Shown piece after piece: positions 1-64,000 of a DNA stretch of 64,000 nt; within the stretch, counting starts at the first letter, position 1, and each line of letters starts with the position of its first letter. The notes beneath the pieces were generated by a model. That model saw only the letters and a program-made list of their open reading frames with translations, made no database searches and had not been told where the DNA came from. A program made the translations under genes and the position numbers. The stretch covers positions 1 through 64,000 of the forward strand of contig CAINFC010000148.1 of NCBI GenBank assembly GCA_903847975.1, read 5' to 3'. Source of the DNA: an uncultured Acidobacteriota bacterium (GTDB taxonomy: Bacteria; Acidobacteriota; UBA6911; CAINFC01).

Positions 1-95
1 GCATTTCCCAGCAATATTACAGCTTTTCTTTTACACCAGCACATAGAAATTCGGAAGGATTAACCGCTAAGTACTTCATTTAGTGATGCTTGAAA

Positions 96-170
<75 letters not shown>

Positions 171-185
171 TGCGGAGGCGGGACA

Positions 186-191
186 ATTATA
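186..191 (-). promoter_or_regulatory. Extended -10 box of the tRNA-Thr promoter
   Basis: On the minus strand TGCTATAAT is a perfect extended -10 element (TGn followed by TATAAT), 15 bases before the first tRNA base. The -35 position would fall inside the hpf hairpin and shows no good hexamer, so the extended -10 probably does the work. Inference from sequence only. Confidence 0.5.
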
Positions 192-225
192 GCACAAGCC
201 GGCGCCGGCGGGGGCCGGCTTGTGC
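192..225 (-). terminator. Hairpin downstream of hpf
   Basis: A perfect 12-bp inverted repeat (GCACAAGCCGGC with GCCGGCTTGTGC, 10-base loop) begins 11 bases after the hpf stop. There is no long T tract after it, only TATAATTGT, so it is either a weak intrinsic terminator or an RNA 3'-end stabiliser. It separates hpf from tRNA-Thr. Confidence 0.65.
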
Positions 226-235
226 GGAGAGTTTC

Positions 236-820
236 TTATTCGGTGCGGATCAGACCGACCTTTCCGTCTTTGCGGTTGTAAATGATGTTCACGGATTCCG
301 TATCGGCATCCCGATAGACCAGAAAATCCTTGCTGGACCCCTCCAGGGCCAGAAGAGCTTCTTCCAGCACCAGCGTTTTCTTGCGCTTGATGCTCTCGGC
401 AACCACCGGGGTGTGGCTCTTGACGTCCACTTCCACCTCCCTTTCGGCCGCCGCCTTGCGGGCCGCCGCCCGGGATTCCGGCTTGGGCTTAGGCTTGGCA
501 ACCGGGACAGCCGCTTTCCCGCCCAGCTGCCGCTTGTTGCCGATCGCCTTGGCTTTCCAGCGGATCCCCTGCCGCTCCAACTTGTCGATCGCCTTGTTGA
601 TGGAGACGTACATGTCTGAGCTTTCCTCGAGGCTGGTGGCATTGAAGAGCTTGGTGGTCATGACCAGTTCGGCAATGTGGCGGTGCTTCTGGACACTTAA
701 AATCACATGAATGTGAATCGGCTCCACGAAGAGCTTCGGAAACTTCCGGAGCTGCTTGTTGATCCGTGCCATCAGCGCTTCGGTGATTTCAATATTTCTT
801 CCCGTGTATTCGAGCTTCAT
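236..820 (-). CDS. hpf: Ribosome hibernation promoting factor, long form
   Basis: 194 residues. The N-terminal ~100 residues begin MKLEYTGRNIEITEAL and match the HPF/YfiA fold that binds the decoding region of the 30S subunit. A variable, Ala/Lys/Pro-rich linker (about 100-130) follows, then a conserved C-terminal domain containing ALLALEGSSKDFLVYRD, which in long-form HPF drives 100S ribosome dimerisation. Length fits the long form. It sits 30 bases downstream of rpoN, the common rpoN-hpf arrangement, so it is probably co-transcribed and induced on entry to stationary phase or starvation (family knowledge). Confidence 0.95.
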   Translation of the reverse strand: MKLEYTGRNIEITEALMARINKQLRKFPKLFVEPIHIHVILSVQKHRHIAELVMTTKLFNATSLEESSDMYVSINKAIDKLERQGIRWKAKAIGNKRQLGGKAAVPVAKPKPKPESRAAARKAAAEREVEVDVKSHTPVVAESIKRKKTLVLEEALLALEGSSKDFLVYRDADTESVNIIYNRKDGKVGLIRTE

Positions 821-850
821 AGGACATATCTCCGGCGAACATTAACCCTA

Positions 851-2317
851 TTAATATTGGTAATTGATTTTTCTCTCCCGGGATCCGGAAATGCGCATCT
901 GCTCACGGTACTTGGCCACCGTGCGCCGCGTGATCTGGATCCCCTGGGTTTTCAACATCCGAGACAACTGATCATCTGAGTATGGCTTGGTGGCATCCTC
1001 CTTTTGAATCATTTCCTTGATTTTGTTTTTTACGTTGAGTATGGAAATTTCTCCCCCGTCCTCCCGATCGACACCGGTGGTAAAAAACTTTCGCAATTCC
1101 ATCACGCCCTGCGGAGTATCCACATACTTGTTGGTCACCACCCGGCTGACCGTAGAGGAATGCACGCCCAGCTCGCCGGCCAGATCCTTGATCAGCATCG
1201 GCCGCAGGCCCCGTACGCCGTTTTCCAGAAAATCCCTCTGGCGCTGGATAATGCACTTGCAGACCCGGTAGAGCGTCTGCTGCCTCTGGTCGATGCTGCG
1301 GATCAGATCGACGGCGGAACGGAACTTCTCCCGAAGGAAATCGCGGGTTTCCGGGCTGGTTTTCGATCCCTTGATCATGCTCCGGTAGGAGCTGTTCAGC
1401 CGCAGCCGCGGCATCCCGTCATCGTTCATGAAGGCCACGAATTCGTTGTCCACTTTGGCAATGACCACTTCCGGAACCACGTACTGCGGCTCCGTGCTGT
1501 TGTATTTGCGGCCGGGAGCGGGATCCAGCGTGCGGATCACTTCCATGGCGGCGGAAAGGTCCTCGGGATCGCAGTTGAGGCGGGCGCAGATCTCCTTGAA
1601 CTTGTGGGCCTGCACCAGCCCCAGGTGCTCCTCCACCAGCTGCCTCTCCAGGGAGACATCCCGCTTAAAGGGCTTCAGCTGCAGCAGCAGGCATTCCTTC
1701 AGGTCCCGCGCAGCCACCCCTACGGGGTCAAATCCCTGCACCAGGGCCAGAGCGGCCTGTGCCTGTTCCATGGTGCACTTCTCGGTCTCGCAGAGCTCCT
1801 CCAGGGTCAGGTCCAGAAACCCGTCGGCATCCAGGTTGCCGATGATCTTTTCGGCCAGATCCCGGATCTCCGGCGTGCAGGGAGCCATGGCCAGCTGCCA
1901 GCCGAGGTGGTCGATGAGGCTGGTGGCATGCACCAGGAAGCTTTCGAAGGTCGGACGGTCGCTGTCCTCCGCCTCCCGCTCATGGGTGGGCGGCTCGGCA
2001 TCCAGGTATTCGCTGAAAAAGTCGTCGAAATCGATGTCGTCCAGCGCTTCCTTGGCCAAGGTGTCCTGGCCGTTCTCCGGCGGCTTGGCCTCCTCCTTGT
2101 CCGTCATGCCGACCGCTTCGTGAATTTCCTGGGTATCGTCCGATTCCCGGGCATCCTCCAGAATCGGGTTGGCGGTCATTTCCTGGGTGATCAGATCGCA
2201 AAGCTCCAGGTTCGACATGGTCAGCAGCTCTATTTTCTGAAGCAGGGAGGGCGTCAGGGTCAGCCGCTGGCTGAGAGTGGTTTGCAAGGACTGGCTTAAG
2301 CGGTGCTGATGTGCCAT
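851..2317 (-). CDS. rpoN: RNA polymerase sigma-54 factor
   Basis: 488 residues. The Gln/Leu-rich N-terminal activator-interacting region (SQSLQTTLSQRLTLTPSLLQ) is followed by an acidic stretch, the core-binding domain, a helix-turn-helix region (GVHSSTVSRVVTNKYVDTP) and the C-terminal RpoN box in the form TRRTVAKYRE. Sigma-54 recognises -24/-12 promoters and needs AAA+ activators; none is encoded in this window. The start at 2317 is the first Met and gives a standard N-terminus, though no clear Shine-Dalgarno sequence precedes it. The neighbours lptB (upstream) and hpf (downstream) form the order also found in enterobacteria. Confidence 0.97.
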   Translation of the reverse strand: MAHQHRLSQSLQTTLSQRLTLTPSLLQKIELLTMSNLELCDLITQEMTANPILEDARESDDTQEIHEAVGMTDKEEAKPPENGQDTLAKEALDDIDFDDFFSEYLDAEPPTHEREAEDSDRPTFESFLVHATSLIDHLGWQLAMAPCTPEIRDLAEKIIGNLDADGFLDLTLEELCETEKCTMEQAQAALALVQGFDPVGVAARDLKECLLLQLKPFKRDVSLERQLVEEHLGLVQAHKFKEICARLNCDPEDLSAAMEVIRTLDPAPGRKYNSTEPQYVVPEVVIAKVDNEFVAFMNDDGMPRLRLNSSYRSMIKGSKTSPETRDFLREKFRSAVDLIRSIDQRQQTLYRVCKCIIQRQRDFLENGVRGLRPMLIKDLAGELGVHSSTVSRVVTNKYVDTPQGVMELRKFFTTGVDREDGGEISILNVKNKIKEMIQKEDATKPYSDDQLSRMLKTQGIQITRRTVAKYREQMRISGSRERKINYQY

Positions 2318-2378
2318 AAGGAAATCGCCATATCAATCGAATGCAAGGTTCCGAGGAGGCCGACCGGCCGCCCTGCTT

Positions 2379-3104
2379 CTATCCCAAAGAGAAATGCTCC
2401 CCCAGATAAACCTTCCGGACTTCGGAATCGCCCGCCAGCTCTTTCGGCGTGCCCGATCGCAGAATTTTCCCGTCATTAATAATATAGGCCCGGTCCGTGA
2501 TGGCCAGGGTTTCCCGAACATTGTGATCCGTTATCAGTATCCCGATATTTCTTCTTTTCAGCTCGCGTATCATCCCCTGGATATCCAGGACCGCCAGCGG
2601 ATCGATTCCGGCAAACGGCTCATCCAGCAGGATAAAGGTCGGCGAGGTAACCAGAGCCCTGGCGATTTCCACCCTGCGCCGTTCCCCTCCGGAAAGCGTG
2701 TAGGCCTTCTGGTTTCTTAACGGATAAACCCCGAAGTCCTCCAGCAGGTCCTTCACCAGATTATTTCTTTCCCCGGCCGGCATGTCCAGGGTTTCTGCAA
2801 TGGCCAGCAGGTTTTCCAGAACCGTCAGCTTCCGAAAAACGGAAGCCTCCTGCGCGAGATAGCTGATTCCGTTCCTGGCCCGCTGATACATCGGCTGTTC
2901 GGCAATGTTCCTGTCGTTCAGAAGGATCTTCCCTTCGTCCGGAGCCGCCAGCCCAACAATCATGTAAAAGGTGGTGGTTTTCCCGGCCCCGTTGGGACCC
3001 AGCAACCCGACCACCTCACTTTTTCCGACCTTAAGGTTGACGCCCTGAACTACCGGCCTGCCGTTATAGGTCTTGGAAATACCTTCAGCAACAAGAACAG
3101 ACAT
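2379..3104 (-). CDS. lptB: LPS transport ABC ATPase LptB
   Basis: 241 residues from the chosen start MSVLVAEG. A full ABC nucleotide-binding domain is visible: Walker [11 protein letters not shown]-loop region [14 protein letters not shown] (typical of LptB), signature LSGGERRR, Walker [10 protein letters not shown] and switch histidine in ITDHN. LptB powers extraction of lipopolysaccharide from the inner membrane with LptFG and LptC. A TTG-initiated extension to 3119 is possible, but ATG at 3104 gives the family-typical N-terminus. It follows the LptC/LptA gene by 38 bases in one transcriptional unit with rpoN and hpf. Confidence 0.96.
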
Positions 3105-3142
3105 AAACGAGAAAACCAATTTCTGTCAGCCCTTGGAGAAGG

Positions 3143-5587
3143 CTAACTCTCAACAAAAATCTTATCACCGGGGATGGTCAAAGTCAATCGGCTCCCGACG
3201 GTCCGACCCCGGGCCGGATCCCGGACTACGGCCGGTTTGCCGGTCAGTCTGATCCGCTGCCGAAGGGCATCGTAATTGCACTCCTCCCCTTCGCCCTGCA
3301 TGCCGTTGCGGGTCAGGCGGACACCGCCCCAGGCATCCATCCGGGAAAGGGTATCTCCCTTTTCATTCAGGTACGCCTTCAGGTGAGGAGCCCGTATCTG
3401 AAATTCCTCCGAAACCAGGGTCACGTTCTGCGCATATTCCAGGGTCCGCTCCCTGCTGGAATAGTCCAACCGGTCCCCGAATGCGGTGACCAGCCGGGCG
3501 GGGGCTCCCTCCTGCTCCGGCAACCGGTAGAGGACGGTGCGTACGCCTCCCGTAGCCTGCAGATTCCCGTTCTCCTGGTGAAAGAGAATCTGATCCGCGC
3601 CGATCGATTCGCTGCCGCTGGAGGCTTTGGCTTTGCGGCTATAGCGGATCGTTTTACCGGCCCGATCCACCTCCATGAGCTCCGCGGAGATCAGCAGCGG
3701 AGCGGCACTGTCGCCGAAGACCGGAAGGGAGGCGTCCTCCGCAGGGCCCTTTTTCCGCGGGAAAATGCTCTGAACCTCCCCTTCGGCCTTGAGCCGCTCC
3801 CCTTTGCGGAATATGTCCACTCTTTGCGCGGAGGTGCTCCCCTCCGCGTCCCATATCCTGGGATGCCCCAGAATTTCCCACTTCTCCTCGGCGGCCCGGT
3901 AGAGCGCCGATTCCGACACCACGCGCACATCCTCCTGCTCCATACGGAAAGCCCCGCTCATCTGCATCGTTTCCATCTGTCCGTCCGCCGGATTGAAAAC
4001 GACATGCAGCGCCTGCCCCTCCGCCCTTCTCTTCCCCTTGGGAAAAGACTCCTCCATGATCACCTCCGGTCCGGCATCCAGCCAGTCGGCGTTGGCCTGG
4101 TCCGCAGGAAAGTGGACCCGAAACTCACGGGCGGAAATGACGCGCTGCAGGGGAACCGTCGGCTCCCCGAAGCTCCGGCTTTCCAGCCGGCATCCGCCGG
4201 TTGCATAGGCCCGCAGGGGCGTTCTTTTCCGGGGGTAAAAGTCCACTTCCAGCTTCCTGGCGGTCAGGGTGTCGGAAACCACGGACGCCAGTCCGTTCAG
4301 CTCGAAGGCCGTCGCCAGAGCCGCCGCTTCGGGCGGGGCCGGCGCCTTTTTGGCCACCACATTCCCCTGGCCGGAAAGCCTGCCGAAAGACACCATTCCG
4401 GGCGTATCCTGAAAAGAGCCGTGCCATTGCCCGGCCCACATTTCCATAAGGTGATCCCGGTTCAGAAAGCGTATTTTCGCCGGATCCGGACATCGAACCT
4501 CGCGGGGCTCCGATCGTCCCGGAAAGAAATCGATCTCCAGGTTCCCTCCCTGCATCCAGACTCGCTCCCGGCCCGAGCTTTGGCCCAGCTCCGACTCCGG
4601 GCCGGCCTGCAGCCGCCGGACCATTCCGCTGGCACCCAGATCGATCCCGATCCGGGTGGACCGCAGCTCGAGGTCGCCCTTTTTTTCCTGCGAGGAGGTG
4701 CGCAGGACGGCCTGCTCCCTGGCCTCGATGGAGCGCAACTCGTTCTTCTCCGGATCGAATTTCAATTCCATGGCTACCGACTCCAGGCTCTGCTTCTCCT
4801 TTTCCCCTGACCACTCGAAGCGGGCGCCGCGATCCCCCAGCATTTCCTGTATGCTATGCCCCCCCTCCCCGAGGGAAAGATGAATCCTCTCGGCAGCCAG
4901 CACATAGGGGCCCTGGGCAATCTCGGCTTCCTGCAGAAAATCCAGCTGGTAATCCCGGGTCAGAACCGCACGATGGGACTGGATGCGGATCGGATCCCCC
5001 GGTGGCTTCCCGCCGGCAGAGGCCTCCTCCTGAAGATCAAAACGGGCCTCCTCCTGAATATGCAGCAGGCCGCTTTTGAAGTCGTATACGAAGCCCCGAC
5101 CCCGCCCCTTGAACCGCGGATGCTCAAACTGAAAGGGCTCCGAACTCCGGGCCACTTCCTCCTCCTTGAAGTACATCATGGAAGAGGTGGTCAAAAGGGT
5201 CCCTTCCTGGGAAAGGATACGAACCTTGCCCCGGAAGTCGGTCGTCCGCGAGGAAGGATCGTGAATCACGGACTCGCTCTGAATGGAGTCCTGGCGGCCT
5301 TCCTTCTCCCCGTAGTGGATGGAATCGATATCCTTCAGAACCTGCTTGCCATCGGCCGATTGCTCGTATTTGCTGGCCCGGATCCGGAGGATGGTCCGGT
5401 CCCCTCTGGTTTCGGTGTAGACCAGCCGGTCGAGCGACTGCCGGATGTTGGGCTGCAGGGGCTGTATTTCTTTGGTCGTCGATTCGGCCGGACGCCGGTT
5501 CCAGAGGCTGAAAAAGACGAGAAACAGGGCGATGCCGGCCCCCAGGGCCATGATCGGCCGCATCGACTTGAAAGCCAGCGGAGACAT
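3143..5587 (-). CDS. LptC/LptA-type periplasmic LPS transport protein (OstA-like repeats)
   Basis: 814 residues, far longer than typical LptC or LptA (each about 170-200 residues). One N-terminal membrane anchor lies at about residues 10-28, followed by an LptC-like beta-jellyroll (about 45-200; TETRGDRTILRIRASKYEQ) and then a long series of OstA-like beta segments. The C-terminal ~200 residues again resemble LptA (motifs such as IGADQILFHQENGNLQATGG and AWGGVRLTRNGMQGEGEEC). Position immediately before lptB supports a role in the LPS bridge. Inference: LptC and one or more LptA-like jellyrolls are fused into a single membrane-tethered periplasmic protein. Confidence 0.8.
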   Translation of the reverse strand: MSPLAFKSMRPIMALGAGIALFLVFFSLWNRRPAESTTKEIQPLQPNIRQSLDRLVYTETRGDRTILRIRASKYEQSADGKQVLKDIDSIHYGEKEGRQDSIQSESVIHDPSSRTTDFRGKVRILSQEGTLLTTSSMMYFKEEEVARSSEPFQFEHPRFKGRGRGFVYDFKSGLLHIQEEARFDLQEEASAGGKPPGDPIRIQSHRAVLTRDYQLDFLQEAEIAQGPYVLAAERIHLSLGEGGHSIQEMLGDRGARFEWSGEKEKQSLESVAMELKFDPEKNELRSIEAREQAVLRTSSQEKKGDLELRSTRIGIDLGASGMVRRLQAGPESELGQSSGRERVWMQGGNLEIDFFPGRSEPREVRCPDPAKIRFLNRDHLMEMWAGQWHGSFQDTPGMVSFGRLSGQGNVVAKKAPAPPEAAALATAFELNGLASVVSDTLTARKLEVDFYPRKRTPLRAYATGGCRLESRSFGEPTVPLQRVISAREFRVHFPADQANADWLDAGPEVIMEESFPKGKRRAEGQALHVVFNPADGQMETMQMSGAFRMEQEDVRVVSESALYRAAEEKWEILGHPRIWDAEGSTSAQRVDIFRKGERLKAEGEVQSIFPRKKGPAEDASLPVFGDSAAPLLISAELMEVDRAGKTIRYSRKAKASSGSESIGADQILFHQENGNLQATGGVRTVLYRLPEQEGAPARLVTAFGDRLDYSSRERTLEYAQNVTLVSEEFQIRAPHLKAYLNEKGDTLSRMDAWGGVRLTRNGMQGEGEECNYDALRQRIRLTGKPAVVRDPARGRTVGSRLTLTIPGDKIFVES

Positions 5588-5593
5588 CCGGCG

Positions 5594-6454
5594 CTATTTC
5601 TGTGCGGCGGCACGGCGGGCGGCCTGGCTCAGGGGGGAAACCGTCATGTCGGAAGTGTTGACTTTCCAGATAAAGGATTCCTCCTGGTTATCGTCCGTCC
5701 GGCGGGCCAGGACGGCGATCCAGACCTCGGGCTCCTCTTCCTTGACCGCCTTCCAGGAAGTGAACTGAAAGCCGTTCAGAGTGCTGCCCTGCAGGGCCGC
5801 CATGGAGGGTACCTTGTCGAGGAGAATCTTGTAGGCCGACTGGCTCAGCGCCGTAATCGCCGGCTCCGCCTTGGAAGCGCTTTCCCCGGCCGGCGGGCGC
5901 GGCGAATCGGCGCTCCCGGCGCCCCGGGAGCCACCACTCCCGACGGCGCGGCCCAGTCGGGGCGGCGTGGCTCTTCCCCGCCCCGGCTCCGTAGGCGGAC
6001 TGCTGTCGGCGGCTTGGTCGGCGCTCTCCTGGTCCTGCACCGGCTCCCGGGCCAGCGGCGCCAGCCTGGGCTTCCCCGCGGACTGGGAGGGCCGGACATC
6101 CTTTCGAGGCGCCGACAGCGGGTCGGGGCTGCTGTCCGCCTTCTTCGTTTCCGGGGGAATCGTCGTGGAAGGCGTTGCCAGCAGAGGCAGCGTGGGGGGC
6201 ACCGGAGCGGAAATTTCCTTCCTGGCCCCGATCGAAAAAATGATATCCAGCCGCTCCTCGATCCGCTTGCGGACCGAAGGGATCAGCAAAAAGGCCACCA
6301 GCAGCACCAGCACCGCCCCCAGGCTGACGTAAAGCCACAGAAACTCGGTTTTTACCGTACCCTTCTCGCGCCTGCCACCACCTCCGGCCGTGCGGCGGTT
6401 CCCGGTACCCTCCGGAAAGGTTTCGGCCCCCGGTTGTCCGGTCTCGTTCCTCAT
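5594..6454 (-). CDS. Hypothetical single-pass membrane protein
   Basis: 286 residues, no family recognised. It has a charged, Gly/Arg-rich cytoplasmic N-terminus, one transmembrane helix at about residues 38-58 (FLWLYVSLGAVLVLLVAFLL), a Pro/Ser/Ala-rich low-complexity spacer (about 85-190) and a compact C-terminal segment (about 190-286) with YKILLDKVPSMAALQGSTL and WIAVLARRTDDNQEESFIW. The ATG overlaps the prfB stop (ATGA), so it is translationally coupled to prfB, and it ends 6 bases before the LptC/LptA gene. Context hints at an envelope role; function unknown. Confidence 0.75.
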   Translation of the reverse strand: MRNETGQPGAETFPEGTGNRRTAGGGGRREKGTVKTEFLWLYVSLGAVLVLLVAFLLIPSVRKRIEERLDIIFSIGARKEISAPVPPTLPLLATPSTTIPPETKKADSSPDPLSAPRKDVRPSQSAGKPRLAPLAREPVQDQESADQAADSSPPTEPGRGRATPPRLGRAVGSGGSRGAGSADSPRPPAGESASKAEPAITALSQSAYKILLDKVPSMAALQGSTLNGFQFTSWKAVKEEEPEVWIAVLARRTDDNQEESFIWKVNTSDMTVSPLSQAARRAAAQK

Positions 6455-7609
6455 GATGTTTTCCCCTTGGCAGAAGAAGCCTTGCCCCTCGAGCTTTCCA
6501 TTTTCTTTCTCAACAGCAGAAACTGGTTGATGAACTCATCCAGGTCTCCGTCCAGCACCCGATCGGCATCGCCGACCTCATATTTGGTCCGGTGGTCCTT
6601 CACCATGCGGTAGGGATGAAGCACGTAGGAGCGGATCTGGCTCCCCCAGGCGATATCCTTCTTGGCATCCTCGATGGCCGCCGTGGCCGAACGCTGCTTT
6701 TCCAGCTCCAGCTCATAGAGCCGGGAACGAAGCACTCTCATGGCCATATCGCGGTTACGGTGCTGGGACCGCTCGTTCTGGCATTGCACCACGATGCCGG
6801 TCGGCAGATGGGTGATGCGGACCGCGGAATCGGTAACGTTGACATGCTGCCCCCCGGCTCCCGAAGACCGGTAGGTGTCCACCTTGAGTTCCTTTTCTTC
6901 AATCTGAACTTCGATGGTGTCGTCGATTTCCGGCGAAACGAATACGGAGGCGAACGAGGTGTGCCGCCGGTTGGCAGAGTCGAAAGGAGACAGCCGCACC
7001 AGCCGGTGCACTCCCGATTCGCAGGAAAGATAGCCGTAGGCCAGCTCGCCGGAGATGTGCAGGGTTACCGATTTGACGCCCGCTTCGTCGCCGGGCTGGT
7101 AATCCAGGGTCTGCACGCGGAATCCCCGGCGCTCCGCCCAGCGCAGATACATGCGCAGCAGCATCTCCGCCCAGTCCTGGGATTCCGTCCCGCCGGCCCC
7201 CGGATGAATTTCCATGATGGCGTTCAAGGCGTCGTGCTCGCCGGAAAGGAGCATTTCGGTCTCCATCCGGGTGGTGCGCCGGGCGAACTCCTCCACTTCA
7301 CGGGAGAGCTCGGCCAGAAAATCGGGATCCTGCTGCTCCCGGGCCAGCTCGAAAAATGCTTCCAGGTCGCCGACCTGCTGCTCCAGGGAGTCGGCTATGG
7401 CAATGCTTCTTTCCAGCCGGCTTCTGCGCTGGCCCAGATCCTGGGCCGCCTTGGGGTCCTGCCACAAGGCAGGATCGGCCATTTCCTTTTCCAGGTCGGC
7501 CAGAGCGGAACGCTTGGCAGGGGCGTCAAAGGTAGCTCCGGATCCGTTCGACCTTTTCCATCCATTCCTTAAAGTCGTTGACCAGTTCGCTGAGAGTACG
7601 TTCCGCCAT
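6451..7609 (-). CDS. prfB: Peptide chain release factor 2 (programmed +1 frameshift)
   Basis: RF2 recognises UGA and UAA and triggers peptide release. The body reads in one frame from position 7527 downward and contains the SPF stop-codon anticodon motif (RLVRLSPFDSANRR) and the catalytic GGQ loop (SSGAGGQHVNVTDS). The natural start is in the other frame: ATG at 7609 opens 27 codons ending in CTT, then an in-frame TGA at 7526-7528. Slipping +1 on CTTTGAC joins it to DAPAKRSALADLEKE. An uninterrupted upstream extension exists to 7713 but overlaps lnt and does not resemble RF2. The stop overlaps the following membrane-protein gene. Confidence 0.96.
7525..7531 (-). other. prfB programmed +1 frameshift site CTTTGAC
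   Basis: Minus-strand sequence TAC CTT TGA C matches the canonical RF2 autoregulatory slippery site. A Shine-Dalgarno-like CGGAG lies a few bases upstream, where bacterial prfB genes carry their internal stimulator. Low RF2 slows termination at this TGA and favours the shift, giving feedback control of RF2 level (established for the family). Confidence 0.95.
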
Positions 7610-7619
7610 GTTCCGTTTT

Positions 7620-9200
7620 TTATCCCTTCCTGTCGTTGCCTGTTCTTTTTCCTGACTGGCGGCCATGCCGGAAACCGGTCCAGGCCATGCCCGCCGCTAC
7701 AATCATAACACAAAGCAGCGGGAACCCATCCCCGATACGCAGATAAAGAGAGCGCTCCCGCTCCAGGGGGATGGACGCCTGAATCCGCCGCTGCTCGAAA
7801 AGCGGGCTCGGCTCGCGGATTTCTCCGAAAGGGGTAATCCAGGCGCTGATGCCGGAGTTGGCAGCCCGCAGCAGCGGCCGGCGGTTTTCAATGGCGCGGA
7901 CCACGGCCATCTGCAGGTGCTGCCAGGGAGCCGAGGTGCGCCCGTACCAGGCGTCGTTCGAAATGTTGACCAGCAGGCCGGCGTCTTCCCGGCTCAGCCG
8001 GCGGACCAGGTCGGGGAAAATGGTCTCGAAGCAGATGAAGACCCCGATACGGCAGGAAGGCAGCGGCATGGCGCCCGACAGGGTCCCGGCCGTAAAGGCC
8101 CCGACTTCCCGGGTCAGGGCTTCCGCAAAGCCGAAATACTCGGCATACGGAACGTACTCACCAAACGGCACGAGCCTGGTTTTGTGGTACTCGGACCGCA
8201 CTTTTCCGTCCGGGCCCATGAGCAGCGCACCGTTGAAATACCGGCTCGAATCGCCATCCCCGCGGGTGACGATATCGTTGAACAGCAGGAATCCCTTCCC
8301 CTCCGCCGCCAGAGACTGCAGCTGAAGGCGATACTCCTCATGATCGTAAAAACTGAAAGGGGTGGGCGACTCCGGCCGGACCACCAGAAGGGCCCCGTCC
8401 CGAAAAGCCTGCCGGGTCTGCGTCAGGTAGAAGCCCTGAAAAGCGTCCCTGGCCGCCGACAGGTCGTTGTCAAAAGCGATGTTTCCCTGTAAAACGGCCA
8501 CCGGCAGGGGCGGCTGCCCGGAGGCCGGCAGCGTGCGCCTGTGCAGCACGATCAGCCCATAGCACCAGGAGGCCGCCAAAAGAACGGCCATCGCCGTCCA
8601 GCCGAATCGTATTCCCCGGCCCAGCCTTCCCCAGATCAGCCTCCCGGTCACCAGCGCATTGACCAGCACGGCCAGAAAAGTCGGGCCGTAAATTCCGACC
8701 AGAGCCGCCGACTGCATGTACGCCAGGCAGGGGGTCAGGGCGTAGCCCAGCTGCCCCCAGGGGAAGCCCCCCATCGGGAAATAGGTGCGCAGCCACTCGA
8801 TGCCGGTCCACAGCGCCGGAACGAGGAACAGCGAACGGTCCGGCCCCAGGCCCCGGCAAAAAAACGCATATATCCAGGCAAAAAGGGCGTAGTACAGCCC
8901 CAGGACAGCAAGCAGCAGAATAAAAACCAGGCCGGAAGTCCAGGGATCCTGGTGGCCGAAGTTCATCATCACCGCGGGAATCCAGGGCAGGAGAACGGCA
9001 AAGAAGGAGATTCCCCAGATCCAGCCCAGGAAAGCGGCCCGGGGAAGCCGTCCGACCTCCCCGACCGCGGTGAAAAGCGGGATAAGAGCAAAAAAGGCCA
9101 GACCGGAGAAGCCGTGCTGCGGGAAGGAAAATCCGGCGGCAACCCCGGAAAAAACCGTCCGGAAAACCGGACTGTTCCAGATGCGATCCGCGTATTTCAA
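7620..9200 (-). CDS. lnt: Apolipoprotein N-acyltransferase
   Basis: 526 residues. The N-terminal half has several hydrophobic helices; the C-terminal half is a periplasmic nitrilase-type domain with the Glu-Lys-Cys triad visible as VRPESPTPFSFYD (E), YHKTRLVPFGEYVPY (K) and FICFETIFPDL (C). Lnt adds the third acyl chain to the N-terminal cysteine of lipoproteins. Translation appears to begin at TTG (9200), overlapping the TGA of the upstream SPOR gene; no ATG occurs near the conserved N-terminus, so TTG with translational coupling is the best choice. prfB starts 11 bases downstream. Confidence 0.94.
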   Translation of the reverse strand: MKYADRIWNSPVFRTVFSGVAAGFSFPQHGFSGLAFFALIPLFTAVGEVGRLPRAAFLGWIWGISFFAVLLPWIPAVMMNFGHQDPWTSGLVFILLLAVLGLYYALFAWIYAFFCRGLGPDRSLFLVPALWTGIEWLRTYFPMGGFPWGQLGYALTPCLAYMQSAALVGIYGPTFLAVLVNALVTGRLIWGRLGRGIRFGWTAMAVLLAASWCYGLIVLHRRTLPASGQPPLPVAVLQGNIAFDNDLSAARDAFQGFYLTQTRQAFRDGALLVVRPESPTPFSFYDHEEYRLQLQSLAAEGKGFLLFNDIVTRGDGDSSRYFNGALLMGPDGKVRSEYHKTRLVPFGEYVPYAEYFGFAEALTREVGAFTAGTLSGAMPLPSCRIGVFICFETIFPDLVRRLSREDAGLLVNISNDAWYGRTSAPWQHLQMAVVRAIENRRPLLRAANSGISAWITPFGEIREPSPLFEQRRIQASIPLERERSLYLRIGDGFPLLCVMIVAAGMAWTGFRHGRQSGKRTGNDRKG

Positions 9201-10006
9201 TATTTTTTCAGCAGAGCGCTCATCCCCGATTTTTTAAGCCGGCCGATGACCTCCAGGGCGCCGGCCCGGGTGGTGTAAGGCCCCAGCTGCACGCGGTACA
9301 GGCTGTCCTGGCGCCCGCCGGGAGGCTCAATGAAGGATTCGTACCCTTTCTTCTGCAGGTCGGCAACCAGGTTCTGGCTTTCCTCCTGGGTTCGAAAGGC
9401 TCCGACCTGAACCCGGTACATTTCCCCTGCCGGGGCCAGCGTGGTGGGAGGAGCGGCCGGCTCCGTTGCCGGGGTGACGGACTCGACTTTGCCGGTCTCA
9501 TTCGTTGTCACGATGGCTACATCCTGCGGCTCGGACGCCGCGGGCTCAGGCGGCAGGGCCAAGGGCTCCGGTTTCTGGACGGGGCGACTGCTCCCCGCCC
9601 CGGCGGAAGGAACCGGTTCCTGCGGCGCCGGCTCGGTCTTGAAGTTCCGGTTCACTTCATTATAAAAATCGAGCTTGCTCTGGCTGCCTGCCTTTCCCTC
9701 GGAGCGGTCCAGCGGCATCTCTTCCTGCGCGGAACTCCCCTTGGCATTCATGCCGGCGATATGTTCGGCCGACACTTTCGCCTCGGGAGGCCGGGAAGAA
9801 ACCATCTGCTCCATCCGGCCCTGGTTTTTCCCGATCAGGAATCCCAAAGCGAAGAAGAGAACGCAGACGCCGATCCCTCCGAAAAAGATGAGGATCAGGT
9901 GCCAGATGTTCATGGAACCGGCAGTATCCTGCTGGGCATAGGAACCGGAATCGGGTTCCTGCGGATCCAATTCCTGCTCGTCAAGATTCGGCTCTTCCCG
10001 TTCCAT
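9197..10006 (-). CDS. SPOR-domain membrane protein
   Basis: 269 residues from the ATG at 10006, which is preceded by AAAGGATGCAAGT as ribosome-binding site. An acidic cytoplasmic N-terminus is followed by one transmembrane helix (about residues 34-58), a long Pro/Glu/Ala-rich periplasmic linker, and a C-terminal SPOR domain (about 190-269) starting MYRVQVGAFRTQEESQNLV with a second half LYRVQLGPYTTRAGALEVI. SPOR domains bind denuded septal peptidoglycan, so a cell-division or cell-wall role is likely. It overlaps lnt by 4 bases. Confidence 0.88.
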   Translation of the reverse strand: MEREEPNLDEQELDPQEPDSGSYAQQDTAGSMNIWHLILIFFGGIGVCVLFFALGFLIGKNQGRMEQMVSSRPPEAKVSAEHIAGMNAKGSSAQEEMPLDRSEGKAGSQSKLDFYNEVNRNFKTEPAPQEPVPSAGAGSSRPVQKPEPLALPPEPAASEPQDVAIVTTNETGKVESVTPATEPAAPPTTLAPAGEMYRVQVGAFRTQEESQNLVADLQKKGYESFIEPPGGRQDSLYRVQLGPYTTRAGALEVIGRLKKSGMSALLKKY

Positions 10007-10127
10007 ACTTGCATCCTTTCCCTGATAACTGAATCGCTGTTGCTTCTGCATTCGGCTTCCCATGCGCTGATAAGAAATTCACCACGGTGCCCGCCACCTG
10101 GAACGAACCCGCGCGTGACCGGACCAA

Positions 10128-10892
10128 TCAACCCTGCTTTTTTCGGACCATGTCGGTGATCCCCTGCAGCAGATCGATCGGCACCGGGAAAATGACGGTG
10201 GTATTCTTCTCCACGCCGATTTCGGTCAGAGTCTGCAGGTAGCGCAGCTGCAGGGCGACGGGCTCGGTGGCGATCACCTGGGCGGCATCCGACAGCTTCT
10301 GCGCTGCCTGGAACTCTCCGTCGGCATGAATGATTTTGGCCCTCTTTTCGCGTTCGGCTTCCGCCTGCTTGGCCATGGCTCTCTGCATTTCCTGGGGCAG
10401 GTCCACCTGCTTGACCTCCACCAGCGACACTTTGATCCCCCAGGGATCGGTATGCTGGTCCAGAATCGACTGCAGCTTCAGGTTGAGGGTTTCCCGGCGG
10501 CTCAGCAGGTCGTCCATTTCCACCTCGCCCAGAACGGAACGCAGGGTGGTCTGGGCCAGCTGGGAGGTGGCATACAGGTAATTCTCCACAGAGACGATGG
10601 CCTTGGCCGCTTCGATGACCCGAAAATAAACGATGGCATTCACTTTGACGGAAACGTTATCGCGCGTGATGATATCCTGCGGCGGCACGTCCAGGGTTAC
10701 GGTTCGCAGGCTGACGCGAACCATCTTGTCGATGGGCCAGATCACCAGAATGATCCCCGGACCCTTGGGTTTTTCCAGGAGGCGGCCCAACCGGAAAATG
10801 ACTCCCCGCTCATACTCCCGCAGGACCTTCAGACAACTGAAGCAGTACAGGATCACCATCGCCGCTATAATGAAATTGCCGCTTACTTCCAT
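10128..10892 (-). CDS. Slipin / stomatin-like SPFH protein
   Basis: 254 residues. The start is fixed by GGGAGGATTC directly before ATG at 10892. A short N-terminal hydrophobic segment ([12 protein letters not shown]) anchors it, then the SPFH/Band 7 domain runs through most of the protein ([60 protein letters not shown]). Slipins oligomerise on membranes and pair with NfeD; in archaea the partner NfeD protease cleaves the slipin C-terminus. The nfeD gene lies 52 bases upstream on the same strand, making a standard nfeD-slipin operon. Confidence 0.93.
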
Positions 10893-10944
10893 GAATCCTC
10901 CCATGCCGGCGGAGCCTGAACCCTCCGGCCGCATTGTCGATCGT

Positions 10945-12273
10945 TTATTGTTTCGGTTTAACCTTGAGCGTGAGCCCCTCCACGGCCACCACCTGTCCGC
11001 ACTGCCCCGGTTCCATCGGCTCCTGGCTGACGGCATCCCAGTATTCCCCGGACACCAGTACCTTCCCCTGCGGCGCCAGAGCCGTAAGGCACCGGCACTC
11101 CGCGCCCACCATGGCATCCGTCCCGGTGGCAATTTTCAGCTTCCGGGATCGCAGCGCCAGGTAGAGCAGCCCAAGGAAAAGAGCCGAAAACAGGATTCCA
11201 ACAGCCAGTGCCGTCGAAAGGCGGACCTGGAGCGAGGGATCGGGGGTTTTGACCAGGATCGTGCTTCCCAGCACCATGGCAACGACTCCGGCAATGCCCA
11301 GCAGGCCGAAGCTCTGCAGCTTGATCTCCAGAACAAACAGGGCCAGCGCCGCCAGGATCAGCAGGACCCCCACGTAATGGATCGGCAAAAAGGAAAAGCC
11401 GAGCAGGGAAACCAGCAGGCACAGTCCGCCGACCAGTCCCGGGGCAATCATTCCCGGATTGGTAAATTCGAAGACCAGCAGAAGCACCCCTCCGATTCCC
11501 AGAAGCAGAGCCAGATTCGGATCGGAAATTGCCATAAGGAATTTTTGCCGCGTACTCATCGGGATGTCAAGCACCGGTTTGCCGGCGGTACGCAATACGA
11601 CCTCCCGGCCATGGAAAAGCCGGATGGTCCGCCCGTCCAGGGCCTGCAGCAGCTCTGCTTCGCTCGCCGCAATCCGCTCGATCAGCTTGCCCTCCAGGGC
11701 CTGCCGTTCGGTGTACGACTGGCTGTCCCGTATGGCCCTGGCTACCATTTCCTCGTTTCTGCCCCTCTGCTGGGCCACGCTCTGCAGGGAAGCCACCGAA
11801 TCGTTGGTCACTTTTTCCAATAGAGTCTTGACGGTGTCGTTCTGCGACACGGGCATGCCGCCGATGGAAAGAATGGGGTGGGCGGCGCCGGTCCGGGTTC
11901 CCGGGGCCATGGCGGCGAAATCGGCGGAAACCAGCAGGAAAAAGCCGGCGGAAGCGGCATGGGATCCGCCCGGGCCGACATAAGCCACAACAGGCACCCG
12001 GCCGGAGAGCATCTTTTCCATGATTTCGCTCATGGAGCCGACCAGACCTCCCGGGGTCCGCAGGATCAGGAGTACGGCATCCGCCCGCTCCCGGCCGGCC
12101 CGATCCAGCCCTTCCACGATATATTCGGACATCACCGGGTTGATCACCCCGTTGATCTCCAGCCGGTAAATCGCAGCACGCGCAGGGACGGCTGCACAAA
12201 GGCCGGCCAGTACCGCTGCGACCCAAAGGCTCAGCCGCATCCTGTGGTTTCGGAGGCGTGTGGCCATCCTCAT
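10945..12273 (-). CDS. NfeD-type membrane serine protease
   Basis: 442 residues. ATG at 12273 follows GAAGGAAGGGG; a longer frame to 12393 lacks a comparable site. A signal peptide (about 1-33, ends PARAA) precedes a ClpP/crotonase-like protease domain with [10 protein letters not shown] (about 71-80) and catalytic Ser108 in HAASAGFF; the Ser-Lys dyad lysine probably lies in the KLIERI region. Four or more hydrophobic helices follow (about 265-375), then a C-terminal OB-fold NfeD domain ([13 protein letters not shown]). This is the long (1510-N plus NfeD) form. It forms an operon with the slipin. Confidence 0.92.
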
Positions 12274-12422
12274 CCGATCCCCTTCCTTCTGAAAAATACA
12301 CGTTGCATACCACAGAGAAAACAGGGAAGCCGGAGGCCTCGGGGAGCACCCCGCCACCTCCGGCTTCGAGCCATCGCACAGGTCCGGTGTCAACGGCCGG
12401 ATGCCGTTGGGCGATCAGGCCC

Positions 12423-14048
12423 CTAAGGAGTTACTACAAAAACCACCGGCTGGGAAATGTAGCTTCCCATCAGCGTCTCGGTCCGCACCGTCACCGGCAC
12501 GCTTCCCGGGGTCAGCAGCAGGCCGGCGGGGATCAGCGCCGTCAGGCTTTGCGAGGAATTGAAAGTGGTGTTCAGCTCCGAACTTCCGAAGTAGATCTTG
12601 GAAGTGGAGAAGAAGTTCTTGCCGCTGACATTGAGCATCTGCGCGGCGCTGCCGGCTTTGATCATGGTCGGCGAGATGGAGAGGATGACCGGCTCGCGCA
12701 CGGTATCCACCACAATATTCCGGGTGCCGATGTCGCTGGCCACCCCGGCCGAGTTGGTAGCCCGCACCACCAGCTGGTGGACGCCGTTGCCGACCTGGAA
12801 GGAATCGAAGCGGAACAGGTATCCCGAGTTGGCGCTGTTCGGATAGTTGGGGAAAGCCGCCCCCACGTCCGGACGCGCGATTCCGGTGATGGCCTCGCCC
12901 ACATTCCTGCCGTTTACCAGAACATTCACTTTAATCACTCCCGGAGGAAGAATGTCCAGGCCGTATCCCGTGACGGTAATGGTACCGGTGTTCACCGAAT
13001 TTTCGCGGGGCGTGTCGATCACCCCGAAAGAGGGCGGGTCGATGAAGAAGGGCATCCCGTTGCTGGTCAGGGTTCCGACGCTGACCGTCAGCGTTCCCGT
13101 GGTGGCCTTGGGCGGGACGGTGGCAATGATCCCGGCGGGGGTTACCGCCGAAGCCGCCACGCTGATCGAACCGAAATTGACCTTATTCCGGGAGGGCTCC
13201 AGGTCGAAATTCTTCCCGGAAATGGTGACCGTGGAACCGACCGAACCGGCGTTGGGCAAAATGTCGGTGATGACCGGTTTGATCAGCGGATCCGCCATAA
13301 TGGGCACGGTGGTAAAAACGTCCATCTCGCGGTTGTCGTAGCGGAGAGTTACCGCCGCAATGCTGTCCTGGCTTTCCACGACCACCGAACCCTCAAAGTC
13401 GGCAATTCCGGGGGCGTCGCTGAAAAATTCGGAAATAAAGCGGGCGGTATGGTTGAAAGTCCCGAGGGTCAGCGACTTTTTAGCCTTTTCGGTTCCGAAT
13501 TTGTCCAAAAGCCGCATCACGACGGCCGTGGAGTAATTGTTCGGGTTGGCGATGGCTACACCCGTATCGGAAAACCCCATGGAGTCGGCGAAAATGGTGA
13601 ACCCCCGGCTGGTGGTGGTGGACGATACGCCGGCCTGGGCGGTGATCTTCCCTCCCATAATCAGCTGGTAAATGGCCACGCCCCCCAGGGGGCGATCCGC
13701 AGTGATCCTGGCCCAGCCGGTGCGGACCACGATCGGCTGCTGCGGAGCGCCGTCCGTTTGCAGCCGCAAGGTTCCGTTGGCGGGGATCACCACTTCGAAT
13801 ACCTTGTTATTCTGCCGGTCAATCGTCACATAGAGAGGCAGACCGTTGGACTGGTAGAGGCTCAAGGTGCCCCGGACTTCCACATTGTTTCCGTTCGTCA
13901 GGGCAAAGGTCGTCTGGTACCCGTTACCATCCGCAATCTGCGGGAAAAATATGTCGTAGGTACCTTGGGCCCAGCTTGACCCGCAGGCTATCCCGGCGAC
14001 CAGCATCAAGATAAAGATTTTTAAAGGCAGGCCTGAGTATTTTGTCAT
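12423..14048 (-). CDS. Secreted protein with two IPT/TIG domains
   Basis: 541 residues. ATG at 14048 is preceded by AAGGAGG. A signal peptide ends near GSSWAQ (about residue 28). The first ~250 residues form an undetermined beta-rich domain (IFFPQIADGNGYQTTFALTN onward) that resembles N-terminal domains of other exported proteins in such genomes. It is followed by an IPT/TIG domain (PVITDILPNAGSVGSTVTIS), a middle Ig-like segment and a C-terminal IPT/TIG domain (PVILSISPTMIKAGSAAQML). It is expected at the cell surface or released; substrate or partner unknown. It ends about 150 bases from nfeD but has its own leader. Confidence 0.82.
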   Translation of the reverse strand: MTKYSGLPLKIFILMLVAGIACGSSWAQGTYDIFFPQIADGNGYQTTFALTNGNNVEVRGTLSLYQSNGLPLYVTIDRQNNKVFEVVIPANGTLRLQTDGAPQQPIVVRTGWARITADRPLGGVAIYQLIMGGKITAQAGVSSTTTSRGFTIFADSMGFSDTGVAIANPNNYSTAVVMRLLDKFGTEKAKKSLTLGTFNHTARFISEFFSDAPGIADFEGSVVVESQDSIAAVTLRYDNREMDVFTTVPIMADPLIKPVITDILPNAGSVGSTVTISGKNFDLEPSRNKVNFGSISVAASAVTPAGIIATVPPKATTGTLTVSVGTLTSNGMPFFIDPPSFGVIDTPRENSVNTGTITVTGYGLDILPPGVIKVNVLVNGRNVGEAITGIARPDVGAAFPNYPNSANSGYLFRFDSFQVGNGVHQLVVRATNSAGVASDIGTRNIVVDTVREPVILSISPTMIKAGSAAQMLNVSGKNFFSTSKIYFGSSELNTTFNSSQSLTALIPAGLLLTPGSVPVTVRTETLMGSYISQPVVFVVTP

Positions 14049-14439
<391 letters not shown>

Positions 14440-14592
14440 ATACAAGTGCGAGCGGTCAAATTATGACTTCGAAGGCTCCGCTTGTCAAGCGCACCGAAAA
14501 AGATGATTTCTTCTTTTTTCGCAATCGGCCGGTCGGCGCTGAAAAATATCATTAAATATGAGAATTAGCCATTTTGAAATCGGGAAGCCATT

Positions 14593-14598
14593 GTACAA
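14593..14598 (+). promoter_or_regulatory. Possible -10 box of the phosphatase/Mla locus
   Basis: TACAAT lies 38 bases before the ATG of the FHA/GAF/PP2C gene, with a weak -35 (ATTTTG) at 17-base spacing. The surrounding 14515-14600 stretch is A/T-rich. Assignment is by eye only. Confidence 0.4.
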
Positions 14599-14635
14599 TT
14601 GAGGGTCACTCTTGTTTTGCAAGGATCGATTGGAC

Positions 14636-16297
14636 ATGCTGGAAACTGCCATCCACCGTTGTAGCCAATGCCAGAAAAGCGGATCGAACGATCCGATCTA
14701 CTGCTCCGCCTGCGGATCCAGCCTCACGGAAAATCCATGTCAGGGCCGGCTGGTTCCGCAAAGCGTTCCCGACCTGACCTCGGATATCTTGATTTCGCGA
14801 ATACCCTTCCGGATCGGCCGGTCGAGAGATTGCGACTTCTTTCTCAACCTGAACAGCATTTCCAGGCGCCACGCCGTGATCGATATGGAGGACGGTGTCC
14901 TGCAGCTGAAAGACGAAGGAAGCGTCAACGGCACATACCTGAACGACAGCCGGATCGATTCCCGGCCGCTGAACCACTCCGACCGGGTGCGGTTCGGGAA
15001 TGCGGAGTTCATTTTCTACCAGGAGCCCAACCCGGCCAGCACCACGCGGATGCTGCGAGCCAAGGATACCAGCCTGCAGATGCTTCTCGACGTGGCCAAA
15101 GCGATCAACTCCTCCCTGATTCTGGAAGACATTCTGCAAAAGGTGCTGCACTCGGTCATCGAAATCACCGGCTGCGAGCGGAGCTTTCTGCTCAACAAGA
15201 ACGAACTTAAAGAGTGGGTTATCCTGGCCCAGGTGATCGAAAAAGGAAACCAGAACCTGCTCGGCACGCCCCAGATCAGCATGAGCACCGTCAACAAGGT
15301 CTTCGAGTCCGGCGTGGCCATGATCTCCATCGACGTGGACAGCGATACCGACATCCGCAGCCAGAATTCCATCGTCAGCCTGGGGCTGCGCTCCATCATG
15401 TGCGTGCCCATGAAGATCAAGAACGGCATCTGGGGCATCATCTACGTGGACAGCAACCGCCGCGCCAAGAACTTCACCAAGGAGGACCTCAACGTTCTGG
15501 AATGCCTGGCCGACCATGCCGCCATTGCCATCGAAAACGCGCACCTGCAGAAATCGCTCCTGGAGAAGCAGCGGATCGAACAGGAGCTGGAGTTCGCCGC
15601 CATCATCCAGCAGAGCTTCCTCCCCTCTTCGCCCCCCAAAGTCCGGAGCTATTCCATCGAAGCGCGGAATGTATCCGCCAAAATTGTCGGCGGGGACTTC
15701 TTCGATTTTCTGTCCCTGGACTCCCGGCGCCTGGGAATCGCCATTGGCGACGTTTCCGGCAAGGGGGTGCCGGCCGCGCTTTACATGGCGCGCCTGATCA
15801 GCGATTTCCATTTCCTGGCGCAGAACGAAAGCAGCCCGGCTGCCATTCTGAAAAAGATGAACGAGCAGCTGACTCTGCGCAGCCGGCGGGGCATGTTTGT
15901 CACCATGCTCTACCTTCTCCTGGACCTGGAAAGCGGCGCGGTTACCTACGTCAACGCCGGTCATCTGCCCTTCCTGATACAGCACCAGGGGCGCATTCAC
16001 CTTTTATCGGAGGGAGAGGGCATCCCGCTGGGGATTCTCCCCGGGGCGGAATACCGGGACAGCCAGTTCACCCTGGCCCCCGGAAACCGGATTCTGCTTT
16101 ATACCGACGGGGTGACCGAGGCGGCCGACACCAACCAGGAGCGCTTTTCCCTGGAACGCGTGATCCGTCACATGGCCGAGGCGGCGCCCACGGCTCAACT
16201 GGCCCAGTCGCTGTTCGAGGAAGTGCAGCACTTTTCTGCGGGAGCTCCGCAGCATGACGACATCACCCTGCTTTGCGTCCATCGCCTGAGCGCCTAG
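14636..16297 (+). CDS. FHA-GAF-PP2C (RsbU/SpoIIE-type) serine phosphatase
   Basis: 553 residues from the ATG at 14636 (AAGGA upstream; a TTG frame extends to 14612). Order: zinc ribbon at 9-26 (CSQC...CSAC), FHA domain at about 60-130 with GRSRDCDFF, SRRHAV and GSVNGTYLN for phosphothreonine recognition, GAF domain at about 150-310, coiled linker, and C-terminal SpoIIE-type PP2C (about 330-550) with GGDFFDF, GIAIGDVSGKGVPAAL, YVNAGHLP and QHDDITLL metal-binding motifs. Such enzymes dephosphorylate STAS anti-anti-sigma proteins. The next genes are an RsbW-like kinase and a STAS protein, consistent with a complete partner switch. Confidence 0.92.
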   Translation: MLETAIHRCSQCQKSGSNDPIYCSACGSSLTENPCQGRLVPQSVPDLTSDILISRIPFRIGRSRDCDFFLNLNSISRRHAVIDMEDGVLQLKDEGSVNGTYLNDSRIDSRPLNHSDRVRFGNAEFIFYQEPNPASTTRMLRAKDTSLQMLLDVAKAINSSLILEDILQKVLHSVIEITGCERSFLLNKNELKEWVILAQVIEKGNQNLLGTPQISMSTVNKVFESGVAMISIDVDSDTDIRSQNSIVSLGLRSIMCVPMKIKNGIWGIIYVDSNRRAKNFTKEDLNVLECLADHAAIAIENAHLQKSLLEKQRIEQELEFAAIIQQSFLPSSPPKVRSYSIEARNVSAKIVGGDFFDFLSLDSRRLGIAIGDVSGKGVPAALYMARLISDFHFLAQNESSPAAILKKMNEQLTLRSRRGMFVTMLYLLLDLESGAVTYVNAGHLPFLIQHQGRIHLLSEGEGIPLGILPGAEYRDSQFTLAPGNRILLYTDGVTEAADTNQERFSLERVIRHMAEAAPTAQLAQSLFEEVQHFSAGAPQHDDITLLCVHRLSA

Positions 16298-16305
16298 AAC
16301 CGCCT

Positions 16306-16758
16306 ATGAACCAGCACCAGATCATGATCCGCTTCCCGAGCAATCCGCGCTTTATGCAGGTGGTCCGGGGAGTAATTTCCCATATGACCGGACTGGCCGG
16401 CTTCTCGGAAAAGGAGACCCGGCTGGTCACCCTGGCGGTCGACGAAGCCTGCACCAATATCATGCGCCATACCTACAAGAACGAGCCGTGCCAGCCCATC
16501 GAGGCCTGGTGTACAATAGATAAAGAGTACCTTCTGTTTCAACTTCTGGATTATGGCGAGGCGATTGATCCGTCGCGTATTCGGCACCGCGAGCTGGACG
16601 AGGTTCGACCAGGGGGGCTGGGCACATTTTTTATGAAAAACATCATGGATACGGTCGAATACCGGCAGCGCCCGGAAGGCGGAAACGAAATCCGGATGAT
16701 CAAGAAGCTGCCCAGCCAGAAATCGGACTCCGGAGCGGATCCCCCCGGCCCGGGCTAA
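16306..16758 (+). CDS. RsbW/SpoIIAB-like anti-sigma serine kinase
   Basis: 150 residues, a GHKL ATPase of the anti-sigma family. N box VDEACTNIMRHTY, G1 box LLDYGEAIDPS and G2 box GGLGTFFMKNIMD are present. This family phosphorylates a STAS partner and sequesters a sigma factor or another target. It starts 8 bases after the phosphatase stop, so the pair is an operon. No sigma factor of the SigB/SigF type is in the window, so its clamped target is unknown. Start could be ATG at 16306 or 16324. Confidence 0.88.
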   Translation: MNQHQIMIRFPSNPRFMQVVRGVISHMTGLAGFSEKETRLVTLAVDEACTNIMRHTYKNEPCQPIEAWCTIDKEYLLFQLLDYGEAIDPSRIRHRELDEVRPGGLGTFFMKNIMDTVEYRQRPEGGNEIRMIKKLPSQKSDSGADPPGPG

Positions 16759-16881
16759 GGCCGGCGGCGGATTCCTGCCCGGCCCAGAACTCCGGGTGGC
16801 ACGGCAATTTTCTTTCCCTGCCTCCCTTTTCAGTTTCTTTGGGCAATGATAAAGTATCACCATTAATTTTCAGAAATAATC

Positions 16882-17229
16882 ATGAACATCAATAGCCAAA
16901 CGAAAAACCAAATCACCACCATTGAACTTTCCGGAGCCGTAGACCTTTATTCCTCTCCCCAGGCCAGAAAGGCGATCCTCAGCGCCATGGAGGATGGAAA
17001 GCCCAGGCTGGTCATGATCAACCTCAGTGCGGTGACCTACATCGACAGCTCCGGGGTGGCCACCCTGGTGGAAGGGTTGCAGATGGCCAAGGAAAAAAAG
17101 TGCAAATTCTGCCTGGTTGGTCTCAGCGATGCCGCCCGGGAGGTTTTTGAGCTGGCCCGCCTGCATAAGGTTTTTGACATTTTTCCCAGTGAAGATCTGG
17201 CTTTGAAACAATACGGTCTGAGCAAATGA
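16882..17229 (+). CDS. STAS-domain protein (RsbV/MlaB-like)
   Basis: 115 residues forming a single STAS domain: TTIELSGAVDLYSSPQARKA, then YIDSSGVATLVEG with Ser56/Ser57 at the place where RsbV and SpoIIAA are phosphorylated. Its last codon overlaps the start of mlaE (ATGA), which argues for translational coupling to the transporter and an MlaB-like role, since E. coli MlaB is a STAS subunit of MlaFEDB. The upstream kinase and phosphatase argue for an RsbV-like role. Both may be true. Confidence 0.9.
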   Translation: MNINSQTKNQITTIELSGAVDLYSSPQARKAILSAMEDGKPRLVMINLSAVTYIDSSGVATLVEGLQMAKEKKCKFCLVGLSDAAREVFELARLHKVFDIFPSEDLALKQYGLSK

Positions 17230-18017
17230 CTCGTGCCGTCGCTGCACTCGGGCGCGGCGTTCTCGCCGGTTTCACCTATCTGGGAGGCGTATCGCGCCTC
17301 ACCAAGGAAACGCTTTACTGGACCTTCGTCGCCCCGATGCGGGGCAAAGGGCTCCGCTGGAAAAGTTCGGTCCAGCAGATGGTGGTGGTCGGCGTCAACT
17401 GCCTGCCGATTGTCATGACCATCGGATTTTTTGTCGGCTTGATCCTGGCTCTCCAGGGAGCCAACGAGCTGAAGCGCTTCGGTGCCATACGCTTTGTCGT
17501 CGATCTGGTGGCGGTCACCATGACCCGGGAGCTCGGTCCGCTGATCACCGCCATCATCGTTACCGGCCGCTCGGGCTCGGCATTTGCCGCCGAGCTCGGC
17601 ACCATGCGCGTTTCCGAGGAAATCGACGCCCTGCAGACCATGGGGCTCAATCCGACGAAATTCCTGGTGGTCCCCAAGCTGCTGGCCACCCTGTTCATGC
17701 TCCCCTGCCTGACCATCGCTTCCGATTTTTCCGGGATTCTGGGCTGCATGGCTTTCTCGATCTGGGAAATCGGCATGAGCGCGACCACCTATTTTTCCGC
17801 AGTGCGCGATGCGCTGATCCTGAATGACATCTATACCGGGCTGGTGAAAAGCCTGGTCTTCGCCCTGGTGATCACCAAGGTGGGGTGCTTTGAAGGCATG
17901 CAGGTCAGCGGGGGCGCCGAGGGAGTCGGCAAAGCCACCACCGCCTCGGTCGTCAAGTCCATCTTCCTGATCATTATTGCCGATCTGATTTTCACTTCCA
18001 TTTTCTATTATTTCTGA
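17226..18017 (+). CDS. mlaE: MlaE-family lipid ABC transporter permease
   Basis: 263 residues. MlaE/YrbE features are clear: QQMVVVGVNCLPIVMTIGF, the EQ-loop region LALQGANELKRFGA, TRELGPLITAIIVTGRSGSA, AAELGTMRVSEEIDAL and MGLNPTKFLVVPK, with five or so membrane helices. MlaE forms the inner-membrane dimer that moves phospholipid between the membrane and the MCE ring. Overlap with the STAS gene and close spacing to mlaF (53 bases) define the operon. Confidence 0.95.
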   Translation: MTRAVAALGRGVLAGFTYLGGVSRLTKETLYWTFVAPMRGKGLRWKSSVQQMVVVGVNCLPIVMTIGFFVGLILALQGANELKRFGAIRFVVDLVAVTMTRELGPLITAIIVTGRSGSAFAAELGTMRVSEEIDALQTMGLNPTKFLVVPKLLATLFMLPCLTIASDFSGILGCMAFSIWEIGMSATTYFSAVRDALILNDIYTGLVKSLVFALVITKVGCFEGMQVSGGAEGVGKATTASVVKSIFLIIIADLIFTSIFYYF

Positions 18018-18070
18018 TAACATCCCTTGCCGCAGCCAGACAGATAAGGATACAGAAAACCGCTTACGTT

Positions 18071-18868
18071 ATGAACGAGGAGAGGAACGCCTGCACCATC
18101 CAGGTTAAAAACCTGGTCACCCATTACGGGTCCCGCAAAATCCTGAACGGAGTCAACCTGGATATCCTGACCGGAGAAACCATGGTGATCCTGGGGCGGA
18201 GCGGATGCGGGAAGAGCACCCTGCTTCGTCACCTGATCGGATTGCAGCGCCCCTCCTCCGGCGAGATTTTCATCAACGGCCAGGACATAACCCGGATGAA
18301 CGATGAGCAGCTCAACTCCATACGAACCCGGATGGGGGTTCTTTTTCAGGGAGCGGCGCTGTTCAATTCCATGACCATCGGGGACAACGTCGCCCTTCCC
18401 CTCCAGGAGCATACCCGGCTGAATGAGTCTACCATCCAGATCATGGTGCGCATGAAGCTCAGCCAGGTGGGCCTCGGAGGATTCGAGGAATATCTTCCCT
18501 CACAGCTGAGCGGCGGGATGAAAAAACGGGCCGGACTGGCCCGGGCCCTGGCCATGGATCCGGAAATCCTCTTTTTCGACGAACCTTCGGCCGGCCTGGA
18601 TCCCGTCGTCTCCGCCTCCCTGGACGAACTGATCCTCAAGCTGAAAAAAGCCTTCCGGATGACGATTGTGGTCGTCACCCACGAGATGGCCAGCGCCTTC
18701 CTGATTGCCGACCGGATCACCCTTCTGGACCAGGGGGTGGTCCTGGCCAGCGGATCGCCGGAGGATATCAGGGCCAGCACGCATCCCAAGGTGCAGCAGT
18801 TTCTGCAGCGGAAGCCGGAAGAAGCCAGCACGGATGATCAAACCTATTTAGAGCAGTTGACCAAATAA
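18071..18868 (+). CDS. mlaF: MlaF-family lipid ABC transporter ATPase
   Basis: 265 residues with Walker A LGRSGCGKST, Q-loop GVLFQGAALFNSMTI (typical MlaF), signature LSGGMKKRAGLARA, Walker B ILFFDEPSAGLDP and switch histidine THE. It is the motor for the adjacent MlaE permease. The C-terminal tail of about 25 residues (EASTDDQTYLEQLTK) is where E. coli MlaF contacts MlaB; whether it does so here is untested. Confidence 0.95.
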   Translation: MNEERNACTIQVKNLVTHYGSRKILNGVNLDILTGETMVILGRSGCGKSTLLRHLIGLQRPSSGEIFINGQDITRMNDEQLNSIRTRMGVLFQGAALFNSMTIGDNVALPLQEHTRLNESTIQIMVRMKLSQVGLGGFEEYLPSQLSGGMKKRAGLARALAMDPEILFFDEPSAGLDPVVSASLDELILKLKKAFRMTIVVVTHEMASAFLIADRITLLDQGVVLASGSPEDIRASTHPKVQQFLQRKPEEASTDDQTYLEQLTK

Positions 18869-18889
18869 CCAGGAAAGGAAGCATCTCCC

Positions 18890-19885
18890 ATGACGGAAAA
18901 AGCCAGTGAAGTGAAGGTGGGAATTTTTGTTGCGGCCGCGATGCTTCTTCTTTTATTCACCGTTTTCAGCATCAGCCGCTGCAACCCGTTCCGACTGGAA
19001 CCGCTTCACTACCAGGCCCGGTTCCGCTTCGCCGGAGGGCTGACGGAAGGGACCGTGGTCCGCTTCGGCGGACTTTCGGTCGGCCGCGTGGAAAAGGTCG
19101 GGATCATTCCCACCCCGGAGCAGGGCAACATGGTTTTGATTTCGGTTTCGCTGAATCCCGGCACGCCCGTAAAAAAGGACAGCGAAGCGGTCATCACTTC
19201 CCTGGGCGTGCTGGGGGAAAACTATCTGGAAATCGGCCTGGGCGGACCCAAGTCGGAACCGCTACCCCCGGGATCCTTCCTGCCCGTCAAGGAATATCCC
19301 AGCATGCAGGAGGTTTTTTCCAAAGTGGACCTGGTCCTGGGCGATGTCCAGAAGCTGATCAAGGACGTGAACCGGCAGATCGAGCAGATCTCCGGGAAGG
19401 CCAACGTTCTGCTGACCGACATGGATAAAACCTTTTCGGACGGAAACCAGAAAAAGCTTTCTTCCATTCTGGATCAGACCGACGACCTGATACGCAAAAC
19501 CGGCCCGCAGCTCAACGAGACCATGACGATGGTGCGTGATGCCACCCGGCGGGTCGATCCGATGTTTGCCAAGGTGGAGGGCGTCATTCAGAAGGTGGAC
19601 AAGCTGATCGGCAATATCGACGCGACGATTGCCGAACTGAAGCCGGAAGTGAAAACTTCCCTGGGCAATGTAGACAAAACCCTGGAAGAAGCGCGCCTGG
19701 CTCTGTCGGAAATGCGCTCCCTGCTGGCCACCAACCGCGGCCCGCTGGATACCATTCTGGAAAACATCCTGGTCACTTCCGACAACCTGCGGGAGCTGAG
19801 CGACACACTCAAGCAGCGCCCGTCCAGCCTGATCCGCACCCCTTCTTCAAAACCCCGCATTCCACCGGAGATAAATCAACGATGA
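18890..19885 (+). CDS. mlaD: MlaD-family MCE substrate-binding protein
   Basis: 331 residues. A Shine-Dalgarno AGGAAAGGAAG precedes the ATG. One N-terminal membrane helix (about 13-30) is followed by one MCE domain (about 38-115: ARFRFAGGLTEGTVVRFGG, VGRVEKVGII, DSEAVITSLGVLGENYLEI) and a long helical tail (about 130-300) with heptad-like repeats and repeated VDK/LDQ motifs. The tail is longer than in E. coli MlaD (183 residues), suggesting a needle-like helical extension towards the outer membrane as in other MCE proteins. Confidence 0.93.
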   Translation: MTEKASEVKVGIFVAAAMLLLLFTVFSISRCNPFRLEPLHYQARFRFAGGLTEGTVVRFGGLSVGRVEKVGIIPTPEQGNMVLISVSLNPGTPVKKDSEAVITSLGVLGENYLEIGLGGPKSEPLPPGSFLPVKEYPSMQEVFSKVDLVLGDVQKLIKDVNRQIEQISGKANVLLTDMDKTFSDGNQKKLSSILDQTDDLIRKTGPQLNETMTMVRDATRRVDPMFAKVEGVIQKVDKLIGNIDATIAELKPEVKTSLGNVDKTLEEARLALSEMRSLLATNRGPLDTILENILVTSDNLRELSDTLKQRPSSLIRTPSSKPRIPPEINQR

Positions 19886-20568
19886 CCGCAAAGTCTATTC
19901 CGATTTCCACAGACCGCCATCCTGCCGCAGGGCCTGCCGGGCGCTGGGCTTTCGGCCTCGGCCTGCTTGGGCTTTTTTCGGCGATGATCGCGGCGGGAGC
20001 AGGTTGCGGCAAAGCCTTGCCCACGCATTACTACGACATCCGCTACCCGGCGGCGTCGCCCCTGTTTTCGACTCCCAAGGTAAAAGCCACATTGGCCGTC
20101 GCCCCCTTCACCGCCCCTTTTTCCTACCGGCAGAATCGCCTGCTTTACCGGGAAGGCCCCCAGGAAGCCAAAGTGGGATTTTATGAAGACCGCCGCTGGA
20201 TCAGCGCCCCGACCGAGCTGCTGACCCTGGCCGCCGTGCAGCACCTCCGGCAGTCCGGCATTTTCGACAAGGTCGTCCCGCAGCAGGGAGACACGCCGGC
20301 CGATTTTATCCTGCGGGGCAAAATCACCGCCCTCGATGAGCTGGACAAACCGGACGGCTACTATGCGCAGGTGGGGCTCGAGCTGGAGCTGTACCGCTCC
20401 GCCGACGCCCGGAAGCTGATCTGGACGGGAGCCGTCCAGCACCAGCGGAAGACCACCGCCCGGGATCCGGACGTCATCGCCAACGAATTGGCCCTTGCCG
20501 TCGGGGAAGCCTTGCAGATGCTGGCTTCCAAAATCCTTCCGGCCCTCGAACCGGCCACCACCAGATAG
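19882..20568 (+). CDS. PqiC-like ABC transport auxiliary lipoprotein
   Basis: 228 residues. A hydrophobic N-terminal segment (about 22-42) ends in a lipobox-like AAGAGC, so this is probably a lipoprotein. The body matches the ABC-type transport auxiliary component (PqiC/LetC) family: THYYDIRYPA, LAVAPFTAPFSYRQNRLLYR, then ADFILRGKITALDELD. It overlaps mlaD by 4 bases. In PqiABC, PqiC caps the MCE channel at the outer membrane; an equivalent role here is inferred. Confidence 0.85.
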   Translation: MTAKSIPISTDRHPAAGPAGRWAFGLGLLGLFSAMIAAGAGCGKALPTHYYDIRYPAASPLFSTPKVKATLAVAPFTAPFSYRQNRLLYREGPQEAKVGFYEDRRWISAPTELLTLAAVQHLRQSGIFDKVVPQQGDTPADFILRGKITALDELDKPDGYYAQVGLELELYRSADARKLIWTGAVQHQRKTTARDPDVIANELALAVGEALQMLASKILPALEPATTR

Positions 20569-20583
20569 ACCATACAGAACATT

Positions 20584-21879
20584 ATGGGGAATTCGGCGTC
20601 CAGCTTCCATTTTCGAGACTACCAGCCCCGGCGCCTGGAAGTCATCGATACCACCCTGCGGGAAGGATCCCAGACCTCCCTGCTGCACGACCATTACAAG
20701 TATTTTTTCAACCTGGACGACAAGCTGGAGATCCTGCGCGCGCTGATCATTTACGGGGTCAAGTTCATCGAGCTGTTCGCTCCGATTGTCAGCAGCAAGG
20801 AAAAGGAGGACTTCCAGGCGCTAAAGGCCGCCCGGAACAGCCTGATCACCCAGAAGGGATATACCTTTCTTCTGGCGCATGTCCGCTGCGCCCCGGCCGA
20901 CATCCAGGCAGCGGTGGACGCCGGCTTCGACGGGCTCAACTTTTATATCGGCACCTCGCGCACCGCCCGCCAGGCCAGCCATGGCCTGGATTTGAAGGAG
21001 ATCGCCGAACGGGCCGGCCGCCTGATGGAGGAAGTTCGCCGCAGCTACCCTCACCTGATTCTTCGCTTCAGCGGCGAGGATGCCTTCCGCACCCCGCTGG
21101 AGGACCTCTTCCGGGTTTACGACCGAATCGTGCCTTTTGTCGACCGCCTCGGAACTCCGGACACGGTCGGAGTGGCCACCCCGCCGCTCACCGCTCTGCG
21201 TCTGCAGGCCCTCCGGGAACGGTACCCGACCATGGAATTCGAGGGGCACTTCCACAACGACCGGGGATTTTCGCTGGTCAACTCGCTGGAAGCGGTGCGC
21301 AGCGGAATGCGCTACCTGAACACTACGGTGCTCGGCATTGGCGAGCGCTCGGGCATTACCTCCCTGACCGCCCTGCTTTTCAACCTGTTTATCGAAAAGG
21401 AATACGATCTCCTGGAGGGATATCATCTCCGCGGGTCCTATCCGCTGAACGTCATGCTGGCCGATAAGCTCAAGCTTCTGGTCCCCTCCTCGGAACCGGT
21501 CAGCCTGACCAACCGGACCCATACCGCCGGAGTGCACCAGAAGGCGGTCCTCGCCGACCCGTCGGCCTACGAAGCGCACCCCCTGGATCATTTCGGTGTG
21601 ACCGAATCGGAAATCCTGCTGGGTCCCCTCAGCGGGTGGAACATGGTACATTACTACCTGAAGGAAATTAAGGGTTTCATGGTGGATGAGGCCGAAGCCA
21701 AAGCGGTCGCCGCGGCGTTCAAGGAACGGATTTATCACCTGGAGGTCAGCCAGTCGCCGGCGGACCTGCTGGTCAGCCTGGCGGAAAATGACTTCGGCCT
21801 GACGCGGCTCTCAGCCCCCGAGGCCTTCCGTAATACAATCGTACAGAATATGGGAACCCGAACCGAGCAGGAAACCTGA
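20584..21879 (+). CDS. HMGL-like/isopropylmalate synthase-type aldolase, substrate unknown
   Basis: 431 residues. A DRE-TIM metallolyase barrel: the family opening DTTLREGSQ at 22-30 (Asp22, Arg26, Glu27), SGEDAFRT, DTVGVATPP (193-201) and the metal ligands in GHFHNDRG (221-228). This fold does Claisen condensation of acetyl-CoA with a 2-oxoacid (isopropylmalate, homocitrate, citramalate synthases) or the reverse cleavage. The C-terminal ~150 residues differ from LeuA's regulatory domain. No leu, lys or nif genes are adjacent, so the substrate cannot be named. It lies 15 bases after the lipid-transport lipoprotein gene. Confidence 0.8.
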   Translation: MGNSASSFHFRDYQPRRLEVIDTTLREGSQTSLLHDHYKYFFNLDDKLEILRALIIYGVKFIELFAPIVSSKEKEDFQALKAARNSLITQKGYTFLLAHVRCAPADIQAAVDAGFDGLNFYIGTSRTARQASHGLDLKEIAERAGRLMEEVRRSYPHLILRFSGEDAFRTPLEDLFRVYDRIVPFVDRLGTPDTVGVATPPLTALRLQALRERYPTMEFEGHFHNDRGFSLVNSLEAVRSGMRYLNTTVLGIGERSGITSLTALLFNLFIEKEYDLLEGYHLRGSYPLNVMLADKLKLLVPSSEPVSLTNRTHTAGVHQKAVLADPSAYEAHPLDHFGVTESEILLGPLSGWNMVHYYLKEIKGFMVDEAEAKAVAAAFKERIYHLEVSQSPADLLVSLAENDFGLTRLSAPEAFRNTIVQNMGTRTEQET

Positions 21880-21925
21880 CGGACCGGGGCCAGACCCCTA
21901 AGAAGAATCATCGCGCCAAGACCTC

Positions 21926-22738
21926 ATGTCCGCTTCCTACCCCACCCCGGCCCTTCGCATTCTGATTGCCGACGACAACCCGGTCAACCGGATGGTGCTG
22001 GGTGCCTGCCTGCGGTCCCTGGGATATGAATCCAAAGCGGTAGCCGACGGCCGGGCTGTCCTCCAGGCGATGGAGGAAGAATCCTTTGACATTATTTTCA
22101 TGGACCTGCACATGCCGGTGATGAGCGGGTTCGAGGCGGCATCCGGGATTCGCAAAAAAGGATCCGATCCGGAGCGGCCATGGATCGTCGCCCTGACGGC
22201 CACCGCCGGTCCGAACGACCGCCAGGGCTGCCTCAGCCATGGGATGAATGACCTGGTGCTCAAGCCGGCCGGCACGCCGGAAATCTCCCGGATTCTGGAG
22301 CTGGTCACCCGGAAGCGGTTTTGCCCGGAAGCCCCGGAGCAGAAAGAGACCGCTCCGCCGGAGCGGACGCCCGGGCCTTCCGACGATACGGACCTGCCTT
22401 GCCCGCCGGTCTGCCTGGAGCGGCTGCTGGAAAATTGCGCCGGCAGAAAAGACTTTGCCGAAAAGCTGATCCGGATTTTCCTCCAGCGGTTTCCTCACGA
22501 TTTGCAGGAAATCCTGATGGCGGCGGCCGGCGGACACCCGGAAAAAGTGGTCTCCGTGGCTCACCGCCTGAAGGGCACCGCCGCCACGATTGCCGCCGAC
22601 TCCCTGCATCGCAAGGCCGATGAACTGGAGCGCCTGGCGAGCCAGGAGATTCTGGGCGAACCGGCCTCCGAGGCGGTGCGGGAGCTGGAGTGCCTGGCTG
22701 AACAGATCCGCCGCTTCCACAAGAGTCTGGCGTCCTGA
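21926..22738 (+). CDS. Response regulator with REC and HPt domains
   Basis: 270 residues. REC domain at about 10-130 with acidic pair in IADDNPVNR, phospho-acceptor Asp60 in IIFMDLHMPVMSGFEA, and Lys113. A Pro-rich linker leads to an HPt domain (about 163-265) with phospho-histidine His213 in SVAHRLKGTAATIAADSL. No output domain is present, so it acts as a phosphorelay intermediate. The following REC-PP2C gene (12 bases on) is a natural partner; a hybrid kinase lies convergently at 24337-28200. Confidence 0.9.
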   Translation: MSASYPTPALRILIADDNPVNRMVLGACLRSLGYESKAVADGRAVLQAMEEESFDIIFMDLHMPVMSGFEAASGIRKKGSDPERPWIVALTATAGPNDRQGCLSHGMNDLVLKPAGTPEISRILELVTRKRFCPEAPEQKETAPPERTPGPSDDTDLPCPPVCLERLLENCAGRKDFAEKLIRIFLQRFPHDLQEILMAAAGGHPEKVVSVAHRLKGTAATIAADSLHRKADELERLASQEILGEPASEAVRELECLAEQIRRFHKSLAS

Positions 22739-22749
22739 AGCATCCGGTT

Positions 22750-23874
22750 ATGAGTGAGCAAAATTCGAAATCCCCTTTGATCCTGATCGTCGAAGACGAT
22801 GACAGCTCCGCATCCCTCCTGGAAAGCATTCTGACCCGGGAAGGCTTCCGGACGGCGCTGGCCATCAACGGGGCCCAGGGTCGGGCTCAGGCCATCGAGG
22901 TATCTCCCGACCTGATCCTGATGGACATCCAGATGCCGGAAGAGGACGGCCTGACGGCCTGCCAGAAGCTGAAGTCCCACCCGATCACCGCAACGATTCC
23001 GGTCATTTTTCTGACCGCGGTCCATGAGACCGCCGCCAAGATCAAAGGGTTTGCTTTCGGCGCGGTGGACTATATCACCAAACCTTTTGAAACCGCGGAA
23101 GTGCTGGCCCGGGTCCGGCTGCACCTCAAGCTGCACCTGGCCTACCGCGACCTGGTGGAAACCTACATCTACAAATTACAGCAGCTGACCGAAGCGCAGC
23201 AGTCCATCCTGCCGCATCCCGAGGACCATCCCAAAGCCAAATTCTGCGCCCTTTACCGGCCGCTGGAGGAAGCCGGAGGAGATTTCTTCGACGTGCTGCC
23301 GGTGGGTTCGGATATTTACGACTACGTGGTGGCGGATGTCTGCGGGCACGACCTGGGCAGCTCCCTGGCCACCGCCTCGCTGAAAGCCCTGCTGCATCAC
23401 AATCCGCGGACCCTGTACACCCTGCCGGAATCGCTTTCCATCATTAACGAGGTGATGTGCGGCGTCTTGACCAAGGGGAAATACCTGACGCTCTGCATGG
23501 CCCGCCTGAACCGCATGAAGCGCAAACTGACCCTGGTCTGCGCCGGGCACCCTCCCCCGATTTACGTGCGCAAGGACCGCAGCGCCGCCCCGGTGGAAAG
23601 CCACGGGGACATCATCGGAATCCTGCCGACCATCTCCCTGGAGACCAAGGAAGTCATTATCTCCCCCGGGGACCGCTTCTATATCTACACGGACGGGCTG
23701 ATCGAAAAGCAGTCCAGCAGCTCCCTGCAGGCCGGCATCCAGGAACTCACGGACATCTGCGCCCACTATCACGACCAGCCCCTGCCGGTTGCCGTCCCGT
23801 CGATCGTGCGGCGCCTGTTCCCCAAGGAAGCCCCTCCCGAAGACGACATCCTGCTCCTCGGGGTGGAAATCTGA
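22750..23874 (+). CDS. Response regulator with PP2C (RsbU-type) phosphatase output
   Basis: 374 residues. REC domain (about 10-125: LIVEDDDSS, Asp59 in LILMDIQMPEEDG, Lys111 in YITKPF), short helix, then a SpoIIE/RsbU-type PP2C domain (about 150-374: EEAGGDFFDVLP, YVVADVCGHDLGSSLA, LVCAGHPPPIYV, GDRFYIYTDGLIE, PEDDILLLGVEI). It resembles RssB/HsbR-type regulators in which phosphorylation controls a serine phosphatase acting on a STAS anti-sigma antagonist. A possible substrate is the STAS protein encoded at 16882-17229 (inference). Confidence 0.92.
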   Translation: MSEQNSKSPLILIVEDDDSSASLLESILTREGFRTALAINGAQGRAQAIEVSPDLILMDIQMPEEDGLTACQKLKSHPITATIPVIFLTAVHETAAKIKGFAFGAVDYITKPFETAEVLARVRLHLKLHLAYRDLVETYIYKLQQLTEAQQSILPHPEDHPKAKFCALYRPLEEAGGDFFDVLPVGSDIYDYVVADVCGHDLGSSLATASLKALLHHNPRTLYTLPESLSIINEVMCGVLTKGKYLTLCMARLNRMKRKLTLVCAGHPPPIYVRKDRSAAPVESHGDIIGILPTISLETKEVIISPGDRFYIYTDGLIEKQSSSSLQAGIQELTDICAHYHDQPLPVAVPSIVRRLFPKEAPPEDDILLLGVEI

Positions 23875-23978
23875 CGGCTGGATCCGGGCGCCCGCCCCGG
23901 CACTCCGGATTAGCTCCCTTGTCGGCTTCGCAGGTTGTTTTAGGAACCTTTTGCCAAGCGATCCTTCCTGATAATCTC

Positions 23979-24117
23979 GCAAAAAGTAACCATCTTCTTT
24001 CGACCTGCCCTTTCGCCTTTCTTCCCGTTCTTCCTTTCTTCCTGCAAGCCTTTTCTTTTCACAGGAAGACGGGAAGATCAGGAAGGAAGAAAGAAGCCGT
24101 ACGTATATTTCGGAAGG
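23979..24117 (+). repeat. Dispersed hairpin repeat, copy 1
   Basis: Positions 23979-24069 match the reverse complement of 61759-61849 over 91 bases with only 4 differences counted by eye. The downstream part (about 24055-24117) matches 54899-54958. The core is pyrimidine-rich then purine-rich, with TCTTCCTG (24037-24044) pairing with CAGGAAGA (24062-24069). Confidence 0.85.
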
Positions 24118-24132
24118 AAGAGGGACTTTTTA

Positions 24133-24158
24133 CCGCTTCATCCTTCCTGGTGAAGCGG
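24133..24158. terminator. Hairpin between convergent genes
   Basis: CCGCTTCA pairs with TGAAGCGG (8 bp, 10-base loop). T-rich sequence precedes it (GACTTTTTA) and follows within 20 bases (TTTCTTTTTTT), so it could terminate transcripts from either side, the REC-PP2C gene or the hybrid kinase gene. Confidence 0.45.
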
Positions 24159-24336
24159 CAAAAGCCTCACAAACTTTCTTTTTTTGGAAAAAGCCAAGGG
24201 TCAAAGGCCCGGAACATAACAGCCTGGGGTGGGGCGCTGCGCAGCCGCAGGTACGCATTTTAGATATGCGCCAGGGCTGAAAGCCCGAGACATTATTTCG
24301 ACGGACGCACGCCCGGGGAAGGCAGGCCCGCGGTCA

Positions 24337-27300
24337 TCAGGTCCGCAGCAGCACTTCGCGTATCTTATCCGTCAGGTTCCTCACGGAATATGGCTTTTGG
24401 ATGAAGTGCATCCCGGCGTCCAGCACTCCGTGGTGAGCGATGACATCGGCGGAATAGCCGGAGGTGAACAGGCGCTTCATTTTAGGATAAAGCGCCAGCA
24501 GGCTCCGGGCCAGATCCCGTCCGTTCATTTCCGGCATGATCACATCGGTCATCAGCAGGTGGATCTGCCCGGCATGCGACTCGGCCATGCGAATCGCCTC
24601 ACGCGGACCCGAAGCGGTCAGAACGGAATACCCCTGTCTTTGCAGCATCTGGGAGGTCATCTTTAAAATAGCCGGTTCGTCTTCAACCAGGAGGATGGTT
24701 TCCCGCCCCGGCAAAATGTCCTCGACCCGGTATAGCTCCATCCGGAGCCGGTCTTCCGCACTCTCCTGCCGGGGAAGATAGATCTTAAAGGTGGTTCCCA
24801 TGCCCGGTTCGCTGTAAACGTTCAGCAGGCCGTTGTTCTGCTTGACGATGCCGTAAACGGTGGCCAGCCCCAGGCCGGTCCCCTTGCCGACCCCCTTGGT
24901 GGTAAAAAAGGGCTCAAAAATCCGGGCCATGGTGTCCTGGTCCATCCCGCAGCCCGTATCGCTCACCGACAGCAGGTTGTACTCGCCGGGCGCGAAGTCG
25001 GCGTGCTCCTGCCGGTTGGCCTCCTCAAAACAGACGCTGCCGGTCTCGATGGTGATTTTCCCGACATCGGCAATGGCATCCCGGGCATTCAGGCAAAGGT
25101 TGGCCAGGATCTGGTCCAGCTGCGTCGGATCAATCTTCACTTCCCCCACATTCCGACCGGGTTTCCAGGACAACTGAACATCTTCGCCGATGAGCCGCCG
25201 CAGCATCTTGAGAGCCCCTTCCACGGCGCGGTTCAAATCGAGCACCTTCGGTGCCACAGTCTGCTTCCGGGCGAAGCCCAGCAGCTGCCGGGTGATGTCG
25301 GCCGAGCGCTCCGCGGCTTTTTGCACCTCCTGCAGGTCATAGTAAAGCGGGTGGCCGGAGCCGATCTGCTCCATGGCCATTTCCGTATGCCCCAGGATCA
25401 CTCCCAGCATATTATTGAAATCGTGGGCCACACCTCCCGCCAGACGGCCCACGGACTCCATCTTTTGCGCCTGGACCAGCTGCGACTGGAGTTTTTCCTT
25501 TTCCTCTTCGGCTTTCTTGTGCTCCGTGAGATCATGCAGCAGCATCAGGTTTTTATTCCCGAAGCGGCTTCCCCAGACCTCCACGGTGCGCACCGTGCCG
25601 TCCCGGCAGGCGATCCGGGATTCCAACCTCCGGACTTCTGTTTTTTCCCGCACCGCGTCTTCCTCGTACCTTTGCCAGGTTTCCCGAACGGCACGCCGGT
25701 AAGCCTCCTCGGGATACGCCAGCCGATACCAATCTTCCAGGGTGGGAACATCGGAGCGGCTGTAGCCGAAGGTTTCCGTAAACCAGCGGTTCACGAACTC
25801 GATTTCGCCGCGGTCGCTGCGGATGACGATGGAAATCGGGGTCTGCTCGGCCAGCTGCCGGAAATGGGCTTCGCTGGCGCGCAATTCCTCTTCAATGCGC
25901 TTCTCGTAGGCCAGTGCCTTGGCGAGTTTGAGGTTGCTGAAGCTGGATCGCGCCACCAGATCGGATAGCCGCTTTAAAAAATCCATGATGCCTTCGATCT
26001 TTTCCCGCCGGACACGGGGAACCCGGCGCAAGGCAGCCAGGTAGCCTTCCCGGTCGAAGCCATACCGATCCGCCTGGGCCAGGAACGCCTCTTCCTCCAC
26101 CGTTTCTCCTTCCAGGAAAAACTGCCCGCAGGAGAGGTAGGCGACCGGAACACCCCCGATCACCAGGGGCGTAGCTACGTCCCAGAGTCCGTTCCGGCAA
26201 TGATGGTAGACGTGCTCCCCCTTGGGGATTTCCCGGGCCAGGAAAAAATCGCTTTCCGCGCAGTGCCGCAGCGCTTGCGGATGAAGGCGATGATAACGCG
26301 TACAGATGTCCTGCCAGCCGCTGGCCAGCAGCACTTTTCCGGTGCGGTCCAGGATGGCCACCGAGGCCTCCGCGATCCGGCTGAAATGGTCCAGGAGCGG
26401 CTGCAGCGCGGGAATATCGAGCAGGTTGGCCAGCTCCTCCTCCGTCACTTCGACATCCGGAGAGAGAATGGAGTCCAGCTTCAGCCGCAGCTGCTCTTCT
26501 CTCTGCCGCAGACTTTCCAGGGCCTGCTTGCGCTCGGTTATATCCTGGAAGGCCCCCTGAATCCGGACGATGGCCCCGCTGCTTTCGCGCAGCGCTTCGC
26601 CGGTGGTGCGAACCCACAGCCGGTTTCCATGGGCGGTGGTGATTTCCAGCTCCTCGTCGTAGGCGGTTCCGTCCTCCAGGCACTTTTGAAATACCTCGGT
26701 GATGCGCGCGCTGCTGGCGGGAGTATAGAACCGGATCGCTTCTTCGACCGAGGGCGAATAGCCCGGCGGAGTCTGGTGAATCGCCGCCACTTCATCGGAC
26801 CAGAACACCTGCCGGCTGGGAACATGGTAGCTCCAGCCTCCGAATCGCGCCGTTCGTCCCGCCATCCGCAGCAGGGCCTCGCTTTGCCGCAGGCTTTCCT
26901 CCGACTGCTTTCGGGCGGTAATGTCCACTTCCACGCCGTCCCAGACCAGCTGTCCGGAGGGCAGGCGGCGCGGGGTGGAAGTATATTCGAACCACCGAAC
27001 CCGCCCGCTGGGCAACCGGCTCTGCACCTGGACCCGCAGCGGCATGACTTTGCCCAGGGCCTCTTCCTCGCACCTTTGCACCAGAGCGAGGGATTCGGGG
27101 AGCAGCTGCCGGTAAATCACCCCGGCATCGGAGAGCACTTCTTCGGCGGTCACTTCGTTCAGGCGCTCGACTCCCCGACTGACGTAAGTAAACCGCCGCC
27201 CCAGTTGCGGATCCGCCGTCAGCTGGTAGACGACCGTGTCGCTGAGGTGATCGGCCAGGGAGCGCAGCCGTTCCTCCCGGTCCTGCAGCTCCGCTTCGGC

Positions 27301-28200
27301 CCGCTTGTTCTCCACGATCGCCTGGATATGGCTCAGAAAGGTGGTGAGCTGGGTGATATCCTCCGTCTGGTACGGAGCGGCACGGTTGGCCACCGCAGCG
27401 ACCGAACGGATGCGCCCCTGAACCGTGTGCGGCACCACCAGCAGGTTTTGCAGCGGAACATGCCCTTCGGGCAATCCCTTCTTGGCTGGATGGGCGGCCT
27501 GGTAGTCGTTGAGCACCAGGGGTTCCCGACGGCGGACCGCTTCCGCCCAGACGCCGGCCTCTGCGATCCGGAACATGGTCGGTTTGACCACCATGGCGCA
27601 CTCCTTCATGGCGCTGCCGGTCCAGGAGTGAATGGTCATCACCGACTCGTCTTCGCTGATAAAGCCGTAGAAGCCGTATTCGCTGCGGGTCATGCGGGCG
27701 ATGGTGGACAGAATGTGGTCGGAGATGGTCTTCATGTCGGCCGTCGCCAGGGAGGAGACGCTCCACAGAGCTTCCAGCCGTGCGTTGGCGGCCTTCAGAT
27801 CCTCTTCCAGCTGCTTGCGCCCGGTGATAACCTGGAAAAAGACCGAGATCCCTTCCCCGCGGGGAAAAACGCGCACCTCATACCAGTTGGCATAGGGGGG
27901 AATTCCGAAATAGGTTTCAAACTCCAGGCGCACCTGCTCGCGCACGGCCCGGGTATAGTTGACTTCGAACAGCGAGCCGCGCGCTTCGGGGAAGGCCTCG
28001 AACAGGTTGCGCCCCAGAACCTCCTCGCGCCGGCGGTGAAGCATGCGCTCCGCGGCGTCGTTCCAATACTCGACCACCAGATGGCGGTCCAGCAAAAAAA
28101 AGGCATCGCTTATTCCGGACAGAATGCGGCGGATCTCATCATCCGGCTGCCGGACTTCGCCTGCGGCGGTTGCATCGGTTCCCTGCGGCTGGTCGATCAT
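24337..28200 (-). CDS. Hybrid sensor histidine kinase with PAS, GAF, PocR and REC domains
   Basis: About 1287 residues from ATG at 28200 (GGGGGAAAACAGG before it). Approximate order: PAS (15-130), GAF (140-310), PAS (320-440), PAS (450-575), a PocR-type ligand-binding domain (590-770, with [20 protein letters not shown] and [14 protein letters not shown]), PAS (790-900), HisKA-type dimerisation helix with His near 928 in [17 protein letters not shown], HATPase (to about 1147; [21 protein letters not shown]) and a C-terminal REC (about 1165-1287; [14 protein letters not shown]). No transmembrane segment is seen, so it is a cytoplasmic sensor. It converges on the REC-HPt/REC-PP2C pair. Confidence 0.92.
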
Positions 28201-28348
28201 CCTGTTTTCCCCCGTTTCTGGCTGAACTCCCGGCAATAGAACACGGCACGTATGCCGGCACCATCAAAGGAAAAATGCCCTGTGCAGCAATAGTGAATAA
28301 ATCGGGGGGAAATGTCAAGGCACGCCGGGGCGGCCCGCAGGCCGCCGG

Positions 28349-28390
28349 CCGGTTTCACCCGGATGCCTTCCCCCTCGGCGGTGAAACCGG
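28349..28390. repeat. 11-bp inverted repeat (hairpin)
   Basis: CCGGTTTCACC (28349-28359) pairs exactly with GGTGAAACCGG (28380-28390) across a 20-base loop. It sits immediately beside the decayed glcD 3' end, at the left edge of the low-G+C cassette. Without a following T tract for either strand, terminator function is uncertain. Confidence 0.55.
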
Positions 28391-28396
28391 GGGTCT

Positions 28397-28447
28397 TCAG
28401 GGGAAGATCCTGCCGGAGTTCAGAATCCGTCCGGGGTCAAGAAGATC
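28397..28447 (-). pseudogene. Remnant of a glcD-type gene 3' end
   Basis: On the minus strand this encodes DLLDPGRILNSGRIFP followed by TGA. The intact FAD-linked oxidase gene at 32399-33796 ends DLFDPGRILNPGKIFP and TGA; 13 of 16 residues agree, stop codons align, and base differences are mostly transitions. Nothing upstream on this strand extends the similarity visibly. It is either the scar of a duplicated and deleted paralogue or one half of an insertion duplication. Confidence 0.7.
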
Positions 28448-28483
28448 CCCGGAGAGGCTGCTTCCGCTTCCCGGTTTCCGCAA

Positions 28484-29920
28484 TCAGGAATGGACTAATT
28501 GTTTCAATACCGGATCCGTAAGCGGGAGATACTCCTGCCATGCGGAACCCCTTTGGGGAAGTGGCAATTGCGGCCATTTGCATAAAATTTCCCTTTCCAA
28601 CGTTCTGCCCATCTCCGCCAATACCTTCAGCTGAGAAAGCACATGCTTTTTAGCCGCGGACCGAATCTCCTCCTGGTCCCTGACTGCCGATTCCAGGCTG
28701 GCGGTGAGCTTTTCGGCCAGGCAGAGATCGTCGCAATGAACCGAAAGATCCGGCCGCCGGATATCTTCCAGAAGATTTTCCAAGCGTTCGTCAAGGGTTA
28801 CGGCCACAAAGGGAACCCCCTCCGGCATGGCCAGGACTGCCCCGTGAAAGCGGGAGGTAACGATGAGGGAGGACTTTCGTAAAAGAGATACGGTTTCGAA
28901 CATATCGTAGCGCTCGGCTCCGAATATGGGCGCGTTGTTCAACAAGGCGGAAAGCATCCGACAGGATCGGCTGTCGATAAGCGATGTCCCGATGATCACC
29001 GGAAAGGCACGAAATCGGGAGAGATGGGCGGTTACGGCATCGGCCACGGCACCGAGATAGCGCGAGTGCTTCCGCTCGGCTTCCGGATCGGTTCGGTGAA
29101 AGGTCATCCCTCCCCGATGCGCGTAGGAGTATTTATCGGTGAAAAAACTTTGCAGCCATTTCACGGGATCCGTGGCCGATGGAACCCAGAAAGGATTGAT
29201 CGGACATATGGAGATCACCGGAGTCTGGCCGTCCCAGCCGGCATCCTTCAGCGTCTTTTCGCCGAAGGAAGGATCCTTCGGATGAAACGTCCAGGCATTA
29301 TCGGTTCCCAAAACCGGTTGCAGGGACAATTCCTGAAGAACTTTTTGAGACGATTTATTTCGGACGATAATATGCGAATCTTGGCAGGCCCATCGAACCA
29401 GCCGCTGGATCGGCGGGTCCATTTTGCCGGCTTCCACCCCCCAGGCGAAAGAAAGGTTCCCCGCTCGGTCCGCGGCTCCCATCAGCCCGGCAAAAGCCAT
29501 CGTCAGCATGTTGCTCAGATTGCTTTTAAAGACGGCTCCCTCCACAACCATGCTGATATGATTCTTTCCGGCTTGTTCAAAAATGAACCGGTCCAGGCGT
29601 TGATGGGCGGTAATGCGGGTCGAGCCTTGAAAGTAACCCTCGGTATAGTCGAAGCCGGTTTGGGTAAACATGCCGCCCGCTTTTTTCCCGAGAACAAAGG
29701 AAAGGGCCGAGAGGTTCTCTTTTCCGGCAATGTGGGTGATTTGCCGTACGGCTTCCTCCATTCGGGCGTCCGCGCCTGCATTCCTGACTCCGGAAAACCC
29801 GAACAGGAATACCTGCAAAGGCGGAGGGGCCGAGTGAACCCGGCTTCGGGTTCCGGCAGGCTCCATTTTCCTGAGCTGCCGGGTAACGTGATGGCATACG
29901 AGCTGTTCCATTAATTTCAT
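28484..29920 (-). CDS. Polysaccharide pyruvyl transferase family protein
   Basis: 478 residues from MKLMEQLVC; the open frame continues upstream to 30073 but would run into the divergent gene, and no strong ribosome-binding site settles the start. Family features include the early FGFSGVRNAGADARMEEAV (the G-N-x-G-D/A region), a central DNAWTFHP block and, late, LIVTSRFHGAVLAMPEGVPFVAV, the typical C-terminal motif of CsaB/WcaK-like proteins. Members transfer pyruvate ketals or modify envelope polysaccharides. G+C is lower than neighbours (26 of 60 bases in 29341-29400). Divergent from the patatin gene. Confidence 0.8.
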   Translation of the reverse strand: MKLMEQLVCHHVTRQLRKMEPAGTRSRVHSAPPPLQVFLFGFSGVRNAGADARMEEAVRQITHIAGKENLSALSFVLGKKAGGMFTQTGFDYTEGYFQGSTRITAHQRLDRFIFEQAGKNHISMVVEGAVFKSNLSNMLTMAFAGLMGAADRAGNLSFAWGVEAGKMDPPIQRLVRWACQDSHIIVRNKSSQKVLQELSLQPVLGTDNAWTFHPKDPSFGEKTLKDAGWDGQTPVISICPINPFWVPSATDPVKWLQSFFTDKYSYAHRGGMTFHRTDPEAERKHSRYLGAVADAVTAHLSRFRAFPVIIGTSLIDSRSCRMLSALLNNAPIFGAERYDMFETVSLLRKSSLIVTSRFHGAVLAMPEGVPFVAVTLDERLENLLEDIRRPDLSVHCDDLCLAEKLTASLESAVRDQEEIRSAAKKHVLSQLKVLAEMGRTLEREILCKWPQLPLPQRGSAWQEYLPLTDPVLKQLVHS

Positions 29921-29990
29921 AATGAGTACCGGTCCGCTAGTCCTGTTGTAAAATGTCCTCTCCCATTCATGGTTTATTGAGGATACCGAC

Positions 29991-30917
29991 ATGGAAATCG
30001 ATAAAAATAGTACTGTAAACCCGGCCAATCCCAAAGTCGCCCTGGTATTAGGGGGTGGAGGATTAAAACCCATTTCCGCGATTCCTTTGATTGATTTTCT
30101 GCTTCAATCCCGAATCGTTCCCGGTCTGCTGGCCGGCTGCAGCGGGGGAGCGGGGATGATGGCGCTCATGGCATCGGGTTATTCCACGCAGGAGATGATC
30201 GAATTGTTTCGGAAAACGCTGAACCCCAGGCTTTTTAAGAAAAACTGGAAAAGCCTTGCGGCCATGTTTGGCCTGGCTCGGGTGGATTTTGGCCGGGAGT
30301 TTTCCTTTTTCAAGCCGGAGCCGATCCAAAAGATGTTCCGCCGCACTTATGGAGACAGAACCTTCCAGGACCTGAAATATCCCCTGGTGCTGCAAACAAC
30401 CGATTACGAGACGGGGGAACCGGTGGAAGTCGAAACGGGGGATCTGGCCTCTGCCGTGTATGCCTCCAGCGCCGTTATTCCCTTTTTCCCGCCGATCCTC
30501 GTAAATGGAAGAGTTCTTTTTGATGGAGTTTACTCTTCCCCTCTGCCCATTTTTGCGGCACTCAAACGCGGTGCGGACATCATCATAGCCGTGGATTTCA
30601 TGGAGGACCTTCAGCCGCATCCGGCTAACTTTTACGAAGCCATGGTTCACGTGAACAAGGTTTACGCGCGGACCATCTCCCGGAGCCAGACCTCCTTTTC
30701 GATTGACCTCCACCATTACGAAATTGTCTGCGTGAAAGTGCGCTTCGAGAAGTACGTCCAATTATGGCATATCGATTCCTTTGATCTCATTCTGGAAGCC
30801 GGGAAAAAAGCGGTGGCCAAATACGGGAAGGAAATTCTGACAGTGTATCAATCCTTCCGCCACCAGGACGGACTTGCGCCGGATGGCGCCGGAGCCCCGC
30901 ATGAACCCTCCCACTGA
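29991..30917 (+). CDS. Patatin-like phospholipase with divergent oxyanion loop
   Basis: 308 residues; SD GAGG 8 bases before the ATG. Patatin fold: glycine loop VLGGGGLKP (20-27), nucleophile elbow GCSGG with Ser51 (49-53), and catalytic Asp178 in FDGV (177-180), so the Ser-Asp dyad is intact. The oxyanion loop reads GGGGLK rather than the usual GGGxRG, and the Asp motif is DGV rather than DGG/DGA, so activity or specificity may differ. No signal peptide. Low G+C (53 of 120 bases in 30001-30120). It overlaps the MFS gene by 17 bases. Confidence 0.85.
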   Translation: MEIDKNSTVNPANPKVALVLGGGGLKPISAIPLIDFLLQSRIVPGLLAGCSGGAGMMALMASGYSTQEMIELFRKTLNPRLFKKNWKSLAAMFGLARVDFGREFSFFKPEPIQKMFRRTYGDRTFQDLKYPLVLQTTDYETGEPVEVETGDLASAVYASSAVIPFFPPILVNGRVLFDGVYSSPLPIFAALKRGADIIIAVDFMEDLQPHPANFYEAMVHVNKVYARTISRSQTSFSIDLHHYEIVCVKVRFEKYVQLWHIDSFDLILEAGKKAVAKYGKEILTVYQSFRHQDGLAPDGAGAPHEPSH

Positions 30918-32328
30918 AGCCCCCCCGAACGGGCAGAAGGAGAAAATGGTTATCGGGAGCGCCTGCGTGGCGGTCTTTATGGCCACCTTGGATACTTCCA
31001 TCGTCAATGTCTCCCTGCCGGAGATCTCCCGAAGCTTCCACATGGACACCGTTGGCGCGGTCGGAATCATTCAATACTACCAGCTTTTTCTGGCGGCGAC
31101 CATGCTGGTTTGCGGCAAAGTGGCCGACCAGTTCCGCCTGAAAAGCCTGTTTATTGGCGGTTTCGGCTTGTTTACCCTCAGCTCGATCCTTTGCGCTGCA
31201 GCCCCGACGGCGGCGTGGCTGGTGGTCGGCCGCTCCATACAAGGCATCGGTGGCTCTCTGCTGACCATTACTTCCTATACCCTTGTTCCCAAGCATGTTC
31301 CCCGGGAGAATAGAGGAAAATCCTATGGTTGGATTACGACCAGCGCAGCCTTCGGCCTGACGATTGGCGCCCCTCTGGGAGGCTTCCTGACAGGATCCCT
31401 GTCCTGGCCCTGGATATTCTGGATTAATATTCCGATCGGTCTTGCGGCCATGTTTTTTGCCGGCACCTGCCTGCCTTCCGAACCGGGCCAGCGCGGCAGC
31501 CTCCGCAGTTCTGCAAGGCTGGATTTATGGGGAGCTGCCCTGAGCTTCCTGAGTGTCTGGTTCTTCCTCTACGCGATTGGCCCGGGACGAAAAAACGGCT
31601 TTTTCTCCCTTTCTGTTTTCTTTACCCTGCTGGCCGCCGGCACTCTCTTCGTCTGGTTTGTGCTGCGTCTGAAAAAAGTCCCCCACCCCATTGTCGATCC
31701 GCAGCTGTTGCGCGTGGCCCCCTTCATTCTTTCCGTGACCTCCGCCGTCAGCGCCTTCCTTTTTCTCGCCGGGAGTAATTTCCTTTATCCCTTTTTTCTG
31801 GAGCTGGTCAAGAAATTGAGTCCGGCGCAAAGCGGTTTGACGCTCACGGTATACTCCGTTGTGTACATGTGCATCTCCCCTCTGGCCGGCAGGCTCGCGG
31901 ATACCATCGGGCCGGTGCGCACCTGCCGTATCGGCATGAGCTCCGCCTCCCTGGCCTGCCTGTTTTTTGTTCTGACCGTTCCCCAGGCGGGAATCTGGCC
32001 GGTGTTCGTTTTCCTGGCCTGGCTGGCCGCTTCCTTTGGATTCTTCATTGCCCCCAATAACCACCTGCTCCTGTCCCAGGCGCAGGAGGGAAATCAGGGC
32101 TCGGCCGCCGGTCTGTATGGCCTCCTGACCCGATTAGGAATGCTGATGGGAGTCGGCGTGATGGAAGCTCTTTTTTCCTCGATTGCCGGGCGGCAATCAG
32201 ACGTTCTGCCGGCTCTTTCTGCAGCACCGCCGGCCGTGCTGCACGGTTTTCAAGCCGTTGGAATCGGCGGCATCCTGCTGTGTGCGTTTTCCGCTTTCCT
32301 TATGTTCCGGATCCCTGCTTCCACCTAA
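30901..32328 (+). CDS. MFS transporter, DHA2 (EmrB/QacA-like) family
   Basis: 475 residues with about 14 hydrophobic helices. The DHA2 signature LDTSIVNVSLPEIS is in helix 1, the loop 2-3 region GKVADQFRLKSLFI follows, and antiporter motif C appears as GLTIGAPLGGF. Such proteins are proton-driven exporters of drugs, lipids or small metabolites. ATG at 30901 with GGAG upstream gives a normal N-terminus and overlaps the patatin gene, indicating co-translation. The pairing with a lipase-like protein suggests export of a lipid-like product, but this is inference. Confidence 0.88.
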   Translation: MNPPTEAPPNGQKEKMVIGSACVAVFMATLDTSIVNVSLPEISRSFHMDTVGAVGIIQYYQLFLAATMLVCGKVADQFRLKSLFIGGFGLFTLSSILCAAAPTAAWLVVGRSIQGIGGSLLTITSYTLVPKHVPRENRGKSYGWITTSAAFGLTIGAPLGGFLTGSLSWPWIFWINIPIGLAAMFFAGTCLPSEPGQRGSLRSSARLDLWGAALSFLSVWFFLYAIGPGRKNGFFSLSVFFTLLAAGTLFVWFVLRLKKVPHPIVDPQLLRVAPFILSVTSAVSAFLFLAGSNFLYPFFLELVKKLSPAQSGLTLTVYSVVYMCISPLAGRLADTIGPVRTCRIGMSSASLACLFFVLTVPQAGIWPVFVFLAWLAASFGFFIAPNNHLLLSQAQEGNQGSAAGLYGLLTRLGMLMGVGVMEALFSSIAGRQSDVLPALSAAPPAVLHGFQAVGIGGILLCAFSAFLMFRIPAST

Positions 32329-32398
32329 CCCCGATCCCTGGCGATTCTCGCTTTCCCCGGGGCAGGCCAAGGATTAAAAGCCCGGCAGCCCGGCCCTG

Positions 32399-33796
32399 TC
32401 AGGGGAAAATCTTGCCGGGGTTCAGGATCCGTCCGGGATCAAAGAGATCCCGGATGCCGCGCTGGAGTTCGATCTGCGCGGTATCCAGCGCCAGCGGGAT
32501 ATATTTTCGGCGCACCGATCCGATGCCGTGCTCCCCGGTAATGGTCCCCCCGAGCGACAGGGCCAGGCGGTAGAGCTTCTCCTGAACCGGCGGCACCGCC
32601 GCGGCCCAGAACTCGGCCGGCAGCCGGTCCTTCAGCAGATTGACATGCACGTTGCCGTCCCCGGCGTGGCCGAAGCTGACGATGCGAATCCCGTGTTCCG
32701 CGGAAATCGCCCGGATGCCCTGCAGCAGGGCGGGGATTTCGGCCCGCGGCACGACCACGTCCTCCATGTGATTGACCGGACTTTCGTGCTTCAGGGCCTC
32801 GATGATTTTCCGGCGGAACTCCCACAGCCGGTCTCGTGTGGGACGGTCGCGGGCAACGAATCCGTCCTGCGCCCCGTGCTCGAGACACAGCTCGCTGACA
32901 ATTTCATACTCGGCATCGACGGCTTCCGGGACGTTGCCGTCCAGCTGGATCAGCAGATGGGCGGCCGCGTCATGAAAAGGCGCCTCTTTCTCCAGCAGCC
33001 GCTCCACGGCGCGGATGCTGTCCCGCTCCATAAATTCGATCGCCGTGGGAAGAATGCGGTGGGCGATAATATCGGAGACGGTGTCGGCTGCCGCCTGGAA
33101 ATCGTCGAACGGCACCAGCAGATCGATCTGCACTTTCGGCAGGGGGATCAGCCGCAGGATGATCTCGGTCACCACAGCCAGCGTGCCTTCCGAACCGATC
33201 AGCAGCTGGATGAAATTGTAGCCGGTCACATTCTTGACCAGCTTGCCCCCGGCCCGGACGATTTCCCCGGAGGGCAGCACCGCCTCCAGACCGCAGACAT
33301 AATCCTTGGTGACCCCATACTTGACCGCCCGGGGCCCTCCGGCGCCTTCGGCGATATTCCCGCCGATGGTGCAGGAATCGAGGCTGGCCGGATCCGGAGG
33401 ATAGAAAAGGCCCTCGGCCTCCACCGCGCGGTGGATATTTCCGGTGATAACCCCGGGCTCGACGGTAACCATCAGATTTTTCCGGTCGATTTCCAGGATG
33501 CGGTCCATCTTTTCCAGGGAAAGGACGATGCCGCCGCAAGCCGGGACGGCACCGCCGCTCAGGCCGTAGCCGGCCCCGCGCGGAGTGACCGGGATGCGCT
33601 CCCGCTGCGCCAGCTGGAAAACCCGGGCGACCTGCGCCGCGCTGCCGGCGCGCACCACGACCTCGGGAAAGGCCCGCAGCCCGACCACTTCATCGTGAGA
33701 GTATGGTTCCAGCGCCTCTTCCTCCACCAGAACCCGGTCTTCGCCGACGATGCCGCGAAGCTCCTCCACCACCCGCCGATCCACTTTTGCGTACAT
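32399..33796 (-). CDS. FAD-linked oxidase, GlcD/D-lactate dehydrogenase type
   Basis: 465 residues. ATG at 33796 with GGAGGGACGGCTATC before it; a TTG frame reaches 33823. FAD-binding (PCMH) domain: VRAGSAAQVARVFQLAQ, TPRGAGYGLSGGAVPACGG, VEPGVITGNIHRAVE, SCTIGGNIAEGAGGPRAVKYG, then the FAD-oxidase C-terminal domain with VVVPRAEIPALL, FGHAGDGNVHVNLL and GTITGEHGIG. Substrate is a 2-hydroxyacid such as glycolate or D-lactate (family knowledge). No glcE or glcF neighbour is present, so it may be a stand-alone dehydrogenase. Its 3' end has a decayed copy at 28397-28447. Confidence 0.92.
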   Translation of the reverse strand: MYAKVDRRVVEELRGIVGEDRVLVEEEALEPYSHDEVVGLRAFPEVVVRAGSAAQVARVFQLAQRERIPVTPRGAGYGLSGGAVPACGGIVLSLEKMDRILEIDRKNLMVTVEPGVITGNIHRAVEAEGLFYPPDPASLDSCTIGGNIAEGAGGPRAVKYGVTKDYVCGLEAVLPSGEIVRAGGKLVKNVTGYNFIQLLIGSEGTLAVVTEIILRLIPLPKVQIDLLVPFDDFQAAADTVSDIIAHRILPTAIEFMERDSIRAVERLLEKEAPFHDAAAHLLIQLDGNVPEAVDAEYEIVSELCLEHGAQDGFVARDRPTRDRLWEFRRKIIEALKHESPVNHMEDVVVPRAEIPALLQGIRAISAEHGIRIVSFGHAGDGNVHVNLLKDRLPAEFWAAAVPPVQEKLYRLALSLGGTITGEHGIGSVRRKYIPLALDTAQIELQRGIRDLFDPGRILNPGKIFP

Positions 33797-33863
33797 GATA
33801 GCCGTCCCTCCGCCCGATCCCAAGGTTTGTCCTGTCGAATAGCGCCTGGCGCCCGAGTGCGCC

Positions 33864-33873
33864 CTAACGTTAG
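33864..33873. promoter_or_regulatory. Possible operator, 10-bp palindrome
   Basis: CTAACGTTAG is a perfect palindrome lying 68 bases upstream of the oxidase start in the divergent region with the Gfo/Idh gene. Short copies of GCGCCTGG flank it. A regulator site is plausible but unproven. Confidence 0.3.
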
Positions 33874-34023
33874 TTTATGGCGCCTGGAAGCTAAAATCAA
33901 GGAAGCCGGCCGCTTCCCCGCGGCGCAGCCGAAACCGGGCGATTTTTTTCAGCCCACGAAAGGAATTTTGCAGCGCCATCCGCCAGGATGGCTCCGCGAA
34001 AAGTCCCCCGGGGCGACAGGCCC

Positions 34024-34092
34024 TTCCGCTTTTCTTCCCGCTCTTTCCATCTTCCTGTGAGCCCAATCTTTTCACAGGAAGACCGGAAGAGA
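34024..34092 (+). repeat. Dispersed hairpin repeat, copy 2
   Basis: Shares CTTCCGCTTTTCTTCCCGCTC with the copy at 55036 and CCCAATCTTTTCACAGGAAGA with the copy at 54894. An 11-bp perfect stem (TCTTCCTGTGA with TCACAGGAAGA, 34050-34060 and 34072-34082) has an 11-base loop. Unlike the copies in convergent regions, it lies between two divergent genes. Confidence 0.8.
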
Positions 34093-34144
34093 CGGAAAAA
34101 TCCGTTCCGGCGGCTTTGTTCCGACTTTTCGCGAACGATTCCGG

Positions 34145-34150
34145 TATAGT
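34145..34150 (+). promoter_or_regulatory. Possible -10 box of the Gfo/Idh gene
   Basis: TATAGT lies 26 bases before the ATG at 34176. A -35 at normal spacing is not clear. The ribosome-binding site AAAGGAG is obvious at 34162-34168. Confidence 0.35.
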
Positions 34151-34175
34151 ATCTTAATGGGAAAGGAGCAAAGTG

Positions 34176-35507
34176 ATGACAGGAACAAAATGGTGCACCC
34201 TCGCCGTTCTGGCGGCCGCGTTTGAGCTCTGCCCGTCTCTGGCGGCGGACCAGGGAAAGAAATGGAGATTGATTCAGCTCGATCCCCGTCACAGTCATGC
34301 CACCGCCATCCAGGCCGAATCCTCCGAGCGATTATCCGACGAGGTTTATGTCTACTCGCCGGGCTGCCCGGAACTCGATCAGCATCTGGCCCGAATCCAA
34401 TCGTACAACTCCCGGAAGGAACGCCCGACCGGCTGGAAGGAAGTCGTCTACACCGGCAGCGATTATCTCCGGAAGATGCGGGAGGAAAGGAAAGGGGACC
34501 TGGTGGTCCTTTCCGGCAACAACCGGATCAAGATTGACTACATCGAAGAGTGCGTGCGCGCCGGCCTGCATGTCTTCGCCGACAAGCCGGTGGTCATCGA
34601 TCCGCAAGGGTTTCAGCGGCTCCTGCGGATCGAGGCAGAGGCCAGACGCCGGAAGGTGCTGCTCTGGGATATGATGTCCGAGCGCTACAGCTATTACAAC
34701 ATTCTGCAGGCCGAGCTGATGCGCGACCGGCGCCTGTTCGGTGAGCTGCAGCGCGGTACCGCCGAAAGCCCTGCGGTTGAGGAAACCAACGTGCATGTCT
34801 ACGGGAACGGCCGCCCCGTCTGGTTTTACGACGTCGAGCAGCAGGGGGAGGCGGTTCCGGACGTGGGGACCCATCTCGTCGACCTGACCTTCTGGAAATG
34901 CTTCCCGGAAACGGCCCTGGACTACCGTAAGGATCTCCAGGTCGATTCGGCCCGCCACTGGCCGCTGACGATCGAGCTACCCGCCTTCCTGGAAGCGGTT
35001 TCCATTCGCGAGCTGCCGGACTATTTGCGCCGCTGCCTGACCGGATCGGCGCTGCAGATTACCACCAACGGTTCGGTCGGCTACCGGATCCGGGGAATCC
35101 ATGCCCGGGTAACCTCGCTCTGGTTTTTCCGGGCGGCCGACAACCGCAGCGGCGAAGAGCGCTCCTCCGCCTACCACGGAACAAAGTCGACGCTTTCCTA
35201 TGAGCACCGGAAGCTATGGGCCCGGAAAGAGAGCGGCACGGACGAAAAGGAATTTCGGGCCGCCCTGCAAGCGGCCGTCGAACGTCTCCAGGCCATCTGC
35301 CCCGGCGTTTCCCTGTCGGCAGAGGACGCCTCAGGCAGGGTGGAGATCCGCATCCCGCCCGGCCGTCGCCATCCCATGAACGAGACCGGAAAGTTTCTGG
35401 AATTTCTGGACCAGGGGAAGATGCCCGCCTGGGAGAGCCCCAACCTGCTGGCCAAATACTACGTCACCACGCGGGCCCTGGAACTGGCCCGGGCTGCCGA
35501 CCGGTAA
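34176..35507 (+). CDS. Exported Gfo/Idh/MocA-family oxidoreductase-like protein
   Basis: 443 residues. ATG at 34176 is preceded by AAAGGAG; a GTG one codon earlier is an alternative. A signal peptide (about 1-24, ending SLAA) directs export. The NAD-binding part is atypical: WRLIQLDPRHSHATAIQA replaces the usual GxGxxG, then LVVLSGNNRIKIDYIEECV and HVFADKPVVIDPQGF (the EKP-like motif with D). The C-terminal half resembles the 'putative oxidoreductase C-terminal' family (VPDVGTHLVDLTFWKCFP). Likely a periplasmic carbohydrate-related enzyme; cofactor binding is uncertain because the glycine loop is lost. Confidence 0.75.
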   Translation: MTGTKWCTLAVLAAAFELCPSLAADQGKKWRLIQLDPRHSHATAIQAESSERLSDEVYVYSPGCPELDQHLARIQSYNSRKERPTGWKEVVYTGSDYLRKMREERKGDLVVLSGNNRIKIDYIEECVRAGLHVFADKPVVIDPQGFQRLLRIEAEARRRKVLLWDMMSERYSYYNILQAELMRDRRLFGELQRGTAESPAVEETNVHVYGNGRPVWFYDVEQQGEAVPDVGTHLVDLTFWKCFPETALDYRKDLQVDSARHWPLTIELPAFLEAVSIRELPDYLRRCLTGSALQITTNGSVGYRIRGIHARVTSLWFFRAADNRSGEERSSAYHGTKSTLSYEHRKLWARKESGTDEKEFRAALQAAVERLQAICPGVSLSAEDASGRVEIRIPPGRRHPMNETGKFLEFLDQGKMPAWESPNLLAKYYVTTRALELARAADR

Positions 35508-35584
35508 GCTTCGCAGGTGTTAAGGAAGGACGGGAAGACTTGCAACAGGCGATCTTCCCATCCGGCGAAGGAGCCGGCCAATCC

Positions 35585-38500
35585 TCACCGAAAAACCAGT
35601 GGGAACCAGCTCCACCAGCGCATGACCGGCGGAGCTGCCACGCGGCTGTCCGGTTCGCTGCCGGGGGGGATAAACGGAAAGGTGGCAATCAACTTTTCTA
35701 TCGCGATGCCCCCGGTTTGCTGAGGAGGCGTATCGGTGACGCTGATGGACAGCATGTACTGTGCGGGCGTGTTGCCGTGCACTTCGACCTGATAGACTCC
35801 GGTCGCACCGGCTCCAATGACGATGCTGACCTCATCGATACCGCTGGCAAGATTGCTCACCCAGGGCGGCGAACCGTCCGGAGGCCACACATAAAGATCC
35901 GGATCCCCCTGCAGGGGAGTCAGCGTTGCGGTCAGCGTCTGTCCGGCCCGGAACATCGGCTGCCGGTAGAGATGCACCTGGCGATTTCCGATGGTCTCGC
36001 TGGAGGGGAAAAAATTCAAAGTCCCCTTGTGCGGATACACGGATATCATGCCGGAATTGTCCATCGCCCAGACGTGGAAATAGTGCAGTCCCGGAAAAAA
36101 AACGATCTTCCAGGGGTAGTCGCGCGAGTAGGCGGAATAGCTCAGCCAGCCTTTGCGCTGAACAGGGACCCAGAAGTTGACATTCGGATTAAACCAGAGT
36201 TCCTCGTAATACAGATAGGCAACCCCCGACCCGGGCTCCGGATCGCTTGCAACCACGTCCAGCGTGATATCCTGTTGAGTGGTCGAAACCGCACCTTTCT
36301 GAATCGTAAAGCTGTCCACATGAGGCGGTACCTGATCGGCGGCCGGGGGCAGAACGGTTATCGACTTCACGATCCGGTTGTTTTCCTCGCGGGCCTCGGC
36401 AATCTCACCGAAAGGATCGATGATAGCGCAGAGCCGGCTTTCCCCGATGCCGGACGGAGACCACGTCAGGGCTGCGGTGCTGGCCGTGCCATCCGGCGAA
36501 ACCAGCGCGGAATCCGTTCCCAGCAGTACTCCCGTGTCACAGTCTCCCTGCCGGAAGCTGACGTTCACATTCCGGGTGGCGGTTCCTCCCAGCCGGTGGA
36601 CCACAAGTCCGATCGTCGCCGGGGAGCCGGCCACCGGGCTGACCGGCAGGGCCCATAGCTCGTTTTCGCTTCCGAACAAATCGTCTCCCGGAGAAAGGCT
36701 GTCCACCACGGTATAATCGGTCGCGGAAGCCGACTGGGTGCCGTCCGGATTCGTCGCCGTCACCACGTACTTTCCCGCGGCCAGTCCGGCAGGGATGGTG
36801 AGCAGCAGTTCGCCGGAACTGATAAAGGTAGTCTGCACCGGAACATCGCTGCCGCCTGCACCCCGCGCATGCCGCCCCGGCGATGCCCCCCGGCGTGGGA
36901 AAGACCCGTTTGCCTCTGCTCCGGTATGAACGGTGCGGGACAGAACCGCCGCCACACCGTCCGAAAATCCTTTCCCGTAAAGGATCACTTCGTTGGGCAG
37001 GCGGTCATAGCCCTGATCCGGCCACAGGCGGCTCGAGGAAGAGGAAACCGCGGGCGGAGGCGCGGGGGATAGGAGTGCCCGCACCAGGCGAAATCCGAAG
37101 TTGGACCCAATTCCGGACGGCAGGTTGCTGTCGCGGCTTCCGGACCGCAGATCGGCCGGAAAGCTTCCCCAGCCCCCTCCCCGAATCGCCCGGCGGGTGC
37201 CCCAAGAAGGCCCGGGATAGTTGGTCTGCGGTGCGGACGGATAAAATCCCTGCCAGTCCCAGCACCACTCGTAGACATTGCCATGGACGTCTTTCAATCC
37301 CCAGAGATTGGCGGCCTTGCTGCCGACGGGATGGGGTAATCCGGAAGTTCCTCCGCCCGAGTTGGCGCAAAACCAGGAGGTCATTTCCAGGCTGGCCAGA
37401 GTCCCGGTTAAACAACTGGTGGTAACCGCAGAAGTATAGGCGGGCTCGGGGACCGAAAACGGCCCGAGCGTACCCGCCCGGGCAAAATATTCCCACTCTC
37501 CTTCGGTGGGGAGCCGATAGCCGCCGGCATGAAAATTACAATACACCGGTTCGCTGTTGAAGTTACCGGCATCCACCGGCTGGGAAAATCCGGCATCTTT
37601 AAAATAAGCCCTGGGCAGGCCCTGCTGCAGGGACAGCAGATTGGAAAACAATACCGCCTGGTACCAGGTCAGGCTCTGGACCGGGTAGTTGGGGCCGGAT
37701 ACGAATACAGTATAGGAGGGATCCGCCGGAAGGCCGGGTTGGACCGCTTTCAGGCTGGCCCACATCTGCTGGGTAACCTCCGTTTCCATGACCGCCAGGT
37801 CCCGGGTAAGCGAATGCCGGAACAGGGGGCCTTCAAGGGAAATGCGGCCGGCTTCCGAAGAGGGCGTACCCTGAACAAACACGCCGGACGGGACAAAGCG
37901 AAGGTTTCCCACGAGAGAATCCACGGCGTAAAGGCTGCCGGCAACACCCGCCGCGGAACCGATGCCGACCAGATAGTCCCCCCCGCTGGCAGCCGGACCG
38001 TTCTGGGAAAACCATCCGGCCAGGTTGGTACCCGCAGTGCCCCGTGCCGCCTGAATGTAAATCCAGCCTCCGCTGTTCTGCAGGCTGCTGCTGTTGCCGG
38101 AACCAAGGAAATCAGGGAAATTTCCCGCCGCGGCCGAAGGGGGTGCGACTGTATATTCCTTCAATCCCGCAACCGACACCGCGTCGCCCGTTTTGAGAGC
38201 CGATGAGATAGTCCCGCTATAAATCCACGGGGTCAGCGAGGCGGAGCCCGCTTCGATCCGATACGCGTTGGATGCAGTGACATAATTGTCCTGAAAGGCG
38301 AAAAAGGTGAGGCGGTTTCCGAAGGGAACTCCCTGGCTGATCTTTCCGGCGGTCCCCGCCGTGGCCAGAAAGGACTTCAGTACCAGCGCTGCAGGCTGAA
38401 GCTTCTGAAACAGCCGGGTGGTGCCGTCCAGGACATTGCCGGTAGCATAGGGCATGTTGGTTGGCCAGCCGAGATCATAAATGAATTCGGTAGTGCTGTG

Positions 38501-39058
38501 GGGAACCGGAGTTCCTGCGGAATCCACGGCCAGCCGTCCCAGGGCATTCCGCATGAAGACCGATCCGGTCCCCAGGTGGGTTGTCCACACCTGTCCGCCG
38601 AGAAAGTTGAAGGCAATGGCCCGAAGATCAGCCGGCTCATTCCGTGGATCGACAGGAACCGCCGTCATGACGAAACGCCCGCCGGAAGCCGATCCTACCG
38701 GCAGGCTGCCGGACCGCCGGAACGGGCTGGTTCGAATATCGGACGGGTCAATTACCAGGGTCTGCCCCGGGGAGAGCAGATCCACATAATCGAGAAGTTC
38801 CGACAAGTCCCCATGGGCACCCACGGAATAATACCGGTAATGCAGGGCGGCATAGGTATTCAGGGAGGTATTGGTAATGGTCAGGTAGGATTTCCAAGAT
38901 CCGCGGTACGGCACATCGCCCTCTTCAAAGCAGTAGATCAGCTGCCCGGCCGTACGGCTGCTATAGGGACCGGGAATGGCAGGAGATTTTCCGTCCTGCG
39001 CCGCGAGGCAGGAGATTGCCAGAGGTAAAAACCACAGGGCAAGACGTGCCTTATTCAT
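35585..39058 (-). CDS. Secreted A+B fusion: beta-rich domain, FGE-like domain, CARDB-like and PPC domains
   Basis: 1157 residues; GGAGG five bases before the ATG. Signal peptide (1-20), then domain A (about 25-370), homologous along its length to the 355-residue neighbour. Next an FGE/SUMF1-like domain (about 385-650: LAVMETEVTQQMWASL, RLPTEGEWEYFARAG, KDVHGNVYEWCWDW, RAIRGGGWGSF, FGFRLVRA), an Ig-like segment, a CARDB-like domain (about 790-910) and a C-terminal PPC-like domain (about 1020-1110: DPDLYVWPPDGSPPWVSNLA). The formylglycine-generating cysteines are absent (LRSGSRDS where FGE has the Cys pair), so it is not a sulfatase maturase. Third gene of a three-gene operon. Confidence 0.82.
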   Translation of the reverse strand: MNKARLALWFLPLAISCLAAQDGKSPAIPGPYSSRTAGQLIYCFEEGDVPYRGSWKSYLTITNTSLNTYAALHYRYYSVGAHGDLSELLDYVDLLSPGQTLVIDPSDIRTSPFRRSGSLPVGSASGGRFVMTAVPVDPRNEPADLRAIAFNFLGGQVWTTHLGTGSVFMRNALGRLAVDSAGTPVPHSTTEFIYDLGWPTNMPYATGNVLDGTTRLFQKLQPAALVLKSFLATAGTAGKISQGVPFGNRLTFFAFQDNYVTASNAYRIEAGSASLTPWIYSGTISSALKTGDAVSVAGLKEYTVAPPSAAAGNFPDFLGSGNSSSLQNSGGWIYIQAARGTAGTNLAGWFSQNGPAASGGDYLVGIGSAAGVAGSLYAVDSLVGNLRFVPSGVFVQGTPSSEAGRISLEGPLFRHSLTRDLAVMETEVTQQMWASLKAVQPGLPADPSYTVFVSGPNYPVQSLTWYQAVLFSNLLSLQQGLPRAYFKDAGFSQPVDAGNFNSEPVYCNFHAGGYRLPTEGEWEYFARAGTLGPFSVPEPAYTSAVTTSCLTGTLASLEMTSWFCANSGGGTSGLPHPVGSKAANLWGLKDVHGNVYEWCWDWQGFYPSAPQTNYPGPSWGTRRAIRGGGWGSFPADLRSGSRDSNLPSGIGSNFGFRLVRALLSPAPPPAVSSSSSRLWPDQGYDRLPNEVILYGKGFSDGVAAVLSRTVHTGAEANGSFPRRGASPGRHARGAGGSDVPVQTTFISSGELLLTIPAGLAAGKYVVTATNPDGTQSASATDYTVVDSLSPGDDLFGSENELWALPVSPVAGSPATIGLVVHRLGGTATRNVNVSFRQGDCDTGVLLGTDSALVSPDGTASTAALTWSPSGIGESRLCAIIDPFGEIAEAREENNRIVKSITVLPPAADQVPPHVDSFTIQKGAVSTTQQDITLDVVASDPEPGSGVAYLYYEELWFNPNVNFWVPVQRKGWLSYSAYSRDYPWKIVFFPGLHYFHVWAMDNSGMISVYPHKGTLNFFPSSETIGNRQVHLYRQPMFRAGQTLTATLTPLQGDPDLYVWPPDGSPPWVSNLASGIDEVSIVIGAGATGVYQVEVHGNTPAQYMLSISVTDTPPQQTGGIAIEKLIATFPFIPPGSEPDSRVAAPPVMRWWSWFPLVFR

Positions 39059-39112
39059 GCCGCCTCCAAACCAGACAAACCGGAAGTACGCTATTCCCGG
39101 AGAAGGCCATCC

Positions 39113-40180
39113 TCAGTTCTTGAATGCCGGCAAAAGATCGACTCCGCCGGTCGTCCCGTTTTTCGCCTGGAAAAACCATCCGAGCAAACTGCACCCGGCC
39201 GGCAGAGTGGGTGCAGAAATCCACAACCAGCCGCCGGTTCGGATATGGTCGTGAAAAGAATAACTGACAAAGTCAGGAAAATTACCCGCGGCATTGGCCG
39301 GATTCGGGAAGAAAGTGTACTCCTTCAGGCCGCTGCAGCTTCGGGGGGAGGCCGACAGAGCATTTTCCAGACCGTCAAAAACGAAGGTCGTTACGCTCAG
39401 GTTGGGGGCCTGCAGGACCATGGGGTAGCCGGGATCCGTATATGTATCCTGAAAAGAGAGAAAGGTAAGGCGATTCCCGAAGGGAACGCCGGGCGTCAGG
39501 CTGGCCGAGGGAAAGTAGTTGGTCAGGAGAAGCTTCTTGGGGCGAAACTGCTGAAACAGGCGGCTGGTGCCGTCGAGATAAAACAGGACGCCCTCGGCTC
39601 CGGCCACTCCGGAATAGGCGGGGTGGATGGGAGTTCCATCGGAAAATACCGCCATCCGGGAGACCGCATTATAAACCAGGCTGTGGCCGTTGGTCAGACA
39701 GCGCACGGAGGCCTCTCCGGTCAGCCAGTTGAACGGAATCGCCTTTGGCGAGGAAGGATATTCCTGGTTGACCGGGGTTGCCGTAAGGAGATAGATTCCG
39801 TCGGTAGCCCGTCCGACATAGGCATTGTCGGACGGGCGGCGGAGATCCTGCGGATCCAGGATCACCCGCCGGCCCGGCTGGACAAAGTCGGAAAACTGCA
39901 GCACCACGCTCAGGGCCGGACTGTAAAACTGGAAATGGATTTTCACTTTGGCAGAAGGGTGAACATTGGTCAAGGTAAGGCTGGAGCGCCAACTGCCGCG
40001 GCTTCCGGAATTCTGTCCGCCGACAGAATTGCCGTCTTCATAGAAGTAGATCAGTTGTCCCCCCAGCCGGGAGTTCCATGGCACCGCAAGAAAGGGGGAA
40101 AGATCTTCCTGGGCGAGAAGGCCTCCTGACGGGGCCAGCAGGCACAGGACCACAATCCAGCCGCAATAGCAGCGCCACAT
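39113..40180 (-). CDS. Secreted stand-alone domain A protein
   Basis: 355 residues with a signal peptide (about 1-24, ending GGLLAQ). It aligns with the first ~370 residues of the 1157-residue protein: shared GQLIY at the start, SWKSYLTITN versus SWRSSLTLTN, GTTRLFQK versus GTSRLFQQ, GVPFGNRLTF, and GLKEYT followed by AGNFPDF. It stops just where the fusion protein goes on into its FGE-like domain. Function unknown; it probably folds as one or two beta-sandwiches. Starts 16 bases after the upstream gene, with AGGAGG near the end of that gene. Confidence 0.8.
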   Translation of the reverse strand: MWRCYCGWIVVLCLLAPSGGLLAQEDLSPFLAVPWNSRLGGQLIYFYEDGNSVGGQNSGSRGSWRSSLTLTNVHPSAKVKIHFQFYSPALSVVLQFSDFVQPGRRVILDPQDLRRPSDNAYVGRATDGIYLLTATPVNQEYPSSPKAIPFNWLTGEASVRCLTNGHSLVYNAVSRMAVFSDGTPIHPAYSGVAGAEGVLFYLDGTSRLFQQFRPKKLLLTNYFPSASLTPGVPFGNRLTFLSFQDTYTDPGYPMVLQAPNLSVTTFVFDGLENALSASPRSCSGLKEYTFFPNPANAAGNFPDFVSYSFHDHIRTGGWLWISAPTLPAGCSLLGWFFQAKNGTTGGVDLLPAFKN

Positions 40181-40196
40181 GGTATGGTTCCCTCCT

Positions 40197-42680
40197 CTAC
40201 TTCAGGATCAGCGGCAGGAAGATCTGCCGCAGGTTCGCCACCGGAACGGCAATCAGCACGTCCGGTTCCCGGTCAGGGGGGATGGCCGCGGCAGCCAGGA
40301 TCTCCTTGTCCGGATCAATCCCTCCCCAGGGCAGCGGCATTTTCTGCAGCCGCGCATCCTGGATTTCCATGGTCAGCCGATATTGCGCGGCCGTATTGCC
40401 ATGTACCTCAACCTGGTAGGTCCCTGTCGCCGTAATGGCCAGGACATACTGGTCAATGTCATCCGCCAGGTTGCTCACCCAGGGCGGCGAACCGCTGGGC
40501 GGCCAAATATAAAGATCAGGATCTCCGGCAAGGGGATACAGCGTCACCGTGAAGGTCTGCCCATTTACCAGGCTGCGGCGGTAGATGCGCACCTGCTGTC
40601 GGCGGATCGAATCGCTGGGCGGCAGGAAGTTGATGTACCCCTTGTAGGGAAATACCGAGATGTTGCCAGCCCTGTCCATGGCCCAGGCCTGCAGGAAATG
40701 CACGCCAACAAAGGGAACCAGCCTCCACTCGTAATTGGCGCTGTTGTCGGCGAAGGACAGCCAGCCGGACTGCTGCACCGGTATCCAGGAGCGCACGGAC
40801 TGGTTGAACTCGAACTCCTGATAAAAAACGGACGCCAGGCCCGAAGCCGTCGGGGGATCACTGGCTGTGGCGCTCAGCCGGATGTTTTGATTGGTGGTCA
40901 GCGGGTCACCGTTCTGAATGGTGAAGCTGTCCACGTGAGGGGATAGTTTATCCTCGTAGGCGGTCAGCACGTTTAAATCCCGCCGCACCCGGTTGTTGTC
41001 TTCCCTGGTTTCCGAAATGGTACTCAGCGGATCGATCATGGCACACAGAGTTGCCGGGCCGGTTGCCGGCGGCGTCCAGAGCACCGCATCCGGATCCGGG
41101 GGTGCAGGTGTATTGGCGGCGCTGTCCGGGGACATCACCATGATTCTGGAATTGCCGATCAGGCTTCCGGTCGAACAGTCGCCCTGAAAAAAACGGACGG
41201 ATATTTCACTCAGCGGATTCTTCCCTCCGTTCCGGTGGACCAGCAGGCCGATGGCCGCCGCCGATCCGGCTCGGGGCGGTGACGGAATCGTCCAGATTTC
41301 GTAGCTTTCCCCATACAGGTCGTCCAGCGGAGACATGCTGTCCAGAACGGTGTAGGCAGCCGATAATGTAATCTTCCGGCTGTCCGTACCGGTAACGGCG
41401 AGATAATAAGTCCCGGGAGTCAAGGCGTCCGGAACCGTGGCCCTCAATTCCGTAGCGCTGACCAGCTCCGAAGCAAGGGTCATTTCGGCGGCAGCCCCTA
41501 GGGGGGAAATCAGACCCGCCCCATGCCGGCCGGCAGGCTGGGCAGGCGGATTATGGAGCCGGACACCAGCGGAAAGCCCCATGGTTACCACCGAGCCGCT
41601 GGTGAATCCTTCCCCGATCAGCGTGATGTCGTTGGGCAAATCATTCATACCCTGGTCCGGCCAGACTTCGGTAAACTTCAATGCGGCCTGCCGGGATGCT
41701 CGGGCCGGGCGAACCAGCCGGAATCCGACATGCGTTCCGCTTACACCGTAAGACGGGTTCATGGACCAGCGGGCACCGGATCTCTGGTCGGAAGAATGAT
41801 TCAGGTAGCTCCCGCCACGCAGCACCCTGTAACCGGAGGCGCCTCCCCGGTAGTCCTTCTGGGAGGTAAGAGGATAAGAAGTATAAAAGTCCCAGCACCA
41901 TTCCCAGACGTTCCCGTGTACGTCCTTCAGCCCCCAGGGATTGGCCGCCTTGCTTCCCACCGGTTGGACATCGTTGCCGGAGTTGGGGCAATACCACGCC
42001 ACACTCTCCAGTACCGGCAGGAGGCCGGCCGTGCAGGTCCCGCATTTCGGAGCGGTAAAAGTGGGATCCTCGACCGACAGCAGACCGGTGGTGCCTGCTC
42101 GGGCAAAATACTCCCACTCACCTTCCGTGGGCAGCCGGAAGCCATCGGCATTGAAATCGCAATAAAGCGGCGTGCTCTCGAAGTTTGTTTTATCCACCGG
42201 TTGAGAGAAAGCGGCGTCTTTGTAATAAGCCCGTGTCAGGCCCTGCTGCACCGAAAGGAGATTGGCAAACAGGATGGTCTGATGAAAAGACACCAGGTTG
42301 GCAGGACGGGAAAGTGTATGTGCGGCTTCGGAGGGATCTGCCGGTAAATCCGGCTGAGCTGCTTTGAGTCCGGCCCACATCTGGCGGGTCACTTCCGTTT
42401 CCATGACGGCCAGGTTGGCGGTCAATTCATGCTGAAACTGCGGACTTTCGCTCGGAAGATGGCAGTTCTCCGTGTCCGGAGTACCTTGCAGAAATGTCCC
42501 GGCAGGGACAAAAAGCAGGCGCCCGACGATCGAATCCGTCCCGTACAGGGATCCCGGGGTTTGACTATTTCCATCCGTTGGAGACCGGAGGTTCCGTTCC
42601 CCGGGAAACGAAATGGATGACGGTTGAAGAACGCAGCCCAGCAGGCACCCGAGAGCCAAAATGAATTTCGTCCCGTTCAT
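40197..42680 (-). CDS. Secreted stand-alone domain B protein: FGE-like, CARDB-like and PPC domains
   Basis: 827 residues; GGGAGG precedes the ATG. The signal sequence ends in LLGC, so it may be a lipoprotein. From about residue 43 it matches the fusion protein's residues from about 375 on: GSLYGTDSIVGRLLFVPAG, LAVMETEVTRQMWAGL, RLPTEGEWEYFARAG, KDVHGNVWEWCWDF, RVLRGGSY, HVGFRLVRP, then Ig-like, CARDB-like and PPC-like domains (DPDLYIWPPSGSPPWVSNLA). As in the fusion, both FGE catalytic cysteines are missing (DQRSGARWS). First gene of the operon, divergent from the Ser/Thr kinase gene. Confidence 0.82.
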   Translation of the reverse strand: MNGTKFILALGCLLGCVLQPSSISFPGERNLRSPTDGNSQTPGSLYGTDSIVGRLLFVPAGTFLQGTPDTENCHLPSESPQFQHELTANLAVMETEVTRQMWAGLKAAQPDLPADPSEAAHTLSRPANLVSFHQTILFANLLSVQQGLTRAYYKDAAFSQPVDKTNFESTPLYCDFNADGFRLPTEGEWEYFARAGTTGLLSVEDPTFTAPKCGTCTAGLLPVLESVAWYCPNSGNDVQPVGSKAANPWGLKDVHGNVWEWCWDFYTSYPLTSQKDYRGGASGYRVLRGGSYLNHSSDQRSGARWSMNPSYGVSGTHVGFRLVRPARASRQAALKFTEVWPDQGMNDLPNDITLIGEGFTSGSVVTMGLSAGVRLHNPPAQPAGRHGAGLISPLGAAAEMTLASELVSATELRATVPDALTPGTYYLAVTGTDSRKITLSAAYTVLDSMSPLDDLYGESYEIWTIPSPPRAGSAAAIGLLVHRNGGKNPLSEISVRFFQGDCSTGSLIGNSRIMVMSPDSAANTPAPPDPDAVLWTPPATGPATLCAMIDPLSTISETREDNNRVRRDLNVLTAYEDKLSPHVDSFTIQNGDPLTTNQNIRLSATASDPPTASGLASVFYQEFEFNQSVRSWIPVQQSGWLSFADNSANYEWRLVPFVGVHFLQAWAMDRAGNISVFPYKGYINFLPPSDSIRRQQVRIYRRSLVNGQTFTVTLYPLAGDPDLYIWPPSGSPPWVSNLADDIDQYVLAITATGTYQVEVHGNTAAQYRLTMEIQDARLQKMPLPWGGIDPDKEILAAAAIPPDREPDVLIAVPVANLRQIFLPLILK

Positions 42681-42845
42681 CGACTGCCTCCCGCTTATCG
42701 ATTGGAAAAACAGGATTTCAGGTGAAAGTAGACTCCGATGTAAGAAAAGTATATCATGGAAGCATCGGAAGTAATAAGTTCAGAATAAATACGAATTCAA
42801 AATGAACTTTGACTTCGGTTGGGTAAGGAAAGAAGTTTATCCGCC

Positions 42846-45464
42846 ATGCCTGACCTTGCATCAGCGGGCTGCGGCTCAGACAGCCTTCCTCCGGGCACAC
42901 GGCTGGAAACCTATCTCATACTCCGCACGCTGGGAGCGGGAGGGATGGGGGTGGTGTATCTGGCCCAGGACACCCGGCTGGGGCGTGAAGTAGCCATCAA
43001 GGTGCTTCCCGAAACCTCGGACCGCGACCTCACGCAGCGGGCGCGATTCGAAAGAGAAGCCCGGATGCTTGCCTCCCTGAATCATCCCAACATCGGGGCC
43101 ATCTACGATCTGCATCCGATGGAGGGGGGTGAGTTCCTGGTCCTCGAGTACGTCCCGGGCGAAACGCTTGCCCAGCGGATTCACGCCGGTCCCCCCTCAT
43201 GGAAGGAGGCAGCGGGCGCTGCGCAGCAGATCGCCGGTGCACTGGAAGCCGCCCATGCCAAGGGCATTATCCATCGCGACCTGAAGCCCGGTAATATCAT
43301 GATTACCCCCGAAGGGATCGTGAAGGTGCTGGATTTCGGTCTGGCCAAAAGCCTGGTGCCCGCCTCCGCAGATACCTGTTCCATGGACTCCCAAACCATC
43401 GAACATCTGGAAACGGTTCCGGGAACGATTCTCGGAACTCCGACTTATATGAGTCCGGAGCAGGCCCGAGGCATGAATGTCGACCATCGCAGCGATATCT
43501 GGGCTTTCGGATGCGTGCTCTTTGAAATGCTTACCGGGAAAAAAGCCTTTGACGGAAAAACCGCAACCGACCGGATCGCTGCTGTAATTACCCGAGACCC
43601 TGACTGGGACATCCTGCCCCGGGAAATTCCCCGCTCCATCAGGGAACTCCTCCGGCGATGCCTGGAGAAAGAGACCGCCCGGCGGCTCGATGATATACGT
43701 TCCGCCCGGGAAATTCTGCACGCGGCATTCACCGAAGCGGATTCCGGATCGGGACAGGGCCGATTCTCCCGGCTCCCGGCGCGCCGGCTCGCCGCCGCGG
43801 GGCTGGGATTGGCCCTGCTGGTCCTGCTTGCCGCCGCATGGCTGTTTTGGAAATCGGAACCAACCTCCCTGGCCATTATTCCCGATAAGAAGTTTCTACT
43901 GGTACTTCCCTTCAAGGATCTGAGCAGCAAAGCGGCCGACTCGCTGCTCGGGGACGGGATGGCCGAGGTTCTGAGCGCACGCCTGTCGCAGCTTCAGGAC
44001 ATCCAGATTGTCATGCCGGGCATAGCCGTGTTTGCCGCCCGGAATCTTGACCCTTTCCGCATCGCCCGGGATGTGGGTGCCAATCTTCTGCTGGACGGGT
44101 CGGTGCAGCGCAGCGGCGAGCAGGTGCGGGTCACGTTTTCCCTCTGGAACCGCGTCCTGCGCAGAAAAATCGCCGGCCGCACCCTGGATGGACCGGCGGC
44201 CGATTTATTCGGCGTCCAGGACCGCCTGGCGGAGGAGGTCGTCCTGGCAATGCGCCTGTCTTTCGGTCCAGCGGACGTGCGGCGAAAACCGTCCGGCCTG
44301 GAAACGGCGGACGAGCAGGAGCGGTACCTCGCTGCCCTGGGGCGATTGCAGCGCTCCGACCGGGAGGCATTTCTTGATGAGGCGGTTGCGGTTCTTGGGG
44401 AACTGAGCCGGCAGAGGCCTGCGGCACCTTTGGTGTGGGCGGCGCTCGGCAGGGGATATCTCCAGAAATTCAAGCTCACCCGCGACCGGAAATGGATCCA
44501 GCTGGCCGACTCCGCCTGCGCCCGGGCCCGTCAACTGGATCCCGATTTTCCCGAGGTGGAGGTGACCGTCGGCGAGATGCGCCTGGCTTCCGGGCAAACA
44601 GAGGCGGCAATCGCCGCGTTTCAGCACGCCCTGTCGATTCAGCCTGCTCATTACCAGGCCATACTGGGTCTGGCCTCCGCCTATAGTTCGGCCGGCCGGG
44701 TGCGGGAGGCGGAATCCGCCTTCCAGAGGGCCATTGGCCTGCAGCCGGATCACTGGACGGGGTACAGCCGCCTGGCCGGCTTTTACTATAACCGGGGAAA
44801 TTACACGCGCGCGGCAGAGATGTTTCGCAAGGTAACCGAACTGACTCCTGACAATGCCATGGCGTTTGCCAATCTCGGTTCCACAGAACAGGTGACCGGG
44901 GACTTCGAACGCGCCCTGCAGTCGCTGAAAAAATCCCTGGCCCTCCAACCCACGGCTCGGGCCTATTCCAACCTCGGAACCATCGAGTTTTACCGGGGCC
45001 ATTTCCAGGAGGCGGTGGACGCCTTCGAGTCCGCAGTCCGGCTGGCACCGGATCACTTTGAAATGTGGGCCAATCTGGCGGACGGGTACCGTTGGGCTCC
45101 GGGACTGCAGGGCAAGGCGAAAGAAGCATTCTCCAAGTCAGCCGCCCTTTGCCGGAGTGAGTTGACGATCAATCCGAAATCGGCCCTGGCCCACTCCGTT
45201 TTTTCCCTTTGCCTGGCCAAAACCGGCCAACGGGAGGAAGCGGTACTGCATACACAGGAAGCCCTGTCGATTGCCCGGACCCCGAACCTGCTCTACAACG
45301 CGGCGATCGTGGCCCACCTGGCCCAGCAGCCCAGAGAGGCCATGGAGTGGCTGGTGCTGGCGGTGCAGAGCGGATATCCCCGGATTTATATTTCCCGGGA
45401 TCCGGAGCTTTTCCTCCTGAAAGGCAATCCCCTGTTCCAGGAACTGGTCCGGGAAAAGAAATAA
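42846..45464 (+). CDS. Ser/Thr protein kinase with membrane helix, TolB-like domain and TPRs
   Basis: 872 residues from ATG at 42846 (a TTG frame reaches 42819; neither has an ideal ribosome-binding site). Kinase domain at about 22-295: glycine loop LGAGGMGVV, Lys52 in VAIK, catalytic HRDLKPGN (Asp145) and DFG (163-165). One membrane helix (about 316-335) follows, then a TolB/FlgO-like domain (about 349-470: LLVLPFKDLSSKAADSLLGD, LLLDGSVQRSGEQVRVT) and about eight TPR units (500-870). Complete Hanks-type active site. This architecture is frequent in Acidobacteriota. Divergent from the FGE-like operon. Confidence 0.92.
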   Translation: MPDLASAGCGSDSLPPGTRLETYLILRTLGAGGMGVVYLAQDTRLGREVAIKVLPETSDRDLTQRARFEREARMLASLNHPNIGAIYDLHPMEGGEFLVLEYVPGETLAQRIHAGPPSWKEAAGAAQQIAGALEAAHAKGIIHRDLKPGNIMITPEGIVKVLDFGLAKSLVPASADTCSMDSQTIEHLETVPGTILGTPTYMSPEQARGMNVDHRSDIWAFGCVLFEMLTGKKAFDGKTATDRIAAVITRDPDWDILPREIPRSIRELLRRCLEKETARRLDDIRSAREILHAAFTEADSGSGQGRFSRLPARRLAAAGLGLALLVLLAAAWLFWKSEPTSLAIIPDKKFLLVLPFKDLSSKAADSLLGDGMAEVLSARLSQLQDIQIVMPGIAVFAARNLDPFRIARDVGANLLLDGSVQRSGEQVRVTFSLWNRVLRRKIAGRTLDGPAADLFGVQDRLAEEVVLAMRLSFGPADVRRKPSGLETADEQERYLAALGRLQRSDREAFLDEAVAVLGELSRQRPAAPLVWAALGRGYLQKFKLTRDRKWIQLADSACARARQLDPDFPEVEVTVGEMRLASGQTEAAIAAFQHALSIQPAHYQAILGLASAYSSAGRVREAESAFQRAIGLQPDHWTGYSRLAGFYYNRGNYTRAAEMFRKVTELTPDNAMAFANLGSTEQVTGDFERALQSLKKSLALQPTARAYSNLGTIEFYRGHFQEAVDAFESAVRLAPDHFEMWANLADGYRWAPGLQGKAKEAFSKSAALCRSELTINPKSALAHSVFSLCLAKTGQREEAVLHTQEALSIARTPNLLYNAAIVAHLAQQPREAMEWLVLAVQSGYPRIYISRDPELFLLKGNPLFQELVREKK

Positions 45465-45579
45465 GGGTAAAACCTCCAAAGCAAGACCTGCGAAGATCCT
45501 CCCTTCTCTCCTTTTCCCGGACATTCTGCCTTCCTGAAAAAACGGTTCGCGGCTGCGGCGCGGCCGGCACCCGGCCCGG

Positions 45580-47526
45580 TCAGGACAGAATCCGGGTCAT
45601 CATTTCCGCGATGAGCCGACCGTACTCCGGACCGTCCGGAAGGGGGCTTCCCTCCGCCAGGAGCGCCTGCCCGTAAAGCAAACGGGCGTGGTCTTTCAGC
45701 TCCGGGGCCTCCGGGTTCTTTTCGAAGGACTGCCCCAGCTTTACGATAATGGCGTGGTCGGGATTGAGCTCCAGGATCCGCTTCTTGCGCTCCACCTTCT
45801 GCCCCATGCGGCGCATCAGCTCATCGAGCTGGGGGCTGAAATCCTGATCCCGGCTCACCAGGCAGGCCGGAGAGGAGACCAGCCTCGCGGAGAACCGCAC
45901 CTCCTGGACCTCTTCCGATAAAATCTTCTGCATCCCCTCGAGCAGCGCCTTGCAGCTCTTTTCTTTTTCCTTGCGCTCCTGCTCCGATTTCTTCTGGTCG
46001 TCCCCCTTCTCCAGGTCGACCTCCCCCTTGCCGACCGACTGGAACTTGTGCCCGTCAAATTCCAGGCCGGCCGTGGTCCAGAGTTCGTCCACCGGGTCGG
46101 TCAGATACAGGACTTCCAGCCCTTTCTGCCGGAAGGCTTCCAGGTGCGGCGAGCGCTCCACCACCTCGCGGGACGGGCCGGTCATGAAGTAAATGGCGTC
46201 CTGCCCCGGCTTCATCCTCTGAACATATTCCCGAAGGGTGGTCTCCCCCTGCCCGTCAGCGCTGGAAGCAGCCAGGAGAATCCCCAGAAGCGTTTCCTTG
46301 CGGTCCTTCTCTTCCCGCCCGTACAGCCCCTGTTTGATCAGCGCCCCGAATTCCTTCCAGAAGCCGGCATACCTGGCCCGGTCGCTCTCCAGCATGGTGC
46401 GGAAGGCGTCGAGCACCTTTTTAACCAGGAAGGTCCGGATGGCGCGAATCTGGCGATCCTGCTGCAGAATTTCGCGGGAAACATTGAGCGACAGCGCCTC
46501 GGAATCGACCACCCCGCGGACAAACTGCAGGTAGTCCGGGATCAGCTCCCGGCAGTTGTCCATGATAAAGACCCGCTTGACGTAAAGCTGAATTCCGTGC
46601 CTTTTTTCGGAATGGGCAAAAAAGTCCCAGGGCAGATGCGATGGTATGAAAAGCAGGGCGTTGGCCTCGAACTGCCCTTCCATGCGTGCCGCCACGATCT
46701 CCAGCGGATTCTGCCAGTCGTGGGAGATGTGCTTGTAGAACTCATGGTACTCCTCTTCGCTAACCTCTTTTCTCGGCCGGGTCCAGAGGGCCTTCATGGA
46801 GTTGAGGGTTTCCTCCCGGACGGTGGTCTTTTCTTCGGCGCCGGCCTTCGGCTTGCCGTCCGCGTCCCGCTCGATTTCCTTGCGCTCCACCTTCAGGCGT
46901 ATGGGATAGGCCACAAAGTCCGAGTATTTCTTGACGATCTCCCGCAACACCCACTCCTTGGTGTAGTCCTGGATGCCGTCCTCCTCGTCCACATGCTTCA
47001 GATAAACCTTGACGCTGGTGCCCGGCTCCTCCCGTTCGGCTTCCTCCACGGTGAAAGCCCCGTCCCCCAGCGACTGCCAGCGCGTAGCCTGCGACTCACC
47101 TGCCTTGCGGCTGAGGACCACAATGCGATCGGCTACCATGAAACTGGAGTAGAAGCCCACGCCAAACTGCCCGATCAGCTCCGGGGCCGACCCGGTATCC
47201 TTGCGCTCCTTGAGGAACTGAATGAATTCCTGGGTCCCGGAGCGGGCGATAGTCCCCAGGTTCTGCACCATTTCCTCGCGGGTCATCCCAATGCCGTTGT
47301 CGTGCACTGTCAGGGTGCGCTGCGTCGGATCCGGGTCCAGTCGGATCTGCAGCTCTCCCTCCGGCTTCAGCTCCGGACGGGTCAGGCTCTCGAACCGCAG
47401 GCGGTCCAGGGCGTCGGAGGCGTTGGAAATCAGTTCCCGCAGAAAAATGTCCTTGTGCGAATAAAGGGAGTGAATCATCAGGTCCAGCAGCTGCTTCACT
47501 TCCGCCTGAAACTCGTACTTTTGCAT
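45580..47526 (-). CDS. htpG: Molecular chaperone HtpG (Hsp90)
   Basis: 648 residues, close to the usual 620-650. The N-terminal GHKL ATPase has LRELISNASDALDRLRFES, DNGIGMTREEMVQNLGTIA and GQFGVGFYSSFMVADRI; the middle domain has YVKRVFIMDNCRELIPDYL and VDSEALSLNVSREILQQ; a C-terminal dimerisation domain follows. The start follows AAGGAG by 7 bases. It lies downstream of the 4Fe-4S gene on the same strand with a 169-base gap, so it probably has its own promoter. Confidence 0.97.
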   Translation of the reverse strand: MQKYEFQAEVKQLLDLMIHSLYSHKDIFLRELISNASDALDRLRFESLTRPELKPEGELQIRLDPDPTQRTLTVHDNGIGMTREEMVQNLGTIARSGTQEFIQFLKERKDTGSAPELIGQFGVGFYSSFMVADRIVVLSRKAGESQATRWQSLGDGAFTVEEAEREEPGTSVKVYLKHVDEEDGIQDYTKEWVLREIVKKYSDFVAYPIRLKVERKEIERDADGKPKAGAEEKTTVREETLNSMKALWTRPRKEVSEEEYHEFYKHISHDWQNPLEIVAARMEGQFEANALLFIPSHLPWDFFAHSEKRHGIQLYVKRVFIMDNCRELIPDYLQFVRGVVDSEALSLNVSREILQQDRQIRAIRTFLVKKVLDAFRTMLESDRARYAGFWKEFGALIKQGLYGREEKDRKETLLGILLAASSADGQGETTLREYVQRMKPGQDAIYFMTGPSREVVERSPHLEAFRQKGLEVLYLTDPVDELWTTAGLEFDGHKFQSVGKGEVDLEKGDDQKKSEQERKEKEKSCKALLEGMQKILSEEVQEVRFSARLVSSPACLVSRDQDFSPQLDELMRRMGQKVERKKRILELNPDHAIIVKLGQSFEKNPEAPELKDHARLLYGQALLAEGSPLPDGPEYGRLIAEMMTRILS

Positions 47527-47548
47527 ATCGGATCTCCTTAAAAAATGC

Positions 47549-47570
47549 TCGGTGACAGTAATAACACCGA
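47549..47570 (-). promoter_or_regulatory. Hairpin plus U-tract in front of htpG
   Basis: On the minus strand TCGGTG pairs with CACCGA across a 10-base loop, followed by GCA, six T and then the AAGGAG of htpG. It could be the terminator of the upstream 4Fe-4S gene or an attenuator-like leader of htpG. The stem is only 6 bp. A TAATAT box at 47572-47577 could be a -10 element just upstream. Confidence 0.35.
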
Positions 47571-47695
47571 TATATTACCTTGCCAACTTTCCGGAATAAA
47601 ACGGGGAAAATCGGAAAGGGATCGTTCTCTGCCGAAAAGCCCTGCCCGAATCCGCCTGATCCGGCGGCTCATTCCCCGGCGGTTTGCTGCCCGAT

Positions 47696-48976
47696 TCAGG
47701 AGGATCGGGAGCGAAGCAGGGCCTCCAGGTAGCGGGACTTGACCTGGCGGCAGGCCAGCAGCTGCTTCCACGGAGGAAGGCGCAGGATGACCCCCAGCAC
47801 GCCGGCCAGGGCCCGATGGCTCCAGAGGACCCGCTGGTCGAAAATCAGGTGGGCGAAAGTACCGCGCTCGATGGCCATCATCACCACCCGGTGCGTGCTG
47901 TTGACCGGAGTGATCACCCGCTTCGATCGGGTCACCAGACGTATGCTCCGGCACGGACAGGCCCGCACGCATACGCCGCAGCCCAGGCAGATTTCCTCCT
48001 CCCGGCGGGCCTTTTTCCGTTTCGGCCGGTGCGGGTCGCAGGCGGAAACCAGCGAGATGGCCTCCACCGGGCAGACCTCGACACATTTTCCACAGCCGAT
48101 GCAGGAATCGGGGTCGATTTCCGGCATAAAGCGGGTGGTGTGCACCGGGTGCAGGAAAGCGAAGCGCCGGGCGGCAATCATTGCCTCGCAGCAGCAGCCG
48201 CAGCAGTTGCAGAGGAAATTGACCGCGGTGCGGACATTCTCTCCGAACTGCACCAGGTTGTGCTCGCCGCTCCGACTGAGCAGATCCAGGCACTCCTCCT
48301 TGTCTGCCGTACGGGCATAGCCGTGGCGGATCAGGGAGGAGGCGGTCGTCCCGAAGGTCATGCAGATCTCCATGGGCGCTCCGCAGGCCCGGCCCAGGTG
48401 TTTCATTTTGTGGCGGCAGTAGCAGAGGCTGACGCCGCGGTGGCTGGCACTCCGGATTACCTCCGAAGCCCGTTCGTAATCCAGAACCTCCAGCGCATTC
48501 TCCTCCGACAGGGCCGGCTCGCTCACAAAAGTGCGCCCCAATCGGGTTTCGCCGTGCGTGAACAGCGTGCGGATAAAATCCTCCTCGACGTTGAGGTACC
48601 GGTAAAAAAGCTCGCTCAGGACTTTCTGATCCAGGTCCTCCCGGACACGCATCAGAGAGAACTCAAAAAAGCCGGCCATGGGAGGCGGCAGAACGTAGCG
48701 GCTCTGCCCGTCCTGCGCCATATCAACCAGGATGGCCCGCGAAGCCAGGCCATCCAGCAGGCCCTGCGCCTCGGACCGGCCGGTTTTCCAGGCGCGGGCC
48801 GCCTGCTCCACGGTAAAGGGTTTGATGGGCAGAAGGGCCACCAGTCCGGCCTCCCTTTCGCTGAAGAGCATTCGCAGGATTTCGAAAAGCAGCCGGGTGG
48901 GAGGCGCACCCAGGGGAAAGCGGTTGAGCCGTTCCGCCAGGCGGGAATACCCCGACTGCAAATGCCGATGTCCCAT
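47696..48976 (-). CDS. 4Fe-4S dicluster protein with winged-helix-like N-terminus
   Basis: 426 residues. The N-terminal ~110 residues resemble a helical/winged-helix module (PTRLLFEILRMLFSE, FTVEQAARAW). The centre contains SLCYCRHKMKHLGRACGAPMEI and a cysteine cluster CNCCGCCC (256-263). Two classical ferredoxin clusters follow: Cys292/295/298/302 and Cys330/333/336/340. Proteins of this type are common in anaerobic or metabolically versatile bacteria and act as electron carriers or sensors; the partner is not evident. Divergent from the V4R gene. Confidence 0.85.
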   Translation of the reverse strand: MGHRHLQSGYSRLAERLNRFPLGAPPTRLLFEILRMLFSEREAGLVALLPIKPFTVEQAARAWKTGRSEAQGLLDGLASRAILVDMAQDGQSRYVLPPPMAGFFEFSLMRVREDLDQKVLSELFYRYLNVEEDFIRTLFTHGETRLGRTFVSEPALSEENALEVLDYERASEVIRSASHRGVSLCYCRHKMKHLGRACGAPMEICMTFGTTASSLIRHGYARTADKEECLDLLSRSGEHNLVQFGENVRTAVNFLCNCCGCCCEAMIAARRFAFLHPVHTTRFMPEIDPDSCIGCGKCVEVCPVEAISLVSACDPHRPKRKKARREEEICLGCGVCVRACPCRSIRLVTRSKRVITPVNSTHRVVMMAIERGTFAHLIFDQRVLWSHRALAGVLGVILRLPPWKQLLACRQVKSRYLEALLRSRSS

Positions 48977-49125
48977 TGTTCCATTTTATATTAAACGGCC
49001 CAAACCGCAAGGGCGGGACGCGGGACCGTTTCCCTTGACCTGACTCCGGCGAATCGATAATATTGACGGAAAGATAAAGGAACGGTTAATTTTTCGACGA
49101 CTTCCGGGAAAACAGAAGGAGTGCT

Positions 49126-49647
49126 GTGACGCAGAATCGCAAATACAAATTTTCATGGGAATTGCTGGGGGACATTCGGGCCGGGCGGCCCCATCTCGGA
49201 AACCAGACGCGCCTGGAAGTCTATCGCCTGATGCAGTTCGCCTTCCGGGATGTCCTCGAGGAGCGCTTCGGCCATCAGGAAACCGATCGTATTTTTTATG
49301 AGGCCGGGGCCCTGGCGGGACGCGAGTTTTACGCGAACGTCCTGCAGCCCTCCGGCGATCTGAACGATTTTATAAGGCAGGTGCAGGAAGCCCTGAAAGA
49401 GCTCGGAATCGGCATCCTGCGCGTGGAAAAAACCGATATGGAAAAGGGGGAAATCATCCTTTCCATTGCCGAGGACCTGGACTGCTCGGGACTCCCGGAT
49501 CTGGACTTCGAATTCTGCACCTTCGACGAGGGATTTATCGCCTCTCTTCTGGAATGCTTTTCGGGTAAAAAATTCAAGGTCCGCGAAATAGACTGCTGGT
49601 GTACCGGTGACCGCACCTGTCGCTTTCGGGCCAATCGGATCGAGTGA
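49126..49647 (+). CDS. V4R-domain ligand-sensing protein
   Basis: 173 residues. The start is GTG with AAGGAG six bases upstream. A V4R (4-vinyl reductase type) domain covers most of the protein: FYEAGALAGREF, LGIGILRVEKTDMEKGEIIL, and the typical closing motif DCWCTGDRTCRF with three cysteines. V4R domains bind small hydrophobic or aromatic ligands and are often coupled to regulators. The diguanylate cyclase starts 7 bases after the stop, so the V4R protein is the likely sensor of that pair. Confidence 0.85.
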   Translation: MTQNRKYKFSWELLGDIRAGRPHLGNQTRLEVYRLMQFAFRDVLEERFGHQETDRIFYEAGALAGREFYANVLQPSGDLNDFIRQVQEALKELGIGILRVEKTDMEKGEIILSIAEDLDCSGLPDLDFEFCTFDEGFIASLLECFSGKKFKVREIDCWCTGDRTCRFRANRIE

Positions 49648-49654
49648 CGGCCCC

Positions 49655-50563
49655 ATGTCCCCGTCTTCCTCTCCGGATGCCGAATTGCTGGACCTGGCTA
49701 TCCGCAGCCTGAAGGAGCTGGTGAACTCGCGGGAGGCGCCGGCGAATCCATCGCGGGAGTTGTTGGCCATTCAGGAATTTGCCGAACTATACGCCGCGCT
49801 GCTGGAGGTACGGAATTCCGTCATGGCCACCGCCGCCGGCGACCTTACCTACCCCGTTCAGCGCAAGGGCTACCTGCCGGGGGCCATCAAGGGATTGCAG
49901 GCCTCCTTGCGCCATCTCACCTGGCAGACCAAAGCCATTGCTTCGGGAGATTTTTCGCAGACCGTGGATTTTATGGGCGATTTCTCCGAGGCCTTCAACA
50001 GCATGGTGCGGCAGCTGGCCGAAACCATCCAGCGGCTGCACCAGCGGGAAAAGCAGCTGCAGGAGATGGCCCGCACCGATCCGCTGACCGGGGCCGGCAA
50101 TCGCGGCTATTTCATGGAACGGCTGCAGGTGGAAGTGGAGCGGTCCCGCCGTTATGGGCACACGCTATCCGTGATCATGATGGACCTGGACCACTTCAAA
50201 TCGGTGAACGACACCCGGGGGCATGCCGCGGGCGACGAAGCCCTGCGGACGCTGACCGCCGTGCTCCGCGGTTCCCTGAAGCGGCAAAGCGATTTCTGGG
50301 GCCGCATCGGCGGAGAGGAGTTTGCGGCCGGCCTTCCGGAAATCACGCTCTCCCAGGCCAGCATGGTCGCGGAGCGGGTCCGCCTGCGACTGGCGGAAAC
50401 CCCGATATCTTTCGGCAGCGAGGTCTTTTTTATTACCGGGAGCTTCGGAGTCTGCGAATTCCAAAGAGGGGACGACCAGGAAGCCATCCTGCACCGCGCC
50501 GATCAGGCCCTCTACCGGGCCAAGCAGGCCGGCCGGAACCGCGTCTGCCCCGCAGAACCCTAG
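49655..50563 (+). CDS. Diguanylate cyclase (GGDEF), cytoplasmic
   Basis: 302 residues from ATG at 49655. The N-terminal ~125 residues look like paired HAMP-like helices without membrane segments (GDLTYPVQRKGYLPGAIKG, SGDFSQTVDFMGDFSEAF). GGDEF domain at about 140-300: DPLTGAGNRGYF, MMDLDHFKSVND, GHAAGDEAL, catalytic GGEEF (219-223), and an inhibitory I-site RQSD (210-213) at the correct five-residue spacing. It therefore makes c-di-GMP and is probably product-inhibited. It lies in a tight operon between the V4R sensor and the TopoIII-RecQ gene. Confidence 0.95.
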   Translation: MSPSSSPDAELLDLAIRSLKELVNSREAPANPSRELLAIQEFAELYAALLEVRNSVMATAAGDLTYPVQRKGYLPGAIKGLQASLRHLTWQTKAIASGDFSQTVDFMGDFSEAFNSMVRQLAETIQRLHQREKQLQEMARTDPLTGAGNRGYFMERLQVEVERSRRYGHTLSVIMMDLDHFKSVNDTRGHAAGDEALRTLTAVLRGSLKRQSDFWGRIGGEEFAAGLPEITLSQASMVAERVRLRLAETPISFGSEVFFITGSFGVCEFQRGDDQEAILHRADQALYRAKQAGRNRVCPAEP

Positions 50564-50572
50564 CTGGCGGTT

Positions 50573-53500
50573 ATGAAACCGAAAGCAGGAGCCGCCGAGA
50601 GACCGCACCCCGCCCCGGGGAAATCTCCTCCGGAAGCGATAGAAACTCCCCAAGGGATCCTGGCGGTGGTGGCCGAAAAGCCCTCTGTCGCCCGCGATAT
50701 TGCCCGGGTACTCGGAGCCACCCAATCCCGGGAAGGATTCCTGGAGGGAGGAGGCTGGAGGGTCACCTGGGGCATCGGCCACCTGGTCGGACTGGCACAG
50801 CCCCATGAAATCAACCCTGCCTGGCGACAGTGGAAATACGACCTGCTTCCCATGTTTCCCCGCGAATGGCCTCTGGTAGTACTGGCCGAAACGCAGAGCC
50901 AATTCGAGGTTGTCCGTAAAATCATCAACGCGCCGGACGTCGGCCGCGTGGTCTGCGCTACCGATGCCGGGAGGGAAGGAGAGCTGATTTTCCGCCAGAT
51001 CTATGAAGCTTCGGGGTGCCGGAAGCCGGTCAGCCGGCTCTGGATTTCCTCTCTGACCCCGGAGGCCATCCGCCGCGGCTTCCGCGAATTGCGGCCGGCC
51101 TCCGACTGGGACCGGCTGGCAGACGCCGCCCGGGGGCGAAGCCGGGCCGACTGGCTGGTGGGCATGAACCTTTCCCGGGGCTACGCCCTGAGCCTGAAGG
51201 AGGACCTGTCGGTAGGCCGGGTACAGACACCGACTCTGGCCATGGTAGTCGAGAGGGAGCTGGCCATCCGGTCGTTCGTCCCGCAGGATTTTCTGCAGGT
51301 GGTCGCTCTCTTCGAGGCACCGCCCAGGGAAGGGGTCGGAGCCCGGGATGCGGAAACGAACTCCTATGAGGGCACGTGGTTCCGGCCCGGGGGGAAAGAA
51401 GCGGCCCCCCCCGCCGCCGAGGAGGGCGGCAGCCGGGAAGAGAACCGGGAAAGCCTGCAGCAGTCCATGCGCCTGCCCGCCGACGGAATCGAAGCCGCGG
51501 AAATTCGGGATCGCGCCCTGGCCGGAAGCGCGGCCGTGGACCGGCTGACCCGGGAAACACGCCGCCTGCACCCGCCGCTGCTCTACGATCTGACGGAGCT
51601 GCAGCGGACTGCCAACCGGATCTACGGCTTCAGCGCCCAGAAGACCCTCGACCTCGCCCAGGCTCTCTATGAAAGGCACAAGCTGATCAGCTACCCCCGT
51701 ACCGACAGCCGCCACCTGTCCACCGATGTGGCCCGCACTTTGCCTCGCATTGTGGAGAACATCCGCCGGCCCTACGAAGCGCATCTGGCGCCGGATACGG
51801 GCAGCCGGCCGCTCGGTCCGCGGTTTGTGGACGATGCCGGGGTCACCGATCATCATGCTATTATCCCGACCGAAGCCGGCCGTACCGGCTGCCGGCTGAC
51901 GGGCGAGGAGGAGAAAATCTACGACCTGGTCTGCCGGCGGTTGCTGGCCGCCTGGCACGCCGATTCGGTCAGTTCGGTGACCACGGTGATAACCGTGGTC
52001 ACTACGGCGCCATCCGCCCGCTCCGGAGAAATCCGCGACTACTACCATACCTCCGGAACCCAGGTTCTGCAGCTCGGCTGGAAGGAACTGGAATTGGAGT
52101 TCGAGCGGAAGAAGGCGCGAGGGAAAAGCTCTTCCGAAGCGGAAGGCTCTCCGATGGCCCGGGAAGAGGAAGCGCCTTTGCCGCCCTGGCTGGAGCCCGG
52201 TCTCCCGGTCCGCGTCCGCGAGGCCGAGATTCTGAAAAAAACCACCCGCCCCCCGAAGCGCTTTACGGAAGCCACTCTGCTGACCGCCATGGAAACCGCC
52301 GGACGCACCCTGGAGGAAAAGGAGCTATCGGAAGCCATGAAGGAGTGCGGCCTGGGAACGCCGGCCACCCGGGCCGCCATCATCGAGATCCTGCTCAAGC
52401 GGGCTTATATCGAGCGGCAGGGGAAAAACCTGCAGGCCACGGAAAAAGGAATACGGCTGATCCAGGCCGTCCACCCGGAAGTGAAAAGCCCGGCGATGAC
52501 CGGGCAATGGGAAGCGTATCTGAAGCGGATCGAAAAGGGAAAGGCGGATCTGATACCTTTTCTGCAGGGAATTGAACGCTTCGTACGGGAGGTTATCGGC
52601 AAGATAGCGGGCGGGGCGGCTGAGCCGGAACCGGCAAGACCGGCTGCGGGGCCGGCGAAAAAGGAAGCGGCAGAAACTTCTCCTCCGGCCTCGGCAACGC
52701 CGCCCGAGGCTTCCCTGCCGCTGTTCCGCAGACTGGCCTCGGCCGGACCGCAGGGCCCAAACGTTGCTCCCGGGGAAAATCCTTTCCATGCCGCCCTGCA
52801 CCGCATTTTCGGATTTCGATCCTTTCGCCCCAACCAGGAGGAAATCTGCCGCGCCGCCGTGGAAGGCCGGGACGTCCTGGTGGTCATGCCCACCGGCTCG
52901 GGAAAATCGCTCTGCTACCAGCTTCCTGGACTGATGCGCGGCGGACTGACCCTGGTGATCAGCCCGCTGATTGCCCTGATGGAGGACCAGGCCGGCCAGC
53001 TGCAGACCCGAGGGCTGGCAGTGGAGCGCATCCACTCCGGACGCAGCCGGCAGGACCAGCGTCAGGCTTCCCGGATGTATCTCGACGGCAGGCTCGACTT
53101 CCTTTTCATCGCTCCGGAGCGATTCCGGGTGCCCGGCTTTTCCGAAATGCTGGCCCGTCGCAAGCCGGTGCTGATCGCCATCGACGAAGCCCATTGCATT
53201 TCGCAGTGGGGGCACGATTTCCGGCCGGATTACCGTATGCTCAAACAGCACCTCCCCCTGCTGCGGCCGGCGCCGGTGATTGCCTTGACGGCCACCGCCA
53301 CCCCGCTGGTCCAGGACGATATCGCCGACCAGCTGGGGCTCCATAGCCCGCTTCGCTCCATTCATGGATTCCGGCGGGACAACATTGCCATCGAGGCCGT
53401 GGAGGCCCCCCCCTCTTCGCGACACAGCCTGGCCCGCAAGTGGCTGTCCGCCGCGGAAAACCGCCCGGCCATCGTCTACGTTCCCACCCGCAAGCATGCC

Positions 53501-54853
53501 GAAAAGCTGGCTTCCGAGCTGGAGTCCTTTTTCCCCGCCGCGCCCTATCACGCCGGGATGGACAGCGAATCGAGGGACCGCGTGCAGTCCGCCTTCCTCC
53601 GCGACGAAATCCAGGTGATCGCCGCCACCATCGCTTTCGGCATGGGCATCGACAAGCCCAACGTGCGCTCGGTGATTCACACCGCCATGCCCGGCAGCGT
53701 GGAGGGCTATTACCAGGAGATCGGCCGCGCCGGACGGGACGGCCTTCCCGCGCGGGCCATCCTGATGCACTCGTATGCCGACCGCTACACCCACGAATTT
53801 TTTTTTGAGAGGGATTACCCCGAGGCGGTGGCCATCGCCCGCCTTTATGACCAGCTTCCCGCTCAGCCGGAGAAGCGGGAGGAGCTGCGCCGCGGTTCAC
53901 GGCTCGATCCGGAAACGTTCGACAAGATGCTGGAGAAGCTCTGGATCCACGGGGGAGCCCTGGCGGACGCCGAGGACCAGGTGAGCCGTGGCAGCCCCTC
54001 CTGGTCGGAGTCCTACCGGCAGCAGCGGGAGCACAAGAAGGCGCAGATGGAACAGATGCAGCGCCTCGCCGACGGAAAGCAGTGCCGCATGGCCAGCCTG
54101 GTGCGCTACTTCGGCGACCGGGAAGACCTGCGCGAGTCCTGCGGCATCTGCGACATCTGCGCTCCGCGCAGCGGCGCGGCGCGGCGCTTCCGGCCGGCCG
54201 ACGAAGCGGAGCGTATGGAGGCACTTCACATACTCGCCGGCCTTCGCCTGGCCACGGGCGGGATAGCCGTCTCCCGGCTGTTCGGCAGCATGGCCGGCCG
54301 GGTCTCTTCGGACCGCAAGCATTTCGAGCGCCTCCTGGATGCCATGAGTCAGGCCGGCCTGGTGGAATTCCAGCAGGCCGTTTTTCAGAAGGAGGGCCGG
54401 GACATCGAATACCGTAAGGTCCGCCTGTGCCGTGGCGCTTGGGAGAAGGCCGCTTCCGGCCAATTCGACCTGCAGCTGGCGGAGGAAATTCATGCCGAGG
54501 CGAAAAAAAGCAAGGCCCGCCCGCGAAAGGCTTCTCCGCCGAAACCGGCCGCCCGTCTGCAGCCCAAGCCGGTTCGCCGGAAAAAGGCGGAGGACGTCCC
54601 CCCGGAGGAACCCCTGCGAAAGCCGCCGCCGCCGATCATTCCCGCTCTTCGGGAAGCCCTGCGATTCTGGAGACTGGCAGAAGCCAAACGGAAAAGGGTT
54701 CCGCCTTTCCATATCATGAGCGACCGGACGCTGGACGCCCTGGCTTCTTTCTGCCCCAAAACCCGGGCGGAGCTGGTGGCCACCCCGGGAATCGGACCGC
54801 GGACCGAAGAAAAATACGGTTCCCCTCTGCTGCAGATCCTCCGCCAGTTCTGA
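50573..54853 (+). CDS. Topoisomerase III-RecQ helicase fusion
   Basis: 1426 residues in one frame. Residues 28-680 are a type IA topoisomerase: EKPSVARDI (35-43), TOPRIM acidic motif ATDAGREGE (129-137), VGRVQTPTL, catalytic Tyr374 in SYPRTDS, DHHAIIPTE, and GLGTPATRAAIIE. A Pro/Ala-rich linker (680-735) leads to a complete RecQ: motif 0 FRSFRPNQEE, Walker A GSGKS (775-779), DEAHCISQWGHD (871-882), GRAGRDG (1051-1057), zinc cysteines 1171/1190/1193/1196, winged-helix region, a Lys/Pro-rich linker and an HRDC domain (1357-1426). RecQ-TopoIII pairs decatenate DNA and dissolve double Holliday junctions; here both activities are covalently linked. It begins 9 bases after the cyclase stop. Confidence 0.95.
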   Translation: MKPKAGAAERPHPAPGKSPPEAIETPQGILAVVAEKPSVARDIARVLGATQSREGFLEGGGWRVTWGIGHLVGLAQPHEINPAWRQWKYDLLPMFPREWPLVVLAETQSQFEVVRKIINAPDVGRVVCATDAGREGELIFRQIYEASGCRKPVSRLWISSLTPEAIRRGFRELRPASDWDRLADAARGRSRADWLVGMNLSRGYALSLKEDLSVGRVQTPTLAMVVERELAIRSFVPQDFLQVVALFEAPPREGVGARDAETNSYEGTWFRPGGKEAAPPAAEEGGSREENRESLQQSMRLPADGIEAAEIRDRALAGSAAVDRLTRETRRLHPPLLYDLTELQRTANRIYGFSAQKTLDLAQALYERHKLISYPRTDSRHLSTDVARTLPRIVENIRRPYEAHLAPDTGSRPLGPRFVDDAGVTDHHAIIPTEAGRTGCRLTGEEEKIYDLVCRRLLAAWHADSVSSVTTVITVVTTAPSARSGEIRDYYHTSGTQVLQLGWKELELEFERKKARGKSSSEAEGSPMAREEEAPLPPWLEPGLPVRVREAEILKKTTRPPKRFTEATLLTAMETAGRTLEEKELSEAMKECGLGTPATRAAIIEILLKRAYIERQGKNLQATEKGIRLIQAVHPEVKSPAMTGQWEAYLKRIEKGKADLIPFLQGIERFVREVIGKIAGGAAEPEPARPAAGPAKKEAAETSPPASATPPEASLPLFRRLASAGPQGPNVAPGENPFHAALHRIFGFRSFRPNQEEICRAAVEGRDVLVVMPTGSGKSLCYQLPGLMRGGLTLVISPLIALMEDQAGQLQTRGLAVERIHSGRSRQDQRQASRMYLDGRLDFLFIAPERFRVPGFSEMLARRKPVLIAIDEAHCISQWGHDFRPDYRMLKQHLPLLRPAPVIALTATATPLVQDDIADQLGLHSPLRSIHGFRRDNIAIEAVEAPPSSRHSLARKWLSAAENRPAIVYVPTRKHAEKLASELESFFPAAPYHAGMDSESRDRVQSAFLRDEIQVIAATIAFGMGIDKPNVRSVIHTAMPGSVEGYYQEIGRAGRDGLPARAILMHSYADRYTHEFFFERDYPEAVAIARLYDQLPAQPEKREELRRGSRLDPETFDKMLEKLWIHGGALADAEDQVSRGSPSWSESYRQQREHKKAQMEQMQRLADGKQCRMASLVRYFGDREDLRESCGICDICAPRSGAARRFRPADEAERMEALHILAGLRLATGGIAVSRLFGSMAGRVSSDRKHFERLLDAMSQAGLVEFQQAVFQKEGRDIEYRKVRLCRGAWEKAASGQFDLQLAEEIHAEAKKSKARPRKASPPKPAARLQPKPVRRKKAEDVPPEEPLRKPPPPIIPALREALRFWRLAEAKRKRVPPFHIMSDRTLDALASFCPKTRAELVATPGIGPRTEEKYGSPLLQILRQF

Positions 54854-54876
54854 GGCCGGAACGGCACCCCAATTCA

Positions 54877-54960
54877 TCCTTTCTTCCTTTACACCCAATC
54901 TTTTCACAGGAAGACGGGAAGATCAGGAAGGTAGAAAGAAGCCGTCCGTGCATTTCGGAT
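54877..54960 (+). repeat. Dispersed hairpin repeat, copy 3
   Basis: Contains CACAGGAAGACGGGAAGATC identical to copy 1, followed by AGGAAGG and a tail (AGAAAGAAGCCGTxCGT) shared with 24087-24104. Its left half is shortened: CTTTCTTCCTTTACACCCAA instead of the full pyrimidine arm. Confidence 0.8.
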
Positions 54961-55035
54961 GGCGAGAGGAACTGTTCGCCGAGGTGACAAAAAAGATAGC
55001 TTCGCAAACAATCACCATCTCCGGGCGGCAGAACC

Positions 55036-55112
55036 TTCCGCTTTTCTTCCCGCTCTTCCTTTTTTCCTGTATGCCTTTTCTTTTCACAGCAAGACGGGAA
55101 GATCAGGAAGGT
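55036..55112 (+). repeat. Dispersed hairpin repeat, copy 4
   Basis: Begins CTTCCGCTTTTCTTCCCGCTC as in copy 2, has GCCTTTTCTTTTCACAG as in copies 1 and 5 (with one base change in the following arm, CAGCAAGA), and ends ACGGGAAGATCAGGAAGG as in copies 1 and 3. It combines the halves seen separately in other copies. Confidence 0.8.
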
Positions 55113-55248
55113 AGATTGCATGGCACAAGCGGAATCCCCCTCGCAGCTCGCAGCCTGAAAGCCATGGCGGAGCGCAAAGGTACGATAGCCGCTGTTCCCT
55201 CCCGAGCGGCACACGCACCAGTCCCGTAAGCAATGGCAGAACTTTCCC

Positions 55249-56592
55249 TCAGGGCTCCCTGTTTTTTTTGCGGTTGGCGTGCCGGCCGGTTCCGTCGCCA
55301 TCGTCCAGCTTGCCTCCTGCCGGATTCAGCCCGTCCAGGGCGCTTTGCAGGCGCTTGCGGGCCGCGATGGCCCCTGCATCCCGGGTGTCCGGCTCCACTC
55401 TCTTTTCGGTCCAGGGGGCGTCGCTCAGATCGTACAGTTCCCCTTTTTCATTCAGCTTCCATTTCCGGTCGGCCACATACCACATGCGCGCCAGCTGGAC
55501 GAATACCCATTCGCGCGGCTGGCCTTTTTCCCCTCGAATCTGCGGCACCAGGGACCGCCCGTCGATCACCCGGTTTTCCGGCATCCGGGCACCCGCCAGC
55601 TGGGCGAATGTCGGAAAGAAATCGCTGCTGTCCACCAGGTCCTCCGACACCTTTCCTGCCGGGGTCACCCCGGGCCAGTTCACCACCAGCGGGACACGGC
55701 TGCCTCCCTCGAGCATGGAGCCCTTGGCACCGTTCAGACGCCTGCCCTGAATCGTGGCGTGAGGGGCATGCGCGTTGCCCGTGCCGTTATCGCCAAAATA
55801 GACGATCAGAGTATTCTCGCGAAGCTTCAGCCGCTCCAGTTCGGCCACCAGTTTTCCGACCAGCTTGTCCATGTAGGCAATGTTGTCGGCGTAGAGATCC
55901 TTGCTGTCGGCCGCGCTGTCGGGAGTGGGAAGGATTTCGGCATGAATGTGCGACATGGAGTAATAAACATAGAAGGGATCATTCCGGTGTGCAGCAAGGA
56001 AGCCGACCAGGTGATCGTGCATCACGTCGGGCATGTACTCCCGGTCGAGGAGGGCCAGCGACTTGCCGTTGACGACATAAGTCTTGCCCCGGTCCTGGGT
56101 ATTCCAGTATACCCCGCTGCCGTTGAACTTCAGGTAGTCGTCAAAACCGAAATCGGCCGGCCCCAGGGGAAGCTGGCCCCATTTGCCGATCGAGGAGGTG
56201 ACATAGCCCGCCTGCTTCAGGACCGAACCCATCATGATTTCATCGGAAGGCCGGAAGCGTCCGGTGGAATCCTGGTTGGTGGCCCCGGTGCGGAACACAT
56301 ACCGGCCGGTAAGAATCGTAGCCCGGGAGGGACCGCACAGCGGCTCGGCATAGGCATATCGGAAAAGAGTGCCGCCGCGAGCCAGGGCATCGATGTTGGG
56401 GGTTTTAAAGCGATCTGCCCCGGTGCAGCCGATATCCCCGATGCCGACATCGTCTCCCAGGATAAAAATAATGTTGGGCTTCCGGCCGGTGCGCTGGAGC
56501 TCTGCAATAAAATGACGCCCGATGGCCGGCCCCGCCGCAGAAGCGAGTGCCGCAGCACATCCGGCCGCCTTCAGAAATGTTCTTCGCTGCAT
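55249..56592 (-). CDS. Tat-exported arylsulfatase-family sulfatase
   Basis: 447 residues. ATG at 56592 (AAGGAAATCCAGG before it) gives a Tat signal MQRRTFLKAAGC. Sulfatase motifs: NIIFILGDDVGIGDIG (metal ligands Asp47 and Asp48), catalytic LCGPSRATILTGR with Cys86 as the formylglycine precursor, SSIGKWG, SHIHAEI and FGDNGTGNAH. It hydrolyses a sulfate ester on a glycan or aryl substrate in the periplasm (family). Activation needs FGE or anSME; neither is recognised here, and the FGE-like proteins of this window lack their catalytic cysteines. No sulfated-glycan cluster surrounds it. Confidence 0.92.
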   Translation of the reverse strand: MQRRTFLKAAGCAAALASAAGPAIGRHFIAELQRTGRKPNIIFILGDDVGIGDIGCTGADRFKTPNIDALARGGTLFRYAYAEPLCGPSRATILTGRYVFRTGATNQDSTGRFRPSDEIMMGSVLKQAGYVTSSIGKWGQLPLGPADFGFDDYLKFNGSGVYWNTQDRGKTYVVNGKSLALLDREYMPDVMHDHLVGFLAAHRNDPFYVYYSMSHIHAEILPTPDSAADSKDLYADNIAYMDKLVGKLVAELERLKLRENTLIVYFGDNGTGNAHAPHATIQGRRLNGAKGSMLEGGSRVPLVVNWPGVTPAGKVSEDLVDSSDFFPTFAQLAGARMPENRVIDGRSLVPQIRGEKGQPREWVFVQLARMWYVADRKWKLNEKGELYDLSDAPWTEKRVEPDTRDAGAIAARKRLQSALDGLNPAGGKLDDGDGTGRHANRKKNREP

Positions 56593-56840
56593 CCTGGATT
56601 TCCTTTCCCCTGATATCTGTAACATACATAGTATATCCTACACTCCGGAGTCGATTCCCCCTGCAGAGACCTCCAAACGGTCGGAGGAGGAATTCGGCAG
56701 GCGCCGGAAGCTCTCGGATACCCGGCGGAAACCAGGGGTATCAGGGTCCGCCCGCTACCGAATATTGAACATTGCAAGCCAAAGCGGTTATACTCAATTT
56801 TGTTTCCTTGCCGGCAGGAGAGGGCGCCAGGAATCCAGGA

Positions 56841-60023
<3,183 letters not shown>

Positions 60024-60118
60024 CCATCGAAGTAAAAGACTCTTCCCGCCTTTCCGCCATATTGCCCCGGCTTTTCTCCAGGGCGTCGCAGCGGAAACCT
60101 CGAGCCGATCCTGAGACA

Positions 60119-60862
60119 TCAAGGTGAATCCATAGATTCCTCGACCAGGAAGAAACGCAATCCGGGAAGCACGGTGCGGGAAAGGCGCTGGCTTCCGCCG
60201 GCCGAGGCCTTGACGACCGCGATGGGAACCAGGGGCCCTTCGAGGGTGCGGCTGCCGAATACCTGATAGGTGCGGCCTGCTTTCCCCTTCCAGCGGATCT
60301 CGACGCTATGGTCGGCGCGGAGGGTTCCGGAGGCGCGAACGACCGCGCGGCCCGGATGACGGTCGGTTGGCAGCGGACTGCCGCGCTGAAGGATCGGCAG
60401 AAACGTAACGTACCCCCCGCCGTTGCTCCAGCTCAGGGAGCGGCACGACAGGGTGATCGTATCGGTCAGCGGATGCTGTTCTGCGTTCGGGTCGAATCGC
60501 GTCGTGATCGAGGTAATGACTGCCTGCTTGAGCACCATCCGAACGATTTGGTACGCCCGGCGGTCCGGGATCTCGATTTCGATGCGCATTTCCGCAAAAG
60601 AACGTCGGGAGGCGCATGCCAGGTTCAGGAGGGGCGTGGTGCGGTCCACATCCTTGGCCATCGAGAAGTCGACGACTCCGGACACGGTACCCGGCTGTTG
60701 CAAGCTGCCGAATCCGGACAGTTCCACCCAGCCCCGATGATTTTCATCGATTGAGGAGCCGGGTATGTCCGGTATGAGCAGGAAAACCCGGAAAGCTGCC
60801 GGGGCACGACACGGCACCAGCAGCCACAGAAGGAACCAGAAAAGATGGGGGCTGCGTGTCAT
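60119..60862 (-). CDS. Exported Hcp-family protein, C-terminally extended
   Basis: 247 residues with a signal peptide (about 1-23, ending APAA). The Hcp (type VI tube protein) fold is indicated by FLLIPDIPGSSIDENHRGWVE near the mature N-terminus, then repeated beta strands ending around residue 160. A C-terminal extension (about 165-247) with RTYQVFGSRTLEGPLVPIA looks like a separate small beta domain. A signal peptide is not found on true T6SS Hcp, which is cytoplasmic, so tube function is unlikely. Second gene of a pair. Confidence 0.7.
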   Translation of the reverse strand: MTRSPHLFWFLLWLLVPCRAPAAFRVFLLIPDIPGSSIDENHRGWVELSGFGSLQQPGTVSGVVDFSMAKDVDRTTPLLNLACASRRSFAEMRIEIEIPDRRAYQIVRMVLKQAVITSITTRFDPNAEQHPLTDTITLSCRSLSWSNGGGYVTFLPILQRGSPLPTDRHPGRAVVRASGTLRADHSVEIRWKGKAGRTYQVFGSRTLEGPLVPIAVVKASAGGSQRLSRTVLPGLRFFLVEESMDSP

Positions 60863-60908
60863 GGGAGTTTACCCGAAATGTATCTCCAGGGGATTGGGCA
60901 GCCCCGGT

Positions 60909-61490
60909 TTAAAAACAGGTCGTACCTCCGGCCCCTTTCAGAAGATCATAGAAGCCGCAAATGTTACCCTCCGGCGCTCCGTTGGCGCCGATTGGGGTAT
61001 ATTTCCAGGCGATATGGCGAAAGGCGAACCGGACGACCTCTGTGGGCCTTACCCCACCGTTAACTGCGTCGCCAGTCAAGGAGTAGCTGGTGACCGCCAC
61101 TTCCAATAGCCGGATTTGGTAAATGACGAGCTTATTATCGCCAACCTGCGCGATATCCAGGTTCAGCTCCGGAAGGCGGGTGCCGGCGGCGCACAACAGT
61201 TGTAGCGCCGCGGACGCTTTGTCCAGCATCTTGTAAACAACAAGATCCTGAAATTGCGGCACCGGATTTTGTGCGGCGGCATCCAGGACATGGCCGTGCT
61301 GGAAGGCCATGGCGTCGGACCAGCCCTTGTGGTTCACATCCATCGATTCACCTTCAACGCCGGTGGCTTTCAGGAAAATAGCGTAGCTGGCTGCCCGGAG
61401 CGGAGCGATGCCCCAAAGCAGGATTGCGGCAACCAGGAAAAGCGGCAAAAAACAGGCCGGCAAGGCGCGAGGTCTGACAGCAGCCTTCAT
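60909..61490 (-). CDS. Exported Hcp-family protein
   Basis: 193 residues from ATG at 61490, preceded by GGAGGAGATGAGT. Signal peptide about 1-32 (LLWGIAPLRAAS). Hcp-like start FLKATGVEGESMDVNHKGW, followed by a domain of about 150 residues; the ending GNICGFYDLLKGAGGTTCF carries two cysteines that could form a disulfide. Same family as the next gene (46 bases downstream), so a duplicated pair. Function unknown; possibly an extracytoplasmic adhesion or oligomeric surface protein. Confidence 0.7.
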   Translation of the reverse strand: MKAAVRPRALPACFLPLFLVAAILLWGIAPLRAASYAIFLKATGVEGESMDVNHKGWSDAMAFQHGHVLDAAAQNPVPQFQDLVVYKMLDKASAALQLLCAAGTRLPELNLDIAQVGDNKLVIYQIRLLEVAVTSYSLTGDAVNGGVRPTEVVRFAFRHIAWKYTPIGANGAPEGNICGFYDLLKGAGGTTCF

Positions 61491-61739
61491 ACTCATCTCC
61501 TCCATCATTGCATCATTCCCTGACGCAAAAAAGAAAAAGGAAGGCAAAAATCCTGGCCCGGGAGGGGATAGGGGCAACGGAATCCAGGAACAGGCCGGAC
61601 ATCCGACGGAAACGCATGCATTCGCCTCTGCCTCCCTCTGCGGCTGAATCGCACATCTTTTTCTGAATGTTACCTAACTGTAACACTTGCGCTTTTCAGC
61701 GTCAACCGGAGCAACTTTTCCCCGGCAGCGCATCCGTTG

Positions 61740-61849
61740 TTCTTCCCGCTCTTCCTCATCTTCCTGTGAAAAGAAAAGGCTTACAGGAAGAAAGGAAGAG
61801 CGGGAAGAAAGGTGAAAGGGCTGGTCGAAAGAAGATGGTTACTTTTTGC
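61740..61849 (-). repeat. Dispersed hairpin repeat, copy 5 (inverted, long palindrome)
   Basis: Positions 61759-61849 match copy 1 on the opposite strand (87 of 91 bases). This copy is a long palindrome: TTCTTCCCGCTCTTCC (61740-61755) pairs perfectly with GGAAGAGCGGGAAGAA (61794-61809), and inside it TCTTCCTGT pairs with ACAGGAAGA around a 15-base loop. Confidence 0.85.
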
Positions 61850-61884
61850 CGGGCTATCACCCGAGATGGCCCGGCAGAAAGTCT

Positions 61885-61984
61885 GGAACCCCGAAAGGGG
61901 TTCCGGATCACAGCCCGGGGTTGCGCCGCATAGGCGCTACCCCGGGTAGGCGGATTTGTTTAAAATGCAGCCCTGAAAGGGCTG
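61885..61984. repeat. Cluster of three stable palindromes (REP-like)
   Basis: (a) 61885-61904: GGAACCCC, GAAA tetraloop, GGGGTTCC. (b) 61914-61946: CCCGGGGT with ACCCCGGG plus inner GCGCC/GGCGC after one T-T mismatch, loop GCATA. (c) 61968-61984: CAGCCC, loop TGAAA, GGGCTG. Such clusters resemble REP-type elements, but no REP-associated transposase is in the window. Confidence 0.65.
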
Positions 61985-62250
61985 CGCAAACACCGGATGC
62001 GGCTGGATTTTGCGCAACCCTTTCGGGGCTATCCCCAAAGGAAATCTCCAGATATGGGACTTTTTTCCGGGTTATCTCCCAGGACAATCTCGCAATAAGT
62101 ATGTATTGTTTTGTTCTGCCGTCCCTGCCGGGACTGGTGTGAATGCCACTCGGGACGGAACATCGGTAACGTTGAGACGTGCTCCGTCTTTCTTTGCAGG
62201 GAACGCCGGCAGGGGCGGACCGGGAAGACCGGGATGCCGCCCCCTGCCCC

Positions 62251-63540
62251 TTACAGAGAGGCCAGGTCGGAAATGCGTATCCTCTCGCCTCCGCGCTCGA
62301 TGGAGCGGTAGCCGGCAATTCCCACCAGGCTGGAATAGGCTCCGGCCAGACTTCCGGCCCTGAGCTGCAACGGATCCGCGGCGCCTTCCCCGCGGAAGAT
62401 CAGTTCGCGCACCGAGGGATCCGCCCCGCCATGCCCGCCGGCTCTTTCCTCGGGGTTAATGGTTTCAGGCTGCCGGGAAAAAGTCCGGGTCAGCCGGAGC
62501 TGGCGGTCCCGCCCTCCGGGATAATCGTAGTTGTTGTAATCGATGCGACCCCGCGTCCCGTTGATCACGATCTCCTGCCCCTCATAGGGCAGAAAGGTAT
62601 TGGCGGTATACGTCAGCCGGGCGCCGTTGGCATAGCGGACCATCACCGACCAGGTATCGTAAATATTGACATCCTGGCGCCATACGCAGCCGTCGATCAG
62701 GTAGCCGTCCTCGGACTCGCAGCCCACATACAGCTTCATCGCGGAAGCATTGGCGGTAATGTCCTGGTAGAAAGCACACCGCTTCTGGTAGGGGCAGCCG
62801 CGGCAGTGGGTATGGCGGAAGGGGTTGTTTTTTCCATAAAAGCGCAGGTCGCCGTACGCCACGACTTCCACCGGAACGGAATCGAGCCACCAGTTGACCT
62901 GGTCGAAGTGGTGGCAGGACTTGCTGACCAGCAGGGTGCCCGACATTTCCTTGATGCGGTGCCATCGCCGGAAATAGCTGGCTCCGTGACTGGTGTCAAG
63001 ATACTCCTGATAGTCGATGGAAAGAACCTCGCCGATAGCCTTCTGCTGCAGGAGCTCTTTCACTTTCTTGGCCTCGGCGAAGTGCCGGGCGTTGAAGGCG
63101 ACCATCAGCTTGCGCCCGTAGCGCTTCTCAGCGGCCAGAACCGTCCGGCACTGCTGCTCGTCGGTGCACAGCGGCTTTTCGGTGAGCACGTCCCGGCCGA
63201 GCTGCATGGCCCGCACGATATACTCGGAGTGACTGGAGTCGGGGGTGGTGATCAGCACCATCTCCGGCTTGGCCTCCTCGACCATGCGCTCAAAATCGAC
63301 AAAACCCGGCGCAGCCGAGCCCAGCATTTCCCGGGCCACCTCCACCCGTTTGGGATTAATGTCACAGAAGCCGACCATTTCGACGATGTCGCCGAAGTTG
63401 GCCAGAATGTAGCGCGCCCAGTCCATGCCGCGTCCGCCGGTTCCCACCTGCGCCAGCCGCAGGCGGCGCCCGGGAACCGCGCTGCCGGCCAGCGCCATGC
63501 TGCCGCGGGCCATGAAGTCGCGTCGGTCGATCGATGCCAT
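62251..63540 (-). CDS. Gfo/Idh/MocA-family oxidoreductase with twin-arginine start
   Basis: 429 residues. The N-terminus has a Tat-like DRRDFMARGS. NAD-binding: LRLAQVGTGGRG (GxGxxG type), VGFCDINPKRVEVA, LITTPDSSHSEYIVRA, LTEKPLCTDEQQ (EKP motif). The C-terminal substrate domain contains SCHHFDQVNWWL and YLIDGCVWRQD. Cysteines in HCRGCPYQKRCAFY could bind a metal. Such enzymes oxidise or epimerise sugars or inositols, typically outside the cytoplasm in this Tat-linked group (family knowledge). It follows the exosortase gene by 24 bases. Confidence 0.9.
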   Translation of the reverse strand: MASIDRRDFMARGSMALAGSAVPGRRLRLAQVGTGGRGMDWARYILANFGDIVEMVGFCDINPKRVEVAREMLGSAAPGFVDFERMVEEAKPEMVLITTPDSSHSEYIVRAMQLGRDVLTEKPLCTDEQQCRTVLAAEKRYGRKLMVAFNARHFAEAKKVKELLQQKAIGEVLSIDYQEYLDTSHGASYFRRWHRIKEMSGTLLVSKSCHHFDQVNWWLDSVPVEVVAYGDLRFYGKNNPFRHTHCRGCPYQKRCAFYQDITANASAMKLYVGCESEDGYLIDGCVWRQDVNIYDTWSVMVRYANGARLTYTANTFLPYEGQEIVINGTRGRIDYNNYDYPGGRDRQLRLTRTFSRQPETINPEERAGGHGGADPSVRELIFRGEGAADPLQLRAGSLAGAYSSLVGIAGYRSIERGGERIRISDLASL

Positions 63541-63564
63541 AGGAACCTCTCTTTCTACTCTGCG

Positions 63565-64000
63565 CTAATCGGTTTTGGATTTCCGGTCCATCGGATTTCG
63601 TTTTTCCGTCTTCATCAGCACCCAAAGGATGGGGGCCATGAGGCCCAGGGCGATCAGGAAAAAGACCACCCCCCCCCGGTGGTGCAGGTCGCTGCCGGTC
63701 AGCCATCGGGGATCGACGTACACGGCGAGCAGGGAAAGGGTCACGATGCGAATCGCATTCTTCATGAAAGCCATGGGAATGCCGATCAGCACCAGCAGCA
63801 GCTTGCGCCACCACGTCTCCAGCATCAGGTGTCCGGCCAGGAGCGTGGTGATGAAGAGCGCCAGGCTGGACCGGATGCCGCTGCATTCCGGGGCGATCTC
63901 GATGTTGATGCCCGGCAGCATGAAAACCGTATCCTGTCGGTGATGTGGCGTCCCGATCAGCTGAAAAAGGATTCCCACCGCTTCCGCCGACCCTTTTTGC
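63565..64000 (-). CDS. Exosortase, partial (5' end beyond the window)
   Basis: At least 145 residues of the C-terminal part; the frame stays open to the window edge. Exosortase hallmarks: catalytic Cys in APECSGIRSSLALF, conserved Arg in FMKNAIRIVTLSLL, and His in LHHRGGVVFF, each within hydrophobic helices. Exosortases process PEP-CTERM proteins and are tied to exopolysaccharide production. No PEP-CTERM tail was recognised among proteins in this window, so substrates must lie elsewhere. Confidence 0.9.
   Translation of the reverse strand, partial: QKGSAEAVGILFQLIGTPHHRQDTVFMLPGINIEIAPECSGIRSSLALFITTLLAGHLMLETWWRKLLLVLIGIPMAFMKNAIRIVTLSLLAVYVDPRWLTGSDLHHRGGVVFFLIALGLMAPILWVLMKTEKRNPMDRKSKTD

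What the first reader, a model, noticed from the sequence alone, without database searches (positions are those of the whole stretch)
50573..54853. Topoisomerase III and RecQ helicase fused in one 1426-residue protein
Both halves look complete: the topoisomerase has its TOPRIM acids and Tyr374, and RecQ has Walker A, DEAH, arginine finger, four zinc cysteines and HRDC. RecQ and TopoIII are known separate partners (Sgs1-Top3, BLM-TOP3A, bacterial RecQ-TopB), and reverse gyrase is a helicase-topoisomerase fusion in the opposite order (helicase first, SF2 but not RecQ). Here the topoisomerase comes first, so this is a covalent 'dissolvasome'. Whether the fusion is already known in this lineage cannot be judged from sequence alone.
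Basis: partly seen in the sequence, partly recalled or inferred. Interest (0 to 1): 0.82.

Follow-up and report, generated by a model that had tools for sequence, protein, structure and literature searches.

The report
Topoisomerase III fused to RecQ helicase
In some soil and water bacteria, two enzymes that untangle DNA, and that are known to work as partners in yeast and humans, are made as one single protein, which is direct genetic evidence that the partnership also exists in bacteria, where it has been doubted.

Summary
Window 50573-54853 (+) is one 1426-residue frame joining a complete Topo III-type type IA topoisomerase to a complete RecQ helicase. It is not an assembly accident: one-frame fusions of the same layout occur in other Acidobacteriota, Myxococcota MAGs and a Bdellovibrionales genome (16 besides the window, counting contig-truncated copies), with catalytic residues kept wherever covered. 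Topo halves of the fusions form one clade (100/99), while stand-alone RecQs nest among the fused RecQs (fused monophyly rejected, p 1.8e-5). So the fusion probably arose once and later lost its topoisomerase half several times. In 15 of 16 fusion genomes it is the only topoisomerase III; in 11 of 16 the only RecQ by zinc-domain search. Best reading: a natural single-chain "dissolvasome" tethered by a disordered linker of variable length, not a reverse-gyrase-like machine. The activity is inferred, not shown. Two corrections: one TOPRIM acid is glycine (DAGREGE), here and in most Topo IIIs of this branch, and the RecQ carries a subfamily insert of about 65 residues. Ten searches of an open-access library found no natural fusion described. 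A RecQ-Topo III "toposome" in E. coli is disputed, so this enzyme makes that question testable.

The parts
50573..54853 (+). Whole fused gene, 1426 aa: topoisomerase III (N-terminal) + RecQ helicase (C-terminal)
50657..51052 (+). TOPRIM domain (residues 29-160), with E35 and D131-A-G133-R-E135
   Evidence: Pfam Toprim; alignment to E. coli Topo III; motif survey
51113..52564 (+). Type IA topoisomerase body (residues 181-664), toroid; nearest fold E. coli Topo III 1i7d
   Evidence: Pfam 1.5e-102; AF2 pLDDT 81; Foldseek TMt 0.83
51692..51694 (+). Codon of active-site Tyr374 (LISYPRTDSR)
   Evidence: Tyr present in all 16 fused sequences that cover it; YPR motif survey
52613..52780 (+). Linker (about residues 681-736), low confidence/disordered, no conserved sequence; the aligned stretch from residue 676 to Walker A is 57-246 aa across fusions
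52781..53788 (+). RecQ helicase core (residues 737-1072), Walker A K778, DEAH 871-874, motif VI R1052/R1055
53825..53992 (+). Extra insert (about residues 1085-1140) between motif VI and zinc domain, predicted winged-helix-like, hallmark of this RecQ subfamily
   Evidence: motif VI-Zn spacing 113 vs 48 in E. coli-type RecQ; secondary structure; SelB wing E=0.0084, below cut-off
54008..54160 (+). RecQ zinc-binding domain (residues 1146-1196; C1171, C1190, C1193, C1196)
54203..54481 (+). RQC-like winged-helix region (about residues 1211-1303), by prediction only
   Evidence: model; no Pfam match
54644..54841 (+). HRDC domain (residues 1358-1423)
   Evidence: Pfam 6.5e-16
49607..50563 (+). Upstream GGDEF gene ending 9 bases before the fusion's ATG; neighbour, not part of the enzyme, not conserved next to other fusions

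Best explanation
The gene encodes a natural single-chain topoisomerase III-RecQ enzyme. The 3'-5' RecQ motor unwinds or branch-migrates joint DNA (double Holliday junctions, converging forks, precatenanes) and exposes single strands. The tethered Topo III opens one strand through Tyr374 and passes another through the gate. The flexible linker keeps the two at 1:1 and high local concentration, in place of the protein-protein contacts (and RMI1) of the eukaryotic complex. Shown: one frame, complete domains, conserved catalytic residues, single-origin topo halves, wide conservation, and sole Topo III (often sole RecQ) of the host. Inferred: activities, substrates, tethering role.
For: Domain and residue integrity. 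AF2 models of both halves fold as E. coli Topo III and as RecQ/BLM cores. The fusion recurs in independent assemblies. Topo halves form one clade, 100/99. A TopA and the fusion are the only type IA topoisomerases in 15 of 16 fusion genomes; in G203 and G066 the fused gene is hit in pieces, and only G063 has extra TopBs. One RecQ zinc domain, the fused one, in 11 of 16. topB and recQ are also neighbours in other phyla: Listeria recQ-topB 24 bases apart, Bacteroidales topB-(recJ-like)-recQ. From the literature, RecQ stimulates Topo III catenation in vitro (refs cited in PMC13244152, PMC7140829), and engineered Top3-Sgs1 fusion proteins were studied by Bennett and Wang 2001 (title cited in PMC3905885; paper not readable here).
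Against: No biochemical data. The topoisomerase half was lost several times while RecQ stayed, so the halves are separable. E. coli genetics deny RecQ-Topo III cooperation and point to RecG (PMC13244152; PMC7140829). One TOPRIM Asp is Gly, though the same holds in many stand-alone TopBs. Presence of a functional decatenation loop is unclear: the region is variable and not basic in the window.
Confidence: 0.74

Rival explanations
1. Fusion by convenience: both enzymes are active but work independently (Topo III on precatenanes or R-loops, RecQ on ends and gaps); the linkage only ensures co-expression.
For: Linker is unconserved and very variable in length; the topo half was lost repeatedly without loss of RecQ; E. 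coli genetics separate the two (PMC13244152).
Against: The fusion has been kept across several Acidobacteriota families and appears in other phyla; independent topB-recQ neighbourhoods elsewhere suggest a shared task.
Confidence: 0.17
2. A reverse-gyrase-like machine: the motor drives directional strand passage and sets DNA supercoiling.
For: Same two activity classes in one chain; reverse gyrase is the precedent (PMC3905885).
Against: Opposite domain order; helicase is true RecQ with zinc and HRDC domains; NCBIfam rgy far below cut-off; linker disordered and 57-246 aa over the aligned stretch, unlike a rigid latch; topoisomerase is Topo III type.
Confidence: 0.06
3. Sequencing or assembly artefact joining neighbouring topB and recQ genes.
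For: The window genome is an assembly in 326 contigs.
Against: Same in-frame junction in many separate genomes; coding-like codon G+C through the linker; no separate topB or recQ in the genome.
Confidence: 0.01

Closest known systems
Bacterial topoisomerase III (TopB; E. coli 1i7d/1d6m)
   Same: Four-domain toroid, Tyr nucleophile, TOPRIM, domain order; Foldseek TMt 0.83; above NCBIfam PRK07726 and TIGR01056 cut-offs
   Different: TOPRIM DxG instead of DxD; lacks the last part of the TopB profile (matches 4-600 of 669); carries a RecQ at its C-terminus
Bacterial RecQ (E. coli 1oyw)
   Same: RecA-like core motifs, DEAH, zinc cysteines, HRDC; above TIGR00614 cut-off
   Different: Below the strict RecQ equivalog cut-off (490 of 640 bits); about 65-residue insert between motif VI and zinc domain; no Pfam RQC match; a topoisomerase before it
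Eukaryotic dissolvasome (BLM/Sgs1-Top3-Rmi1)
   Same: The same pair of enzyme families
   Different: Separate chains plus RMI1/RMI2 there; one chain here and no RMI-like domain detected
Reverse gyrase
   Same: SF2 helicase and type IA topoisomerase in one chain
   Different: Helicase first there, topoisomerase first here; not a RecQ helicase there; coupled by a latch there, by a long disordered linker here
Engineered yeast Top3-Sgs1 fusion proteins (Bennett and Wang 2001, cited in PMC3905885)
   Same: Covalent joining of Topo III and a RecQ helicase
   Different: Man-made in yeast; here natural and bacterial

Membership tests
Topoisomerase III (TopB), topo half | Topoisom_bac and TOPRIM domains above curated cut-offs | tested here: met
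Topoisomerase III (TopB), topo half | Active-site tyrosine in the YPR(T/S) motif | tested here: met
   Y374; present in all fusions that cover it
Topoisomerase III (TopB), topo half | TOPRIM Glu and DxD magnesium motif | tested here: inconclusive
   E35, D131, E135 present, second Asp is Gly133; the same DAGREGE motif is in most stand-alone TopBs of the branch, so the subfamily differs from E. coli rather than this copy being broken
Topoisomerase III (TopB), topo half | Fold like solved Topo III rather than Topo I | tested here: met
   Best Foldseek hits are E. coli Topo III
Topoisomerase III (TopB), topo half | Decatenation loop | tested here: inconclusive
   A variable, low-confidence segment (about residues 270-306) lies at the probable place; length differs widely among fusions
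RecQ helicase, C-terminal half | Walker A, DEAH, motif VI arginines | tested here: met
   K778, 871-874, R1052/R1055
RecQ helicase, C-terminal half | Zinc-binding domain with four cysteines | tested here: met
RecQ helicase, C-terminal half | HRDC domain | tested here: met
RecQ helicase, C-terminal half | RQC winged helix | tested here: inconclusive
   Helix/strand pattern predicted at about 1211-1303; no Pfam RQC match
RecQ-Topo III dissolvasome | Both enzymes act together on the same DNA | not testable with these tools
   Needs biochemistry; physical linkage is shown by the single frame
RecQ-Topo III dissolvasome | RMI1-type OB-fold partner (eukaryotes) | not tested
   No extra domain of this kind seen in the chain; the genome was not searched for one
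Reverse gyrase | N-terminal helicase then topoisomerase; rgy profile above cut-off | tested here: not met
   Order reversed; rgy 96.6 of 471.7 bits

The most novel reading that the evidence does not exclude
A previously undescribed family of natural single-chain Topo III-RecQ enzymes is the sole Topo III, and often the sole RecQ, of whole bacterial lineages. It carries out dissolution by tethering, without an RMI subunit, showing that the disputed bacterial RecQ-Topo III toposome is real.
Probability: 0.5. Interest if true: 0.8.

Novelty: new variant of a known kind. Interest (0 to 1): 0.66.

Why it matters
Whether bacterial RecQ and topoisomerase III form a working pair is contested. A 2020 review has a section on the lack of evidence for a 'toposome' in E. 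coli (PMC7140829), and a 2026 study pairs Topo III with RecG instead (PMC13244152). A fusion kept across bacterial lineages, as the only Topo III and often the only RecQ, is independent evidence for the pairing outside E. coli. It also gives one polypeptide with built-in 1:1 stoichiometry in which dissolution, strand passage and the role of tethering can be tested by point mutants.

Tried and rejected
Artefact: rejected (independent fusions; no separate copies in the genome). Internal translation start making a separate RecQ: in the window the only in-frame start codon between residue 676 and Walker A is a GTG at about residue 766 (numbered on the stop-to-stop frame), inside the helicase core, and no start is conserved across fusions. 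Conserved operon partner: none found next to fusions; the 52% match between a window Ser/Thr kinase-TPR gene and a gene beside the G224 fusion looks like a common paralogous family. Phage or plasmid origin: no record covers both halves in INPHARED or PLSDB (the plasmid search reached its record limit), none in IMG/VR. TopB remnants beside stand-alone relatives of the RecQ: none. Literature: ten searches gave no description of a natural fusion. Failed searches: a phylum scan of 400 and a scan centred on a Myxococcota genome returned no answer, so frequency outside Acidobacteriota is not measured. The first RpoB tree took a wrong reading frame for G042 and L010; their placement there is void.

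Full report
OBSERVATION. Window 50573-54853 (+) is one uninterrupted frame of 1426 codons, ATG to TGA. Pfam gives Toprim 32-160, Topoisom_bac 181-664, DEAD 752-910, Helicase_C 957-1057, RecQ_Zn_bind 1146-1196 and HRDC 1358-1423. NCBIfam scores the N-terminal half above the DNA topoisomerase 3 cut-offs (PRK07726, topB) and the C-terminal half above the RecQ-family cut-off, but not above the stricter RecQ equivalog; there is no model for the combination among the hits shown. Codon-position G+C remains coding-like through the junction.

ANATOMY. The topoisomerase half folds (AF2, pLDDT 81) as a type IA toroid closest to E. coli Topo III (1i7d, TMt 0.83). The RecQ half (pLDDT 87) is closest to RecQ and BLM catalytic cores. 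Y374, K778, DEAH 871-874, motif VI arginines, and zinc cysteines 1171/1190/1193/1196 are conserved in the other fusions wherever the alignment covers them. (a) The TOPRIM signature is DAGREGE, so the second Asp of the DxD magnesium motif is Gly. The alignment to E. coli Topo III places it at D105. It is the same in all fusions that cover the motif and in most stand-alone TopBs of this branch, including the Listeria one, so it is a subfamily trait. (b) Between motif VI and the zinc domain there are 113 residues instead of 48 in E. coli-type RecQ, predicted as a small winged-helix-like unit. Stand-alone relatives have it too, so it predates or is independent of the fusion. The linker, about 681-736, is of low confidence; the aligned stretch from residue 676 to Walker A ranges from 57 to 246 residues among fusions and has no conserved sequence.

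WHERE IT OCCURS. The window genome (8.1 Mb, 326 contigs) groups with named Acidobacteria on an RpoB tree at 100/100. Complete one-frame fusions were found in named MAGs of Acidobacteria/Bryobacterales (L004, L005, L006, L012, L017), a Myxococcales bin (L007) and a Bdellovibrionales bin (L009). Contig-truncated copies are L010 and L011 (Acidobacteria/Bryobacterales) and L008 and L013 (Myxococcaceae bins). L009 has base composition like its flanks and like its bin's rpoB, so the Bdellovibrionales case looks real. The Myxococcaceae pieces sit on contigs of 3-4 kb that are richer in G+C than their bins' rpoB loci, so misbinning is possible there. In the window's class only 1 of 38 genomes has it; in an even sample of 199 genomes of the phylum 6 have it. 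All named fusions come from MAGs.

HISTORY. Topo halves of all fusions form one clade (100/99) with no stand-alone TopB inside. RecQ halves fall in one subfamily together with stand-alone RecQs: Acidobacteriaceae and family f18, f52, f65, and L015. Holding the fused RecQs together as one clade is rejected (AU p 1.8e-5), with at least four changes of state. No TopB remnant lies beside those stand-alone recQ genes. The simplest reading is one fusion followed by several losses of the topoisomerase half. Direction for the deepest branch (f52) is not settled, and lateral transfer between phyla is possible.

GENOMIC ROLE. Over 16 fusion genomes, all but one hold just two type IA topoisomerases, a TopA and the fusion (in G203 and G066 the fused gene is hit in two pieces). 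The exception is the Myxococcales bin G063. In 11 of 16 the fusion carries the only RecQ zinc domain found. So the fused protein is usually the host's whole Topo III supply and often its RecQ supply. Neighbouring genes are not conserved. Outside the family, recQ and topB are neighbours in Listeria (24 bases apart, recQ first), and topB, a RecJ-like gene and recQ lie in a row in Bacteroidales (RecJ named from the sequence by eye). This independently supports a shared task.

MECHANISM (inferred). RecQ unwinds or branch-migrates joint molecules and supplies single strands. The tethered Topo III cuts one strand and passes the other until two duplexes separate. The long variable linker suggests simple tethering, in contrast to reverse gyrase, whose helicase comes first and is tightly coupled. 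The rgy profile is far below cut-off. Nothing here shows activity.

LITERATURE. Topo III-RecQ complexes are established for eukaryotes. For bacteria, RecQ stimulates Topo III in vitro, but reviews and genetics deny an E. coli toposome (PMC7140829; PMC13244152), while another review says E. coli Topo III can complex with RecQ (PMC8191776). Engineered yeast Top3-Sgs1 fusion proteins exist (Bennett and Wang 2001, cited in PMC3905885; paper not held). No natural fusion was found described in the open-access library, which lacks most subscription papers; automatic database annotations of this architecture may exist and were not searchable here.

VERDICT. The fusion is real, conserved and probably of single origin. 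It is a new variant of a known partnership. Function as a single-chain dissolvasome is likely but untested.

Noticed in passing
L022:8019-14721, L023:7995-14609: In Bacteroidales topB is followed by a recJ-like gene (by eye) and recQ in the same direction, a repair gene neighbourhood with both partners.
   Followed up: partly
L164:2983-6932: Listeria recQ and topB are adjacent, 24 bases apart, in the order opposite to the fusion.
   Followed up: partly
L161 (G005:C79), L087: The window's class relative G005 has a RecQ of the same subfamily; the match to the window protein crosses two stop codons and the best open stretch is 578 codons; possible decay or truncation.
   Followed up: no
L014, L016, L018, L020, L021, L163: Acidobacteriaceae-type stand-alone RecQs nest within the fused clade, and no TopB half showed up in their genomes' listed matches, suggesting loss of topoisomerase III after fission or deletion.
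   Followed up: yes
window 49126-49647 and 49607-50563: V4R-domain gene overlapping a GGDEF (diguanylate cyclase) gene, directly upstream of the fusion; possible transcriptional coupling, not conserved elsewhere.
   Followed up: partly
window 42819-45464: Ser/Thr protein kinase with TPR repeats, 52% identical to the gene next to the fusion in G224 (L157).
   Followed up: partly
residues 1085-1140 of the fusion (window 53825-53992): Winged-helix-like insert between RecQ motif VI and zinc domain, shared with stand-alone relatives (spacing 110-135 versus 48); function unknown.
   Followed up: partly
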